Shown one piece after another: positions 1 through 44,638 of a stretch of DNA of 44,638 bases. Location: IMG/VR virus record IMGVR_UViG_3300036985_005668, positions 1 through 44,638 of that record; one strand, given 5' to 3'. Below the pieces are notes generated by a model. It was not told the origin of the DNA. It searched no databases and was given only the letters and a program-made list of their open reading frames with translations. The stretch comes from a virus. Within the stretch, counting starts at the first letter, position 1. Each line of letters starts with the position of its first letter. Both the position numbers and the translations under genes were made by a program.

Positions 1-82
1 AATCAATAAAATCTTCCATATCCTGTTGTGCCTGCTTATCCCAAAAAGATCGTTCAGCAAGTCGTTTCAATCGGTTATTCAT
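1..82 (-). CDS. N-terminal part of a small FGVE-family protein (runs off the window)
   Basis: The visible 27 residues begin MNNRLKRLAERSFWDKQ. This resembles the N-termini of the small paralogs at 189-407 and 7882-8163 (MN-x-R/L-I/L-x-x-L-x-E). The rest of the gene lies beyond position 1, so the diagnostic C-terminal FGVE motif cannot be checked. Its ATG overlaps the TAA of the preceding gene (TAATG), the coupling used throughout this region. Family membership is inferred from the N-terminus only. Confidence 0.6.
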   Translation of the reverse strand, partial: MNNRLKRLAERSFWDKQAQQDMEDFID

Positions 83-192
83 TACATATAATCCTGCGGT
101 GTATCAAGTGGGTCTGGATATTTTGGATGTGTATCTAAATATTGAAAGAATTTTATAAGGCAATACACACCCACAATAAACTGAATCATCAT
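82..192 (-). CDS. 36-residue hypothetical microprotein
   Basis: Short ORF beginning MMIQFIVGVYCLIKFF and ending DTPQDYM. The first half is hydrophobic and could be a short membrane segment; the second half is polar and proline-rich. Its ATG overlaps the TGA of the gene at 189-407 and its TAA overlaps the ATG of the next gene (TAATG). This double overlap is the main reason to accept so short an ORF. No function recognised. Confidence 0.55.
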   Translation of the reverse strand: MMIQFIVGVYCLIKFFQYLDTHPKYPDPLDTPQDYM

Positions 193-407
193 TCAACTCC
201 GAAATGTTCTTTGATAACTTGGGACGCACGGTCATGATCGTGGAGGTCGAAGCCAGCCAGATTATAAAAATCAATGGATGCACATTCCCGAACAATCAAT
301 TCGGCAAACTTATTTAACTGAGCGGGCAAAAGTTTATCAGTGTTAGGATTTGCCCAATATTCTTCGGCCCATATCTGCTCGGCAAGTTCTTTCAATCGTT
401 CATTCAT
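189..407 (-). CDS. FGVE-family small phage protein, paralog 1
   Basis: 72 residues, starting MNERLKELAEQ after an AAGGA Shine-Dalgarno sequence. The family layout is visible: a charged N-terminal helix, a central KFAELIVRECASI block (about residues 33-45) and a C-terminal IKEHFGVE. At least five more copies or relatives lie in this window (1431-1709, 7882-8163, 15756-15950, 15947-16198, and the fragment at 1-82). Similar short proteins are common in large T4-like phages, and I know of no assigned function. An upstream in-frame ATG exists but would bury the overlapping gene at 404-541. Confidence 0.85.
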   Translation of the reverse strand: MNERLKELAEQIWAEEYWANPNTDKLLPAQLNKFAELIVRECASIDFYNLAGFDLHDHDRASQVIKEHFGVE

Positions 408-541
408 TTTCTGTCCTTTATTACATCTACGCCCATTCTTATGAAGGCTGTGATTATTGAATATATTGCCCATACCAGTATGAATGGAGATAATACCACC
501 ATTAGCGAATAGAACACCCACAAGCGGGGACGATCATTCAT
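404..541 (-). CDS. 45-residue single-pass membrane microprotein
   Basis: Begins MNDRPRLWVFYSLMVVLSP; residues 8-35 form one long hydrophobic segment followed by a basic tail (DVIKDRK). Basic residues before the segment and a short charged tail suit a small inner-membrane protein. Start and stop both overlap neighbours by ATGA, so it sits inside the operon as a coupled gene. Function unknown. Confidence 0.65.
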   Translation of the reverse strand: MNDRPRLWVFYSLMVVLSPFILVWAIYSIITAFIRMGVDVIKDRK

Positions 542-795
542 GCTTTTGCTCCAAATAATTTTCTAAACTCAGCCGCTTTATTCTTGTCTTTGAACCAAAA
601 CATATACCCGAATCCCGGACTACAAGAACATTCTTTCCCTGCCTTAAACTGATCTAGATTAAACGAGTATGCGGACGACACTAATACCTCACCAGCTTCA
701 CGCAGCGGCTCAATATATGAAATGATTTTCTCATTCTCGCCAGTCTCAGGATATGGGCGAGGAATATTGATTGTAAACAGAAATTCTTCACTCAT
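538..795 (-). CDS. 85-residue hypothetical protein
   Basis: Soluble, mixed-charge protein beginning MSEEFLFTINIPRPYP and ending EFRKLFGAKA. It has two close cysteines (KECSCSPGFGYMFWF) and an alternating hydrophobic pattern suggestive of a small alpha/beta fold. The start overlaps the end of the upstream gene by eight bases. No family recognised; the intact frame and coupled position support a real gene. Confidence 0.75.
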   Translation of the reverse strand: MSEEFLFTINIPRPYPETGENEKIISYIEPLREAGEVLVSSAYSFNLDQFKAGKECSCSPGFGYMFWFKDKNKAAEFRKLFGAKA

Positions 796-1006
796 GCTTC
801 AACTCCAAACTACCACGTTCTAACCAAAGATCGATGGCATTGTTGGATGTATGGGATACATGTTCAATCCCTTTACTATCTATAAAAATAATGTCGTGTC
901 CGTCAAACTTTAGATGACCATTCTCTGGGCCAATGATCATGTCATACGAATCATTGTGTGTCAGAAAACCTAACACAATGGGACGAAGGATTGTATATTC
1001 ATTCAT
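788..1006 (-). CDS. 72-residue hypothetical protein
   Basis: Starts MNEYTILRPIVLGF at an ATG overlapping the TGA of the Cys-rich gene upstream (GCATGAATGA); an upstream GTG-type start would overlap that gene more. The sequence looks like a small beta-rich fold (VLGFLTHNDSYDMIIGPENG, then HDIIFIDSKG). No motif recognised. Confidence 0.75.
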   Translation of the reverse strand: MNEYTILRPIVLGFLTHNDSYDMIIGPENGHLKFDGHDIIFIDSKGIEHVSHTSNNAIDLWLERGSLELKHE

Positions 1007-1205
1007 GCTTCGGCTCCACACCCTCTGGGTTCAATAGTTGAAAACAAACATACTCCTCGCAATCGCTGCCAGGATCTCTCTTTTCTTTATGCAGCCGGCA
1101 CCAACCATCGCCGGTGTAGCAACCTTCAGCATCACCGTTGAAGTTATAGTAAGCACAGTGGTCACAGCAAGTGAACCCCGGGGCGCAATCTGGACATAGT
1201 TTCAT
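999..1205 (-). CDS. Cysteine-rich small protein, probable zinc binder
   Basis: 68 residues with nine cysteines in CxxC-like groups: C4-C7, C13-C14-C17, then C29, C36, C49 and C54, with nearby His residues. The spacing fits one or two structural zinc sites. Many phage-takeover microproteins have this kind of fold, but no specific family is recognised. The downstream start is coupled by overlap. Zinc binding is inferred from spacing alone. Confidence 0.75.
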   Translation of the reverse strand: MKLCPDCAPGFTCCDHCAYYNFNGDAEGCYTGDGWCRLHKEKRDPGSDCEEYVCFQLLNPEGVEPKHE

Positions 1206-1206
1206 A

Positions 1207-1434
1207 TCAACCTATGAGAAAAGACAACACCAATGTCACAAACGCCGCAGGCAAGGTCAACACTACGATGAAGGCAATGACAAACCACAGTATTTCCAGA
1301 TAATGCGCCATTCTCGGGTGACTTCGGCGCCATTGGCGATAGAAGGTCAGGCTCTGTAAATAAAGACCCAACACACCTAGGGAGAAGGCCGAGACGAATA
1401 CAGTGGCCCAAACATACCATATTGTTAGGTTCAT
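1207..1434 (-). CDS. 75-residue two-helix membrane protein
   Basis: Two hydrophobic segments, about residues 4-27 and 47-73, are joined by a basic loop (FYRQWRRSHPRMAHYLE). The loop charge predicts that it faces the cytoplasm. The ATG overlaps the TGA of the FGVE-family gene upstream (GTATGA). No family recognised; possibly a membrane-acting early protein. Confidence 0.75.
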   Translation of the reverse strand: MNLTIWYVWATVFVSAFSLGVLGLYLQSLTFYRQWRRSHPRMAHYLEILWFVIAFIVVLTLPAAFVTLVLSFLIG

Positions 1435-1709
1435 ACCTCGACTCCAAATCGTTTTTTGATTCTGTCAAGACACCTGATGGAACCCTGCTTGATACCGATC
1501 TTGATGCCGATCATTCGTGGATCCTTGTTAGCATTGATAACTGGGTCGTTGTTAGTGTCATACCATTCTTGGCGACATTCGTTCATACATTCTCGGATGA
1601 TCAGGTCCGCAAACATTCTGTAGTCAAAATCAGCAAGCCCTTCACGATCACTGCCGTGGGGCGCAATCAGTCCTGCTTTTCTGGCAAGTTCTTTGGTGTA
1701 ATCATTCAT
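1431..1709 (-). CDS. FGVE-family small phage protein, paralog 2 (possibly leaderless)
   Basis: 92 residues, MNDYTKELARKAG to RIKKRFGVEV, with the central MFADLIIRECMNE block of the family and a longer middle section than its paralogs. The chosen ATG is only six bases below a TATAAT (-10) box, so transcription should start at or next to the A of the ATG; no Shine-Dalgarno sequence is possible in such an mRNA. The longer in-frame ORF would start upstream of the promoter. Confidence 0.8.
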   Translation of the reverse strand: MNDYTKELARKAGLIAPHGSDREGLADFDYRMFADLIIRECMNECRQEWYDTNNDPVINANKDPRMIGIKIGIKQGSIRCLDRIKKRFGVEV

Positions 1710-1715
1710 GCTTCT

Positions 1716-1744
1716 ATTATAGCACAAATCGGAATTATGGTATA
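1716..1744 (-). promoter_or_regulatory. Extended -10 sigma-70 promoter
   Basis: TGC-TATAAT at 1716-1721 read on the minus strand; the -35 position (TATACC) is poor, so the extended TG motif probably carries it. It drives the operon starting at 1709. Confidence 0.7.
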
Positions 1745-1751
1745 GGCAAAA

Positions 1752-1776
1752 GGAAAACTGCCCCGAAGGGCAGTTT
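1752..1776 (-). terminator. Intrinsic terminator after the winged-helix gene
   Basis: Minus-strand hairpin AAACTGCCC-TTCG-GGGCAGTTT, a perfect 9-bp stem with a UUCG tetraloop, runs into a short T tract. It lies between the stop at 1794 and the next promoter. Confidence 0.85.
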
Positions 1777-1793
1777 GTCATCCGTTTAACGGA

Positions 1794-2045
1794 TTACAGA
1801 CCCATTGCCAAAGCACGATATCCGGCAGCAACAACATCACGGCTGGCGTTACCAAGGCGATACTTGGTTGTGGTGCGGCCCTTGGTGTCGGTGTGAGGAT
1901 TTGCGTACACTGCGAAACCACCGTTCAAGCGCAGGCTTGATACAGTGGCAGTGGGGTTTGCAATGCCGAAACGGGCACTGATTTGCTTTGCGGTGAGAGA
2001 CTCACCAGTTTGTAGAACCTCAATGAGGCGTTCTTGCTTAGTCAT
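1794..2045 (-). CDS. Small winged-helix DNA-binding protein
   Basis: 83 residues. MTKQERLIEVLQTGESLTAKQIS followed by ARFGIANPTATVSSLR is a typical helix-turn-helix of the small wHTH proteins seen in phages; a beta wing follows (GFAVYANPHTDTKGRTTTKYRLG). It is monocistronic, with its own promoter (2084-2112) and terminator (1752-1776), which suits a regulator. Its target is unknown. The ATG follows AAGGAAAA. Confidence 0.8.
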   Translation of the reverse strand: MTKQERLIEVLQTGESLTAKQISARFGIANPTATVSSLRLNGGFAVYANPHTDTKGRTTTKYRLGNASRDVVAAGYRALAMGL

Positions 2046-2083
2046 ACTTTTTTCCTTGTAAATCGCTTATTCAGCGTGAGTCT

Positions 2084-2112
2084 ATTATATCAAATCTGTG
2101 ACACAATAGCAA
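2084..2112 (-). promoter_or_regulatory. Sigma-70 promoter for the winged-helix gene
   Basis: TTGCTA, 17 bp, TATAAT on the minus strand, about 40 nt upstream of the ATG at 2045. Confidence 0.75.
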
Positions 2113-2126
2113 CATACTTGGGCAAA

Positions 2127-2471
2127 TCAACGCCTCATGTTTGCCACTTCTTTTGCCGAATCCTTGCTGAATATCGGCTGCAGGCAGCTTTTGTGAATGA
2201 TGCTGATACCGATCATTTCGGTTCCAGTATACACCTTATCTTCTGGTCGCGCACACGACCCACCGGCAGTTACCCGACTTGGTATTTTGGGTAGCGTGGC
2301 TTCGCGGAAAGCAGGTGCCGGAGGTGAATAGGGTTCTGCGCTCATGGCGCGCTTCCTCTTCCTTTCCTCTTCAATTACTCCGTGAGCCTTTTTCAACTGT
2401 GCCCAAGAGTCAGTAAGTTCCTCTGACCTACGTTTATGTTCGGCACTTGCCCATTTCTTTTTCATTTTCAT
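2127..2471 (-). CDS. Conserved phage protein with C-terminal HKS...MRR motif
   Basis: 114 residues. The N-terminal third is a strongly basic helix (KKKWASAEHKRRSEE...EEERKRKRAM), followed by a proline-rich linker and a conserved C-terminal module with YTGTEMIGISIIHKS and KEVANMRR. I recognise this C-terminal pattern from hypothetical proteins of T4-like environmental phages, with no known role. The start overlaps the TGA of the phosphoesterase gene. The basic N-terminus suggests nucleic-acid contact, but this is inference. Confidence 0.8.
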   Translation of the reverse strand: MKMKKKWASAEHKRRSEELTDSWAQLKKAHGVIEEERKRKRAMSAEPYSPPAPAFREATLPKIPSRVTAGGSCARPEDKVYTGTEMIGISIIHKSCLQPIFSKDSAKEVANMRR

Positions 2472-3307
2472 ACTTCCACATACTTCAACGTGAAGGCATC
2501 CGCGCACGATTCGTAGCCGATGTAACCACGCGGGTTACAGACAACGCGAGTATCACCGATGAGGTAATCGCTCGGATCGTGCATGTGACCATGGGTCCAC
2601 AGTTTGATCTGCGGGTTGTCCAAAATCAACTCAGACAGATCACTGGCGTATCCGCCGTTCATGCTGAATTGCTTCTTGTACTCAGGCGAAATGCTCTGAT
2701 ACGACGGGGCATGATGCCCGACCACCACACACTTCTGGTCTTTGTTCTCACCCAGCACAAACTTGATGTATTCCACAGTCTGACGATGACGCTGGGCAGA
2801 GTGAGCAGGCCGCAACTTGGTGTATCCAAGTGAATCGTTTCGGATCACATTGTAATCCTGCATCATGTCGCCAAGAGCGTGAAGGGTCAGTGGATCGTAC
2901 TTGTTACAGTCAGTCCACAGAGTGCCACCAATGAATGTTATGTCATCAATGACCTTGGTGTCGCGTTCCAGGAAGTGAACATTCGGGTACCTGGCGTATT
3001 CTTCGCGCAGATGAACCAAAGATCCAACCCACTTGCCATGATAGAACTCATGGTTTCCGGCAACGACGATAACCTGCGGGAAGTCGTTCGACACCCGCTG
3101 AAAGAAGTCGCGGAAACGGTACGCGCACTTTTGACGCGAACCCAAATCAATGTAAGGAGCGTACGGGTTTGTCACCACCGGAGGGTGGTCGTGCATGTCG
3201 TTGGCGATCACGATGTCACCTGACAGAATCAGTACATCGGCGCCTTCGTTTTTCAATGTGATATCACCAAACTCAAGGTGAAGATCGGAGGCAACTGCCA
3301 GCTTCAT
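2468..3307 (-). CDS. Calcineurin-like metallophosphoesterase
   Basis: 279 residues with the full motif series of the calcineurin-like family: D-L-H near residue 8 (VASDLHLEF), SGDI near 29, GNHE (VVAGNHEFYHG), GHH (VVVGHHAPS) and a C-terminal HGHMH. All metal ligands appear present, so it should be an active di-metal phosphoesterase. The substrate cannot be told; cyclic nucleotides, nucleic acids or dinucleotides are possible. The ATG follows GGAGTATTGA and a consensus promoter. A second, degenerate relative lies at 25204-25881. Confidence 0.93.
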   Translation of the reverse strand: MKLAVASDLHLEFGDITLKNEGADVLILSGDIVIANDMHDHPPVVTNPYAPYIDLGSRQKCAYRFRDFFQRVSNDFPQVIVVAGNHEFYHGKWVGSLVHLREEYARYPNVHFLERDTKVIDDITFIGGTLWTDCNKYDPLTLHALGDMMQDYNVIRNDSLGYTKLRPAHSAQRHRQTVEYIKFVLGENKDQKCVVVGHHAPSYQSISPEYKKQFSMNGGYASDLSELILDNPQIKLWTHGHMHDPSDYLIGDTRVVCNPRGYIGYESCADAFTLKYVEV

Positions 3308-3326
3308 TCAATACTCCTAAAGAGAT

Positions 3327-3355
3327 ATTATAACACAAAACGGATTTTGTGTCAA
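3327..3355 (-). promoter_or_regulatory. Consensus sigma-70 promoter (phosphoesterase operon)
   Basis: TTGACA, 17 bp, TATAAT on the minus strand, perfect match in both boxes. The TGA stop of the gene at 3352-3558 lies inside the TTGACA. Confidence 0.93.
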
Positions 3356-3558
3356 GAGAGACCAGTTACTTCAACTTCAACAATTTCGGCTTTTTTATAC
3401 CATTGTGGATTGGTGTTGTAGTGTTCAAGTTTCTTTTCAGCGAGGTCGCGCCCGGCGTACAGATGTGCGTTTTGTGGGTACTCAGTTGTGCCCAGCCCGA
3501 TGGCAGTGAATGACACCCTGCCAGCACTGTCGGTTATTTTTACGGCGTACCGTTTCAT
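3352..3558 (-). CDS. 68-residue hypothetical protein
   Basis: Begins MKRYAVKITDSAGRVSFTAIG; a small alpha/beta protein with a charged middle (RDLAEKKLEHYN) and a C-terminal EIVEVEVTG strand. The same strand pattern (VIQVEVTGG) ends the protein at 35899-36096, so the two may be distant relatives. SD AGGAAG precedes the ATG. The stop codon is shared with a promoter -35 box. Confidence 0.75.
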   Translation of the reverse strand: MKRYAVKITDSAGRVSFTAIGLGTTEYPQNAHLYAGRDLAEKKLEHYNTNPQWYKKAEIVEVEVTGLS

Positions 3559-3567
3559 AGTTTCTTC

Positions 3568-3897
3568 CTATCTAACTTTTGGTGGTCTACCGTTCGCCTT
3601 ATCGTCTCGGTCTTCGATGACATTCAAAACAGTTTGGGGGTCACGCACACTTGCTATAACAAACATGGCTAATACCCCGGCTATCACGGCAGCAGGCCAT
3701 CCAAAGAGAATACACAGTATAATAGCAATGGCCGTGATTGTAACCGTAACCCATAACCCGAGTGTTACGCGAAGAATGAAATAAAATACGAAAGGTATGA
3801 GTGCCATTTCGAAACCGATGAACGCCGCCAGGATGGCAAACCCGAAGAGGAGTATGTATCCCTCTGGACCCATCCAATTGTCTTTGTCATTTCCCAT
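3568..3897 (-). CDS. Multi-pass membrane protein
   Basis: 109 residues with about four hydrophobic segments between residues 12 and 85 (YILLFGFAILAAFIGF, ALIPFVFYFILR, VTVTITAIAIILCILFG, AAVIAGVLAMFVIAS) and a basic cytoplasmic tail ending GRPPKVR. The ATG overlaps the TGA of the preceding gene (TGATG). No family recognised. Confidence 0.75.
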   Translation of the reverse strand: MGNDKDNWMGPEGYILLFGFAILAAFIGFEMALIPFVFYFILRVTLGLWVTVTITAIAIILCILFGWPAAVIAGVLAMFVIASVRDPQTVLNVIEDRDDKANGRPPKVR

Positions 3898-4166
3898 CAG
3901 TCCCAACTTCCGCTTGATCCGCCACCGCCGAAGTCGCCGCCACCGCCCGAAGAGAAGTCACTGGAACTTGAACTGGAGTATGAACTGTCAGAACTGGAAC
4001 TCCAGAAATCTGTGGCCACTACTGACTCGACCATTGACGAGGTGAATGAATCGTCAGACGAACGCGCCTGACGCTGACATTCAGGGCATTCCACTTTGGA
4101 ATACTTGGTTGCGACATATGCGGTGAAAGAGTGACCGCGACGGCATTTCATTTTTACATTTGGCAT
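3897..4166 (-). CDS. Zinc-ribbon protein with Ser/Gly-rich tail
   Basis: 89 residues. The N-terminal third (MPNVKMKCRRGHSF ... VECPECQ) has a C-x3-H plus CxxC arrangement that fits a zinc ribbon. The second half is low complexity: serine runs, then a GGGGDFGGGG stretch ending SGSWD. A start at MPNVKM fits the AAGGAAAT ribosome site. Ser/Gly tails often serve as flexible linkers; the function is unknown. Confidence 0.78.
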   Translation of the reverse strand: MPNVKMKCRRGHSFTAYVATKYSKVECPECQRQARSSDDSFTSSMVESVVATDFWSSSSDSSYSSSSSSDFSSGGGGDFGGGGSSGSWD

Positions 4167-4167
4167 T

Positions 4168-4437
4168 TTATTTCCTTTGTTTGTAGTTATTGCTACCAAT
4201 CCAACCACTGTTTCTGCTGTACGCAGGATCAGGGCTTACGGAATGACTTGGCAGCGAAGTCAGTTCCGAACAGAACACCAACTTGGTTTCTGTCAGAGAG
4301 TCAAACTTCACCATGATCTTGTCGCCGTCGCTCACAGAATGAGCGTACATTGTGCAGACACCTGGCCCAAATTCCGGATGTGACACGCCATTTCGTTTTT
4401 GCGGGAATCTGTATTGCGGGGAATCTTCTGTTTTCAT
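4168..4437 (-). CDS. 89-residue hypothetical protein
   Basis: Begins MKTEDSPQYRFPQKRNGVSH. A short stretch around PEFGPGVCTMYAHSVSDGDKIMVKFD reads like an SH3-type barrel (as in CarD or UvrD tudor-like pieces: GxGxV...VKFD), but I cannot confirm it. Starts at an ATGA overlap with the SWIM gene. The C-terminus is polar and looks disordered. Confidence 0.7.
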   Translation of the reverse strand: MKTEDSPQYRFPQKRNGVSHPEFGPGVCTMYAHSVSDGDKIMVKFDSLTETKLVFCSELTSLPSHSVSPDPAYSRNSGWIGSNNYKQRK

Positions 4438-4757
4438 TTCAAATCCTTGATATGTTTACACTGACCGCGGTAGATATAACCGGGGCAAGTGCATGTTTTT
4501 TCCACGGTATTCACGGTGTAAATTTGCCCTTTGGAACCAGTAACTTCAATGGTGTCGTTTGCTTTGACAACCTTGAACGGAGAAGGGACCACGGGTTTGA
4601 ATGTGCGACCACGGACGCTGATCCGAATCGGCTTTTTGAAGTAGTAGGGCGCATTTCCACCGCGCTGAAAGGCAACGATTCGGTCACCATCCATCAGGTA
4701 GATGTTATTAGGTTGTGCTTTACCAACCCACTTCGTTGTTTCTTGAACGGCGTTCAT
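4434..4757 (-). CDS. SWIM zinc-finger protein
   Basis: 107 residues. The C-terminal CTCPGYIYRGQCKHIKDL is a textbook SWIM motif (CxCx-n-CxH). The preceding part (SPFKVVKANDTIEVTGSKGQIYTVN) is beta-rich, as in other phage SWIM proteins. SWIM domains bind DNA or protein partners. The start overlaps the TGA of the preceding gene. No catalytic domain is attached. Confidence 0.88.
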   Translation of the reverse strand: MNAVQETTKWVGKAQPNNIYLMDGDRIVAFQRGGNAPYYFKKPIRISVRGRTFKPVVPSPFKVVKANDTIEVTGSKGQIYTVNTVEKTCTCPGYIYRGQCKHIKDLK

Positions 4758-4960
4758 TTCGGGGTGCTTCGAGATTGTGTTTTCTCAAATTGCTCACGCA
4801 GAAAATCGTCAGCAGTCACCTCGTTATCCTCAGTGAATTCTTCACGATGCGCGTCACGAATCATCTGGTACAGTGCCTGATGCTTTTTATCGTGATCATA
4901 ATCCTGACGCACTTCGCGCTTGATGATCCGTTTCAGGAACCAGTTTTCAAATTTGTTCAT
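4754..4960 (-). CDS. 68-residue charged helical protein
   Basis: MNKFENWFLKRIIKREVRQDYDHDKKHQ... then REEFTEDNEVTADDFLREQFEKT: mostly helix, highly charged, basic then acidic. The start at MNKFEN overlaps the TGA of the membrane microprotein upstream (CCATGA). No family recognised. Confidence 0.75.
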   Translation of the reverse strand: MNKFENWFLKRIIKREVRQDYDHDKKHQALYQMIRDAHREEFTEDNEVTADDFLREQFEKTQSRSTPK

Positions 4961-5118
4961 GGTATCAGTGTAGCGACAAGATACGCAGCGCCGACTATGA
5001 AACCAACGATAAGTACTAAGACGCCCACGAAGGCCGGGGCAAACCAGAAAGCGACTGAAAGTGGCACAACTGTAGCGGTCCAAGCTGCACCGAGTTTCAT
5101 TTTACGCGAGATAACCAT
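4957..5118 (-). CDS. 53-residue two-helix membrane microprotein
   Basis: MVISRKMKLGAAWTATVV then a long hydrophobic stretch to the end (VAFWFAPAFVGVLVLIVGFIVG...), enough for two membrane passes. It is the first gene of the operon below the promoter at 5146-5174. Its ribosome site lies in a leader element (AAAACGGAACAAA) shared with the next two promoters. Function unknown. Confidence 0.75.
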   Translation of the reverse strand: MVISRKMKLGAAWTATVVPLSVAFWFAPAFVGVLVLIVGFIVGAAYLVATLIP

Positions 5119-5145
5119 TTTGTTCCGTTTTGCGAGTTAAGATGT

Positions 5146-5174
5146 ATTATATACCCAAACTGATTTATTGTCAA
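5146..5174 (-). promoter_or_regulatory. Consensus sigma-70 promoter
   Basis: TTGACA, 17 bp, TATAAT on the minus strand. The first 12 bases TTGACAATAAAT recur in many promoters of this window. Confidence 0.93.
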
Positions 5175-5181
5175 GTTTTGG

Positions 5182-5586
5182 TTATTTCCAATCAATCGCG
5201 CCGTCAACACGCTTCCATGCTAACGGGTCACCTTCAGAGAAGTACCAGATGCCATCTGTTCCCAGAATGTACCAGTATTCACCACCGTCAAACCATTCCA
5301 TGAACTCGTTTGCAGTGTCAAACATCTTGGCGTCAACATCTTCCTCGTCACGATCCCGACCGTAAAAAGTGCAGGTGTTTTTGTCGTGCAGATCAAACGG
5401 GTGCTTGGTGCCGATGTTCTTTCCGAGGACTGAAATTGAACCGAGAGCCACAAGTTGTTCGGTCTTTTCTTGGTTGTAATGCTCAAGTAATGTCTTGCCG
5501 ACGCCGTCGACATAACCGTCCCAGTGACAATAAACGGCTTTGATTTTACCGTTGATGACGACGCCGATTGCTGAATTTGTTGACAT
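5182..5586 (-). CDS. Conserved phage hypothetical protein, 134 residues
   Basis: MSTNSAIGVVINGKIKAVYCHWDGY followed by VGKTLLEHYNQ and a C-terminal half with FMEWFDGGEYWYILG and GIWYFSEG. The opening (host-like S-AIG, then YCHWDGY, then a helix ending LLEHY) is typical of a phage protein family of unknown function. Monocistronic between two consensus promoters. The ATG follows AAACGGAACAAA. Confidence 0.8.
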   Translation of the reverse strand: MSTNSAIGVVINGKIKAVYCHWDGYVDGVGKTLLEHYNQEKTEQLVALGSISVLGKNIGTKHPFDLHDKNTCTFYGRDRDEEDVDAKMFDTANEFMEWFDGGEYWYILGTDGIWYFSEGDPLAWKRVDGAIDWK

Positions 5587-5615
5587 TTTGTTCCGTTTAA
5601 CGAGTTGATGTTAGT

Positions 5616-5644
5616 ATTATATACCCAAAATGATTAAATGTCAA
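5616..5644 (-). promoter_or_regulatory. Consensus sigma-70 promoter
   Basis: TTGACA, 17 bp, TATAAT on the minus strand; the TGA of the gene at 5641-5883 is within the -35 box. Confidence 0.93.
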
Positions 5645-5883
5645 CCTTTGGCAACAATGTCGTATTGGGCAAAAAATTCGGTTGCGGGGATATCTTGAGT
5701 GACAATTTTGTTCTTGCCCTGATACGAATCAACAAAGCGGACACGCATCCCGCCAGAGTTCAAATTCAGTTGCACTACTTCGACTTTGCGTTCCTCAGAA
5801 ATTTGGAAGTTAGAAGTAGGGTCCGTGTTGTCGTAGTTTTGGTTGTAAACACGAACAGTAGCAATAACAGTGGGGAGAGACAT
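5641..5883 (-). CDS. 80-residue hypothetical protein
   Basis: MSLPTVIATVRVYNQNYDNTD... then RKVEVVQLNLNSGGMRVRFVD: predicted beta-rich small protein. It has its own promoter upstream (5913-5941) and the shared AAAACGGAAC leader. The stop lies in the next promoter's -35 box. No family recognised. Confidence 0.75.
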   Translation of the reverse strand: MSLPTVIATVRVYNQNYDNTDPTSNFQISEERKVEVVQLNLNSGGMRVRFVDSYQGKNKIVTQDIPATEFFAQYDIVAKG

Positions 5884-5912
5884 TTCGTTCCGTTTTCTGA
5901 TTCAATACAAGT

Positions 5913-5941
5913 ATTATATCACAAAACCCATTTATTGTCAA
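5913..5941 (-). promoter_or_regulatory. Consensus sigma-70 promoter
   Basis: TTGACA, 17 bp, TATAAT on the minus strand; the TGA of the deoxyribosyltransferase-like gene is inside the -35 box. Confidence 0.93.
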
Positions 5942-6396
5942 ATTAGCCACTTCGCTTTGGAAATGAGTTCCTCAAGCGTATTTACCATGGTAATTCCATA
6001 GCGGGCACAGACAATTTCAACATTGCCACGACGCCAGAATCCTTCAGGGCAACAAACAAGTATCCGTTGACCAGTCTCAGCATGAAGACCAAGTTCCATA
6101 AGAGTAATGGGGGCTTTGGTATTCGGGTCAAAATAGAACAGGATGATATCAGCAAAATCAAGTGCATCAAGTTCCCAGTTCACTTGTTCAGCGAAGTATG
6201 GATTAGATGCCTCTTGCTTGGCCGCCGGATCAAAGTCATCACGCCTGGGATTCAGTATGGTGCAGGATTCGTCAGCGAGGGCTTTCACCACGCGATCTTG
6301 CCACTTCTCTGCCAGGCCCATTTCAATGGACCCTGCGAGGAAGATCAGAGGATCGTCGGCGAACTCAAACGTCTTTGGTGCTTGTATTTCAATCAT
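5938..6396 (-). CDS. Nucleoside 2-deoxyribosyltransferase-like protein
   Basis: 152 residues. FLAGSIEMG near residue 19, an AEKWQ helix, NPRRDDFD near 50, QVNWELDALDFADIILFYFDP near 71-91 and ITLMELGLHA near 97 match the Nuc_deoxyrib_tr_2 group. Relatives cleave or transfer N-glycosidic bonds of nucleosides or hydrolyse nucleotides. The acidic residues in the MELG segment would be the nucleophile region. It is coupled by ATGA to the macro-domain gene, so both may handle ribosylated metabolites. The exact substrate is unknown. Confidence 0.82.
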   Translation of the reverse strand: MIEIQAPKTFEFADDPLIFLAGSIEMGLAEKWQDRVVKALADESCTILNPRRDDFDPAAKQEASNPYFAEQVNWELDALDFADIILFYFDPNTKAPITLMELGLHAETGQRILVCCPEGFWRRGNVEIVCARYGITMVNTLEELISKAKWLI

Positions 6397-6962
6397 GCGA
6401 ACTCCACAAGAGTAACAGAGCCACCCGCAGCGGCCTTGTCAATTGTCTTGGCAAATCCTTCCAACATGCTAAGGATGGTTTCAGAGTCACCGCCTGCAAG
6501 TCCCATGCCGATGTACGGAAACCCGAACCGACCACCTGGATAAGTGTGTGCCAGCTTTTGCAGGATCAACTTGAACGAATCGTATTCAAACACATCACCA
6601 TCTTCACCTCCAGTGCGGAATCCGTATTGTGTGTAAGCATTGATGATGTTGAATTGTTTGCCGAGCATCACTGAGTAATCACCGAGTTTATGATAGTCTC
6701 CGGCGCTGGAGTATTTGATATCAGCATCGTAAGCAGCTGGATATCGTTTCTTGATTTCCTTGGCAATGCCACTGCCCATCGTTTCAAAGCAATTACAGCC
6801 TTGAACGATAATGTCAAACTCACCGTGTTCGGCAAGATCAATCAAATTGCCTTTAAGGTGTTTCAACTTATCGGGTCCGTGCATCATCAGATTGAAGAAT
6901 TCCATCTGCTTTTTCGCCACGGCCCGTGCGTGTTTTACTGATTCAAAGTTCTTAGTTTCCAT
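6393..6962 (-). CDS. Macro-domain (ADP-ribose-binding) protein
   Basis: 189 residues from METKNF, preceded by GGAGATAT. Macro features: GNLIDLA near 38, QGCNCFETMGSGIA near 54-67 and FPYIGMGLAGGD near 148-159 (the phosphate-binding loop). Macro domains bind ADP-ribose and often hydrolyse ADP-ribose-1''-phosphate or remove ADP-ribose from targets. The order and length resemble phage and yeast Poa1-like proteins. The location, a few kb from NAD salvage genes and an RNA ligase, suggests handling of NAD- or RNA-repair-derived ADP-ribose. Confidence 0.88.
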   Translation of the reverse strand: METKNFESVKHARAVAKKQMEFFNLMMHGPDKLKHLKGNLIDLAEHGEFDIIVQGCNCFETMGSGIAKEIKKRYPAAYDADIKYSSAGDYHKLGDYSVMLGKQFNIINAYTQYGFRTGGEDGDVFEYDSFKLILQKLAHTYPGGRFGFPYIGMGLAGGDSETILSMLEGFAKTIDKAAAGGSVTLVEFA

Positions 6963-7071
6963 ATATCTCCGTGTGGTATTTTGAGTGAGGGTAGGTGTCC
7001 TGCAGCCATTCAAGCAATTCATCGCTATATGGCAGCATCACGCTTTTATATTTGTTTGTTATGTACTTCAT
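6952..7071 (-). CDS. 39-residue putative microprotein
   Basis: MKYITNKYKSVMLPYSDELLEWLQDTYPHSKYHTEIYGN. It fills the gap between the macro gene and the gene at 7046-7276, overlapping both (26 and 11 bases). The amphipathic DELLEWLQDTYP helix looks protein-like, but the ribosome site is weak. Could be a chance ORF. Confidence 0.45.
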   Translation of the reverse strand: MKYITNKYKSVMLPYSDELLEWLQDTYPHSKYHTEIYGN

Positions 7072-7276
7072 ATTCTATTGGGATATCGGCCCATTCGCCT
7101 TCGTTCTTCCATTCGTTTATCACCACCCACTGTTGAAGTTTGGGTGGTTTTCTGTCTTCCAGAATTCGCTTGGCATCTGTCAGACAAACATCCGCGCTTT
7201 TGCGATATTCGTCAATCTCATCTTTGGTAACTTCGTTGGAAGTCACCAGCCAGCGGATTTTCCCCGTAGGTCTCAT
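7046..7276 (-). CDS. 76-residue hypothetical protein
   Basis: MRPTGKIRWLVTSNEVTKDEIDEYRKSADV... then PPKLQQWVVINEWKNEGEWADIPIEYEV: beta strand, helix, then a strand pair. The start overlaps the TGA of the upstream gene (GAATGA). No family recognised. Confidence 0.72.
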   Translation of the reverse strand: MRPTGKIRWLVTSNEVTKDEIDEYRKSADVCLTDAKRILEDRKPPKLQQWVVINEWKNEGEWADIPIEYEVHNKQI

Positions 7277-7539
7277 TCGTAGTTTTTCAGATCCGAAACC
7301 GTGTACAGAGATTCGCGTGTGGCCGTGAACCAAACTTTGGGACGACGATCACTTGCGGATTGAAACACCCGCAGTTCATCAGGGTCGTATGCGACAGCAG
7401 CCGCAGTGAACGGTCCGTTGTCCACAAGACAAACAGGAACTTCTGATTCTGTGATCGTGGTAGGTCCCGCTACTGGTTTAGCAAACTTGTAAAGCCACGC
7501 CTCTTTGGTCATGTCTTTTGGATTAATGTAACAGCCCAT
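7273..7539 (-). CDS. Conserved phage protein (MGCYINP family)
   Basis: 88 residues opening MGCYINPKDMTKEAWL, an opening I recognise from many T4-like and other phage hypothetical proteins, followed by a strand-rich body (VPVCLVDNGPFTAAAVAYDPDEL). Function unknown. Strong AAGGAG site eight bases before the ATG; first gene below the promoter at 7558-7586. Confidence 0.82.
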   Translation of the reverse strand: MGCYINPKDMTKEAWLYKFAKPVAGPTTITESEVPVCLVDNGPFTAAAVAYDPDELRVFQSASDRRPKVWFTATRESLYTVSDLKNYE

Positions 7540-7557
7540 GAAATACTCCTTTTGTCT

Positions 7558-7586
7558 ATTTTAACACATCTCTGATTTGATGTCAA
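7558..7586 (-). promoter_or_regulatory. Sigma-70 promoter
   Basis: TTGACA, 17 bp, TAAAAT on the minus strand, upstream of the gene at 7273-7539. Confidence 0.88.
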
Positions 7587-7595
7587 CCCTTTGCT

Positions 7596-7793
7596 TTACC
7601 AAGACGACCGTAGTCGTTCCTCTTCATATCGGTCAGAATCAATTTTCCGACGACGATCAATTTCATCTGCTGCCTCTTCCAACAGATCAGCAATGCGATC
7701 AGGTTTGTTTTCCTGAACACTCTTTCTGCCCGGAATCTGCCGACGGATGCGGGCACGTTCCCTCAGACGATATACAAGGTCTTGTTCGTTCAT
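7596..7793 (-). CDS. Conserved 65-residue helical phage protein
   Basis: MNEQDLVYRLRERARIRRQIPGRKSVQENKPDRIADLLEEAADEIDRRRK: an all-helical basic protein of a type seen widely in phages (R-x-RA-x-IRR-x-I...RI-x-DLLEEAA). No function known. The start overlaps the TGA of the four-cysteine microprotein (CTATGA), with CAAGGA upstream. Confidence 0.82.
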   Translation of the reverse strand: MNEQDLVYRLRERARIRRQIPGRKSVQENKPDRIADLLEEAADEIDRRRKIDSDRYEEERLRSSW

Positions 7794-7885
7794 AGTCCTT
7801 GAGCCTTTCTGTTAGGACATGCTTCGCATGGTTGGAATAACTGTGTCATTGCACATTCGGCACAAGTCAGCCAAAAAGTTCTCAT
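7790..7885 (-). CDS. 31-residue four-cysteine microprotein
   Basis: MRTFWLTCAECAMTQLFQ then PCEACPNRKAQGL: two CxxC pairs 9 residues apart, the minimum for one zinc site. Overlaps both neighbours by ATGA, which supports translation despite the size. Function unknown. Confidence 0.65.
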   Translation of the reverse strand: MRTFWLTCAECAMTQLFQPCEACPNRKAQGL

Positions 7886-8163
7886 TCTTCAACTCCAAAA
7901 TGTTCCTTAATCTCGTCATCTGTCAATTCACCGGCTTCCATTTCTAGGAATAGAACCACATCATTACCTGTAAATCGGTCTTCGCCAACTGCCGCATACT
8001 TTTTAGCAGAATAAAGCATACCTGCACGAAACGCTTCTGCCACAATCAACTCGGCGAACTTATCCAAATCTTCGGGCCAACCCTTAAGGAACGTATTGCC
8101 GGCCTGATCCTGCTCGGTCTCAATTCCAGCCTGTTCAACAAGTTTTTCAATTAGTTTGTTCAT
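7882..8163 (-). CDS. FGVE-family small phage protein, paralog 3
   Basis: 93 residues: MNKLIEKLVEQAG, central LDKFAELIVAEAF, acidic linker, and C-terminal DDEIKEHFGVEE. It is the most complete copy of the family here, with a GGAGATGAT ribosome site. See the other copies at 189, 1431, 15756 and 15947. Confidence 0.87.
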   Translation of the reverse strand: MNKLIEKLVEQAGIETEQDQAGNTFLKGWPEDLDKFAELIVAEAFRAGMLYSAKKYAAVGEDRFTGNDVVLFLEMEAGELTDDEIKEHFGVEE

Positions 8164-8172
8164 ATCATCTCC

Positions 8173-8490
8173 TTAAAATGGAATATCGTCATCCATGTAG
8201 TCAAATTTAACCTTCTTGGGCATTGGTGCGACATACTCGGGATTGTTGAAGTTATTGAACACATCCTGATAATTGCCGCGCAAACGGTCCTGATTGGAGC
8301 AGAGTATTTCTGTCTGATCCAAATCAGAGTGGTCACCACTCGGGCATCCCAGTATTGTCACATGACTATTGAAGAACACTCCGTGCCAGTTACCGTTGAC
8401 AACCCAAAAATCAAAGTCAGCCAGACTTCGTTCTTGCTCCACATCAACAAGCAATGATGGCTTACCTTTCGCCCCTAACATCAGTCTCAT
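8173..8490 (-). CDS. Protein with an SSB-type C-terminal tail
   Basis: 105 residues. The last nine residues, DYMDDDIPF, nearly copy the conserved C-terminal tip of bacterial single-stranded DNA-binding protein (DFDDDIPF), the peptide by which SSB recruits replication and repair enzymes. The body (FDFWVVNGNWHGVFFNSHVT...) does not show a clear OB fold, although it is strand-rich; the tail follows a basic linker (PMPKKVKF). SD TAGGAGAAT precedes the ATG. It may be a divergent SSB or a mimic that competes for SSB partners. Confidence 0.82.
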   Translation of the reverse strand: MRLMLGAKGKPSLLVDVEQERSLADFDFWVVNGNWHGVFFNSHVTILGCPSGDHSDLDQTEILCSNQDRLRGNYQDVFNNFNNPEYVAPMPKKVKFDYMDDDIPF

Positions 8491-8514
8491 TTATTCTCCT
8501 AAATTGGTTGAAAT

Positions 8515-8522
8515 GATAAATA
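8515..8522 (+). promoter_or_regulatory. T4-type late promoter motif GATAAATA
   Basis: Plus-strand GATAAATA about 69 nt before the homing endonuclease ATG, with no other plus-strand promoter seen in between. Confidence 0.5.
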
Positions 8523-8590
8523 AAAGTGCGGACCACGATGAACCAACATCTGCCCGCTCTAATGCTTGAAATTTGAAAGGAAGCACCAGC

Positions 8591-9169
8591 ATGATTATTT
8601 ATACTCTCTATCTAAAAGTCCATCGTAAAACGGGATTACGCTACCTCGGACAAACAAAACAAGATCCGTACTCATACCAAGGCTCCGGCACCGATTGGCA
8701 AGCCCATTTGAAAATTCATGGTAATGATGTTGAAACTATAATTCTTTTCCAAACTAATAGTAAAGAGGAAAGAAACATTTGGGGAATTCATTATAGCTCT
8801 CTTTGGAATATCGTGACAGCAATGGATGACTTTGGTAATAAAATATGGGCAAATCGCATTCCGGAATCCGGAGCAGGAGCATCTACTTTCCCTAAGACAT
8901 TAACACACCGAACGAACATAGCAAATGCCCTCAGAGGAAAAAAGAAAACACCAGAGCATATTGCCAATGTGCGTAAAAATAAAGTGTACAAAACCAAAGG
9001 AGTGATAGTCAATGGTATTCTGTTTGATAGTGTTAACTCTGCCGCAGCACACTTTGGCGTAAAGCACCCCACAATATCCAATCGCCTTGCTGGTCGCAGG
9101 ACCCCGACCAATAGATTTTGGGAAGTACGATGCGCTGACACCTCAGACTCCTATCATCTCTTGAATTAG
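8591..9169 (+). CDS. GIY-YIG homing endonuclease
   Basis: 192 residues. The N-terminal YTLYLKVHRKTGLRYLGQT is a GIY-YIG motif variant (YTL...RYLGQT), followed by a GSG..W..H block. A NUMOD3-like repeat (ALRGKKKTPEHIANVRK) and a NUMOD1-like HTH (SVNSAAAHFGVKHPTISNRL) follow, the usual DNA-binding modules of phage freestanding homing endonucleases. It is the only plus-strand gene in the first 24 kb and its end overlaps the 3' end of the NMNAT gene, so it is a likely insertion. AGGA ribosome site before the ATG. Confidence 0.9.
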   Translation: MIIYTLYLKVHRKTGLRYLGQTKQDPYSYQGSGTDWQAHLKIHGNDVETIILFQTNSKEERNIWGIHYSSLWNIVTAMDDFGNKIWANRIPESGAGASTFPKTLTHRTNIANALRGKKKTPEHIANVRKNKVYKTKGVIVNGILFDSVNSAAAHFGVKHPTISNRLAGRRTPTNRFWEVRCADTSDSYHLLN

Positions 9170-10216
9170 TTGGTAATGATCTTCAAACATGTTTTCAGAA
9201 CTAAGTTGACTGATCGGCACCCACTGTGCGGTTTTAGCATCGTCACTTCCCTTTACCTTAGGTAAATCACCGTCAGGGAGTTCAATCATAAAACAATGCG
9301 TGATCGTTCTACCGCGGGCACTTCGCTCAGGGTGATCAAACACCTGGGTCTTTTTGATACTACCTACTAATACCGGGGCAGGTACCTTGATCTTTGTTTC
9401 CTCACGCAATTCCCTGATCACGCCATCAATAATTCGTTCGTGTTCATTGAGGAAGCCACCGGGAAGCGCAAATAGTCCTTTGCCCGGATATGACTTTCGT
9501 TCCACAAGTAAAATATGACCAGAACACACTACCAGCGCATCAGTGGTAACAAAAATTGGCGGGTATGAAAGAGAGGCAAATTGTCGTTTGTATGTCTCAA
9601 TGAACTCGCGCTCCTGAATAACGCTGGTGCGTTCTGGGCTGTCAATCCAGCCCTCCAACATACGGGCGACAGATTGGGGGACTACACCGCGGATGAAATT
9701 CATATTTACATCTTTGCGGAAGTAGAGGTCTCTGATTTTTGTGGCATTGAGGGGTTCAATCTCCTCAATCTCTTCCATGGCCCATTGAGGGAACATGCTG
9801 AGATATTCGGCAGTGTCGGCCTTCTTGTGACCAATGAGGGCGATGTTGTCGCCTGGTTGTGTGTATTTTGCCACGATGGCCTGTACACGCACTGCCCACG
9901 ATTGATCGTTGTACAGGGTGTCAATGTTGTGTTCTATCCGAACCATGCAGTGATTGTGACCGGTGTGGTCAAACTCACCGGGACTGAAGGTGTTGTTGTG
10001 TTCAAAGGTGTCGCCGATATCGTTGACGACATTGGACAACATCATTTCACGATCCTTGCTTGTCCAAGGATTCTTGTAAGTGCGAGGCTGATTCGCAGAG
10101 CCGACGATGATGACCAGTTGCTTTGCCTGAGCCATTGCTCGGCGGATAATTTCGGCGTGAGCAACAGTGACTGGTTGGAAGCGTCCGATTAGGACCAGAG
10201 TGTGATATTGTTTCAT
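9143..10216 (-). CDS. nadM: Bifunctional NMN adenylyltransferase / Nudix hydrolase
   Basis: 357 residues. The N-terminal adenylyltransferase domain has GRFQPVTVAHAE (residues 11-22) and the second motif LNATKIRDLYF near 155, which bind ATP and NMN. The C-terminal Nudix box GGFLNEHERIIDGVIRELREE is intact near 252-272. The pair converts NMN to NAD+ and may hydrolyse ADP-ribose or related diphosphates. Such NadM-Nudix fusions occur in KVP40-like phages. ATGA-coupled to the gene upstream, and in the same transcription region as nicotinamide phosphoribosyltransferase (11419-12879). Confidence 0.95.
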   Translation of the reverse strand: MKQYHTLVLIGRFQPVTVAHAEIIRRAMAQAKQLVIIVGSANQPRTYKNPWTSKDREMMLSNVVNDIGDTFEHNNTFSPGEFDHTGHNHCMVRIEHNIDTLYNDQSWAVRVQAIVAKYTQPGDNIALIGHKKADTAEYLSMFPQWAMEEIEEIEPLNATKIRDLYFRKDVNMNFIRGVVPQSVARMLEGWIDSPERTSVIQEREFIETYKRQFASLSYPPIFVTTDALVVCSGHILLVERKSYPGKGLFALPGGFLNEHERIIDGVIRELREETKIKVPAPVLVGSIKKTQVFDHPERSARGRTITHCFMIELPDGDLPKVKGSDDAKTAQWVPISQLSSENMFEDHYQLIQEMIGV

Positions 10217-10584
10217 GCCATGTCCTTCAGTTGATTGTTGATCACCTTCAGCATAGCCTCAAGTTCACCTTTTCGGGTTTGAAGTTCAATCCGTTTTTGA
10301 TTGCTTTGTTCATCAATCTTGATTGGTTTGTTTACCCTAGTAATATCGCCTGGACCCCATGACCAGAAACCAGACAGGTCAACAGCATATACAATAATGT
10401 CGCGCAGCTTGCCCTCAAACTGTCCTAGTTCGGGCATGTAGTGATGGCCACCGAAATCGCAGTTGCTATCAGCGCCGCGCACTTTCCAGATACCAATCTC
10501 TGTCAGGGTATGCTTCTTCAACAGTTCCTTGCCCTCGGATGAGTCAAGAAACTGGTCGTATTTTGATTGTTTTTGCTTGTTCAT
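10213..10584 (-). CDS. 123-residue hypothetical protein with C-terminal coiled coil
   Basis: MNKQKQSKYDQFLDSSEGKEL..., a middle section WKVRGADSNCDFGGHHYMPELGQFEGKLRDIIVYAVD, and a C-terminal helix (QKRIELQTRKGELEAMLKVINNQL) with heptad spacing. It is the first gene in the NMNAT transcript, so it may be linked to NAD metabolism, but I recognise no family. AAAGGA site before the ATG. Confidence 0.78.
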   Translation of the reverse strand: MNKQKQSKYDQFLDSSEGKELLKKHTLTEIGIWKVRGADSNCDFGGHHYMPELGQFEGKLRDIIVYAVDLSGFWSWGPGDITRVNKPIKIDEQSNQKRIELQTRKGELEAMLKVINNQLKDMA

Positions 10585-10630
10585 AAAGATCCTTTATGTT
10601 TGTCTGATGAGTCTATCTCACCGTAAATAC

Positions 10631-10659
10631 ATTATAGCACAGGTGCTATTTGTTGTCAA
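10631..10659 (-). promoter_or_regulatory. Consensus sigma-70 promoter (NMNAT operon)
   Basis: TTGACA, 17 bp, TGC-TATAAT on the minus strand. The stop TGA of the HD-domain gene is inside the -35 box. The leader is about 40 nt. Confidence 0.93.
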
Positions 10660-11258
10660 CCTTTGAGATATTTCTCAATATTTGCTCGGGCTGCGGCTTC
10701 CCAGTGTTCGCGTCCATAATCAGTGTGATAAATGAAATCTCGGCATTCCAGAAAGTTTTTCAGAAACGCCGCAGATTCGGGCTGAGATTCCGGCCAAGTT
10801 CCGCCCATTTCCTTGATGATGTTCTGCTGTGATTCCAGAAACTTGTCGTATAGATCAGCCAGCGAGGACAGATCAGCGTCAAGCAGCACAGCAAGATCAC
10901 CGGTGATTCGGTTGGGGTGTAGATGATCTTCAATGCAGGTGTGTTGAATAAGAACTTGGGCATCATTCACTGCATCCTTCTCTTCCTTACTCAGAGGATT
11001 GAAGAAGTCCAAACGACGAGCCTCCAAGCCTAACGCCGCCGAAGAGCATCGCTCATTTGCATCAGCACCAGCACCCGGAAAATATACCGCATCGTGCCAC
11101 CATGCTGCGATTACCAGGGCATCGGATGCCTGATTCTTGGTCATTTCGGTTACCGTGCCGGCAACTCTATACGCATGTGCCCAATTGTGATACCATCGGT
11201 CACCGCCTCCTACAGCGTAATAAGTCGGCGCCACCTCAATAAATTGTTGGGTGTTCAT
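10656..11258 (-). CDS. HD-domain phosphohydrolase
   Basis: 200 residues. YHNWAHAYRV near 23-32 and AAWWHDAVYFPG near 51-62 supply the H...HD metal ligands; LIQHTC near 103-108 and LLDADLSSL near 124-132 supply the remaining His and Asp. This pattern belongs to the predicted metal-dependent HD phosphohydrolases (a group often mis-named NMDA-receptor subunit). Substrate probably a nucleotide. It sits between the two NAD salvage genes, with only one small gene between it and nicotinamide phosphoribosyltransferase. Confidence 0.85.
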   Translation of the reverse strand: MNTQQFIEVAPTYYAVGGGDRWYHNWAHAYRVAGTVTEMTKNQASDALVIAAWWHDAVYFPGAGADANERCSSAALGLEARRLDFFNPLSKEEKDAVNDAQVLIQHTCIEDHLHPNRITGDLAVLLDADLSSLADLYDKFLESQQNIIKEMGGTWPESQPESAAFLKNFLECRDFIYHTDYGREHWEAAARANIEKYLKG

Positions 11259-11422
11259 TTCTTTTCCAGTTCATTAATTTTCTGCCGATACTCTTTACAC
11301 TTATCAGCCAGATGTTGAATCATTCCACAGGAGATTTCTAACATGGACTCCTCGCCGAAGTATTTCGACCATTTGCGGTAGAAGCCCATGTTCTCCTTGA
11401 TCTTTTCTTCTTTAGTCATCAT
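11255..11422 (-). CDS. 55-residue helical microprotein
   Basis: MMTKEEKIKENMGFYRKWSKYFG ... CKEYRQKINELEKK: a charged all-helical protein whose C-terminal helix may form a coiled coil. Start overlaps the TGA of the NAMPT gene (AAATGATG), stop overlaps the ATG of the HD gene. Two ATGs are possible (11422 or 11419). Function unknown. Confidence 0.7.
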   Translation of the reverse strand: MMTKEEKIKENMGFYRKWSKYFGEESMLEISCGMIQHLADKCKEYRQKINELEKK

Positions 11423-12879
11423 TTCCTTGCGTTAGCACGAACTTCGTCAAAAGTGATTTCCTTCACCAAGACACCATCACGATAGACTTCTGAAAGAGCC
11501 TCGACCCACGGGCCAATGCTCTTGTCAGCCCAACCTCGGGGTTGTTCAACAGCAGATTCAAACGAACCGCCGCTTTGCCAAAGAGTCACGCGACCCTTCT
11601 TGGACTTCTTGCCGTGATCAGTGATCGGATCCTTGAACACATCACGCCAGACAAGTTTATCTACCACTGATACTACTTGCTTTTCGCCAGAGATGACCGG
11701 GGCACGAATATACTCGCGTTCTTTAATACCAATCGAGGAACACTTCATAGCAAACTGTAGTGTGTCACGATTGACCTGTTGAAGCAGCGCACCACCTTGA
11801 CCGAATGCCACGTTGTCAGCAGAGAAGCCAGCCAGTTCCATGACAAACAGAATCGAGCGAATTGTGGCGTGATCGATGCCGTCACCTTGAATGACACGAA
11901 CATTGTTCAGCACTCGGAAGCCCTTGGCGTTCTTCGTAGAACCGTAGTACTTTTCCAGAATGTAGAGGCACTTCGTAACCACTTCGCTTGGCTCACCTGA
12001 GTCAGGACGAATGACAACGACTGCACCGGAATCCAGCACATCTTGTTTCAGTTCAGTGCCCCACATCTTGCAGGCATTGTAAATGTCGTATGAGTCAGAC
12101 ACAAACGCAATCGGAGAACCCGCCTTACCGTGTGTTTTCAGCATGTTCCTGTATGAGTCTACTTCTCCTTCGCGTCCCCAGCTGGTTACTGTACTATGCT
12201 CCATGGCCGGAATGGAGAACCCTGCCATATCAGCACCATAAAACTCCCGAGCATAGAGTAGAGCACTAATGTTATCAGTACCCATGAAGTTGACGAGGTG
12301 AGCGGCGCCCCCGAGTCCAGCACTTTCCAGAGAAGAAACACCGCGAGCGCCAAAGTCATGTAACTTGAAGTCAATAAGAGAAGGGTCACCAGTTTTCTCC
12401 AGGTAGTTGAGAATGATTTTTTTGGATTCGTAACTGTTTGTAGCCACGGTCGTTGGATACCAGATTGCGCGAAGAATCGCGGTTTCCAGGAAACTTGTCA
12501 ACCACCAGCATTTCGGGTCGGTGTTGACGATTGTTGCCAGCACATTCTTCGTCGGAATGAGTGTACCTTCTGCGGCAGCTTTGATGCTGACCGGAAGACG
12601 ACCACCGTGCGCCTCAAGAATGTATTCCCACCCTTCCCGATAAAACGGTTCACCGTGAGCAGTGATGATGGCTTCCGCAACATCGATATCTTCCTTGGTA
12701 ATCGGAGTAGTTAGATACTCTTTAATAAATGCTTGTAGCCCGAAGAATACAGTTTGGTCCCATTGTCCACCGCGTGATTCAATGTACGAATACACATATT
12801 CGGTGTTTTGTGGGTATTGATTGTATTGACTGTACTTGTACGAGTCGGAATTGAGAATGATGTTTTTCGAGAGTTTCAT
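11419..12879 (-). CDS. nadV: Nicotinamide phosphoribosyltransferase
   Basis: 486 residues, full length for NAMPT. Joins nicotinamide and PRPP to give NMN. The catalytic histidine lies in FSIPAMEHSTVTSWG (His228, equal to His247 of the human enzyme); the PRPP/NMN-binding Asp is in VIRPDSGEP (Asp293); FGARG and NFMGTDN provide the nicotinamide and ribose contacts; GQGGALLQ near 360 is the glycine loop. With the NMN adenylyltransferase at 9143-10216 it completes a two-step salvage of nicotinamide to NAD+. AAGGAT ribosome site; consensus promoter with a 60-nt leader. Confidence 0.97.
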   Translation of the reverse strand: MKLSKNIILNSDSYKYSQYNQYPQNTEYVYSYIESRGGQWDQTVFFGLQAFIKEYLTTPITKEDIDVAEAIITAHGEPFYREGWEYILEAHGGRLPVSIKAAAEGTLIPTKNVLATIVNTDPKCWWLTSFLETAILRAIWYPTTVATNSYESKKIILNYLEKTGDPSLIDFKLHDFGARGVSSLESAGLGGAAHLVNFMGTDNISALLYAREFYGADMAGFSIPAMEHSTVTSWGREGEVDSYRNMLKTHGKAGSPIAFVSDSYDIYNACKMWGTELKQDVLDSGAVVVIRPDSGEPSEVVTKCLYILEKYYGSTKNAKGFRVLNNVRVIQGDGIDHATIRSILFVMELAGFSADNVAFGQGGALLQQVNRDTLQFAMKCSSIGIKEREYIRAPVISGEKQVVSVVDKLVWRDVFKDPITDHGKKSKKGRVTLWQSGGSFESAVEQPRGWADKSIGPWVEALSEVYRDGVLVKEITFDEVRANARK

Positions 12880-12942
12880 ATAAAATCCTTATATAAAGTG
12901 AAACGATGTAGAAGTCTATCTCCTACTATCTATTTATGCTTC

Positions 12943-12971
12943 ATTATAGTCCCTGTGTGATTAAATGTCAA
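12943..12971 (-). promoter_or_regulatory. Consensus sigma-70 promoter (NAMPT operon)
   Basis: TTGACA, 17 bp, TATAAT on the minus strand. About 60 nt of leader to the ATG, the longest here; no riboswitch-like fold was evident by eye. Confidence 0.92.
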
Positions 12972-12999
12972 TGAAAATCACTGACTTTGGGTAAATCAA

Positions 13000-13221
13000 T
13001 CACTTTCCTTCCTGGAAGTACGCGGCCCTTTGCGTGGATATTTCTTGAACGCCTGAGGTATTGCAATGAACGCACTCGCGCCCCTGGTAATACCAAGACC
13101 CGTAGGAGAAAGGTTTGCCACACTTCGTCCACTTGTGGATTCTGAAAGAGCAGAGCCAACTAGTCCTCACTGGCGACTCCTCTTTCAGAGTGCGCCAGGT
13201 GTTTTCTTGATCGGGTGTCAT
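13000..13221 (-). CDS. Cys/His-rich small protein, probable zinc ribbon
   Basis: 73 residues from MTPDQENTWRTLKEE. The middle has W-L-C-S-F-R-I-H-K-W-x-x-CG and GRECVHCNTSG, fitting a treble-clef or zinc ribbon with a C/H quartet. One nt separates it from the stop of the upstream gene. An overlapping frame (12968-13159) is open too but lacks such a pattern. Confidence 0.68.
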   Translation of the reverse strand: MTPDQENTWRTLKEESPVRTSWLCSFRIHKWTKCGKPFSYGSWYYQGRECVHCNTSGVQEISTQRAAYFQEGK

Positions 13222-13222
13222 G

Positions 13223-13387
13223 TTAGAACAGGGCAATGACAGTCATGCCCGGTGTAGGTTGTTTCAACAGATTTGTGTATGCTTTCTGTGCAGTAGAAAG
13301 GGCATCAAACGAAATGGTTTCCATTGCAATGGCACGACCGCCGTCAAAAGAACCTATCTCTTTCACGATGACAAGAATCTTGTACAT
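13223..13387 (-). CDS. 54-residue hypothetical protein
   Basis: MYKILVIVKEIGSFDGGRAIAMET then FDALSTAQKAYTNLLKQP and a final strand TPGMTVIALF: a strand-helix-strand microdomain. The GGAG site sits in the 3' end of the RNA ligase gene. Good coding appearance; no family recognised. Confidence 0.72.
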   Translation of the reverse strand: MYKILVIVKEIGSFDGGRAIAMETISFDALSTAQKAYTNLLKQPTPGMTVIALF

Positions 13388-13388
13388 A

Positions 13389-14423
13389 TTAATCTCCGTT
13401 CTTCAAAAGGAACTTGTTGCTGATTACCTTGAAGGATATGTCAGGGTTTTCCATGCACTTGTAAACATCACCTTCGCGCTCAGGTCCAGTGATATCACCC
13501 ATGACAGACTTGCCCTCAGCCATCTTCAACAGATCGTCAATCGTCAGTCCGACAAGAGAGAAGGCAGATGCCATAACTGGAACATGCTTGAGAGAATGTT
13601 GGGCAACGAATGCCGCACGATCACCTCGCGACATGTATGCCTTGGCGTCAATGTCGTAAATATCGAAGATACGGAATTCTTGTCCGGTGTACTTGTACTT
13701 GTTGCCTTGAATTCCGTTGCCAATCAGTTCGCCTTGCAGCGCCAGATTGCGGTCGATAATTCGTAGCTTGTTTTCGATGTCTTGATCGGCAGCAGCCTTG
13801 AACATAGAATTGTCCGGGTTCGGCTTCAACTCCAGATTGCGAGAGCAGATGGAGAATACTCCGTCGACCATGAACGCAGTCATAGAAGTGCCGTCCAGCT
13901 TTTCAGTCCGCTCAAATGTGTAGCCGAGACGTTGCCATTCGGCAAGTTCTGCCTTGAGATTTTGAATACGCTCTTGGTCAGTCTTCGGAATGAATCCCGG
14001 GAACATGCCCTTGACTTCGCCAGCAAGTTGAGCCGGAATCGGAGCCTCGTACTTCTTGATGCCAAGATCAGCGGAGACATCATAGCCCTCAACATACAAG
14101 GCGTTATGATCGGAGTTAAAGCGGCCAACGGGAATAATCAACCCCTGAGACAGTTGACCACGCAACTTTACAGTGCGGAGACGTTCGCCTTCGACACCTT
14201 CAAATTGCTTCGGGTAGTGATCAGGCTTCGTCAGAAACGGAGCGATGGTAGTTGGGATGAAGGAGTCAATCTCGCAGTAAACAGCAAGATCGCCCGGGGC
14301 AAAGTCGCCCTTCTTGACGACAACCTTCCAGCCGCCAACTGTGGCGACCTCGATTGCGTCAGCGCCCTCAATCGGGCCAATTGTATCAATGCGGCGAATC
14401 GTCGCCATTTTTCGTTCAGTCAT
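13389..14423 (-). CDS. RNA ligase of the DRB0094 / Rnl5 type
   Basis: 344 residues. An N-terminal OB-like domain (residues 1-120: TIGPIEGADAIEVATVGGWK ... YCEIDSFIP) precedes a nucleotidyltransferase domain. Motif I is TEKLDGTS with the lysine nucleophile near residue 175; ICSRNLELK is motif III; QGELIGNGIQGNKY is motif IV; FKVISNKFLL near the C-terminus is motif V. Deinococcus Rnl5-type enzymes seal nicks with 3'-OH and 5'-phosphate ends. In phages RNA ligases repair tRNAs cut by host nucleases. Start at MTERKM overlaps the TGA upstream (GAATGA). Confidence 0.92.
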   Translation of the reverse strand: MTERKMATIRRIDTIGPIEGADAIEVATVGGWKVVVKKGDFAPGDLAVYCEIDSFIPTTIAPFLTKPDHYPKQFEGVEGERLRTVKLRGQLSQGLIIPVGRFNSDHNALYVEGYDVSADLGIKKYEAPIPAQLAGEVKGMFPGFIPKTDQERIQNLKAELAEWQRLGYTFERTEKLDGTSMTAFMVDGVFSICSRNLELKPNPDNSMFKAAADQDIENKLRIIDRNLALQGELIGNGIQGNKYKYTGQEFRIFDIYDIDAKAYMSRGDRAAFVAQHSLKHVPVMASAFSLVGLTIDDLLKMAEGKSVMGDITGPEREGDVYKCMENPDISFKVISNKFLLKNGD

Positions 14424-14620
14424 TCTATTACCCTCATTACTTTGAGCCACTTGTTAAAGTGTTTTGTTTTCCAGGCACCTTGACGCACCCAAGAATATAC
14501 TTTTTGAGTATCAAGCGAGGCAATTTCATCGTCGGTCAGACGACCTTCGTGATACATGTCCTCAGCGTAAATGCCCTTTTTGGAGATGCGAACGCGGACT
14601 TGTTCATCCCGTATATTCAT
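14420..14620 (-). CDS. 66-residue hypothetical protein
   Basis: MNIRDEQVRVRISKKGIYAEDMYHEG, then LTDDEIASLDTQKVYSWVRQGAWKTKHFNKWLKV. The N-terminal strand plus a basic, aromatic helical C-terminus looks like a nucleic-acid-binding microdomain. First gene below the promoter at 14647-14675, coupled to the RNA ligase, so it may assist RNA repair. No family recognised. Confidence 0.75.
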   Translation of the reverse strand: MNIRDEQVRVRISKKGIYAEDMYHEGRLTDDEIASLDTQKVYSWVRQGAWKTKHFNKWLKVMRVIE

Positions 14621-14646
14621 TTAGACTCCGTTTTTTCAGTTAATGT

Positions 14647-14675
14647 ATTATAACAGAAACCGGATTTATTGTCAA
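14647..14675 (-). promoter_or_regulatory. Consensus sigma-70 promoter (RNA ligase operon)
   Basis: TTGACA, 17 bp, TATAAT on the minus strand; followed by an AAAAACGGAG leader element. Confidence 0.93.
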
Positions 14676-14676
14676 T

Positions 14677-14982
14677 TCACAGTTTCAGCATGGCCCACAT
14701 TGCCGTCTTTTCCAGATCAGCTTGGAACTCAGGATACACTTCGTCAAGGCGATCCTTGCGAATTTCAGTGTATTCTCTTTCTTTCTTCCGGATCACCTTG
14801 CGTAACTTATCCGAATCAGTGACCAATAGCGTTGACAACTTTTTACCACGGCGGCCCCAAAAAGTCAGCACATTGCATTTCCACGACCACGGGTCTGCGT
14901 TCTCATCCAGGTCAATGGCGCCCCACACTTTGTCGTGGTTCTCTTTGGAGTCATAGCAATGACCGATGAATCTGTAGTCCAT
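14677..14982 (-). CDS. WGR-domain-like protein
   Basis: 101 residues. KVWGAIDLDENADPWSW, LTFWGRRGKKLST and a C-terminal helix (KLRKVIRKKEREYTEIRKD) follow the WGR domain order: an N-terminal strand, the W-G-R core, then a basic helix. WGR domains bind DNA ends in PARPs and some phage and bacterial proteins. The rest (DEVYPEFQADLEKTAMWAMLKL) is helical. Its stop is two bases from the next -35 box. The domain call is by pattern only. Confidence 0.68.
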   Translation of the reverse strand: MDYRFIGHCYDSKENHDKVWGAIDLDENADPWSWKCNVLTFWGRRGKKLSTLLVTDSDKLRKVIRKKEREYTEIRKDRLDEVYPEFQADLEKTAMWAMLKL

Positions 14983-14983
14983 A

Positions 14984-15250
14984 TTACGCTTTCAAAATAT
15001 CACAGAGCAACGTTTGTAGGTACGCCGTTTCAGTGGCATCAACAATCTTGTTCATATAGTCACGGAACATATTGGCCCGTTGCTCCTGCTCCGTTTGTGG
15101 ATACTTCGGTGAGATTGGAAATTCAGCAACTTCAGGATGTGAACCGTCGCCCATTTCAGCGACCGTCGTAGCATCGGTGACGAAAAATCTGGTCATTTTG
15201 CCGGTGTTGGTGTTTGTGCTGGAACAAACAATGTATCTATTCAGTTTCAT
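14984..15250 (-). CDS. 88-residue hypothetical protein
   Basis: MKLNRYIVCSSTNTNTGKMTRFFVTDATTVAEMGDG..., then TEQEQRANMFRDYMNKIVDATETAYLQTLL: a strand pair followed by one long helix. Coupled to the zinc-finger gene upstream (GGAG within its 3' end). No family recognised. Confidence 0.75.
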   Translation of the reverse strand: MKLNRYIVCSSTNTNTGKMTRFFVTDATTVAEMGDGSHPEVAEFPISPKYPQTEQEQRANMFRDYMNKIVDATETAYLQTLLCDILKA

Positions 15251-15253
15251 TCT

Positions 15254-15556
15254 TCAATCTCCAGAGTCAATGTGATGCGTGTCGCCGCAATGCTTGCAGA
15301 CATATTTGTGGTAGCAGTTGCTCACCGTTTCGCCTTCGTAAGAGTGAGTGCAAGGCACTCCGTCTTTGTTCAGATTGACCTGACCAGAGGGCTTGCTGAA
15401 CATGTATTGAGCGCCGCAGTTGGTGCAGTCCACAGTGTCGGACTCAGCATGATATCCATACCAGCCATTGCGAACGCCGTAGTCTCGCAGATTGTCAGGG
15501 CAGGGCATGTGCCCGGTGCCATTACAAACAGGACAGGTTCCTTGAGGCTTAGACAT
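15254..15556 (-). CDS. Zinc-finger protein with DnaJ-like CxxCxGxG
   Basis: 100 residues. GTCPVCNGTGHM at residues 7-18 is a DnaJ-type CxxCxGxG half-site; VDCTNCGAQY and YVCKHCGDTHH provide two more CxxC pairs. Two structural zinc sites are likely. Its ATG lies within the 3' end of the preceding microgene (AATGTCTAA). Such zinc proteins are frequent in T4-like early regions; the partner is unknown. Confidence 0.83.
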   Translation of the reverse strand: MSKPQGTCPVCNGTGHMPCPDNLRDYGVRNGWYGYHAESDTVDCTNCGAQYMFSKPSGQVNLNKDGVPCTHSYEGETVSNCYHKYVCKHCGDTHHIDSGD

Positions 15557-15704
15557 TTTTTGCTTTCATTGTGCGTACAGAAAAATATGTGAACTCTGGC
15601 GTCCAGTTGGTATTCCAGCGAATCATCACCTGGACGATCCGAATCCAACCGTTGCGCCAGTTCAGTGACCAGGTAACCTTACCGCGAAGGGAGTGTCGTT
15701 TCAT
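15549..15704 (-). CDS. 51-residue basic Trp-rich microprotein
   Basis: MKRHSLRGKVTWSLNWRNGW then IRIVQVMIRWNTNWTPEF and SVRTMKAKNV: strongly basic with five tryptophans in a strand pattern, as in small nucleic-acid- or membrane-binding proteins. Start overlaps the TGA of the 21-residue ORF; stop overlaps the next ATG. Absent from length-filtered ORF calls. Confidence 0.65.
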   Translation of the reverse strand: MKRHSLRGKVTWSLNWRNGWIRIVQVMIRWNTNWTPEFTYFSVRTMKAKNV

Positions 15705-15766
15705 TTGATTCCGAAAGGCTCATTCAATACATAATCAGGTAGTTCTCTGATTCGTTCATTCATCAT
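15701..15766 (-). CDS. 21-residue remnant of the FGVE family
   Basis: MMNERIRELPDYVLNEPFGIK. The opening MNERIREL equals the N-terminus of the FGVE paralogs and the ORF is coupled at both ends, but it stops after 21 codons. Either a decayed paralog or a coupling leader peptide. Confidence 0.4.
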   Translation of the reverse strand: MMNERIRELPDYVLNEPFGIK

Positions 15767-15950
15767 TCACCCCAAAGTGTTCCTTCATTTCTACACGGTC
15801 CACGGTACGATTGACAAACCTACCACATTCCAGCACGATCAATTCGGCGAAGCGCCCCAGGATGGCCTGTGAGTTATCAACAGGGTCGCCATTAGCAAGG
15901 CACTGCTCCATGACGGCTTTATCAAAAAGATCACTAAATTGCTTGTTCAT
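15756..15950 (-). CDS. FGVE-family small phage protein, paralog 4
   Basis: 64 residues, the shortest intact copy: MNKQFSDLFDKAVMEQC, central RFAELIVLECGRF, C-terminal MKEHFGVNDE. ATGA-coupled directly to paralog 5 upstream, so the two are a tandem duplication that has diverged. Confidence 0.85.
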   Translation of the reverse strand: MNKQFSDLFDKAVMEQCLANGDPVDNSQAILGRFAELIVLECGRFVNRTVDRVEMKEHFGVNDE

Positions 15951-16198
15951 TCTTCAACTCCGAAATGTTTCTTTAACATCATTGCCGCGGTCTCCATAGA
16001 CTGGGCTTGTATTTCACGCCCTTGGAGGGCATCAAGGCGAAACATTTCCGTATGAAATATTTTAACGCCTTCTTTACTAATCAACTCGGCGAACTTGTCG
16101 CACAGTCGCTTCACCTGGTCCATGTCAAGTTTGGTCCATGTTTCAGGAACAGCCTCGTCAAGAGCCTGTTCAAATAAGTTTTCAATTCGTTTGTTCAT
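15947..16198 (-). CDS. FGVE-family small phage protein, paralog 5
   Basis: 83 residues: MNKRIENLFEQALDE, central CDKFAELISKEGVKIF, C-terminal MLKKHFGVEE. Coupled to its downstream paralog (GAATGA) and to the membrane microprotein upstream (AAATGA). Confidence 0.86.
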   Translation of the reverse strand: MNKRIENLFEQALDEAVPETWTKLDMDQVKRLCDKFAELISKEGVKIFHTEMFRLDALQGREIQAQSMETAAMMLKKHFGVEE

Positions 16199-16338
16199 TT
16201 GAAGTATTCCTTGACCTGCGGAAGGGCGAGTATCTCGCGCCGACTGTCAGTGTTTCCATTCATCCAACCGATGAAGTAGCCGATGGTCCCGACTACAGCG
16301 ATAATGCAGACCAGAGAGGTGTAATCAAGTTCAATCAT
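16195..16338 (-). CDS. 47-residue single-pass membrane microprotein
   Basis: MIELDYTSLVCIIAVVGTIGYFIGW then MNGNTDSRREILALPQVKEYFK: one membrane segment with the charged tail outside it. The GYFIG motif and layout repeat in the next gene upstream (16335-16481), so the two look like paralogs. Coupled at both ends. Confidence 0.68.
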   Translation of the reverse strand: MIELDYTSLVCIIAVVGTIGYFIGWMNGNTDSRREILALPQVKEYFK

Positions 16339-16481
16339 TCTGGTGCCTTGCTGATCATGCGGTTATAGTTGTCTTGCCGTTCTGCTTCGCGCCCGACAGT
16401 TAATCCGTGTAACAAACCGATGAAGTAACCGAAACACCCGGTACTAACAGCGAAGCCGATGACAGTGTAAATACTAAACAT
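16335..16481 (-). CDS. 48-residue single-pass membrane microprotein
   Basis: MFSIYTVIGFAVSTGCFGYFIGLLHG then a charged tail (REAERQDNYNRMISKAPE). Starts at MFSIY with AAGGAAT upstream; a longer frame would begin upstream of the promoter -10. Related in layout to 16195-16338. Confidence 0.72.
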   Translation of the reverse strand: MFSIYTVIGFAVSTGCFGYFIGLLHGLTVGREAERQDNYNRMISKAPE

Positions 16482-16506
16482 GTTATTCCTTGATTTCTGA
16501 GTATGT

Positions 16507-16535
16507 ATTATAGCAGATTTGGGTATTATTGTCAA
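16507..16535 (-). promoter_or_regulatory. Consensus sigma-70 promoter
   Basis: TTGACA, 17 bp, TGC-TATAAT on the minus strand; TGA of the gene at 16532-16741 is in the -35 box. Confidence 0.94.
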
Positions 16536-16741
16536 GCCCGGAGCAGATCACAGAACTGATCACGAATGGAGTTCATTTCCTCATAGGAAACGTAGAAATC
16601 GGACCGGGGGTCGTAGTATGCACCCTCTTTGTTGTCATAATACAACACACGACCAGAGAACGAAAAAGGGCCTTCAAGACCCTTACGGGGGCCATAATTG
16701 TCGCGCATGTTATCCATGACGTTCAGAACTTTGTAACCCAT
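16532..16741 (-). CDS. 69-residue hypothetical protein
   Basis: MGYKVLNVMDNMRDNYGPRKGL ... GRVLYYDNKEGAYYDPRSDFYVSYEEM and a helical end (NSIRDQFCDLLRA). A strand-rich core with many tyrosines. Own promoter at 16768-16796; the leader carries the CTTAGAAAGCAACGAAA element and lacks a clear Shine-Dalgarno sequence, as in the gene at 20196. No family recognised. Confidence 0.75.
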   Translation of the reverse strand: MGYKVLNVMDNMRDNYGPRKGLEGPFSFSGRVLYYDNKEGAYYDPRSDFYVSYEEMNSIRDQFCDLLRA

Positions 16742-16767
16742 TTTCGTTGCTTTCTAAGTAAGTGTAT

Positions 16768-16796
16768 ATTATAGCAGAACTTGGATTTAATGTCAA
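16768..16796 (-). promoter_or_regulatory. Consensus sigma-70 promoter
   Basis: TTGACA, 17 bp, TGC-TATAAT on the minus strand, directly below the rIIB terminator. Confidence 0.94.
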
Positions 16797-16801
16797 CCGC
16801 G

Positions 16802-16821
16802 GAAAAAGGCTCCGAAGAGCC
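16802..16821 (-). terminator. Intrinsic terminator after rIIB
   Basis: Minus-strand GGCTC-TTCG-GAGCC hairpin followed by TTTTT, a canonical terminator closing the rIIA-rIIB unit. Confidence 0.9.
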
Positions 16822-16839
16822 GATTCCTACGAGTCCGAT

Positions 16840-17904
16840 TTACTTAACCGGGAAAGGCCATACACTTTGTGGCGTCAGCTTGACAGTCGGTTCCACGAAG
16901 CGATAGCGTTCGTCCATGTCATCGTTACGATCATCCTGACCCTTGTCGTAGCCTTCACGGTAATCTTGATTCGCCTTCTGGTTCCGAGCTACGTTAGTGG
17001 CGTTGAAGTTACCATCACCGAAACCGTCAGAGTAACCACGATAGAAAGCCGTCGAACCCAACTTCGGACCTACTGGGGTCACGACATAAGCCTGACGAGC
17101 CGCTGCTCGGATAGCATCGTTTGTGCGTTGACGACGAGCCTGCTCACTGACCTCGGCATCAGCACGATCATTGCTCATGCCTTGAACCGCGTCAGTGAAT
17201 GCCTTGTCAGGATCCACGTTCAGTTCACCGATCACCTCGTAGCGACAGGTGCGACCCTTCGCATCGTTGTAATCACTCGGGATCGAAACCACATCACGCG
17301 GGTTGATCTTCACAATCACTGTGCGTTCGCCGCCGAAGTGAGCCAGGTAGCTCATAGAGCAGAAGTGCAGACCAGCGGAGCAAGTGCGATTCTTGTCGTC
17401 ATCAACCGTGTTACGTTCCATTTCAAGAACCTTGCCGACGCTGTTATCCATCGTGCCACTGTGGCAGTCAAGATAGTCAGCACGAACCTTCTTGTATGCC
17501 AGAAAATGACCATCGGGCGTGATCGGCAGATTGCTCTTTTCCAGAAAGCCGTACAGTTCGTCAACGGAACGCTTGCTCGGGTTGCTCATGAGGTTTTCCA
17601 TGAACAGAACCATCGGCTCAATCGGGAAGCCCTCTTGAAGCATTTGGATCATGCGAGTTGCCAAACCAGTGTTCAGTTCGCGGCCCTTCCACATCAACGT
17701 TTCACCGTTGATTGTGACATTGCCTCGGCCATAGTTCAGCACGACCTTCTTCGGTTCGATTGTGTCTTTGACTGCATCCCAATCACCAGCCTTGATAGCA
17801 GCCAGCACCTTGTCATAGGTGATGTGCGTACGGCTGATGGTATGTGACTTGTTGCCAATAACCACTACGATGTTGGCGCCTTGTACGATGTACGGATAAC
17901 TCAT
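16840..17904 (-). CDS. rIIB: rIIB-like protein
   Basis: 354 residues, larger than T4 rIIB (312). The N-terminal part (YDKVLAAIKAGDWDAVKDTIEPKK) and the core NPSKRSVDELYGFLEKSNLPITPDGHFLAYKKV match the conserved RIIB region found in T4-like phages; CSAGLHFCSMSYL follows. The C-terminal third is Gly/Asp/Arg-rich and looks disordered. T4 rIIA and rIIB act at the membrane to counter Rex-type exclusion. It follows rIIA by 44 nt and ends at a terminator. AAAGGAAA ribosome site. Confidence 0.9.
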   Translation of the reverse strand: MSYPYIVQGANIVVVIGNKSHTISRTHITYDKVLAAIKAGDWDAVKDTIEPKKVVLNYGRGNVTINGETLMWKGRELNTGLATRMIQMLQEGFPIEPMVLFMENLMSNPSKRSVDELYGFLEKSNLPITPDGHFLAYKKVRADYLDCHSGTMDNSVGKVLEMERNTVDDDKNRTCSAGLHFCSMSYLAHFGGERTVIVKINPRDVVSIPSDYNDAKGRTCRYEVIGELNVDPDKAFTDAVQGMSNDRADAEVSEQARRQRTNDAIRAAARQAYVVTPVGPKLGSTAFYRGYSDGFGDGNFNATNVARNQKANQDYREGYDKGQDDRNDDMDERYRFVEPTVKLTPQSVWPFPVK

Positions 17905-17948
17905 TTCATTTCCTTTAAAAGAGACTTTATTCTGTGTCCCACCAGAAC

Positions 17949-20138
17949 TTACACACTTTTGATCGAATCGACCAAATTCACATAGTCAGCAATCGCCAAT
18001 GTGCGATCACGACTACCACTGCGATACCCATCCAAATGGGTCAACATCGGATACCGCTTATAAAGACCACTGACAACTTCTTTCCATTTCTTGATCAGCG
18101 CAGTCGGGTCATCATTCTTCGCTGTGGTGATTTTGTATGCTTTACACAAAAACTCAACAGCCTGACGATACTCATTGCCCTTCGGCGCTTTCACATCCTT
18201 GAACTCATCAATGAACTTTGTGATCGGACTCTTAGCACTGATCATTGAAGTAATATTATACTTCAAAAACGTATCAAAGTCAATAGACTGTTTTACCAAA
18301 CCCATGACATTTTCACTGCCCAGTTTGCTCAGAACAGCAACAACATGCTTGTCCAAATTGACCCAGTTCTTTTGGGTTTTGATGTATTCAATGTCGCCCT
18401 TACGAACACCGTACACCGTTCCCCTGAACACTTCCGAGTTTTTCAGGTGCGTGTGCATCGCCTTTACATCGGTGATTAGTCCGAGAGCCTCAAAGCCCTT
18501 GACCGGCAGATAGTAGTAGGTCGTTTTCTTGTCAAACTCCTCAGCCTTACCACAAGATGCCCAAACCATTTTCTTCTCGTTGGACCAACGGCTGCGGCTG
18601 GCATTGCGTTCTTCCAGTTGAAGAATGGTCACATTCTTTCCGAGCCCGGCAGATCGGGGAGGGAGCAACATGCTGCTGGCCATGCACACACTATTCTGCG
18701 GCGGATTCATCAGGTCCTTCAGGAACTGTGCTTTGTTGATCGGTTGCTTGCGATCAGCAGGTTCCATGACGTAAACGTAACTGTCGGGCAGTTTGCTGTT
18801 TTTCCAGTGGTACTTTGCTCGTTGCAGCGCACCGACTTTGGTATCGTTGAACACCAGACGAGTCGCCATGCTCACCTGAATATTCCACTGCTCCTGCGAA
18901 GTCATATTCGGGCTACCAACTGGTGCATTGGCAGTCGCCGGCTTGATAGTGCGGGCCGATTGGAGCGTCTTGGTATGAGAGAATCCGCGAACGACGATGT
19001 TGTACTTGTTCTTCAGGTCGTCCTGCAACAACTGAAAGGTGTGCAGCGGGTCATACCGATAACGGCCAGATTGGCTGAAATTAACCAGCGTCAGTTTTGT
19101 GTCAGCGGCATACTTGATAGCAGCAGCAGACCAAAGTGATTCACCATATCGCGTGTTCACGTACACAGCACGTTCCCACAGATTTTCAATCTTGTCTGCT
19201 TCAACGGCAATGCGAACGGATAGTTGTGCGCTGACTGCTTCCAACTTGCGCTTGATTGATTCAATTGTGCTTGGAATGTACGAGAGACCTTCACGACTTG
19301 CTTGGAAGTCAAGTTCGCCGATGGCGAAGTGAAGTTCCAGGTTACAGTTCAGCATGTTTTTCAGAGAGTCGCTGAGGGACTTGTCACTGTCGGGAATACT
19401 GATCGGGTACGCAATGTTACCCATGATGGCAGTAGAGGAAGCAGAACGATAACCACTCTTGATGACGTGTGCGCCAGGGATGATGTCTCGGTCAGCATAC
19501 ACAACATCAATGAATCGGAATCCGGACGAACCCGAAACTACCGGACGCAACTTGAAGTAGGTGAACACGTTTTGCGCTTCTTGGGCAAACTTGTTGAAGT
19601 CGTATCGGTCATTCACAGAGAACTGGACCTCGACGCCGTTGGGTTCGTCAGTGTCGTTATCGGTCATCAGAGCGATAGAAGGAACACCTTGTTCATTGAT
19701 AAATGCCGTGTAGATTCGCTTGGACCCATCCTTGTTAGCGGTCACCGTGAAGTTGTCAGTGTACGAGAACGGAGACTTGGAGCCGAGACCGAGCGCACCA
19801 ATGAAAGCATTGGAGTCAGTTTTTGTGGACTCAAAGTAAGTGGTGTAGATGTTGGTGACCTGATCGTGCGACAATCCAGTGCCGTAGTCACGAATTGAGA
19901 ACCAAGGTTCCAGTGAGTTGGGAAGGTGAATGTCGAATGGGGTAGATTCTTTTCCTGCAGCCACGTGACTGTCCACAGCATTGCATGACAATTCGCGGAT
20001 GATTGCTCGGATCTTGTTTGAGTACAGACCAGAACTCAGAATGGAGAATGCCTTGGCCGAATTGCGAATACGAAACTCGCCGATGGCACCGACGTTGCTG
20101 AGGATTGCTTCGTTTTGGGGTGTGTTGTTCAGAATCAT
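17949..20138 (-). CDS. rIIA: rIIA-like GHKL ATPase-fold protein
   Basis: 729 residues, matching T4 rIIA (about 725). The GHKL (Bergerat) fold is visible: RELSCNAVDSH near residue 48-58 (Asn and Asp), IRDYGTGLS near 97 and ALGLGSKSPFSYT near 124 (Gly loops). The rest is long and alpha/beta without recognised motifs. Upstream of rIIB in the same unit. Preceded by TTGACA, 17 bp, TACAAT; no Shine-Dalgarno sequence is seen before the ATG. Role inferred from T4: lysis inhibition and exclusion of Rex-like defence. Confidence 0.92.
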   Translation of the reverse strand: MILNNTPQNEAILSNVGAIGEFRIRNSAKAFSILSSGLYSNKIRAIIRELSCNAVDSHVAAGKESTPFDIHLPNSLEPWFSIRDYGTGLSHDQVTNIYTTYFESTKTDSNAFIGALGLGSKSPFSYTDNFTVTANKDGSKRIYTAFINEQGVPSIALMTDNDTDEPNGVEVQFSVNDRYDFNKFAQEAQNVFTYFKLRPVVSGSSGFRFIDVVYADRDIIPGAHVIKSGYRSASSTAIMGNIAYPISIPDSDKSLSDSLKNMLNCNLELHFAIGELDFQASREGLSYIPSTIESIKRKLEAVSAQLSVRIAVEADKIENLWERAVYVNTRYGESLWSAAAIKYAADTKLTLVNFSQSGRYRYDPLHTFQLLQDDLKNKYNIVVRGFSHTKTLQSARTIKPATANAPVGSPNMTSQEQWNIQVSMATRLVFNDTKVGALQRAKYHWKNSKLPDSYVYVMEPADRKQPINKAQFLKDLMNPPQNSVCMASSMLLPPRSAGLGKNVTILQLEERNASRSRWSNEKKMVWASCGKAEEFDKKTTYYYLPVKGFEALGLITDVKAMHTHLKNSEVFRGTVYGVRKGDIEYIKTQKNWVNLDKHVVAVLSKLGSENVMGLVKQSIDFDTFLKYNITSMISAKSPITKFIDEFKDVKAPKGNEYRQAVEFLCKAYKITTAKNDDPTALIKKWKEVVSGLYKRYPMLTHLDGYRSGSRDRTLAIADYVNLVDSIKSV

Positions 20139-20165
20139 GTTTGATAGGTAATTGATTGAAAAAGA

Positions 20166-20194
20166 ATTGTAGCAGATTTGGTATTTATTGTCAA
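20166..20194 (-). promoter_or_regulatory. Sigma-70 promoter (rIIA-rIIB)
   Basis: TTGACA, 17 bp, TGC-TACAAT on the minus strand. Confidence 0.92.
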
Positions 20195-20195
20195 A

Positions 20196-20678
20196 TCAGC
20201 AGATTTTGATGGTGTGCTTGGGAATGTTGATGGTGAGAGTCACGCCGGTGTCATCGTCGGTACACCGCATTTTGCGCTGCATCCAACCACATCCTACATG
20301 ATTCACCTTGCCCATTTTGACCACAGTCAGACGCCGGACTTCCTTGTTAACTGAGGCATAGATGCTGTCGCCGACAAAAATTTCATGCTCATACTTGTCA
20401 AAGGCGACCACCAGGTCTTCGTAATGTAGTGTGTCACCACAATGCTTCGCAGAAGGGGTCATGCCGTAGGGAAGATCATAAATCGTTCCGGGCGCCGAGG
20501 ATACATATGGAAGGTGTTCATGTGGAACACGCAGACCAAGTTCAGTAATGTAAATTCCGTCGCCGTATTTGCTTGTGTCAGGTTCGCTGTCAGGAGTTGC
20601 CCGGGCGCTACAATGAACGGCATTAAACTCATGCCCTGCGTATTGCCCGGTTTTCATAAGAACTCGCACTTTTGACAT
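20196..20678 (-). CDS. 160-residue hypothetical protein
   Basis: MSKVRVLMKTGQYAGHEFNAVHCSARATP..., a central ITELGLRVPHEHLPYVS, and a strand-rich second half (VVAFDKYEHEIFVGDSIYASVNKEVRRLTVVKMG). The GDxIYAxV and VVKMG pieces look like a KOW/SH3-type barrel, but I cannot name a family. Single gene between two consensus promoters; leader lacks a clear Shine-Dalgarno sequence. Confidence 0.75.
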   Translation of the reverse strand: MSKVRVLMKTGQYAGHEFNAVHCSARATPDSEPDTSKYGDGIYITELGLRVPHEHLPYVSSAPGTIYDLPYGMTPSAKHCGDTLHYEDLVVAFDKYEHEIFVGDSIYASVNKEVRRLTVVKMGKVNHVGCGWMQRKMRCTDDDTGVTLTINIPKHTIKIC

Positions 20679-20705
20679 TATTGGTTGCTTTCTGAGTAAG
20701 TATGT

Positions 20706-20734
20706 ATTATAGCAGAATTCGGATTTATTGTCAA
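20706..20734 (-). promoter_or_regulatory. Consensus sigma-70 promoter
   Basis: TTGACA, 17 bp, TGC-TATAAT on the minus strand; leader nearly identical to that below 16768-16796. Confidence 0.94.
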
Positions 20735-20735
20735 A

Positions 20736-20834
20736 TTACCGATAACTTTTCCAAAAGGCGTACACCATAAAAGCCCAGATTCCGAGAATTTCCACCAGGG
20801 CAAAGATGCCCATGATGGTCATGAAAATATTCAT
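20736..20834 (-). CDS. 32-residue single-pass membrane microprotein
   Basis: MNIFMTIMGIFALVEILGIW then AFMVYAFWKSYR: almost entirely one transmembrane helix with a basic C-terminus. Coupled to the gene upstream (GCATGA); stop two bases from a -35 box. Function unknown. Confidence 0.65.
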   Translation of the reverse strand: MNIFMTIMGIFALVEILGIWAFMVYAFWKSYR

Positions 20835-21025
20835 GCGAAGTTGAACTCACGGACCCACTCAAATCGAGTATCTCCGGGAACCCATTTCACTTGCTCTTGG
20901 CGCCGCTTCATCTTGTCAAAGTCGAAGCAAACACAGAACCAACCACGAACGTCAGAGAAGCCAACCTTGTCGGCGTATCGGACGATTTCAACGATTTTAC
21001 CGTTCATCTTTCCTACTACCATCAT
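20831..21025 (-). CDS. 64-residue hypothetical protein
   Basis: MMVVGKMNGKIVEIVRYADKVGFSDVRGWFCVCFDFDKMKRRQEQVKWVPG...: a small beta-barrel-like protein (GKMNGKIVEIV ... WFCVCFDF) ending FEWVREFNFA. GGAG site before the ATG at 21025. No family recognised. Confidence 0.75.
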   Translation of the reverse strand: MMVVGKMNGKIVEIVRYADKVGFSDVRGWFCVCFDFDKMKRRQEQVKWVPGDTRFEWVREFNFA

Positions 21026-21053
21026 GTGTGACTCCTTACCTTATTGAAGTCAC

Positions 21054-21082
21054 AGTATATCAGATTTCGGATTATTTGTCAA
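21054..21082 (-). promoter_or_regulatory. Sigma-70 promoter within the 3' end of the alarmone gene
   Basis: TTGACA, 17 bp, TATACT on the minus strand. The -35 box is coding here (Leu-Asp of the upstream HD protein, whose TAA lies in the spacer). Confidence 0.88.
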
Positions 21083-21518
21083 GTTTGGCTTCGATTTCCG
21101 AATAAAACTTCATGTACTTTGCGATACGGGCAACATCTTTGTCAGTGACACCCTTCAGTCTGCGGATATCGCTGTTGTGCCGCAAGTCTGCCTTTTTGGC
21201 TTTCATGCTGTCAATGTTAGCGAATACGCATTCCTTGTATTCCTCGTAAGTCTGTCCGGGCACCTTTGTCATGCCACGGATGCCAGCGATCACACGTTCT
21301 GACATGCCCTCGTCCCTAAGGTACTTGTATGTAATGTCGGTGTCCTCGATCACATCATGTCCGAGAGCAATACATTGCAATTCCTCATCGTCGGACTTGA
21401 GGTAGTGCATGACCTTGAGTGGGTGAAGAATGTAGGGCAGTCCGCCTTTGTCGTATTGTCCGGCGTGAGCGTTAGTCGCAATGACCAACATCTTAGCAAG
21501 CATTACACCCCTTTTCAT
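21072..21518 (-). CDS. SpoT/Mesh1-like HD-domain protein (possible alarmone hydrolase)
   Basis: 148 residues. NAHAGQYDKGGLPYILHPL (about 16-34), CIALGHDVIEDT (about 49-60) and KKADLRHNSD (about 107-116) reproduce the HD domain of RelA/SpoT and of the small hydrolase Mesh1: H...HD...D metal ligands plus the EDT and LRHNSD signature. No synthetase or regulatory domains are present, so it resembles a stand-alone (p)ppGpp or NADPH phosphohydrolase. Two starts are possible (21518 after GAAAGGG, or 21503 after AAGGGG). Substrate is inferred. Confidence 0.86.
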   Translation of the reverse strand: MKRGVMLAKMLVIATNAHAGQYDKGGLPYILHPLKVMHYLKSDDEELQCIALGHDVIEDTDITYKYLRDEGMSERVIAGIRGMTKVPGQTYEEYKECVFANIDSMKAKKADLRHNSDIRRLKGVTDKDVARIAKYMKFYSEIEAKLDK

Positions 21519-21546
21519 TTTTCGGCCCTTTCTCTATCTATGCTTT

Positions 21547-21575
21547 ATTATAGCAGATTTCGGGTTTATTGTCAA
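21547..21575 (-). promoter_or_regulatory. Consensus sigma-70 promoter
   Basis: TTGACA, 17 bp, TGC-TATAAT on the minus strand; TGA of the methyltransferase gene lies in the -35 box. Confidence 0.94.
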
Positions 21576-22132
21576 ATTATTTTGAACGCCCAAATTGATG
21601 CTCCCGGGAACGTCATGACCTTTTGATTTAGTCTTCCTTCAAGCAGCTTAACGTTTGATATGATATCGGGAAAGCAATCATATAAATCATGTCCGGCGAA
21701 TACACCACCTGATTTCATTTTCGGTAACCAGAAATCGATATTTATTTGACACCCGGGATTCGAATGGGCAGCATCAAGAAAAAAGAAATCGACCGGTGAG
21801 GACCAAGTCCTCACAGCCAGGGGGCTTACTCCCCGGACCGGTGTTATATTATGACACTCCTGAATATTTTCCTTAAAAAATTCCAACGTGTTGTAATAAT
21901 GTTTCCCCGGGACATTATGTTTTACTCCCTCTTCGTGAGTAGGATTTCCTCTCCAGGTGTCAATACAAAATAAAGAACCAAGAGGAATTGATTTGGCTAT
22001 GGTATAACTGCTACGCCCGTGACAACTACCAACTTCCACTCCTACCGCTCCGACTGTATTGTACGGAGAAAACAGCCATTCCAATACAGTTAATTCATCC
22101 TCAGTCATCCATCCGGGTATAGTATTCTCCAA
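21572..22132 (-). CDS. Class I SAM-dependent methyltransferase (Methyltransf_24 type)
   Basis: 186 residues. GVEVGSCHGRSSYTIA (about 31-46) is the SAM-binding glycine loop, SLFCIDTW the acidic second strand, VDFFFLDAAHS (about 113-123) and GGVFAGHDLYD the following motifs. This group methylates small molecules, sugars or peptides rather than DNA. The start is either a TTG at 22132, two nt below the clpP stop, or an internal ATG at 22108. The third positions look more AT-rich than in clpP, hinting at later acquisition. Confidence 0.82.
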   Translation of the reverse strand: MENTIPGWMTEDELTVLEWLFSPYNTVGAVGVEVGSCHGRSSYTIAKSIPLGSLFCIDTWRGNPTHEEGVKHNVPGKHYYNTLEFFKENIQECHNITPVRGVSPLAVRTWSSPVDFFFLDAAHSNPGCQINIDFWLPKMKSGGVFAGHDLYDCFPDIISNVKLLEGRLNQKVMTFPGASIWAFKII

Positions 22133-22134
22133 CC

Positions 22135-22725
22135 TTACCCCCGTTTTGTCATAACCCTGTCAGCCAAACCGTATTCCACAGCTTTGACCGCTGACATATA
22201 GTTGTCCCGTTCCATGTCAACTGCCAGCATTTCAAACGTCTTTCCTGCGGAGTTGTGATCAACGTAGATTTGGGTCAGAACCTTTTTCATCTCCAAAATT
22301 TCATTGACTTGAATCAGCATGTCAGTTGCCTGACCGTGTGAACCGCCCGATGGTTGGTGAATCATATGACGGGCATTGGGCAGAATGAAACGTTTGTCTT
22401 TGGCACCTGCTTGCGCCAGAAGAGAACCCATTGAGCATGCCTGGCCCATAACGATGGTACTGACATTTGGTGAGATGAAATTCATGGTGTCATAAATTGC
22501 CATTCCGGCAGTGACAGATCCACCAGGAGAATTGATATAAAGGGAAATATCTTTCTTGTCATCTTCTGATTCAAGGAATAGAAGTTGTGCCACAATTAGG
22601 TTTGCCATCTGATCATGGACTTCGCCTTCGAGGAGAATGACTCGGTCCCGCATAAGACGGGAATAAATGTCGTAGGACCGTTCGCCGCGACTTGTGTGTT
22701 CAATAACTATTGGGACTAATGACAT
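22135..22725 (-). CDS. clpP: ClpP-type serine protease subunit
   Basis: 196 residues, the normal mature length. The catalytic serine is in [10 protein letters not shown] (Ser98), the histidine in HMIHQPSGG (His123) and the aspartate in the VDMERD segment near 170; INSPGGSV near 65-72 is the oxyanion and substrate loop. There is no obvious propeptide. The ClpX at 26788-27984 carries the IGF docking loop, so the phage could form its own ClpXP. AAGGAT site before the ATG. Confidence 0.96.
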
Positions 22726-22745
22726 GGAAATCCTTGTAAAATTGT

Positions 22746-22774
22746 ATTATACATGGATTTCTGAGAAAACGCAA
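22746..22774 (-). promoter_or_regulatory. Sigma-70 promoter (clpP)
   Basis: TTGCGT, 17 bp, TG-TATAAT (extended -10) on the minus strand; weaker -35 than the early set. Confidence 0.75.
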
Positions 22775-22775
22775 C

Positions 22776-24296
22776 TTATTTGGGTCGTAGTTCGCGCCCA
22801 ACTCCGGAGTCGGGTTCGGCTTTCTTTCTCTTCGGACGAGTGATTTCCTTTGATACCTTGGACAAATCAAGTTCAGGTGCTTCGCCAGCAGATGTATCAA
22901 CATTCTCATCTTTTGGTTTACCGTGTCCACGATCAATCTTGAAGGTGAAGTTACCTTTGATGTTGGTGCTGTAATATGTTTTGGAAGCGGATAGATACAC
23001 GCCCTTGATACTCTCGCCCGGATAGATGGTATCAAACGGTTTCAACGTCCAAGTATCCTTTCCTTCTTTGGCAGTGGTATACACCTGCACCAAGGCACCG
23101 TTGTTTAGAATATCAGCGGCGGCCTTACTAAAGTTTGTGCGATCATTCACGGCATCTGCCGCTTTGAATGCCACTGCTGCCATCAGATGGTAGTAGAGAT
23201 TAGTCTGCTCAGGGTTATCAGTTTTTCGTTCCTTGGCAAGTTTCTTCAAAGTAGGACTCAGATCGGTATTGGACAGATCATCAAGATTTACCAGAGCGGT
23301 ATTTTTCAGAGAGCGAATCATATTGGCATCATCTTCGTCAATGATTTTGTATTTGATACCGAGCATCAGTGGCGCACCTGCTTGTCCTGCTTTCTGAATC
23401 TGCGTCATCATCTCGATGACATCAGCATACTTTTTCAATAACTTGTCGCCCTTAGGTGATTCCTTCAGTTCGTTGACACTATCCAACAAATTCTTGGCAC
23501 TGGCGTATGCTCCGCCACCACCCTTAGAACTAATCTTCACAAACTTTCCTTCTTCAGTTGACATGATACTATCACTGAGTCCGGCGGTCTTGCTCATATC
23601 AAATGATATGAGAGTATTCTGAAAAGATCCACCGAGGAAAATCTCTGCTGCTTCTGCTGCATTACCCACCCACTGACCTTGTTGAAGGGCAATCGGCTGT
23701 AGAATCTCACAGAAGTAATCACGGAAAGAAGTGAAACTGATATTAGGTGGTGCCTTGAATATCAGCGGGAATTTCTCGCCTGAAGCAATCCGATGAGCCA
23801 CTGCGTACAACGGATGGTCTGTACCGAGGGATTCTGCCAGTTGATTCATAATGTCAGATGCGGACAGATCAATCTTTTGTGTAAGTAAATCTTGCGGCGA
23901 CAATCCTGCATGAGCCTTGGCGGCAGCCTTACCTGCAAACCTATAGTCACCTACCACATTTGGCACGAAGTTTTCCTTGGCAGATATCTTGATTGATTCC
24001 ATGTAGCGTCCGATAAACATCGGACCATCTTTGCCTGAGAATGACACCACGGCGAATCCACCGGATCGTCCAGTGCGGTTGTTTTGCCATTGAATATTAG
24101 GTGCTTGTGCTTCTACTCCAGCAAGAGCCTCATCCATTTGTTCCTTGGTGTACTTGCCACCTTCTTCGGGGAAGAATTTTATTTCTGAGAAAACGATTTC
24201 GTCTCCTGCAGGGTTACGGAACGTGTCTCCGGCTTTTCTACCGGCAAGACCAGTACTTTCGTTCAATTGTTCCAGAATGTTTAGAATATCGCGCAT
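22776..24296 (-). CDS. 506-residue hypothetical protein, possibly capsid-targeted
   Basis: Soluble, Lys/Ala/Ser-rich protein with a polar basic tail (ITRPKRKKAEPDSG). The N-terminus MRDILNILEQLNESTG is an amphipathic helix holding ILE and LNE, both fitting the (L/I)-x-E cleavage rule of T4 prohead protease, as in T4 capsid-targeting sequences. I recognise no domain; SGGFAVVSFSGKDGPMFIGRY and FVKISSKGGGGAYASAKN look like nuclease- or kinase-like strands but are not diagnostic. The ATG is exactly 4 nt after a CTAAATA late motif; a TTG 15 nt upstream is the alternative start. Confidence 0.8.
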   Translation of the reverse strand: MRDILNILEQLNESTGLAGRKAGDTFRNPAGDEIVFSEIKFFPEEGGKYTKEQMDEALAGVEAQAPNIQWQNNRTGRSGGFAVVSFSGKDGPMFIGRYMESIKISAKENFVPNVVGDYRFAGKAAAKAHAGLSPQDLLTQKIDLSASDIMNQLAESLGTDHPLYAVAHRIASGEKFPLIFKAPPNISFTSFRDYFCEILQPIALQQGQWVGNAAEAAEIFLGGSFQNTLISFDMSKTAGLSDSIMSTEEGKFVKISSKGGGGAYASAKNLLDSVNELKESPKGDKLLKKYADVIEMMTQIQKAGQAGAPLMLGIKYKIIDEDDANMIRSLKNTALVNLDDLSNTDLSPTLKKLAKERKTDNPEQTNLYYHLMAAVAFKAADAVNDRTNFSKAAADILNNGALVQVYTTAKEGKDTWTLKPFDTIYPGESIKGVYLSASKTYYSTNIKGNFTFKIDRGHGKPKDENVDTSAGEAPELDLSKVSKEITRPKRKKAEPDSGVGRELRPK

Positions 24297-24300
24297 TGAG

Positions 24301-24308
24301 TATTTAGC
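24301..24308 (-). promoter_or_regulatory. Late promoter motif GCTAAATA, leaderless spacing
   Basis: Minus-strand GCTAAATA followed by 4 nt (CTCA) and the ATG at 24296; one of five such TAAATA-N4-ATG sites. Confidence 0.6.
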
Positions 24309-24314
24309 CAATGA

Positions 24315-24806
24315 TCAGCATTTGAATAAATCCTGATGAGTGAACCATTTCTTGCTACGCAGAGATACCTTCAACGGCATGCCATGCTTGGCAAATTTGT
24401 CACGGAATTGAAAGAATGTCGGACCGTGACTCAACATGCGTTCTTTTCCTTGTTCTTCTCTCGTCGGACCAACTATATCCCATTGAAACTGATGAATAAG
24501 TTCGTGGGCCAGTGTGACAATGAACCATTGGCGACAATAAAATTTGTCCATGAGGCGAATCCTGCAGCGAGTTTTTCGGTATTTGATAGGAGAATATTCA
24601 CCGTAACACATGCCCCAATACTTAGGGCAGTTGCCCATTAGTTCAATATCGGGAGTGGCCAGCATATTGCTGAATATTGACTCATTGATTAGTTTGTAAA
24701 TGCGCTTTGCTTCTGCCTTGGAAGGACGATATGGGAGCCGTTTCTGCTCGGCTAAAGCGGGCAATGGTTCCTGCATCATCTTCCAAAGTTCAGATTTCTG
24801 TCCCAT
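24315..24806 (-). CDS. SprT-like zinc metallopeptidase
   Basis: 163 residues. AHELIHQFQWD (His101, Glu102, His105) with a third ligand in LSHGPTFF (His127) matches the HExxH...H arrangement of SprT/Spartan domains, which cleave DNA-protein crosslinks. The upstream FSNMLATPDIELMGNCPKYWG part fits the SprT fold; no zinc ribbon or UBZ tail follows. Start ATG is 4 nt after GATAAATA and there is no Shine-Dalgarno site. Confidence 0.88.
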   Translation of the reverse strand: MGQKSELWKMMQEPLPALAEQKRLPYRPSKAEAKRIYKLINESIFSNMLATPDIELMGNCPKYWGMCYGEYSPIKYRKTRCRIRLMDKFYCRQWFIVTLAHELIHQFQWDIVGPTREEQGKERMLSHGPTFFQFRDKFAKHGMPLKVSLRSKKWFTHQDLFKC

Positions 24807-24810
24807 AGCG

Positions 24811-24818
24811 TATTTATC
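24811..24818 (-). promoter_or_regulatory. Late promoter motif GATAAATA, leaderless spacing
   Basis: Minus strand, 4 nt (CGCT) before the SprT ATG. Back-to-back with the plus-strand motif at 24843-24850. Confidence 0.65.
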
Positions 24819-24842
24819 ATTTTTATATACGGAATAAAAGGA

Positions 24843-24850
24843 GATAAATA
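24843..24850 (+). promoter_or_regulatory. Late promoter motif GATAAATA
   Basis: Plus strand, 19 nt before the ATG at 24870, with AGGAG between them; divergent from 24811-24818. Confidence 0.65.
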
Positions 24851-24869
24851 GTAGTCATAGGAGAATTTT

Positions 24870-25199
24870 ATGTGGGATTTTTTAAAACGATTTATGGGTT
24901 ATCCAACTCACCAAGCACCAGTGGCACCTTACAAAGTTGAGGCACCTGTATTACCGCAAGAGCCTGCTCCAATTATTGGGCATGACATGGGAGGATCATA
25001 CGTAATTGATACTGCTGTTGGTAAGGCAGAGGTTGCCTCAGTTGAACTGGTTGTTGCTCCAGTCGCAGAGGTTGCTCCAGTTGAAGTAGTTGCTCCTGTT
25101 AAGGCAAAAGCGAAGCCTAGGGCAAAGCCTGCAGCAACCAAAGCACCTGCAGTGGAGAAGCCAAAAGCAGCACCAAAAGCCAAAACACCCAAGAAGTAA
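24870..25199 (+). CDS. Ala/Pro/Lys-rich protein with short hydrophobic N-terminus
   Basis: 109 residues: MWDFLKRFMGYPTHQAPVAP, then a valine/proline middle and a lysine/alanine/proline tail (KAKAKPRAKPAATKAPAVEK). The layout, an amphipathic start followed by a disordered basic tail, also opens the protein at 42707-43231 (MFNKLKNLFKPEPKPHW). Similar basic proteins in T4-like environmental phages are of unknown role and may bind DNA or the capsid interior. AGGAG site, late promoter motif upstream. Confidence 0.8.
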   Translation: MWDFLKRFMGYPTHQAPVAPYKVEAPVLPQEPAPIIGHDMGGSYVIDTAVGKAEVASVELVVAPVAEVAPVEVVAPVKAKAKPRAKPAATKAPAVEKPKAAPKAKTPKK

Positions 25200-25203
25200 G
25201 TTC

Positions 25204-25881
25204 ATGGAGGGCATCGGCTTTGATGTAATAAGCGATTTACACCTTTCCCCGGAAGATAGTTTCAACTGGGAAGGCAAAGCCACTAGCCTTTATTGTATAG
25301 TCGCAGGTAACATAAGTAGCGATCTGCGAACTATACACCAAACTTTATCCCATCTGTCACATTTCTACCAGGGTATTTTCTATACCATTGGATCAGCGGA
25401 ATATGAAGATGTGCCAGATGTGGCACTAAGGACAGAGGAAATCATCAGAACCTGCAGAGGCATTCGCAATGTTGCACTACTTATGAGTAACGTAGTAGTT
25501 ATAAAGAACGTTGCCATCATGGGCGCCAACGGTTGGTATGGTCAGGTGAAACAGGATGACATGTCTGATATGCGCCAGTTCGAAGATATCGCATACCTCG
25601 GGCATAGTCTGGAGAAACTTCAACTTCACATGGATGTTTCTAAAATTATCATGGTGACAGGCTCAGTACCAAACCCTTCCCTCTTCTTCGGTGAAGAGGA
25701 CGATTGTATCTATGATCAGATACCACCAAGCATTTGTCTGGAAAAAGACACCGAACGAAAAGTAAGTCACTGGGTGTTCGGCTCATACAAAAAAATAGTT
25801 GATGCCACTATTGATGGCATCAACTACGTTAACAATCCCTACCTAAGTAGGCCCTACTGGGCTAAAAGAATCACGGTTTAG
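25204..25881 (+). CDS. Degenerate calcineurin-like phosphoesterase family protein
   Basis: 225 residues from MEGIGFDVISDLHLSPEDSFNWEG. The first motif (DLH) is kept, but the second is AGNIS instead of GDI/GDT and the GNHE position reads GSAEYE, while ANGWYG and the VTGSVPNPSLFFGE (normally GHxP) segment follow the family order. So two or three metal ligands are missing and catalysis is doubtful. Cyanophage and other T4-like phages carry close relatives. Four nt below the stop of the preceding gene; the last four bases overlap the clpS gene tail to tail. Confidence 0.82.
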   Translation: MEGIGFDVISDLHLSPEDSFNWEGKATSLYCIVAGNISSDLRTIHQTLSHLSHFYQGIFYTIGSAEYEDVPDVALRTEEIIRTCRGIRNVALLMSNVVVIKNVAIMGANGWYGQVKQDDMSDMRQFEDIAYLGHSLEKLQLHMDVSKIIMVTGSVPNPSLFFGEEDDCIYDQIPPSICLEKDTERKVSHWVFGSYKKIVDATIDGINYVNNPYLSRPYWAKRITV

Positions 25882-26192
25882 TTCGTGTCCGCCTCGACTT
25901 TGATTTGAAGCGGATATCCCTGCGACCGTGCAGAAATGGTAACTTCTATGCCTTTCTGTTCAGCAATCTCATACGGCAGAATCGCAACAACGGCACTACC
26001 AGTATCATGGATACTCTTGGTGATGCCCGCGGCTGTATCTTCGGTGTAATTGAAATAGTCAACCAAACTTTCAACCACAAAGTTCATCGTGGTAACCTCA
26101 TCGTTGATATAGATGATCTTGAAAAGAGGCGGTTCCATGAGAGCCAGATTCGGCTTGATTTTGGTTTTTGTAGTTGTATCAGTTTTAGACAT
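25878..26192 (-). CDS. clpS: ClpS-like adaptor
   Basis: 104 residues from MSKTDTTTK. The core KIIYINDEVTTMNFVVESLVDYF, followed by AAGITKSIHDTGSAVVAILPYEIAEQKG and ARSQGYPLQIKVE, matches ClpS (N-degron adaptor): the N-D-x-x-T-x-M substrate pocket and the H-x-x-G-x-A-x-V motif are intact. ClpS normally serves ClpA, which is not seen here. An SD (AAGGAAAC) supports this start; an upstream in-frame ATG at 26222 lies 5 nt after a TATAAT and could be used on a leaderless mRNA, adding 10 residues. Confidence 0.92.
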   Translation of the reverse strand: MSKTDTTTKTKIKPNLALMEPPLFKIIYINDEVTTMNFVVESLVDYFNYTEDTAAGITKSIHDTGSAVVAILPYEIAEQKGIEVTISARSQGYPLQIKVEADTN

Positions 26193-26227
26193 ATGTTTCC
26201 TTGTGCGGCAAAATCGCCGCATGTTGT

Positions 26228-26256
26228 ATTATACTATTTAGTGTAATTGATAGCAA
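26228..26256 (-). promoter_or_regulatory. Composite sigma-70 / late promoter for clpS
   Basis: TTGCTA, 17 bp, TATAAT on the minus strand; the spacer contains ACTAAATA (26235-26242), a late-type motif, and the hsp20 stop TAG. Confidence 0.65.
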
Positions 26257-26689
26257 TCCGTTTGGGTTTGCTCTCTTCCGGAACCACACGTTCAAGATTG
26301 ATTGTGAGGATACCGGCTTCGGTTACTGCTCCGCTGACTGAAACATGTTCTGCCAAAGTGAAAATTCGTTCAAACGAACGAGAACTGATTCCATGAACCA
26401 AGTAAACGGTTTCGGAATCTAATTCACTTACGGGTTTCGCCTTGTTACCGGTGACTGATAGTTGATTCTTTTCCAGAGTTACTTCAATGTCGCCTTCTTT
26501 GAATCCGGCTACTGCTAATTCAATGCTAAAACTATTATCGTTGTGTTTTACCACGTTATACGGGGGATAAGTTGTATTGGATTGAAGATCGTGAGTCCGT
26601 AATAGTTCGTCAAACATGGAATCGAAACCGATGCCGAATTTTTGAAACTGGGGAATGTCGAGGGACCTGAGTGATAAAGTGCGTGTCAT
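26234..26689 (-). CDS. hsp20: Small heat-shock protein (Hsp20/IbpA family)
   Basis: 151 residues. The alpha-crystallin domain spans about 42-140: YPPYNVVKHNDNSFSIELAVAGF, DIEVTLEKNQLSVTG, a bulge GISSRSFERIFTLAEHV and the closing AGILTINLERVVPEESKPKRI with the C-terminal I-x-I (IAI). Holdase chaperone that keeps unfolded proteins soluble; cyanophages also carry one. It lies between clpS and clpX. TAGGAGAAA ribosome site. Confidence 0.95.
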   Translation of the reverse strand: MTRTLSLRSLDIPQFQKFGIGFDSMFDELLRTHDLQSNTTYPPYNVVKHNDNSFSIELAVAGFKEGDIEVTLEKNQLSVTGNKAKPVSELDSETVYLVHGISSRSFERIFTLAEHVSVSGAVTEAGILTINLERVVPEESKPKRIAINYTK

Positions 26690-26698
26690 ATTTTTCTC

Positions 26699-26746
26699 CT
26701 ATAAAGCAAGATGACTATGAACAACCCGAGAATCGGCATCGTTCAT
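26699..26746 (-). CDS. Possible 15-codon leader ORF of hsp20
   Basis: ATG to TAG encoding MNDADSRVVHSHLAL. Its ATG lies 8 nt after TATAAT, almost at the expected transcription start, and its TAG overlaps the hsp20 Shine-Dalgarno sequence, an arrangement that could couple or modulate hsp20 translation. May be chance. Confidence 0.3.
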   Translation of the reverse strand: MNDADSRVVHSHLAL

Positions 26747-26754
26747 ATGTATTT

Positions 26755-26760
26755 ATTATA
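26755..26760 (-). promoter_or_regulatory. -10 element TATAAT upstream of hsp20
   Basis: Minus strand TGT-TATAAT; no good -35. A late-type CCTAAATA (26785-26792), overlapping the clpX stop, lies 24 nt further upstream. Confidence 0.5.
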
Positions 26761-26784
26761 ACAGAACCGACTAAAATATTCTAC

Positions 26785-26792
26785 TATTTAGG
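26785..26792 (-). promoter_or_regulatory. Late promoter motif CCTAAATA (hsp20)
   Basis: Minus strand; the clpX stop TAA is the first part of the motif. Same CTAAATAGTA context as the motif at the hsp20 stop. Confidence 0.45.
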
Positions 26793-27984
26793 GTAAACCA
26801 ACTACTTTAGGACTCATTACTTGGTCACGATCAATGCTCAGTTCGGTAACTTTATCGTCCCGGTATTTCTTCGTATGGAACATGTGCGGCATCAACACTT
26901 TCTCAACCTCGGTATGGAGCCCTCGCGCTCCAGTGTTCAACTTCATGGTATTTTCTGCCAATTGCTCCACCGCTTCGTCAGTGAATGTCAGTGCGATGTT
27001 ATCCAGACTAAGAAGGTATTGGTATTGTTCCAGATAGTTATTCTTTACCTTGGTAAGCACATGAATCAGTTCTTCCTTGGTAAGATTTGATACGCTCACC
27101 GTTGTGGTGAATCGTCCGATGAACTCCGGTATCATTCCGAACTTGGTCAGATCGTCTGGAGTAACTTGTGTCAGATCACCGTCTTTGTGCGAGTCCTTGA
27201 TCAAGGCGCCGAAACCGATACTGGTACCATTGAGTCGGTTGTCAACAATCTCCTTGAGTCCGACAAAGGCGCCACCGCCGATAAAGAGGATGTTCTTGGT
27301 GTTGACTTCAACCATGTCACCACCTGGATGTTTGCGTCCACCTGACGCCGGAACACGACATACAGTTCCTTCAACTAACTTGAGCAGAGCCTGTTGAACA
27401 CCTTCACCTGACACATCGCGTGTGATACTTGAGCCTTCGCTCTTACGGGCAATCTTGTCAATTTCATCCACGAATACAATGCCACGTTCGGCCAAATCTT
27501 TGTCGCCGCCTGCTGCGTTCAGCAACATGCTGATCATTGATTCAACATCATCACCGACATATCCTGCTTCGGTCAGACTTGTGGCGTCAGTGACAACGAA
27601 CGGGACTTTGAGATACTTTGCCACAGTCTTGGCCAGAAGGGTCTTTCCTGATCCAGTTGGGCCGATCAACAGAACATTACCCTTTGTAATGTCAAGGTGC
27701 TTCGGTGGATGATTCACTCGCTTGTAGTGATTGGCAATTGCCACGCTGAGAACCATCTTAGCCTGTGCCTGTCCGATTATATGATCATCAAGAAATGCCT
27801 TGATAGATTCAGGATCATATTGGATTTCTTCCTTAGCCACAATAGCAGAGTCATCAGCAATCAGACTATCACATAATTCAACACAATCACTACATATGGC
27901 GGCGTCTTCGCCTACTATGAGTTTGGTAACAGAATCCTTATGGTTTCCGCAAAATGAACAGTGGCTTAGTTTTGTATCGGTCAT
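26788..27984 (-). CDS. clpX: ClpX-type AAA+ unfoldase
   Basis: 398 residues. Zinc-binding domain with Cys9, Cys12, Cys31 and Cys34; Walker A GPTGSGKT at 108-115; pore loop GYVG at 141-144; Walker B FVDEID at 171-176; the IGF loop that docks ClpP at 256-258; sensor region GARGLHTEVE near 352-361. All elements of an active, ClpP-binding unfoldase are present. Slightly shorter than E. coli ClpX (424). Transcribed toward hsp20, clpS and, beyond the plus-strand pair, clpP. Weak ribosome site. Confidence 0.97.
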   Translation of the reverse strand: MTDTKLSHCSFCGNHKDSVTKLIVGEDAAICSDCVELCDSLIADDSAIVAKEEIQYDPESIKAFLDDHIIGQAQAKMVLSVAIANHYKRVNHPPKHLDITKGNVLLIGPTGSGKTLLAKTVAKYLKVPFVVTDATSLTEAGYVGDDVESMISMLLNAAGGDKDLAERGIVFVDEIDKIARKSEGSSITRDVSGEGVQQALLKLVEGTVCRVPASGGRKHPGGDMVEVNTKNILFIGGGAFVGLKEIVDNRLNGTSIGFGALIKDSHKDGDLTQVTPDDLTKFGMIPEFIGRFTTTVSVSNLTKEELIHVLTKVKNNYLEQYQYLLSLDNIALTFTDEAVEQLAENTMKLNTGARGLHTEVEKVLMPHMFHTKKYRDDKVTELSIDRDQVMSPKVVGLP

Positions 27985-27993
27985 GTATTACTT

Positions 27994-28011
27994 ATCTGAT
28001 AAGAGTCAGAT
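27994..28011 (-). promoter_or_regulatory. Operator-like inverted repeat before clpX
   Basis: ATCTGA-N6-TCAGAT, a perfect 6-bp inverted repeat overlapping the expected transcription start of clpX; could bind a dimeric regulator. Confidence 0.35.
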
Positions 28012-28014
28012 GTA

Positions 28015-28020
28015 ATTATA
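28015..28020 (-). promoter_or_regulatory. -10 element TATAAT upstream of clpX
   Basis: Minus strand TGT-TATAAT with only a poor -35; extended -10 type. Confidence 0.55.
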
Positions 28021-28034
28021 ACACACCTCACGGA

Positions 28035-29603
28035 TTATTGCGAGGGCTTTTGGAGATATTCTTCAATTTGCTGCTTCTCGTCCGGTGAGAGCAGATCAAC
28101 ATCATATTCGCCTTGGTCAATCTTGCCGATAAGATGCTGAATATATGCAGGGTCTTGGAGATATACAGTGGTGGTGTCTTTGTTTATCAGTAACCACTTA
28201 CTACCATCAAATTTATACACTCTATTTGGTAATACATCAACGCGAACAAACACATCACCGCGTCTTGCTATCTTAGGAAACTCACTACCAAAATTGGTAT
28301 TAATTGAGTGCGTTGAATCTACCGTGAGTGCAACATCAGGGTGCATATCCTCGAACACCCTATTGGCCATGTGCTTGCTGTGAAACACTACATAACCGTC
28401 ACCGCCATCGGCTAACTCCTCAGTGACACCCTCGGTCTGGATATCATTCGGGGCAGATTCAAATTGTAGATCATTATGAGTTACTTCAAGTTCAGGCACC
28501 TTCAGTTCAATTTCCACCTTCGAAAACTCATCCGGTTCTTCCGTTACTGGAGTATCCAGGTGAGGTGCAACCAGCGGAACATCGTTCTTGAACGTAGAAG
28601 GTGTGGCATTCAAATACGGATGAAGTTCTGCCAGAGTTTTCTCCTCTACCACTGGAGTAGCCGATTCAACAATTGCTTGAAATACTTGATCGTCGGTAAG
28701 GGGTTCTTTACTTAGGTCAAAGGTATCATCGTCCGGTCCCAGATGAAAATCAACTGCCGCTTTTGCACGGTCCTGTTCTTCTTTTGAAATAGGATCATCA
28801 GGCTTCGGTCCGATTTCAACTTCTTCCTCTGGTCGCTCGATCTTCCAGTATTTGCTTTGATTTGCAGCAAGGATCAGGGCAATAGCCAATGGGTCAAACA
28901 CCAGAACAAGCAGAATGATAACCCATCGTACCGCCTTTTCCAGGATGTTCTGATCGGGATTGTCACCATAGATCATCGCCGCTATGTATTTGATGGGGCC
29001 AACTTCCGCTTCAACCTTGCGTAACTGACTGGAGATTGGTGCCTTATCCTCATTCAATTTGGCAATAGTGTTGTTTGCTGTCTCAATTTCCTTTTGTAAC
29101 TTTCCACGTTCACCTGCCTGTTGCCGCCTGATTTGGACACTCCGCTCGGCGCTACGTTCGGTGTCGCCCTTTGTTATGACATTGTTTACTTGCAAATCCA
29201 TTTGTGATAGCGCCGCCCTTGCGGATGCTATATTCTCTCGTTGTGTCTTTATCTTCTCGTCAAATAGAGATACTTTAGCAGCAATATCACCTGTCGGCAC
29301 ACCCTGATCCAAGTGACTTTTGCTTAGGAACCCGAAGATACCCATGCTGGTGATAAGGGCCAGCACAATGACAGCAGGAACCAGATACGATTTCATCACC
29401 CAGCCGCATTGCTTCCAGAATGTGCGGAGCCAGACAGTCGTGGTGATCTTTGCAATCTCCAGAATGATACCCATAACCACAATAGGAATGACTGCACCTG
29501 CGAAGATTGCAGTGAGACCTATGATGGAATAATAGGCGGCAACCCCACTGAGTGCCAGAGCAACTATCAAAGTGAGGTTAGGAAGAGAGAAAAATTGACG
29601 CAT
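28035..29603 (-). CDS. 522-residue membrane protein with coiled coil and long acidic tail
   Basis: Three hydrophobic segments in the first 90 residues (IVALALSGVAAYYSIIGL; AIFAGAVIPIVVMGIIL; YLVPAVIVLALITSMGIFGF), a long charged coiled-coil region (about 105-200, e.g. RENIASARAALSQMDLQV), a fourth membrane stretch (VRWVIILLVLVFDPLAIALIL, about 228-250), then an acidic, proline-containing cytoplasmic tail. The DPLAIALILAA segment occurs in large membrane proteins of T4-like environmental phages; function unknown. Start ATG lies 4 nt after ACTAAATA with no Shine-Dalgarno site, so late and leaderless. Confidence 0.85.
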   Translation of the reverse strand: MRQFFSLPNLTLIVALALSGVAAYYSIIGLTAIFAGAVIPIVVMGIILEIAKITTTVWLRTFWKQCGWVMKSYLVPAVIVLALITSMGIFGFLSKSHLDQGVPTGDIAAKVSLFDEKIKTQRENIASARAALSQMDLQVNNVITKGDTERSAERSVQIRRQQAGERGKLQKEIETANNTIAKLNEDKAPISSQLRKVEAEVGPIKYIAAMIYGDNPDQNILEKAVRWVIILLVLVFDPLAIALILAANQSKYWKIERPEEEVEIGPKPDDPISKEEQDRAKAAVDFHLGPDDDTFDLSKEPLTDDQVFQAIVESATPVVEEKTLAELHPYLNATPSTFKNDVPLVAPHLDTPVTEEPDEFSKVEIELKVPELEVTHNDLQFESAPNDIQTEGVTEELADGGDGYVVFHSKHMANRVFEDMHPDVALTVDSTHSINTNFGSEFPKIARRGDVFVRVDVLPNRVYKFDGSKWLLINKDTTTVYLQDPAYIQHLIGKIDQGEYDVDLLSPDEKQQIEEYLQKPSQ

Positions 29604-29607
29604 CTAA

Positions 29608-29615
29608 TATTTAGT
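29608..29615 (-). promoter_or_regulatory. Late promoter motif ACTAAATA, leaderless spacing
   Basis: Minus strand, 4 nt (TTAG) before the ATG at 29603. Confidence 0.6.
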
Positions 29616-29626
29616 CATTTTTACCA

Positions 29627-29821
29627 TTATTCCCGGAAAAGGTGACCAAATGTTGATGTAAACTCTACCATTGTCATGACTAATTTCTGAGGTATATGAG
29701 GTCCTCGTGTCACATGATATGTAACCAGTTGCTCTCCGGCGTCTCGGTCTTTGATCTGAATGACCTCAATCTTGGCGCCATCTTCAAAGATGTATGATTT
29801 TCCTACGAGAGTGTTGCTCAT
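29627..29821 (-). CDS. 64-residue hypothetical protein
   Basis: MSNTLVGKSYIFEDGAKIEVIQIKDRDAGEQLVTYHVTRG then VMTMVEFTSTFGHLFRE: strand-rich with a C-terminal helix; the GxxYxFEDGxxIEVIQIK...VTYHV pattern suggests a small barrel. Late motif GATAAATA 26 nt upstream. A TTG nine bases earlier is an alternative start. Conserved-looking but unnamed. Confidence 0.75.
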   Translation of the reverse strand: MSNTLVGKSYIFEDGAKIEVIQIKDRDAGEQLVTYHVTRGPHIPQKLVMTMVEFTSTFGHLFRE

Positions 29822-29846
29822 TATGTTCAATGTATAGTATGAGATA

Positions 29847-29963
29847 CTATTTATCGTATCCTTCTGCTATGCGTTCTCTGTCATTCTGCCCGCTAACTTC
29901 CTGAAATTTTGTGATGACGAGGTAAGCGAACCAAATCATCACCGCGGCAAATATCAATTTCAT
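29847..29963 (-). CDS. 38-residue single-pass membrane microprotein
   Basis: MKLIFAAVMIWFAYLVITKF then a charged tail (QEVSGQNDRERIAEGYDK). Start overlaps the DNA ligase TGA (AAATGA). The stop codon TAG is inside the GATAAATAG late motif of the next gene. Function unknown. Confidence 0.65.
   Translation of the reverse strand: MKLIFAAVMIWFAYLVITKFQEVSGQNDRERIAEGYDK
29848..29855 (-). promoter_or_regulatory. Late promoter motif GATAAATA
   Basis: Minus strand, upstream of the gene at 29627-29821; followed by an AGTAT-CTC-ATACT inverted repeat in the leader. Confidence 0.6.
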
Positions 29964-31291
29964 TTATCTTCTCGGAATGTCTTGAAGCGAGGGAATCGCA
30001 ACGAGTAAGTGCCGTCTTGATTCTGCGTTACAGCATCACAAATGACAACTACTGTCTGTCCAATGACAGCATCACGATTGTCCCAATATTCTTGACGTTC
30101 AGCGTCAGTGTATCCGCCGCCGACATTCACCTGAATGTGTTTACCGTCGTCCATGCCTTCGCAAATCAGCGCACCCATCTTACCGACATACTTACCGCTG
30201 CCTTCTTCCACGCCTATGACAGTCAGGTCATAGTCATACGTAGGCTTCCACTTCATCCAGAAGAGGTTGCGACGACATTCATACGGGGAATCAAGGCCCT
30301 TGATCATGATGCCCTCAAATCCTGCAGCAACCATATCTTTGGCGTACCGACGGAATTGATCTTGTCCTGCGGCTGTATCAAGGTTTACCATGATATGTGG
30401 CAACAGATCAACGTTATCCATTTCGTCAAATACAGGACGCATCTTTTCCAGCATCTCAATGCGCTTTTTCAACTGGGCATTCCAGTAACCGCGATTGAAG
30501 TCAGCAATCGGAATGATGTCAAACACATTGAATTCCGAATCATCAGCAGGAGCAGCGGTCTTGCGACGAGCCTGACGCATCAGTTCCTGAAAGGTATTAC
30601 CAAGCACTTCGCCGTCAAGAACGAAACCATCCATCAATGTTCGCGGATTAGTTCGGATCAGTTTCGTGACGTTCTTCTCAATTTGCTTTTCAATATGACC
30701 GAAGTTTTCGTATATCTTGCCGTTTCGGCTGTAGCAAACAACGCTGGTTCCAACATCGCTCACATTGACCATGAGCAGAACGCGGACACCGTCAAGTTTC
30801 GGTTCCAGTCGTTTCTCGCCCTTCATTTCTGGACGATCTTCGCATGATGTTGCCAACTGACAAGCAAATACCGGAATCTGATACTCAGTTCCCTTTGTCA
30901 CTTTGTTGATGGTGCGTTCACTGAACCCTGCTCTGAGGTCTTTGCGTAGAACCGGTGCCAGAAATACATTCCATTCTTCGCTGTCAAATCGTTCAGAGAG
31001 AGCCAGAATGGCATCACGCGCAGCATGTCCTGTTAGTTCTCGCTTGACCAGTTTGATCATCAGAGCATTGAATTCATCCCACGGGTTTTCCGCATTGACA
31101 ATGCCGGCAGTTTCGGGAATCTGCTTGACCCCGAATGTGGTGAATGGATTGTAACACGCCTTGGCGAAACTAAGGAAGTATTTGGCGTTAGTGCTGCCAA
31201 GAACGGCTGCCGCAAGGGCCTGACGAATCACATCTTCCTTGTGAAGTTTGCTGTTTGATTCGTTTGCTTTATTGATCCACGATGCTGTCAT
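29960..31291 (-). CDS. ATP-dependent DNA ligase (T4 gp30-like)
   Basis: 443 residues (T4 gp30 has 487). Motif I is LEPKLDGVRV with the nucleophilic lysine near residue 164; YSRNGKIYENFGHIE is motif III; DGEVLG motif IIIa/IV; GFEGIMIKG motif IV; and WMKWKPTYDYDLTVIG motif V with the following OB fold (GKMGALICEGMDDGKHIQVNVGGGYTD). Joins nicks in phage DNA. GGAGAAA site and a TTGATG/TACAAT promoter upstream. Confidence 0.96.
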   Translation of the reverse strand: MTASWINKANESNSKLHKEDVIRQALAAAVLGSTNAKYFLSFAKACYNPFTTFGVKQIPETAGIVNAENPWDEFNALMIKLVKRELTGHAARDAILALSERFDSEEWNVFLAPVLRKDLRAGFSERTINKVTKGTEYQIPVFACQLATSCEDRPEMKGEKRLEPKLDGVRVLLMVNVSDVGTSVVCYSRNGKIYENFGHIEKQIEKNVTKLIRTNPRTLMDGFVLDGEVLGNTFQELMRQARRKTAAPADDSEFNVFDIIPIADFNRGYWNAQLKKRIEMLEKMRPVFDEMDNVDLLPHIMVNLDTAAGQDQFRRYAKDMVAAGFEGIMIKGLDSPYECRRNLFWMKWKPTYDYDLTVIGVEEGSGKYVGKMGALICEGMDDGKHIQVNVGGGYTDAERQEYWDNRDAVIGQTVVVICDAVTQNQDGTYSLRFPRFKTFREDK

Positions 31292-31308
31292 ATTTTCTCC
31301 TAACTTCT

Positions 31309-31337
31309 ATTGTATCACATTCTCAGGTGGCCATCAA
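31309..31337 (-). promoter_or_regulatory. Sigma-70 promoter (DNA ligase)
   Basis: TTGATG, 17 bp, TACAAT on the minus strand; the TGA of the upstream gene is within the -35 box, as in the consensus set. Confidence 0.7.
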
Positions 31338-31672
31338 GCCTTTAGGGCATTTGCCACATACTCTTTTTCCTTTTGGGTGCGGAAGTTTGTTCGGATTCCG
31401 TCTTCGTCTTTGACCCATTTTTCAATCAGTTCATAACTTCCCCAGGAGCCATGCGGCGCAGAGTGCATGATCCATTTCGCAATGCCCTGCATCGACGGGC
31501 CGTTTGCTTGATCGCCACACCCTGCTGCCCGGAATAGATCACCGGCAAACATAGCCGACATGAATCCGCCTGGATGAAAGCCGAGCATCAGATAGTTTTC
31601 GATTGCTTCTTGTGCATGGTCCGGGACACGGTCTGCACACCAGGTGGATTCAAAGTCGAGGAACTTACTCAT
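31334..31672 (-). CDS. Conserved phage protein (PGGF...WGS type), 112 residues
   Basis: VPDHAQEAIENYLMLGFHPGGFMSAMFAGDLFRAAGCGDQANGP, then WIMHSAPHGSWGSYELIEKWVKDEDG. The segment order (V-P-x-H...YL-x-x-G-x-x-PGGF-x-x-A...D-L-x-x-A, then WGS) is shared by many small phage proteins of unknown function. Predicted all-helical. Stop overlaps the DNA ligase promoter. Confidence 0.82.
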   Translation of the reverse strand: MSKFLDFESTWCADRVPDHAQEAIENYLMLGFHPGGFMSAMFAGDLFRAAGCGDQANGPSMQGIAKWIMHSAPHGSWGSYELIEKWVKDEDGIRTNFRTQKEKEYVANALKA

Positions 31673-31913
31673 TCATCAGCACCTTCAGCATATATTCTTT
31701 GCCGCTGATACAGGGGCGCTTGTAATTATGTACGGCGCCGTACTTGGTATATTTGGCAAGAGTTGCACCGTTAATTCGTTGAGCACACGGAAAGCACACC
31801 CACTTGCCTTCATCCATGTTGAAGTGAGTTGCCTTGGGCTTTATTTTACGGTACTGACACATCACTGTGGTACAGACTCCATCAAGTTTACCTGATTCAG
31901 AGTGAATGAACAT
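31665..31913 (-). CDS. 82-residue protein with possible zinc site
   Basis: MFIHSESGKLDGVCTTVMCQYRKIKPKATHF, then KWVCFPCAQRINGATLAKYTKYG. C-x4-C, a following CxxC and nearby His suggest one zinc site. Start overlaps the TGA upstream (TGATG). The string AQRING also appears in the next gene upstream (31913-32575), probably by chance. Confidence 0.73.
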   Translation of the reverse strand: MFIHSESGKLDGVCTTVMCQYRKIKPKATHFNMDEGKWVCFPCAQRINGATLAKYTKYGAVHNYKRPCISGKEYMLKVLMNE

Positions 31914-32575
31914 CAGAGAACCTTCACGCGGTTCAGTTGAGTTTGATTGTCCTTGTGGGACTTGATTGTTCCGGCGATGGTCACCTTGGAGCCGACTGCC
32001 GGTGGGTCATTCTTGAATGAAAAGAATATTGCTTGATCATCTGCGGTTATGGCAGTGACATAATTTGTGGCCCATTGCTGACTGAAAAACGAGCGCAGCA
32101 CTTCCACATCCAATTTGATCTTGTCACCATATTGTCCGATGTATCCGCCAGCGGCGAACTTCACACGGTTCTCCACGGTGTTCCGTGCTTGTCCGCGAAC
32201 AAAGCATGAAGGCAACGAGGCGATCACAGCCAGTTCATACTTCGTGGTGATGGTGTCCACATTGCTGAGAGCAAGGGCAGTGTTGTCAAAGTCACTCAGT
32301 TTGTTACCGGTGATCAGTTTGAATGTGAGGGCTTTGTAGAAACGACGAACCAACTCGCCCTGTTCCCGATCTTCATCAGTGACGACGGCGATGGTGGCAG
32401 CGTCATTCCGCAGAATGTTTTCAATCAGGTCACGATTGGAAGTCTTTGAATCAACAGGAGCATCGGGCCATTTCGTGCCCTTGAAATACTCGCCATTGAT
32501 ACGTTGTGCAGCACACGCAGCAGCCCAAACGAGGTTAGCGTCATACGAGAAAGCAGGGGTAGATTTGTAAGCCAT
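31913..32575 (-). CDS. 220-residue conserved hypothetical protein with OB-like C-terminus
   Basis: The helical N-terminal part (ANLVWAAACAAQRINGEYFKG) is followed by an acidic helix with DEDREQGELVRRFYKAL, and a C-terminal strand-rich end YVTAITADDQAIFFSFKNDPPAVGSKVTIAGTIKSH, then TQLNRVKVL. This ending (G-x-I-K-S-H...TQLNRVKV) reads like an OB fold seen at the C-terminus of phage replication-associated proteins. Role in DNA metabolism is inferred. GGAG site and consensus promoter. Confidence 0.75.
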   Translation of the reverse strand: MAYKSTPAFSYDANLVWAAACAAQRINGEYFKGTKWPDAPVDSKTSNRDLIENILRNDAATIAVVTDEDREQGELVRRFYKALTFKLITGNKLSDFDNTALALSNVDTITTKYELAVIASLPSCFVRGQARNTVENRVKFAAGGYIGQYGDKIKLDVEVLRSFFSQQWATNYVTAITADDQAIFFSFKNDPPAVGSKVTIAGTIKSHKDNQTQLNRVKVL

Positions 32576-32603
32576 GATTTACTCCGTGAGTTGATTTACA
32601 CGT

Positions 32604-32632
32604 ATTATAGCAGATTTGGGTATTATTGTCAA
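32604..32632 (-). promoter_or_regulatory. Consensus sigma-70 promoter
   Basis: TTGACA, 17 bp, TGC-TATAAT on the minus strand; TGA of the gene at 32629-32958 is within the -35 box. Confidence 0.94.
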
Positions 32633-32958
32633 ACTTTGGGCGCAACTGGTGCCCGAGTGAGTCCGAGAATCTTGCGTTCGTCAGGTGTCAGGCGATCCCA
32701 CGCTGCCTTCTTAATCAGGTAAACTCGCATCTTTTCTTCTTGCGCTGCAACGGCTTTCTGTGCGATGTTCACCATGGAGCCCCACCATTTGGCAATCTCA
32801 TCATTTTGTAACAGCAGAAAAGCGGCTTGTCCCGACTTGACCATTTCAATCATCAGAGTTTTGGCGATTCTGGTGTTGCGCTGATCATACCCGTATCCAC
32901 TCTCACCTAAGCAATGGGTTTCAATATATCTAAGGAGCCTGGGGTCTAATGCGCTCAT
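32629..32958 (-). CDS. Helical phage protein, 109 residues (paralog of 32955-33287)
   Basis: Ends with QNDEIAKWWGSMVNIAQKAVAAQEE..., then WDRLTPDERKILGL. The same plan, EIA-x-WW, a charged coiled coil, and LT-D/P-EE/DE...GL, ends the neighbouring gene, so the pair is a diverged tandem duplication. ATGA-coupled to it. Function unknown. Confidence 0.77.
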   Translation of the reverse strand: MSALDPRLLRYIETHCLGESGYGYDQRNTRIAKTLMIEMVKSGQAAFLLLQNDEIAKWWGSMVNIAQKAVAAQEEKMRVYLIKKAAWDRLTPDERKILGLTRAPVAPKV

Positions 32959-33287
32959 TTTTTGTTCCCGTTTTTGTTAAGACCGTACGCCGCGAGTTCC
33001 TCGTCAGTGAGTTTTGCGGCAGCAGCCTTTTTCAACTTGGAAGCGGCGTCCCTCTTTTCTTTTTCTTTTTCAGACTTAACACGTTCTTTTTCGTCAGCCT
33101 TTTTATGATCGGTCCACCAGCTGGCGATTTCCTTATCCTTAAGGAGTTCAGAAATCGGTGTGCCTGCTTCGTATGCTCTCATTGCTGTACAGGCAATTCT
33201 CGCCAGACGATCAGCTTGTAATTTATACACGCCGCATGGCGTTGCTCGGGTTCCCCAGTCGTCGCTTTCGTAATCTCTGCAGGGCAT
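32955..33287 (-). CDS. Phage protein opening MPCRDYESDDW, 110 residues
   Basis: The opening MPCRDY is frequent in a family of phage hypothetical proteins. A helical middle (ARIACTAMRAYEAGTPIS) leads to KDKEIASWWTDHKKADEKER, a Lys/Glu-rich coiled coil and KLTDEELAAYGLNKNGNKK. Start chosen at AAGGAGAACGAAT-ATG. Paralogous to 32629-32958. Confidence 0.8.
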   Translation of the reverse strand: MPCRDYESDDWGTRATPCGVYKLQADRLARIACTAMRAYEAGTPISELLKDKEIASWWTDHKKADEKERVKSEKEKEKRDAASKLKKAAAAKLTDEELAAYGLNKNGNKK

Positions 33288-33298
33288 ATTCGTTCTCC

Positions 33299-33586
33299 TT
33301 AACGACCGCGTTTCAACGTCATTCCATGACGCGACAGACGACCAAGAAAGTCGCCACCGTCGGGGCACTTTCCATCGACAACCGAGTCAACACCCATCTT
33401 GCCGACGTTATCAGCAGATTCAGATGCCATGGTGATGAAAGTAATTCCGCGCCCGGGCTCACGCAACACTTGCATGTATTCCAAGGCGCGAGACATTGCT
33501 CCGTCCCCGGTGAAGTGCATAGCCTGGTGACCACCACCGTCAAACTCGTTGTCGATGTAGTAGACCATATATTCAGTTTTATTCAT
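33299..33586 (-). CDS. 95-residue hypothetical protein on a likely leaderless transcript
   Basis: MNKTEYMVYYIDNEFDGGGHQAMHFTG ... SRALEYMQVLREPGRGITFITMASE, then a basic tail (GRLSRHGMTLKRGR). Its alpha/beta pattern and the phrase FITMASE recur in phage hypothetical proteins. The first in-frame ATG (33592) touches the TATAAT and cannot be transcribed usefully; the second ATG at 33586 is six nt after it, at the predicted transcription start. Confidence 0.78.
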   Translation of the reverse strand: MNKTEYMVYYIDNEFDGGGHQAMHFTGDGAMSRALEYMQVLREPGRGITFITMASESADNVGKMGVDSVVDGKCPDGGDFLGRLSRHGMTLKRGR

Positions 33587-33592
33587 ATCCAT

Positions 33593-33621
33593 ATTATAGC
33601 AGAATACCCATTTATTGTCAA
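33593..33621 (-). promoter_or_regulatory. Consensus sigma-70 promoter with leaderless spacing
   Basis: TTGACA, 17 bp, TGC-TATAAT on the minus strand, six nt before the ATG of 33299-33586. Confidence 0.92.
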
Positions 33622-33629
33622 GCCGTAGG

Positions 33630-33651
33630 AATGCCCCGTTTCCGGGGCATT
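33630..33651 (-). terminator. Hairpin terminator after the gene at 33657
   Basis: Minus-strand AATGCCCCG-GAAA-CGGGGCATT, a 9-bp stem with GNRA tetraloop. The T tract is only two bases, so termination may be partial. Confidence 0.7.
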
Positions 33652-33656
33652 TTGGG

Positions 33657-33917
33657 TTACTTTTTAACTGTACTTTGGTTCACGAAAGCGTACATTTTTT
33701 CCGCTGTTTCAAGGATCTTTTCCAGTCCCGGGAACTCTGGCATAGAGACAGTATGAAGAACTTGCCCGGAAGATGACCTCTCCAGAGTTATTTCCCATCC
33801 TGCAAACTTTGCCTCAAAGTCTTTGGTGACGAAGTGCCTTGCCATGTCAAGAATCTCAGTGCGGATTTCGTATCCGTTTTTTGTTGCCCGGAATTCGGGC
33901 ATTTTTGGTGTGTTCAT
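33657..33917 (-). CDS. Conserved 86-residue phage protein
   Basis: KNGYEIRTEILDMARHFVTKDFEAKFAGWEITLER, then LEKILETAEKMYAFVNQ. The Y-E-I-R-T-E-x-L motif followed by helices occurs in small T4-like and cyanophage proteins of unknown role. AGGAAAT site; stop followed by a hairpin terminator. Confidence 0.8.
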   Translation of the reverse strand: MNTPKMPEFRATKNGYEIRTEILDMARHFVTKDFEAKFAGWEITLERSSSGQVLHTVSMPEFPGLEKILETAEKMYAFVNQSTVKK

Positions 33918-34504
33918 ATATTTCCTGTGTGTGTTAAGTTTTTGAGCGTTTTGGACGCCAATGTCCAGGGAAGCATCGCTCGTTTCCCAAAGTAGTCAAG
34001 CGCACCCGAATTGATGGCCAGACCCTCATTGATGAATGTATTAAGACTTGGTCCATCCAGTTCAATCGCGGCTTCTGATTCACCGTGTTCGTTCTGAAAG
34101 TGTATCCTATTCTTAGTACACAAATGTTTAATTGCTGCATTGCGACTGAGACATACCATGTTCCCTTTAAGGATCTGATGTGTTCGGCAATACCTGATAC
34201 ATCGCTTCATAAGTTTGTCGCCGATGCCCTGCCCTTGATACTCTTTCAGCACAGAGAATGCCAATTCCATTTCATCACCGAGGGCAACATGTCCTATGGC
34301 AATGAAGTCTAAATTGTCATCTTCTACGCAAAATAGTATATGTTTTTTCGCATTATCTTCAAAGTTTTTGCACAGTTTATCAAGAGTTTCTTCCTTCATG
34401 CTGAATCCGAATCGCAATACTCTGCTATCAGGATCAAGGGCTTTCAGGTGCGCGGTATACTTGTGGTACTCATTGAGTAGCACTCGGCGAACTACGAATG
34501 TCAT
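33914..34504 (-). CDS. GNAT-family N-acetyltransferase
   Basis: 196 residues. FIAIGHVALG, then ELAFSVLKEYQGQGIGDKLMKRCIRYCR (about 83-110) contains the acetyl-CoA loop Q-x-x-G-x-G of GNAT enzymes. The N-terminus (TAHLKALDPDSRVLRFGF) is typical of GNATs in T4-like phages. The C-terminal half extends beyond a minimal GNAT. Substrate unknown. ATGA-coupled both ways. Confidence 0.88.
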   Translation of the reverse strand: MTFVVRRVLLNEYHKYTAHLKALDPDSRVLRFGFSMKEETLDKLCKNFEDNAKKHILFCVEDDNLDFIAIGHVALGDEMELAFSVLKEYQGQGIGDKLMKRCIRYCRTHQILKGNMVCLSRNAAIKHLCTKNRIHFQNEHGESEAAIELDGPSLNTFINEGLAINSGALDYFGKRAMLPWTLASKTLKNLTHTGNI

Positions 34505-34725
34505 ACTTGTTTTGATTTGTACGTGCTAGGATTAGCCAGTACTTTGGAGAATGAAGTAAGAGTGTCAATTGACAGATCCATTGCTGCTCTGGTGTATGCA
34601 GTTTGGACATCAACGAATGTGTTCATAATTTGTGCGATTGGCACGTTCTGAACGAACGTACTGACAAATTGTTTCTTGCCGTCTTGAACTTGGTCAATGG
34701 CAATGTTGGTGAATGTTTTAATCAT
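34501..34725 (-). CDS. Phasin-like small helical protein
   Basis: 74 residues: MIKTFTNIAIDQVQDGKKQFVSTFVQN, then MNTFVDVQTAYTRAAMDLSIDTLTSFSKVL. The amphipathic all-helical sequence rich in Q, T, S, F and V resembles the phasin_2 helical region that coats polyhydroxyalkanoate granules. The match is by feel and could also be a generic amphipathic helix. AGGAAAA site; late motif GATAAATA 47 nt upstream. Confidence 0.55.
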   Translation of the reverse strand: MIKTFTNIAIDQVQDGKKQFVSTFVQNVPIAQIMNTFVDVQTAYTRAAMDLSIDTLTSFSKVLANPSTYKSKQV

Positions 34726-34772
34726 ATTTTTCCTGTGTGTGTGTGATGAGGGTTTTAAAGTTCCCTCAACTT

Positions 34773-34780
34773 TATTTATC
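34773..34780 (-). promoter_or_regulatory. Late promoter motif GATAAATA
   Basis: Minus strand, 47 nt before the phasin-like gene; the TAA inside it is the stop of the overlapping ORF at 34776. A GAGGG-N10-CCCTC hairpin lies in the leader. Confidence 0.5.
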
Positions 34781-34934
34781 CCCAAACTTCAGAATACTTC
34801 TTTAAAGCCTCTAATCGGGCCATTTTCAGTCGTGTTCTGATGTAGGGCGATATTTGATGTTTTAGTCTCGGACGATCATATCCACGATGCAAATCAACAC
34901 GGTCGTTGATATAATCCTCGTCGTCTACATCCAG
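34776..34934 (-). CDS. Putative 52-residue ORF without a standard start
   Basis: The frame reads DVDDEDYINDRVDLHRG then RPRLKHQISPYIRTRLKMARLEALKKYSEVWG. It looks protein-like (acidic start, basic end), yet no ATG, GTG or well-placed TTG begins it; a CTG sits one nt after the TAA of the exported protein upstream. Possibly read by re-initiation or by a +1 shift from that gene. The interval given starts at the CTG. Confidence 0.35.
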   Translation of the reverse strand: MDVDDEDYINDRVDLHRGYDRPRLKHQISPYIRTRLKMARLEALKKYSEVWG

Positions 34935-34935
34935 A

Positions 34936-35145
34936 TTACTTAGATGCTGCTGCCTTTGGTGCCTCGACACTTTTTGCAGGCTTTGCGGCCTTCTTAACCT
35001 TCTTTGCCTTGACGACCTTCTTTGCAGCAGGTGTTGCAGCAGCCGGAGCAACTACAGCGGCAGGAGCCACAACAGGCTTAACTGCATCGGCTGCGAAAGC
35101 GGAGACCATGCCGAGAGCGGCGATTAGAGAGAGTAATAGTTTCAT
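34936..35145 (-). CDS. Exported Ala/Lys-rich protein
   Basis: 69 residues. MKLLLSLIAALGMVSAFAADA is a clear signal peptide with a predicted cut after AFA. The mature part is alanine-, valine- and lysine-rich (VKPVVAPAAVVAPAAATPAA, then KKVVKAKKVKKAAKPAK), so a small basic periplasmic or envelope protein. AAGGAAA site. A longer in-frame start at 35187 would hide the signal peptide. Confidence 0.82.
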   Translation of the reverse strand: MKLLLSLIAALGMVSAFAADAVKPVVAPAAVVAPAAATPAAKKVVKAKKVKKAAKPAKSVEAPKAAASK

Positions 35146-35225
35146 TTGTTTCCTTAAGTTAATGAACAGACTTTTAAAGTCATACATATATAACGCGGTA
35201 GTATTCTACCCCGTTGACATGCTCT

Positions 35226-35612
35226 TTACCTTTTAACAGATTCCAGATAATCCTTTAGATTTCCGTATATGCTAAGAAGGGTGGCGATCTTGCCATCGTA
35301 AATTCGGATGAAGGGTTCTCCCTTCTTTCCTGCTTCCTTTGTCACACTGAGGTAGTATGGACATTTTATCTTTCGGTTCAATTCAATCATAAAATGATAC
35401 CAGGAACCAGCTGGTATTTTGTCAGCAGGAAACGTGTAAAATTCAATCTCTGCTAACCTAAACGCAGTGTCCCCTAAGTCAGTTAATCGTAACCCTTCTT
35501 GCCGCCCGGTCATCCACCATTGAAATATTGTTTCTTCCACAGTAGAAGTCTGACTCGGTAATTGTTCCAGAACCGCCTCAGTGATCAACTGCTTTTTTGA
35601 TGGGCGAGCCAT
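35226..35612 (-). CDS. Conserved T4-like phage protein, 128 residues
   Basis: TIFQWWMTGRQEGLRLTDLGDTAF, then FYTFPADKIPAGSWYHFMIELNRKIKCPYYL and FIRIYDGKIATLLSIYGNLKDYL. The WW-x-TG...GLRLT-x-x-G, PYY and LYG-x-L elements recur in a family of T4-like and cyanophage proteins of unknown function. Start overlaps the TAA of the next gene (TAATG). Confidence 0.83.
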   Translation of the reverse strand: MARPSKKQLITEAVLEQLPSQTSTVEETIFQWWMTGRQEGLRLTDLGDTAFRLAEIEFYTFPADKIPAGSWYHFMIELNRKIKCPYYLSVTKEAGKKGEPFIRIYDGKIATLLSIYGNLKDYLESVKR

Positions 35613-35902
35613 TAGTCAGGATATACAACAGTCCCTGTTGTCATAAACACCACAGTAAATTTGTCCGTTTTGAACTGAGCGTTCAGTTTACGGCACAGGT
35701 TCCTGGCATGCCCTGGATTTGAGAAGCTGGTTTTCTTGTACTTCGGTGTATCCTCAGAATCCAGATAATGCTGTGACTTTAGATTGAAGGCGCGCCCTTC
35801 GTAGAACACAGCCCATATTCCTGCTGCCTCTACAATTTGGTCGCACTTGTAAGAGACCTTATCTACCAACTCCAGTAGAACCTTAGATTGTGTTCTGCTC
35901 AA
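35612..35902 (-). CDS. Conserved T4-like phage protein, 96 residues
   Basis: IWAVFYEGRAFNLKSQHYL, then KYKKTSFSNPGHARNLCRKLN and FTVVFMTTGTVV: a compact alpha/beta protein whose FY-x-GR-x-FNLK and KKTSFSNPGHA signatures recur in T4-like phages. Function unknown. It starts at a TTG that overlaps the TGA of the preceding gene (TTTTGA), an unusual start codon for this window. Confidence 0.83.
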   Translation of the reverse strand: MSRTQSKVLLELVDKVSYKCDQIVEAAGIWAVFYEGRAFNLKSQHYLDSEDTPKYKKTSFSNPGHARNLCRKLNAQFKTDKFTVVFMTTGTVVYPD

Positions 35903-36096
35903 AATTTACCACCAGTTACTTCTACTTGAATTACTTCTTGTTCCTTGGAATCCGATAATAGTTGTAGGTTATCAGCCAAAAGTTTACTCAGTTCGTCACG
36001 CAGGGCACGGGCATCCGTCAGAGGCATAACTAAGTCTTTGCCTGCTCTGCCTTCAACGTGAGCAATCCGATCAATAAATCTTTTGATATGAATCAT
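35899..36096 (-). CDS. 65-residue hypothetical protein on a likely leaderless late mRNA
   Basis: MIHIKRFIDRIAHVEGRAGKDLVMPLTDARALRDELSKLLADN, then EVIQVEVTGGKF. A helix-rich protein with a C-terminal strand like that of 3352-3558. The ATG is 4 nt after GATAAATA and lacks a Shine-Dalgarno sequence. Confidence 0.75.
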   Translation of the reverse strand: MIHIKRFIDRIAHVEGRAGKDLVMPLTDARALRDELSKLLADNLQLLSDSKEQEVIQVEVTGGKF

Positions 36097-36100
36097 GGTA

Positions 36101-36108
36101 TATTTATC
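36101..36108 (-). promoter_or_regulatory. Late promoter motif GATAAATA, leaderless spacing
   Basis: Minus strand, 4 nt (TACC) before the ATG at 36096; its TAA is the stop of the gene at 36104-36538. Confidence 0.6.
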
Positions 36109-36538
36109 GCGCTGCCTCTGCCTCAGTTTTATACGGACCTGAGAAGTCGTATCGCAGAATGAAGATGTACTTTGGACAGAACACCGTTTCAACCATGGCA
36201 CCTTGGTCTATTTTGAACCACCCTGCGGCATAAAAGCATTTGCTCTTTGCCGTCTTGGTAAACAGATGTAGTCGCCTCTTCAAGTCAAATACAGAGTTAT
36301 GCACCTTCCCAGTAGTAGGATATGTGGCAAACGATACTTCCTTTGCCTTTACCTTTTTAACAGGTTGAAACTCAATTCGGGCATCGCGCTTTATCTTACT
36401 GGTATTCTCAAAGTATGAGGTGCTTCCGTTAAGTTTCACTTCAAATCCGGATCCAGTTGCCTGAACATTACCGACTTTTTCTTTGCCGTTCGTGACGACC
36501 CAATACTGATCTTTGATAATCGGTTTTGCTATTAACAT
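36104..36538 (-). CDS. Conserved T4-like phage protein, 144 residues
   Basis: DQYWVVTNGKEKVGNVQATGSGFEV, YPTTGKVHNSVFDLKRRLHLFTKTAKSKCFYAAGWF and FCPKYIFILRYDFSGPYKTEAEA: the YWVV...GNVQA, YPT...KRRLHLFTK-x-x-KSK and FCPK...GP-x-KT blocks form a conserved family of T4-like phages. Function unknown. Start overlaps the stop of the preceding gene. Confidence 0.85.
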   Translation of the reverse strand: MLIAKPIIKDQYWVVTNGKEKVGNVQATGSGFEVKLNGSTSYFENTSKIKRDARIEFQPVKKVKAKEVSFATYPTTGKVHNSVFDLKRRLHLFTKTAKSKCFYAAGWFKIDQGAMVETVFCPKYIFILRYDFSGPYKTEAEAAR

Positions 36539-36990
36539 TCATTTTCCTTTGTTAGTTTGTATACCATCATAAAATGCTCGTAGGCATTCTTTACAGCGGG
36601 CACGGACATATATTTATCTACCTCGGCAATCATTGCCTTTACTGCGACATCAGCAACATCGTATGCCGCAGGCCATTGGAGCAGAAATTTATCATCTCCG
36701 TAGGCTTCTTCTAATCTGGACCAGGCACCTCTTTGCTCTTCGGTAAGAGGGGAGGTTCGAGGTCTGAGTGTTGAGGCAGAATGAATTGCCGCCGCCATGG
36801 CATCACGACCATGACGACCTGCTGCAATCATCGGTGCCAGTGCAGGATCAATGTTATGAACTCTGGTCTCGCCGTTTTTGTATTTCATCACCAGATGATC
36901 ACCATACGGCAGGGCCCACATGCAGTTGTCATCATACTCCTTGACTGGAATATAACGACGACCTTCTTTTCGGTAGTAGATTATCTTCAT
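36532..36990 (-). CDS. Conserved phage protein, 152 residues
   Basis: MKIIYYRKEGRRYIPVKEYDDNCMWALPYGDHLVMKYKNGETRVHNIDPALAP, then helices (REG..., SPLTEEQRGAWSRLEEAYG) and a C-terminal KNAYEHFMMVYKLT. The opening strand pair and YGDHLV are typical of a T4-like family without a known role. The ATG overlaps the TAA upstream (TAATG). Confidence 0.8.
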   Translation of the reverse strand: MKIIYYRKEGRRYIPVKEYDDNCMWALPYGDHLVMKYKNGETRVHNIDPALAPMIAAGRHGRDAMAAAIHSASTLRPRTSPLTEEQRGAWSRLEEAYGDDKFLLQWPAAYDVADVAVKAMIAEVDKYMSVPAVKNAYEHFMMVYKLTKENEC

Positions 36991-37175
36991 TACCAACTGG
37001 CGTAGTCTGAGATATCGACGCGGTGATGTTCACCGCCCGGCTTTACAAAATCTGCGTATAGATTGGGACCGATGCCAGTTTTGCTTTCTTCGCGCAGCAC
37101 AACCTCTGCCACATCAGGATTATCCTTGAAGATTTTGCGAAGTTGCTTCATTTGGTTTCTGTTCAGCGGTATCAT
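36990..37175 (-). CDS. 61-residue hypothetical protein
   Basis: MIPLNRNQMKQLRKIFKDNPDVAEVVLREESKTGIGPNLYADFVKPGGEHHRVDISDYASW. A helix is followed by two strands. The start at 37175 overlaps the TGA of the preceding gene (ACATGA). No family recognised; conserved-looking C-terminus. Confidence 0.75.
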   Translation of the reverse strand: MIPLNRNQMKQLRKIFKDNPDVAEVVLREESKTGIGPNLYADFVKPGGEHHRVDISDYASW

Positions 37176-38017
37176 GTCCACATTCCTTTTCGTGCTTTGA
37201 TCAGACGGATCAACATCTGATCATCTTCTTTTTCATACTTGGCTTCGATCTTGCCCATCAGAGCAAAGCAATTGGCCGATTCTTTTTTGTATTCCGGGGT
37301 GCGTTTGCTTCGCAGTGCGCGGCGTTTTGACTTTGTGTTGCCATTGAAACCTAACTCAGCATTGCGGGCTGCGTGGAGCGCATTCCATCCACTTACTTCC
37401 CACGGATCAGGTCTTGCTGGCCGGGTGACAGTCCACCAAGTGTACAGATCAAGAATCTCCTGAGCATGAAGGGCCTGATTCGTCGGCTTGCCGTAGTCGG
37501 GCGAATCTTCTGCGACTCCCATATCCTTGTCATTGACCAGACTTGCCGCCCATTTCAGTCGATCAACGCCTGCTTCGGGACAACGCCATTCGTTCCACCA
37601 GAATCGTCTGGTTGATTTGTATTTGGCTTTTCGTTCTTCATCGCCCCAACAAACGTAACTCCATGCTTCCTCAATCTCAATGTAGTTAGCAAGCGCGCCG
37701 AACATACAATAAAGTACGCGAGTTTCAAACTCGTACCATTGACCCACGGCCAGAGTACTGGTCAGTGCATGTGTCTTGCTGACATAACGATTTGTGACAT
37801 AGTTACGAATGTCACTGATTTTTCGTGTCGGCCAAGTTACAAAGTCTTGTAGTTTGTGAAGACCTTCCTCAGCGATCCAATAGCGAACGGGATATTTCGC
37901 TTCTGCCTCAGCATACCAAGCGTCCCATCCCTCTGATGTTGCTGCCCCGGGCTTAGGAGAGCCGCGTAGCCAATCTGCGAATGAGGAACATGTCCAGTAA
38001 TGTGTGTGTTGTGCCAT
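37172..38017 (-). CDS. Large conserved phage protein (TCSSFADWLRG type), 281 residues
   Basis: YWTCSSFADWLRGSPKPGAATSEGWDAWYAEA near the start, then VRYWIAEEGLHKLQDFVTWPTRKISDIRNYVTNRYVSKTHALTS and VGQWYEFETRVLYCMFGAL. The series is a well-conserved family across T4-like phages; no function is known to me. The basic C-terminus (KSKRRALRSKRTPEYKK) may bind nucleic acid. Confidence 0.85.
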   Translation of the reverse strand: MAQHTHYWTCSSFADWLRGSPKPGAATSEGWDAWYAEAEAKYPVRYWIAEEGLHKLQDFVTWPTRKISDIRNYVTNRYVSKTHALTSTLAVGQWYEFETRVLYCMFGALANYIEIEEAWSYVCWGDEERKAKYKSTRRFWWNEWRCPEAGVDRLKWAASLVNDKDMGVAEDSPDYGKPTNQALHAQEILDLYTWWTVTRPARPDPWEVSGWNALHAARNAELGFNGNTKSKRRALRSKRTPEYKKESANCFALMGKIEAKYEKEDDQMLIRLIKARKGMWT

Positions 38018-38018
38018 G

Positions 38019-38180
38019 CTATTCCCTTATCCCAAATTCTTGAAACATTTCTTTTGCCACGGCTCTGTACCAGACGATGGCATCTTCCTCGTAGTCATAG
38101 TGAGGACTGAGTTCAACATTTTCGTCATTGTCATCAACCCACACATATACTTGATTGTTGTCGTCACGTAGTAGGTGCAT
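38019..38180 (-). CDS. 53-residue acidic hypothetical protein
   Basis: MHLLRDDNNQVYVWVDDNDENVELSPHYDYEEDAIVWYRAVAKEMFQEFGIRE. Very acidic strand pair plus a C-terminal helix. Three consecutive ATGs occur; the third (38180) is best placed behind AAAGGA. Overlaps the end of 38164-38319 in another frame. Confidence 0.65.
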   Translation of the reverse strand: MHLLRDDNNQVYVWVDDNDENVELSPHYDYEEDAIVWYRAVAKEMFQEFGIRE

Positions 38181-38319
38181 CATCATCCTTTATTTCTGTT
38201 ACTGTAACTGAACTGGCGCTAAAATCTAATTGCTCAAAGATAAACTCTTTACAAGCCGCGGCCATTTCCTCTTCGGATTCATATCCGTCTAACCATAAAT
38301 CAACTATGAATCTTGGCAT
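38164..38319 (-). CDS. 51-residue hypothetical protein
   Basis: [51 protein letters not shown]: strand, helix, strand. The pattern W-x-DGY-E-S-E-E-E-M-x-x-AC...L-DFSASSV resembles small phage proteins of unknown role. GGAGAAAT site; ATG overlaps the TAA of the DHFR-like gene (TAATG). Confidence 0.7.
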   Translation of the reverse strand: MPRFIVDLWLDGYESEEEMAAACKEFIFEQLDFSASSVTVTEIKDDDAPTT

Positions 38320-38504
38320 TATTTCTCCAAAGGGGTCCATGGTTCAAGGGCCTTTACTGGATAGATTTGAACTGATCCTTGTTCAAACCAACTCTCGACG
38401 GCATAGCCCTCAGGGGTCAGCACTGTTGAATACGTGCCCACCACCATCCCGTGCCATTGAGACCCGGAAGTCTTTTTTACAAAATCACCTATTTCAAACT
38501 TCAT
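38319..38504 (-). CDS. dfrB: Type B (R67-like) dihydrofolate reductase
   Basis: 61 residues. The sequence aligns with almost the whole SH3-barrel of plasmid R67 [13 protein letters not shown] (Lys11 and Trp17 equal R67 Lys32 and Trp38), [10 protein letters not shown] (identical), and GSVQIYPV (Gln46-Ile47-Tyr48 equal the catalytic Gln67-Ile68-Tyr69). The N-terminal disordered 20 residues of R67 are missing. R67-type enzymes are tetramers that reduce dihydrofolate with NADPH and are intrinsically insensitive to trimethoprim. The start overlaps the TGA upstream (GAATGA), with GGAAG nearby. Confidence 0.9.
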
Positions 38505-38758
38505 TCTAATAACTTCCAATCTGGTATGTTCAATGCTTCTTCAATGAAAGCCGCTTCGCCTATTGGGCGCAGATGCAGTGTCACTTTAATTTCGTCGCGA
38601 CCTGTCTCAAATCGTCGGCTTTCGTCCATACGAAGAAAGCCTGTGTGCGTCAGCGTGAAACTCGGAAACAATTCAGCGCACATTTTATCCATGTGAACTT
38701 TTAGGCGTTCGTGTGTTCGCTTTGACGACTCGTCCTTGAACCATTGAGGGCCGTTCAT
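38501..38758 (-). CDS. 85-residue hypothetical protein
   Basis: [78 protein letters not shown].... Helical first half, then strands. ATGA-coupled to both neighbours, including the DHFR gene. No family recognised. Confidence 0.75.
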
Positions 38759-39339
38759 GGTTCTATCGATGCTTCATCTTCTTCGGTCAGATAGTTGCCC
38801 GAAGCCTGTGCATGTGCATCACATTGACAACGCAGCCAACCACCACGACGAACTCGCCCAGGCGCACCGCATTCCTCACAGGTCACCTCAGACATACTCT
38901 CGGCCATTGCCACCAGACCGTCGATGTAGTCATCACCGCCGCTGTAATAGAAACGCAGGGTGCCGAACTTTTCTTTGACTTGATTGACAGTGACCTGCTC
39001 AATAATCTCCGGTACCGGACGAGGCTTCTCATTGAGAATTTCCTTGCGGCGTTGTTCTCGGAACGACAGCATACTGGTCCGGTAATCTTCCTCAAATAGA
39101 GTAAAGTCGCCGGCGAGCATTGCATCGCGCATCGTGTTGTATTTTGCGGCATAGTCGTGATTCTTCACGCTCTGATCAATATGCCATTGAATGTTGGCAC
39201 ACAGAGCATGAATGATGTTGAACCAGCCATCGCCGTGTTCAAAGCCCCAACACATCGCCGTAGCTAACATGTCGCCATTGCGATCCACGAATAGTTTCGG
39301 GAACTTTTCGCATAGTTGTTTGTCTAATTCAGTTTTCAT
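38755..39339 (-). CDS. Conserved phage protein with VKEKFGTLRFYY and zinc ribbon, 194 residues
   Basis: EKFPKLFVDRNG..., FEHGDGWFNIIHALCANIQWHI near the start, then VNQVKEKFGTLRFYYSGGDDYIDGLVAMAESMSEVTCEECGAPGRVRRGGWLRCQCDAHAQ. The QVKEKFGTLRFYY...GGDD block and the CxxCG...R-x-GGW-x-x-C-x-CD-H zinc ribbon identify a common phage and prophage family of unknown function. ATG lies within the end of the preceding gene. Confidence 0.87.
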   Translation of the reverse strand: MKTELDKQLCEKFPKLFVDRNGDMLATAMCWGFEHGDGWFNIIHALCANIQWHIDQSVKNHDYAAKYNTMRDAMLAGDFTLFEEDYRTSMLSFREQRRKEILNEKPRPVPEIIEQVTVNQVKEKFGTLRFYYSGGDDYIDGLVAMAESMSEVTCEECGAPGRVRRGGWLRCQCDAHAQASGNYLTEEDEASIEP

Positions 39340-39562
39340 TTGGTTTTAGTCCTAAAGTTTCTGGCGAATGATCCAATATCATTCGTCCATCTTCATGCTC
39401 ATAAAAAGTGGCATCCTCGTCAGCAATTCTGACCACAAGATCAGAATGATAAATGTCATAGTCTCGGAAGCCATCTTTGTCGTATACACGGAACTGATAT
39501 GTATTCGCTCCGTGTACATAAATCAAACACCCTTCAACTCCGTTTGCGCTTTCAATCTTCAT
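39329..39562 (-). CDS. 77-residue hypothetical protein
   Basis: MKIESANGVEGCLIYVHGANTYQFRVYDKDGFRDYDIYHSDLVVRIADEDATFYEHEDGRMILDHS...: predicted beta barrel. The GxxGxxIYVHGxxTYQFRVYD... plan resembles the small barrel proteins of this region. Start overlaps the stop of the preceding gene. No family recognised. Confidence 0.75.
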   Translation of the reverse strand: MKIESANGVEGCLIYVHGANTYQFRVYDKDGFRDYDIYHSDLVVRIADEDATFYEHEDGRMILDHSPETLGLKPNEN

Positions 39563-39782
39563 TCAAATTCTCCCACATAAATTCATCTTCTCTTACATAC
39601 GCAACAGGCTTGAGCCAACCGTTTGCGATACACTCCCTGATAACTGTCACATACGAATCATAACAGTTTCGGTCAATTTCAAAACCGGCGCGAGGACTAA
39701 CCATATGTCCATCAGTGATCATCCATCGGTGATCACCTTTGCGTATCGTTTTGATACGGCTTTTCTTATCAAGTATTGTCAC
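39552..39782 (-). CDS. 76-residue hypothetical protein with GTG start
   Basis: Begins (V)TILDKKSRIKTIRKGDHRWMITDGHMVSPRAGFEIDRNCYDSYVTVIRECIANGWLKPVAYVREDEFMWENL. A GTG at 39782 follows CAGGAG by a good distance and overlaps the 3' end of the nuclease gene; the longer TTG frame is less likely. The I-x-x-CI-x-NGWL-KPVAYV end is typical of a small phage family without a known role. Confidence 0.75.
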   Translation of the reverse strand: MTILDKKSRIKTIRKGDHRWMITDGHMVSPRAGFEIDRNCYDSYVTVIRECIANGWLKPVAYVREDEFMWENLNED

Positions 39783-40779
39783 GCAACACTCCTGTATAAG
39801 CAATATTCAACCACCGCGAATAAGTATCGGCGTTCTCGCTCAACTTATTCAGATCATATTTGCCGCAGAACTTCAAAAAGTGAAGTCCAACTTGACCTAC
39901 GTGTGCTGTACGAACACCCTCAGTTATAACCGCGTCACACGCATCCTTGATTTGTTTAGGCTGAGCCGTGAGGTCAACCAGAATGACATTCCGTTGATAG
40001 TCATCTTTGACGCGATGCTCCACTCCGTCGTGGTCTGTCCACCTTTGTAATAGTAAATTATTCCAATCAAACCCTTGCTTGTACCGATCGGCATACGCCT
40101 CAGTAAGTCCGACTTTGTTCTTTGTGCCTTTTGTTCGTACACCAGGATACGCCGAAAATACATTGTCAGTCGGATCACCTCGCATACACTTTTCAAAAAG
40201 GATAAACTGCGGATCTTCCAGTAATTTCGGTTCTTTTGTTTTCTTGTCTTTGATCAGGTTGTACTTGTGATCGTGGTAACCTTCAAGAGTGATGTATTGA
40301 TCTGTGATGCCATTATATTGGAAAACATTCGGCGCAACCAACTGTAAAAAATCGGTGTCCGAGGAAATTATGTAGTGGATGTCATCGGGGTGAAGGTGAA
40401 TGAACCTGGCAATCAGGTCGTCCGCTTCTGCGTTCGGCTCACGCAGAACACTGGCGTTGGTCTTGTCTTTGAGGTAGGCGATAAGAGCGTCAAAAGTTTC
40501 CCAAAAGAGTTGCGATTCTTCGCGCTCGGCCTCAGTAAGATCCTTATCATTTACGACTCGGTTTCCTTTGTAGGGCTTATAGAAATCCTTACGCCATGAA
40601 TGTCCCTCAAGGAGGAACACCACATGAATGTCAGGACCGAAACGTTTCACAATCTTGTTGACAGATGCGAAAACGAGATGGAGAGCGTATCCCACTTTCT
40701 CCCAAGAATCGGAATTCTTAGAGGCCATATGTCGCATCCGAAAGTAAAGATTTGCAGTGTCAATAAGGGCGTATTTCAT
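39769..40779 (-). CDS. FEN/PIN-family 5'-3' nuclease (T4 RNase H type)
   Basis: 336 residues. ALIDTANLYFRMRH at 4-17 (Asp7), EADDLIARF near 116-124 (Glu/Asp pair), IISSDTDFLQLV near 137-148 and KCMRGDPTDNV...YPGVRTKGTKNKVGL with the helix-hairpin-helix place the acidic metal ligands of the FEN family. In T4-like phages this enzyme removes RNA primers or flaps during lagging-strand synthesis, then DNA ligase seals. Consensus promoter; no Shine-Dalgarno sequence before the ATG. Confidence 0.92.
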   Translation of the reverse strand: MKYALIDTANLYFRMRHMASKNSDSWEKVGYALHLVFASVNKIVKRFGPDIHVVFLLEGHSWRKDFYKPYKGNRVVNDKDLTEAEREESQLFWETFDALIAYLKDKTNASVLREPNAEADDLIARFIHLHPDDIHYIISSDTDFLQLVAPNVFQYNGITDQYITLEGYHDHKYNLIKDKKTKEPKLLEDPQFILFEKCMRGDPTDNVFSAYPGVRTKGTKNKVGLTEAYADRYKQGFDWNNLLLQRWTDHDGVEHRVKDDYQRNVILVDLTAQPKQIKDACDAVITEGVRTAHVGQVGLHFLKFCGKYDLNKLSENADTYSRWLNIAYTGVLRDNT

Positions 40780-40790
40780 AATATGCTGCT

Positions 40791-40819
40791 ATTATAACAC
40801 TGATCTACGTTGTTGTCAA
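40791..40819 (-). promoter_or_regulatory. Consensus sigma-70 promoter (5'-nuclease)
   Basis: TTGACA, 17 bp, TGT-TATAAT on the minus strand; 11 nt between the -10 and the ATG, leaving a leader of about five bases. Confidence 0.92.
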
Positions 40820-40835
40820 CGTGTGTTTACCCGTT

Positions 40836-41702
40836 TTACGAAAATGTGAATAGGCTATTAGGTAATTCTGATGCAGAATCGACCTTTGCTATAACCTTGG
40901 GCGGTGGCGCTACTGGTCTTGTTATACTTTCGGTTTTGATTCGCGCATCAGCAATATCACAATATTCCTGAGAAATATCAATTCCTATGTAATTCCTCCC
41001 TAATGTTTTTGCTGCGACACAAGTAGTCCCGCTGCCGTTAAACGGATCCAACACCACCCCTCCGGGCGGGCAAAAACACTCAATCAAATCATACGGGAGC
41101 AAATTGGGAAATGTAGCCGGGTGCTTATGTTTGAGTTTACTACCATCACCACACTGTGGGTAATTCCAAATGGTACCGCGACATTTCATAGGATTAATGT
41201 AAACTTGCCGGGCTTTTTGTTGAGTCCCGTCTGGATTTCTAGTGGCAGCGCCGGTCATTGTTTTCCCACCGTGTTTGCTAGGTATCTTCAATTCTTCTTT
41301 GTTGAAGTACGCCGGCCTTTTTCCTTTAATAAACAGCGGTATGTATTCATGGTCTACTCTAAAGCGTTTTTTCCACCAGGCTCCCTCAACTCCTTGACGA
41401 GAATAGATACAATTCTCAAATAGACCAAATCCCACTGAGTCACACCAATCTATAATCATTCTAAATGAAGTCAACGATTTGTGCCCGTCGGTGGTACTAT
41501 CTTGGATGATAACGGCAGCAATGCCCCCGGGCTTTAAAAGCCTCAATGCTTGTTCACCTACCTCATGTAAATCTAATTTAAAACCATTATATGTTCTTAA
41601 ATTATCATACGGTGGACTGGTGACTATCATATCTACTGAATCATCCGGCAATGATTTCATATATGAAATATTATTACTGCATACAATTAAATTGGTATTC
41701 AT
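40836..41702 (-). CDS. Beta-class DNA methyltransferase (N6-adenine or N4-cytosine)
   Basis: 288 residues. Catalytic TSPPYDNLRTY at 28-38 precedes the SAM-binding DPFNGSGTTCVAA at 219-231, the beta-class order; NYIGIDISQEYCDIA follows. TSPPY may signal N4-cytosine or N6-adenine. There is no linked restriction gene, so it is a solitary methylase, probably protecting phage DNA. AT-rich compared with its neighbours and ATGA-coupled to an endonuclease VII-like gene upstream, suggesting joint acquisition. Confidence 0.92.
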   Translation of the reverse strand: MNTNLIVCSNNISYMKSLPDDSVDMIVTSPPYDNLRTYNGFKLDLHEVGEQALRLLKPGGIAAVIIQDSTTDGHKSLTSFRMIIDWCDSVGFGLFENCIYSRQGVEGAWWKKRFRVDHEYIPLFIKGKRPAYFNKEELKIPSKHGGKTMTGAATRNPDGTQQKARQVYINPMKCRGTIWNYPQCGDGSKLKHKHPATFPNLLPYDLIECFCPPGGVVLDPFNGSGTTCVAAKTLGRNYIGIDISQEYCDIADARIKTESITRPVAPPPKVIAKVDSASELPNSLFTFS

Positions 41703-42259
41703 CTTTTCCTTTTATTTTTTTCTTGTACAGCCTTTTCAAAATATTCAACATTATCACCAATAAGGCCTGTACCAGTATTACACCTCTTACATAAGTACCC
41801 TCTAAATGTACCTAAACTATGATCGTGGTCGCATTGCCATGGTCCGTTTGTACCATCAACGCCCTCAGGAATATCCTCTGATTTCGGATACACTATTTTA
41901 TTACATTGTGGACACGCTGTCCTGTATTCGGGCGGCGGATTAGTTTTTTTAATTTCATGTAAAACTTTTCCTTCTTTTTTAGAACATTCTCTGCAATTTG
42001 TATTTGTTCTTAACCTGTTTCCGTCACTTTTAAAGCGTGTTGCATAATGCTGAAAATGCGACTCATCTTTTGATACTTTACATACTGAACAAGTGGTCAT
42101 GCCTTTTTTTATTAAGTATTTATCACTGCACTCATTACAAAAAGCATGTAATTGTACACCAAGTGTTGGATGGAATACAAAATCAGATTTTGGCTTCTCC
42201 TTCGAACACATAGTACATTTGATTTTAGGCTCAAAAAAAGCCGCATATAGAGAAGTCAT
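41699..42259 (-). CDS. Endonuclease VII / HNH-type nuclease with zinc fingers
   Basis: 186 residues. Several CxxC pairs (IKCTMCSKEK, CNECSDKY, CSVCKVSKDE, NCRECSKK, CPQCNKI) precede WQCDHDHSLGTFRGYLCKRCNTGTGLIGDN, the recombination endonuclease VII (HNH fold) motif. T4 gp49 resolves branched DNA; many relatives with repeated zinc knuckles are homing-type. The zinc repeats and AT-rich codons favour a mobile nuclease over the packaging resolvase. Confidence 0.88.
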   Translation of the reverse strand: MTSLYAAFFEPKIKCTMCSKEKPKSDFVFHPTLGVQLHAFCNECSDKYLIKKGMTTCSVCKVSKDESHFQHYATRFKSDGNRLRTNTNCRECSKKEGKVLHEIKKTNPPPEYRTACPQCNKIVYPKSEDIPEGVDGTNGPWQCDHDHSLGTFRGYLCKRCNTGTGLIGDNVEYFEKAVQEKNKRKR

Positions 42260-42271
42260 TGATATAGGAAC

Positions 42272-42463
42272 TTAGTAAAAATAAACACTGAAGCCGACTG
42301 CATCTTTTTTGAGCGCGGTCAACTTCATCCAGTCGAAGCGCGGTCCGCGATAGCGAATACGCACCTTCTTGCCGACAAGTTTCGCCTCTTGTTTGTATTG
42401 CTTCCAGGCAACATCAAGTTGGCTGATTGGCAAATTGCTGACGATTGACGATACGTTTTTCAT
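42272..42463 (-). CDS. 63-residue basic hypothetical protein
   Basis: MKNVSSIVSNLPISQLDVAWKQYKQEAKLVGKKVRIRYRGPRFDWMKLTALKKDAVGFSVYFY: a helix then a basic strand-rich end with an RYRGPR turn; looks like a nucleic-acid-binding microdomain. The ATG follows TTGACAATAA, a second copy of the promoter start sequence (see findings). Confidence 0.72.
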   Translation of the reverse strand: MKNVSSIVSNLPISQLDVAWKQYKQEAKLVGKKVRIRYRGPRFDWMKLTALKKDAVGFSVYFY

Positions 42464-42480
42464 TTATTGTCAACATAAGT

Positions 42481-42509
42481 ATTATATCACAATACCCATT
42501 TATTGTCAA
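42481..42509 (-). promoter_or_regulatory. Consensus sigma-70 promoter
   Basis: TTGACA, 17 bp, TATAAT on the minus strand; a second TTGACAATAAATG lies in the leader just before the ATG. TGA of the upstream gene is in the -35 box. Confidence 0.93.
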
Positions 42510-42676
42510 GTATTGTCTCGGCTGTCAATTTGCCGATGCCAAAATGCACGGGCATCGGCTTCATTGTCGAACGATTCCAAAACACTCATTCCCCCGAGGG
42601 GATACGGGAACCAAACGATCCATTCATTTCGGTCCTCGTCGTATGTGCAATTTAGTATTACCGGGTCAGTTGTCAT
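42506..42676 (-). CDS. 56-residue hypothetical protein on a likely leaderless transcript
   Basis: MTTDPVILNCTYDEDRNEWIVWFPYPLGG then SFDNEADARAFWHRQIDSRDNT: strands then a helix. The ATG is 5 nt after a TATAAT, at the predicted transcription start. A perfect 9-bp inverted repeat (42532-42559) lies within its 3' part. No family recognised. Confidence 0.75.
   Translation of the reverse strand: MTTDPVILNCTYDEDRNEWIVWFPYPLGGMSVLESFDNEADARAFWHRQIDSRDNT
42532..42559. repeat. 9-bp perfect inverted repeat
   Basis: GCCGATGCC - 10 nt - GGCATCGGC, inside the 3' half of the gene at 42506-42676. No T tract, so not a standard terminator. A comparable hairpin GTTGATGCC-N9-GGCATCAAC lies in the plus-strand phosphoesterase gene at 25798-25824. 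Confidence 0.6.
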
Positions 42677-42681
42677 GCTGA

Positions 42682-42710
42682 ATTATAACACGAAACTGAT
42701 GTATTGTCAA
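42682..42710 (-). promoter_or_regulatory. Consensus sigma-70 promoter with leaderless spacing
   Basis: TTGACA, 17 bp, TGT-TATAAT on the minus strand, 5 nt before the ATG at 42676; TGA of the gene at 42707-43231 is in the -35 box. Confidence 0.92.
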
Positions 42711-43231
42711 CTCATTTCAGAGCGACCGTCACCCAAAGGTCTACGGTTGATTACTCGTTCATCTTTGCTTTTGGTCAACGGCGGAATGCGGTTGTCCGGA
42801 TCCGCCTGATTCTGTTCATACACTTCCAGTACCACATTGCGACAGACAGTATGGAACCACCGATCTACAATCTCGGCTTCGGTGTCGTCTTCCTTGAGTT
42901 TGTATCCTGCCTTGATCAGATTTAACAGAAACTTGTCGTTCCAGTCTAACTCAAATGCACCATTGTTGATATCCTTTGGATCAATGTCCACTGACAGAAT
43001 TGCCACGTATGGCTCTCCTGCGGCTGTTGCCAACGCCTTAGCATCAACTCTCTCCACGATAGGTTTTTTCTTAGGGGCCGCAGGGCCACGTTTCGCACGA
43101 ACCTTAGGTGGAACTACAATATCCACGGGGGCAACTTCTGTAGGAGGAGCACCAGCGGTCATTGGAGCAAGTGGCTCTGCCCAATGAGGTTTCGGTTCGG
43201 GCTTGAATAGGTTTTTTAGTTTATTGAACAT
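42707..43231 (-). CDS. Conserved phage protein with basic linker, 174 residues
   Basis: MFNKLKNLFKPEPKPHWAEP opens with an amphipathic helix, followed by a Pro/Ala/Lys linker (PPKVRAKRGPAAPKKK) like that of 24870-25199, and a folded C-terminal half: PYVAILSVDIDPKDINNGAFELDWNDKFLLNLIKAGY, EAEIVDRWFHTVCRNVVLEVYEQ and RPLGDGRSEMS. The FELDWNDKF...GY and WF-x-TVCRN blocks are conserved in T4-like environmental phages; function unknown. ATG is 4 nt after CGTAAATA; an additional sigma-70 promoter lies further upstream. Confidence 0.84.
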   Translation of the reverse strand: MFNKLKNLFKPEPKPHWAEPLAPMTAGAPPTEVAPVDIVVPPKVRAKRGPAAPKKKPIVERVDAKALATAAGEPYVAILSVDIDPKDINNGAFELDWNDKFLLNLIKAGYKLKEDDTEAEIVDRWFHTVCRNVVLEVYEQNQADPDNRIPPLTKSKDERVINRRPLGDGRSEMS

Positions 43232-43235
43232 GTTG

Positions 43236-43243
43236 TATTTACG
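43236..43243 (-). promoter_or_regulatory. Late promoter motif CGTAAATA, leaderless spacing
   Basis: Minus strand, 4 nt (CAAC) before the ATG at 43231. Confidence 0.55.
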
Positions 43244-43259
43244 CCGTATGGCATTCACT

Positions 43260-43267
43260 GATAAATA
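43260..43267 (+). promoter_or_regulatory. Late promoter motif GATAAATA
   Basis: Plus strand, about 41 nt before the GP88-like ATG at 43309; overlaps the -10 of the minus-strand promoter at 43264-43292. Confidence 0.55.
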
Positions 43268-43292
43268 TAACATACCGACTGTAAAATGTCAA
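43264..43292 (-). promoter_or_regulatory. Sigma-70 promoter
   Basis: TTGACA, 17 bp, TGT-TATATT on the minus strand, upstream of 42707-43231. Confidence 0.82.
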
Positions 43293-43308
43293 TGAAATAG
43301 GAGAACCA

Positions 43309-44638
43309 ATGAAAATAAAAGAACTATTTGAGGGCGCAGAACCAAATCTACCAGGGGCCTTGCCCGGAATACAGATCATGAGTATGGATCAATTCCTGAA
43401 ATATGGTGGCGATGGTAAACCTGGTGGAGTAGAACCCGGTGATATGGAAGAGCCAGAAGAGGATGACGAAGAAGATGAGCCAAAAGGTGTAGGCAGAGCA
43501 AAGCGAACAGACGAAAATAAAAATTGGCAAGATGCTCAATCCGGCTTCTATGTTTACAGCAAGCATACTAACAAGGCCGTAGGTGGTCCATACTATTCTA
43601 AACGAGACATTCCCGAGTATTTTCAAAACGACAAGTATAAAATAACTTACACTCCCTTCAGCGATGAGAAAGAGTTGGATGAAGCCACAAATCTGTCAGC
43701 ACCACAGCGAGACCTCAAAGGTAAAGAGTTAACTGACTACATGGACAGAATACGAGGAACCTCTAAACTCGACAAGCAAGGTAACAAAACATACAACAAG
43801 GATCGGCTCTCAAAAAAAGGAGAAATAATTCCTGGGAAGGAAAAGTATGTCACTGGTAAAACAAAGAGTGACCGATTCAAATTACCGTATATGCACCGCA
43901 GTAGTGTAATCTCTTATTACGACGAAGCCGGCAAGAAATACAATGTTGATTCTATCAAGAAAGCAATGGCGCAACGTCCGAAGAAATTGTTGAAACAAAA
44001 CGAGAAGATGAAACACTCTAACGGAGCATATGAACAATTCTTCAACATCGGCTTCGCGGCACTCACTGGTATTGCTCTTGATGAGAATACAAACGAGTTG
44101 ATAGTTGTTAATACTTGTCCAGGTGCAGGTAGTTGTAAAGTTGACTGTTTTGCGTTAAAAGGGGGCAAGGTTCAGTTTGCCGGCCCGTGGTTGAGTGACG
44201 GCAAGATTCTTACTTATCTGCTGAATGATCCTGATGGGTTCTCCATGCAACTGAAGGGTGAGATTAGAAAAGAAGCTGCTGAAGGAAAAGCAGGATCCAA
44301 GGGTTTCGAAGATGGATGGAATGTGACAGTTCGATGGCATGACGCCGGAGACTTCTTCAGTCCTGAATACATGGATCTGGCATTCGACATTGCCAGAGAA
44401 TTCCCTGAGGTGAAGTTCTATGCGTACACGAAAATGGCCGGTGCCGCACTAGGTGATAAGCCAGAGAACTTCATCATCAACTGGAGTGAAGGCGCCAACA
44501 CCACACAAGAGAAACAAGTCAAAGCACAAGATCCTGAACTGGAAAAGACAAAGAACAGCAGAATTGTTCCGGAGAAGTTGTTCTATGATCTGTTGAAGAA
44601 AGACGCCAAGGGCAATCTTGACAAAGAGGGTGCTGATG
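43309..44638 (+). CDS. GP88-family protein with possible capsid-targeting N-terminus (3' end beyond window)
   Basis: 443 codons are visible. MKIKELFEGAEPNLPGALPG opens with an amphipathic segment holding LFE, a possible prohead-protease site. An acidic linker (PEEDDEEDEPKG) and a basic middle follow. The family signature is TCPGAGSCKVDCFA (Cys ligands) near residue 270 and VRWHDAGDFFSPEYMDLAFDIA near 343-364, matching the Gene product 88 family of mycobacteriophages and others. Some three Cys residues could bind a metal or an iron-sulfur cluster. AGGAGAA site and a late motif upstream. No stop codon within the window. Confidence 0.85.
   Translation, partial: MKIKELFEGAEPNLPGALPGIQIMSMDQFLKYGGDGKPGGVEPGDMEEPEEDDEEDEPKGVGRAKRTDENKNWQDAQSGFYVYSKHTNKAVGGPYYSKRDIPEYFQNDKYKITYTPFSDEKELDEATNLSAPQRDLKGKELTDYMDRIRGTSKLDKQGNKTYNKDRLSKKGEIIPGKEKYVTGKTKSDRFKLPYMHRSSVISYYDEAGKKYNVDSIKKAMAQRPKKLLKQNEKMKHSNGAYEQFFNIGFAALTGIALDENTNELIVVNTCPGAGSCKVDCFALKGGKVQFAGPWLSDGKILTYLLNDPDGFSMQLKGEIRKEAAEGKAGSKGFEDGWNVTVRWHDAGDFFSPEYMDLAFDIAREFPEVKFYAYTKMAGAALGDKPENFIINWSEGANTTQEKQVKAQDPELEKTKNSRIVPEKLFYDLLKKDAKGNLDKEGAD

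Follow-up and report, generated by a model that had tools for sequence, protein, structure and literature searches.

Since the 1970s it has been hard to account for dihydrofolate reductases of the R67 type (DfrB), primitive and drug-proof enzymes of obscure origin and native role. In R67 itself, both ligands are bound through their negative charges by K32, and W38 lies at the tetramer interface (PMC9835603). Phage homologues have been described as well, and two of these, DfrB-H3 from a Pseudomonas phage and DfrB-H4 from a Vibrio phage, were assayed; DfrB-H4 gave trimethoprim resistance, DfrB-H3 gave no resistance and no visible expression, and the endogenous function of DfrB homologues was called unknown (PMC9835603). 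Further, four virome contigs with dfrB have been listed (PMC7265639) and eight dfrB genes have been counted in lytic phages (PMC12466917). Searches of GenBank phages returned 26 hits, several of them annotated as dihydrofolate reductase, and a gene labelled “R67 dihydrofolate reductase” (MW202697) encodes a product 75% identical to the protein described here. Phage DfrB as such is thus already known, and the first-pass annotation of the present locus overstated its novelty. Gene clusters for 7-deazaguanine have likewise been reported from phages, in an article whose main text does not mention dihydrofolate reductase (PMC6884629).

The locus analysed here lies in a virus record of 44,638 bases (the window), which is probably a fragment. 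A DfrB in a phage is by itself ordinary, and the interest of this one resides in the native role indicated by its close phage relatives: in nature the enzyme most likely works in the pterin chemistry of phages rather than in drug resistance.

Gene structure and family membership

The dfrB-like gene occupies positions 38319-38504 on the minus strand and encodes a standalone R67-type SH3-like domain of 61 amino acids; a plus-strand reading of the same interval was ruled out, as stop codons interrupt the frame. A Shine-Dalgarno-like GGAAG (38513-38517, minus strand) is located 8 nt 5' of the ATG. On the same strand, the TGA of an upstream 85-aa ORF (38501-38758) overlaps the dfrB start (ATGA), and the ATG of a downstream ORF of about 51 aa (38164-38319) overlaps the dfrB stop (TAATG). 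Both ORFs are of unknown function and have no homologue at other DfrB loci, and the upstream one has no PHROG match.

The ORF is real and its product is a genuine phage member of the R67/DfrB family, as the first-pass annotation had proposed. It matches Pfam PF06442 (R67 dihydrofolate reductase) with E=1e-20 and 73.6 bits (cut-off 25 bits), and R67 chains in the PDB match its residues 3-54 with E=2e-16. Identity to R67 is about 60% over 57 columns, while integron DfrBs are 65-68% identical over approximately 52-56 residues. Alignment to R67 also bore out the residues that had been said to be kept, with the equivalent of K32 at residue 11 (38472-38474), that of W38 at residue 17 (38454-38456) and the VQIY pore motif (V66-Y69 of R67) at residues 45-48 (38361-38372), all on the minus strand; the Lys and Trp are invariant in the alignments, the TPEGYAVES segment is present, and so are T51, G64 and S65. 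The disordered N-terminal tail of R67, about 20 residues long, is absent, in agreement with the earlier description. A structural comparison with R67, which had been suggested as a check, was run on the AlphaFold monomer (pLDDT 93), and the predicted SH3-like protomer superposes on R67 PDB entries with TM 0.90-0.97 and rmsd 0.6-0.8 A.

The protein stands outside the numbered DfrB resistance alleles, for which 78 residues, an N-terminal tail and an integron or mobile context are the criteria, as it has 61 residues and phage neighbours only. Its score against NCBIfam NF000331 (trim_DfrB) is 84 bits, under the curated cut-off of 137. Among the features looked for in R67/DfrB proteins (PF06442), W45, which lies at the monomer-monomer interface of R67, is replaced by Thr (T24). 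As this Trp is dispensable and is not conserved in other homologues (PMC9835603), a protein that lacks it can still belong to the broader family.

Conservation of VQIY in a first large scan was discounted, as the scan pattern itself contained VQIY, and a scan with only the 40 N-terminal residues as pattern was substituted (80 loci, 60 distinct phage sequences). The motif was kept in all 60 distinct sequences, the exceptions known among remote members being VQLY in L287 and VQVW in L333. Furthermore, K32, W38 and VQIY are retained across standalone phage members, and dN/dS is about 0.05 within the T4-like clade of DfrB. Such conservation and purifying selection at the sequence level favour a working pore, which may be catalytic, over a mere scaffold. 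The domain might alternatively be a non-catalytic SH3-like module that binds nucleic acid or partner proteins and is freely fused and shuffled, its reductase activity being a by-product of the fold. This is in keeping with the fusion of a DfrB domain to DUF3850/ASCH in one locus (L018, 522-1196), with long N-terminal extensions without Pfam matches in others (L019-L024, L082-L097) and with the many small phage SH3-like proteins of weakly similar fold; adventitious activity was also proposed by the authors whose Pseudomonas phage DfrB-H3 gave no resistance (PMC9835603). Nevertheless, a pure binding module is unlikely, given that K32, W38 and VQIY are kept under strong purifying selection in standalone phage members and that these members adjoin pterin-using enzymes far above chance (see below).

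Distribution and phylogeny

Relatives of the window DfrB were found on 254 IMG/VR contigs, whereas a set of 84,980 species genomes of bacteria and archaea gave 40 hits. A phylogeny with phage homologues (107 domain sequences over 58 columns, with many open forks and no root) had been put forward as a further check, and in it the window protein nests among phage DfrB sequences, within a supported phage clade of 12 rows (99/87). The canonical DfrBs of integrons group with betaproteobacterial copies in a separate clade (97/89), members of which share essentially no neighbours with DfrB phages. Six non-canonical bacterial copies (L100, L104, L107, L108, L115 and L130) have neighbours in common with DfrB phages and therefore look like prophages. 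The earlier suggestion that phages are a natural reservoir or source of the family stands in its first half, the contig counts supporting a phage reservoir, and is not borne out in its second: with an unrooted tree of few columns and the canonical DfrBs in a clade of their own, phages as the proven ancestor of canonical DfrB are unsupported.

Recent capture of an integron resistance gene by a phage, for which the identity to integron DfrBs given above might speak, is so improbable that it was rejected. The gene nests among phage sequences, apart from the canonical clade, and its score lies under the NCBIfam DfrB cut-off. No integron or transposase occurs among the neighbours examined, which upholds the earlier remark that no integron or mobile element adjoins the gene, and neither a near-identical integron-cassette copy nor an attC site beside the gene was seen. 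Moreover, synonymous sites are near saturation even in comparison with the nearest phage relatives (pS 0.69-1.0), and the window dfrB is therefore old.

A non-canonical DfrB was also observed within class 1 integron arrays (L030, 3977-4180, from P. aeruginosa pHN39-SIM, and L031). It is 100% identical in six Pseudomonas plasmids, is oriented in reverse to the neighbouring cassettes and resembles phage sequences (76% to L008) more closely than it does DfrB1. Its attachment to the phage-rich side of the tree is weak (80/72), and given that support it is not claimed as a bridge between phages and integrons.

Genomic setting of the window

The window carries RIIA/RIIB, RNA and DNA ligases and an exonuclease (phrog_107; 39769-40779, minus strand), the last being a conserved syntenic anchor that DfrB-carrying relatives have in common with the window, together with several unknown genes. 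No nucleotide match to sequenced phages was obtained for the window. Among the T4 hallmarks, the RIIA, RIIB and RNA ligase families are found in the window and gp23 only in two syntenic relatives (G010, 79 kb, and G031, 367 kb), and “T4-like” is a fair label for the probable affiliation of the phage. The description of the surroundings as a conserved T4-like operon could not be maintained, as the immediate flanking ORFs are peculiar to this DfrB locus and the gene lies several kb from the window position in most syntenic relatives, L005 having it at the window position. The dfrB of the window belongs to a variable block of accessory genes with conserved genes on either side.

The same fragment encodes a phage NAD+ salvage pair, namely an NMN adenylyltransferase/Nudix protein (9143-10216) and a nicotinamide phosphoribosyltransferase (11419-12879), as well as a ClpX-like AAA+ unfoldase (26788-27984) and a ClpP-like protease (22135-22725), all on the minus strand.

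Linkage of relatives to pterin and 7-deazaguanine genes

Clustering of the gene neighbours of 92 DfrB loci brought out QueD-, QueE-, FolE- and TGT-like genes. QueD was identified through PF01242 (3e-15), PHROG (8e-36) and its nearest PDB relative, 6-carboxy-5,6,7,8-tetrahydropterin synthase; QueE through PHROG (1e-50) and a PDB match to 7-carboxy-7-deazaguanine synthase; and FolE through PF01227 (1e-39), with GTP cyclohydrolase also indicated via PHROG. The TGT/DpdA-like gene obtained no identity from Pfam, PHROGs, NCBIfam or PDB sequence, and its hhalign alignment to E. coli Tgt was weak; the two lines that suggest its assignment are an invariant GDSGGFQ motif and a Foldseek search with a low-confidence model (pLDDT 55), in which the top 24 matches were all transglycosylases. 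The copies in L014 (8256-9998) and L007 (8382-9995) belong to a divergent TGT/DpdA-like family and are 77% identical to each other, and jumbo phages, PA5oct among them, have relatives 28-35% identical to these that are recorded as “hypothetical”.

FolE, QueD, QueE and/or the TGT/DpdA-like gene were present in the examined flanks of 35 of the 65 distinct IMG/VR DfrB genes, and were on the strand of DfrB in every placement (95/95). A direct neighbour was one of the four genes in 31 of these 35, where 6.9 would be expected with DfrB placed randomly among the same ORFs, a comparison without an independent-sample p-value because the loci counted are related. The partner varies, the arrangements being FolE-DfrB, QueD-DfrB, DfrB-QueE and TGT-like-DfrB, and in the example loci read (L058, L063, L059, L014 and L335) overlapping stop-start junctions occur at FolE-DfrB (L058), QueD-DfrB-QueE (L063), DfrB-QueE (L059) and TGT-like-DfrB (L014). 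All linked rows of the tree fall within one set of 39, which includes the window.

The 44.6 kb of the window contain no QueD, QueE, FolE, QueC or TGT-like gene, and its nearest syntenic relative (L005/G041) has none of the QueD/QueE/FolE/TGT-like set in 26 kb; the link for the window thus rests on phylogeny. Many DfrB phages are without QueD, which is absent from all ten DfrB phage isolates examined, and it may be because of such absences, in the window, in L005/G041 and in the isolates, that the deazaguanine link has gone unnoticed. DfrB is also optional in QueE clusters, being carried by 9 of 80 QueE-anchored loci, and the gap between QueD and QueE can instead hold a FAD oxidoreductase or small ORFs of other kinds. 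In L344 and L352, for example, a FAD-dependent D-amino-acid-oxidase-like gene occupies the gap where relatives have DfrB. The FolE-QueD-QueE clusters of L045, L059, L063, L077 and their relatives mostly have no recognisable QueC, so that these pathways may stop at 7-carboxy-7-deazaguanine or have an end product that depends on the host. No paper joining R67 dihydrofolate reductase and queuosine was found in the open-licence literature, and the occurrence of DfrB inside phage 7-deazaguanine gene sets appears to be new.

Association with folate genes

DfrB could instead replace FolA (T4 frd) in dTMP synthesis, returning the dihydrofolate formed by ThyA to tetrahydrofolate, and the que neighbours would then reflect a shared early region for pterin and nucleotide genes. 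FolA is indeed missing from all 74 DfrB-carrying records examined, and among ThyA-positive records it was found in 0 of 7 with DfrB and in 21 of 33 without (Fisher p=0.003), in a pooled test where five of the seven DfrB-positive records are other phage types. When the comparison is confined to records with a related ThyA in the window's own group, the counts are 0 of 2 and 21 of 33 (p=0.15, too few cases). Further, related DfrB domains reduce dihydrofolate and confer trimethoprim resistance (PMC9835603), and in L335 (9989-11294) the DfrB and ThyA genes overlap and a dCMP-deaminase-like ORF (7992-8432) lies immediately upstream of them, an arrangement that is possibly a non-FolA dTMP cassette. 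However, ThyA was found in only 7 of 74 DfrB-positive records and ThyX in 2 of 50, many of these records being fragments; several ThyA-positive jumbo phages have neither reductase; and DfrB mostly adjoins QueD, QueE, FolE or the TGT-like gene, not ThyA. A folate role of DfrB is therefore plausible in some phages, while substitution for FolA is unlikely to be what the gene is there for.

Proposed function

The window gene probably encodes a phage NADPH-dependent dihydropterin reductase that serves 7-deazaguanine and/or folate synthesis. The basis of this pterin reading is family membership, the predicted fold, the conservation of pore residues and the operon-level linkage in relatives. Four copies of the standalone R67-type (PF06442) subunit would assemble into a D2 tetramer with a single central pore, where NADPH and a 7,8-dihydropterin would meet; C6 of the N5=C6 imine would receive a hydride from NADPH and N5 would be protonated from solvent, as in R67. 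In close relatives, dfrB is part of the FolE-QueD-QueE-TGT/DpdA-like group of genes for 7-deazaguanine synthesis, which most likely serves to protect phage DNA. FolE yields dihydroneopterin triphosphate, and QueD yields 6-carboxy-5,6,7,8-tetrahydropterin, which QueE consumes. Oxidation turns tetrahydropterins into the 7,8-dihydro form, the N5=C6 bond of which is the one that R67 reduces in dihydrofolate. The best guess for these relatives is a conversion of 6-carboxy-7,8-dihydropterin back to 6-carboxy-5,6,7,8-tetrahydropterin, the product of QueD needed by QueE; since pores of the R67 type are open and not strictly specific, the carboxy-dihydropterin would be a reasonable substrate. Counting against such a role, QueE functions without DfrB in known pathways. 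In phages with ThyA, DfrB may also, or instead, reduce dihydrofolate. As for the window, dfrB may have moved out of a deazaguanine cluster, or the cluster may lie beyond this fragment. By analogy with the relatives assayed, the window protein would be expected to be insensitive to trimethoprim and to reduce dihydrofolate with NADPH (PMC9835603).

In large phages, close relatives are translationally coupled to FolE, QueD, QueE and a gene like those of transglycosylases. This coupling points to a specific native role in pterin metabolism, which suggests why such an enzyme predated trimethoprim, and adds a possible extra reductase to the phage DNA-modification pathways that aid evasion of restriction. 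A wider proposal, that dihydropterin reduction in 7-deazaguanine biosynthesis (6-carboxy-7,8-dihydropterin to the tetrahydropterin used by QueE) is the native reaction of R67/DfrB as a whole or, more narrowly, of the large phage branch, and that the clinical trimethoprim-resistant enzyme is a by-product of this more ancient pterin reductase, is tentative and somewhat doubtful at present.

Comparison with known systems

The window protein resembles R67/DfrB1 (PF06442; PDB 1VIE, 2RK1) in its SH3-like fold, K32, W38, a stretch of 13 residues and loop lengths, and differs from it in the missing tail of about 20 residues, the Thr in place of W45, the non-integron setting and a score below the trim_DfrB cut-off. 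With DfrB-H3 and DfrB-H4 (PMC9835603) and MW202697 it shares a phage-borne PF06442 domain, K32, W38 and VQIY, W45 being unconserved there too; DfrB-H3 and DfrB-H4, however, are fused to extra domains, whereas the window encodes the domain alone, and in a phage of larger size. The phage 7-deazaguanine clusters (FolE, QueD, QueE, QueC and DpdA/DpdA2; PMC6884629) are comparable in that relatives of the window gene stand between these genes, although the clusters of those relatives are mostly without a recognisable QueC and the window fragment has no such cluster. The frd-td pair of T4 (FolA-ThyA) finds a counterpart in the reductase-ThyA overlap of L335, and FolA is likewise close to ThyA in ThyA-positive phages without DfrB. 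Unlike that pair, most DfrB records are without ThyA, and DfrB is unrelated to FolA in both sequence and fold.
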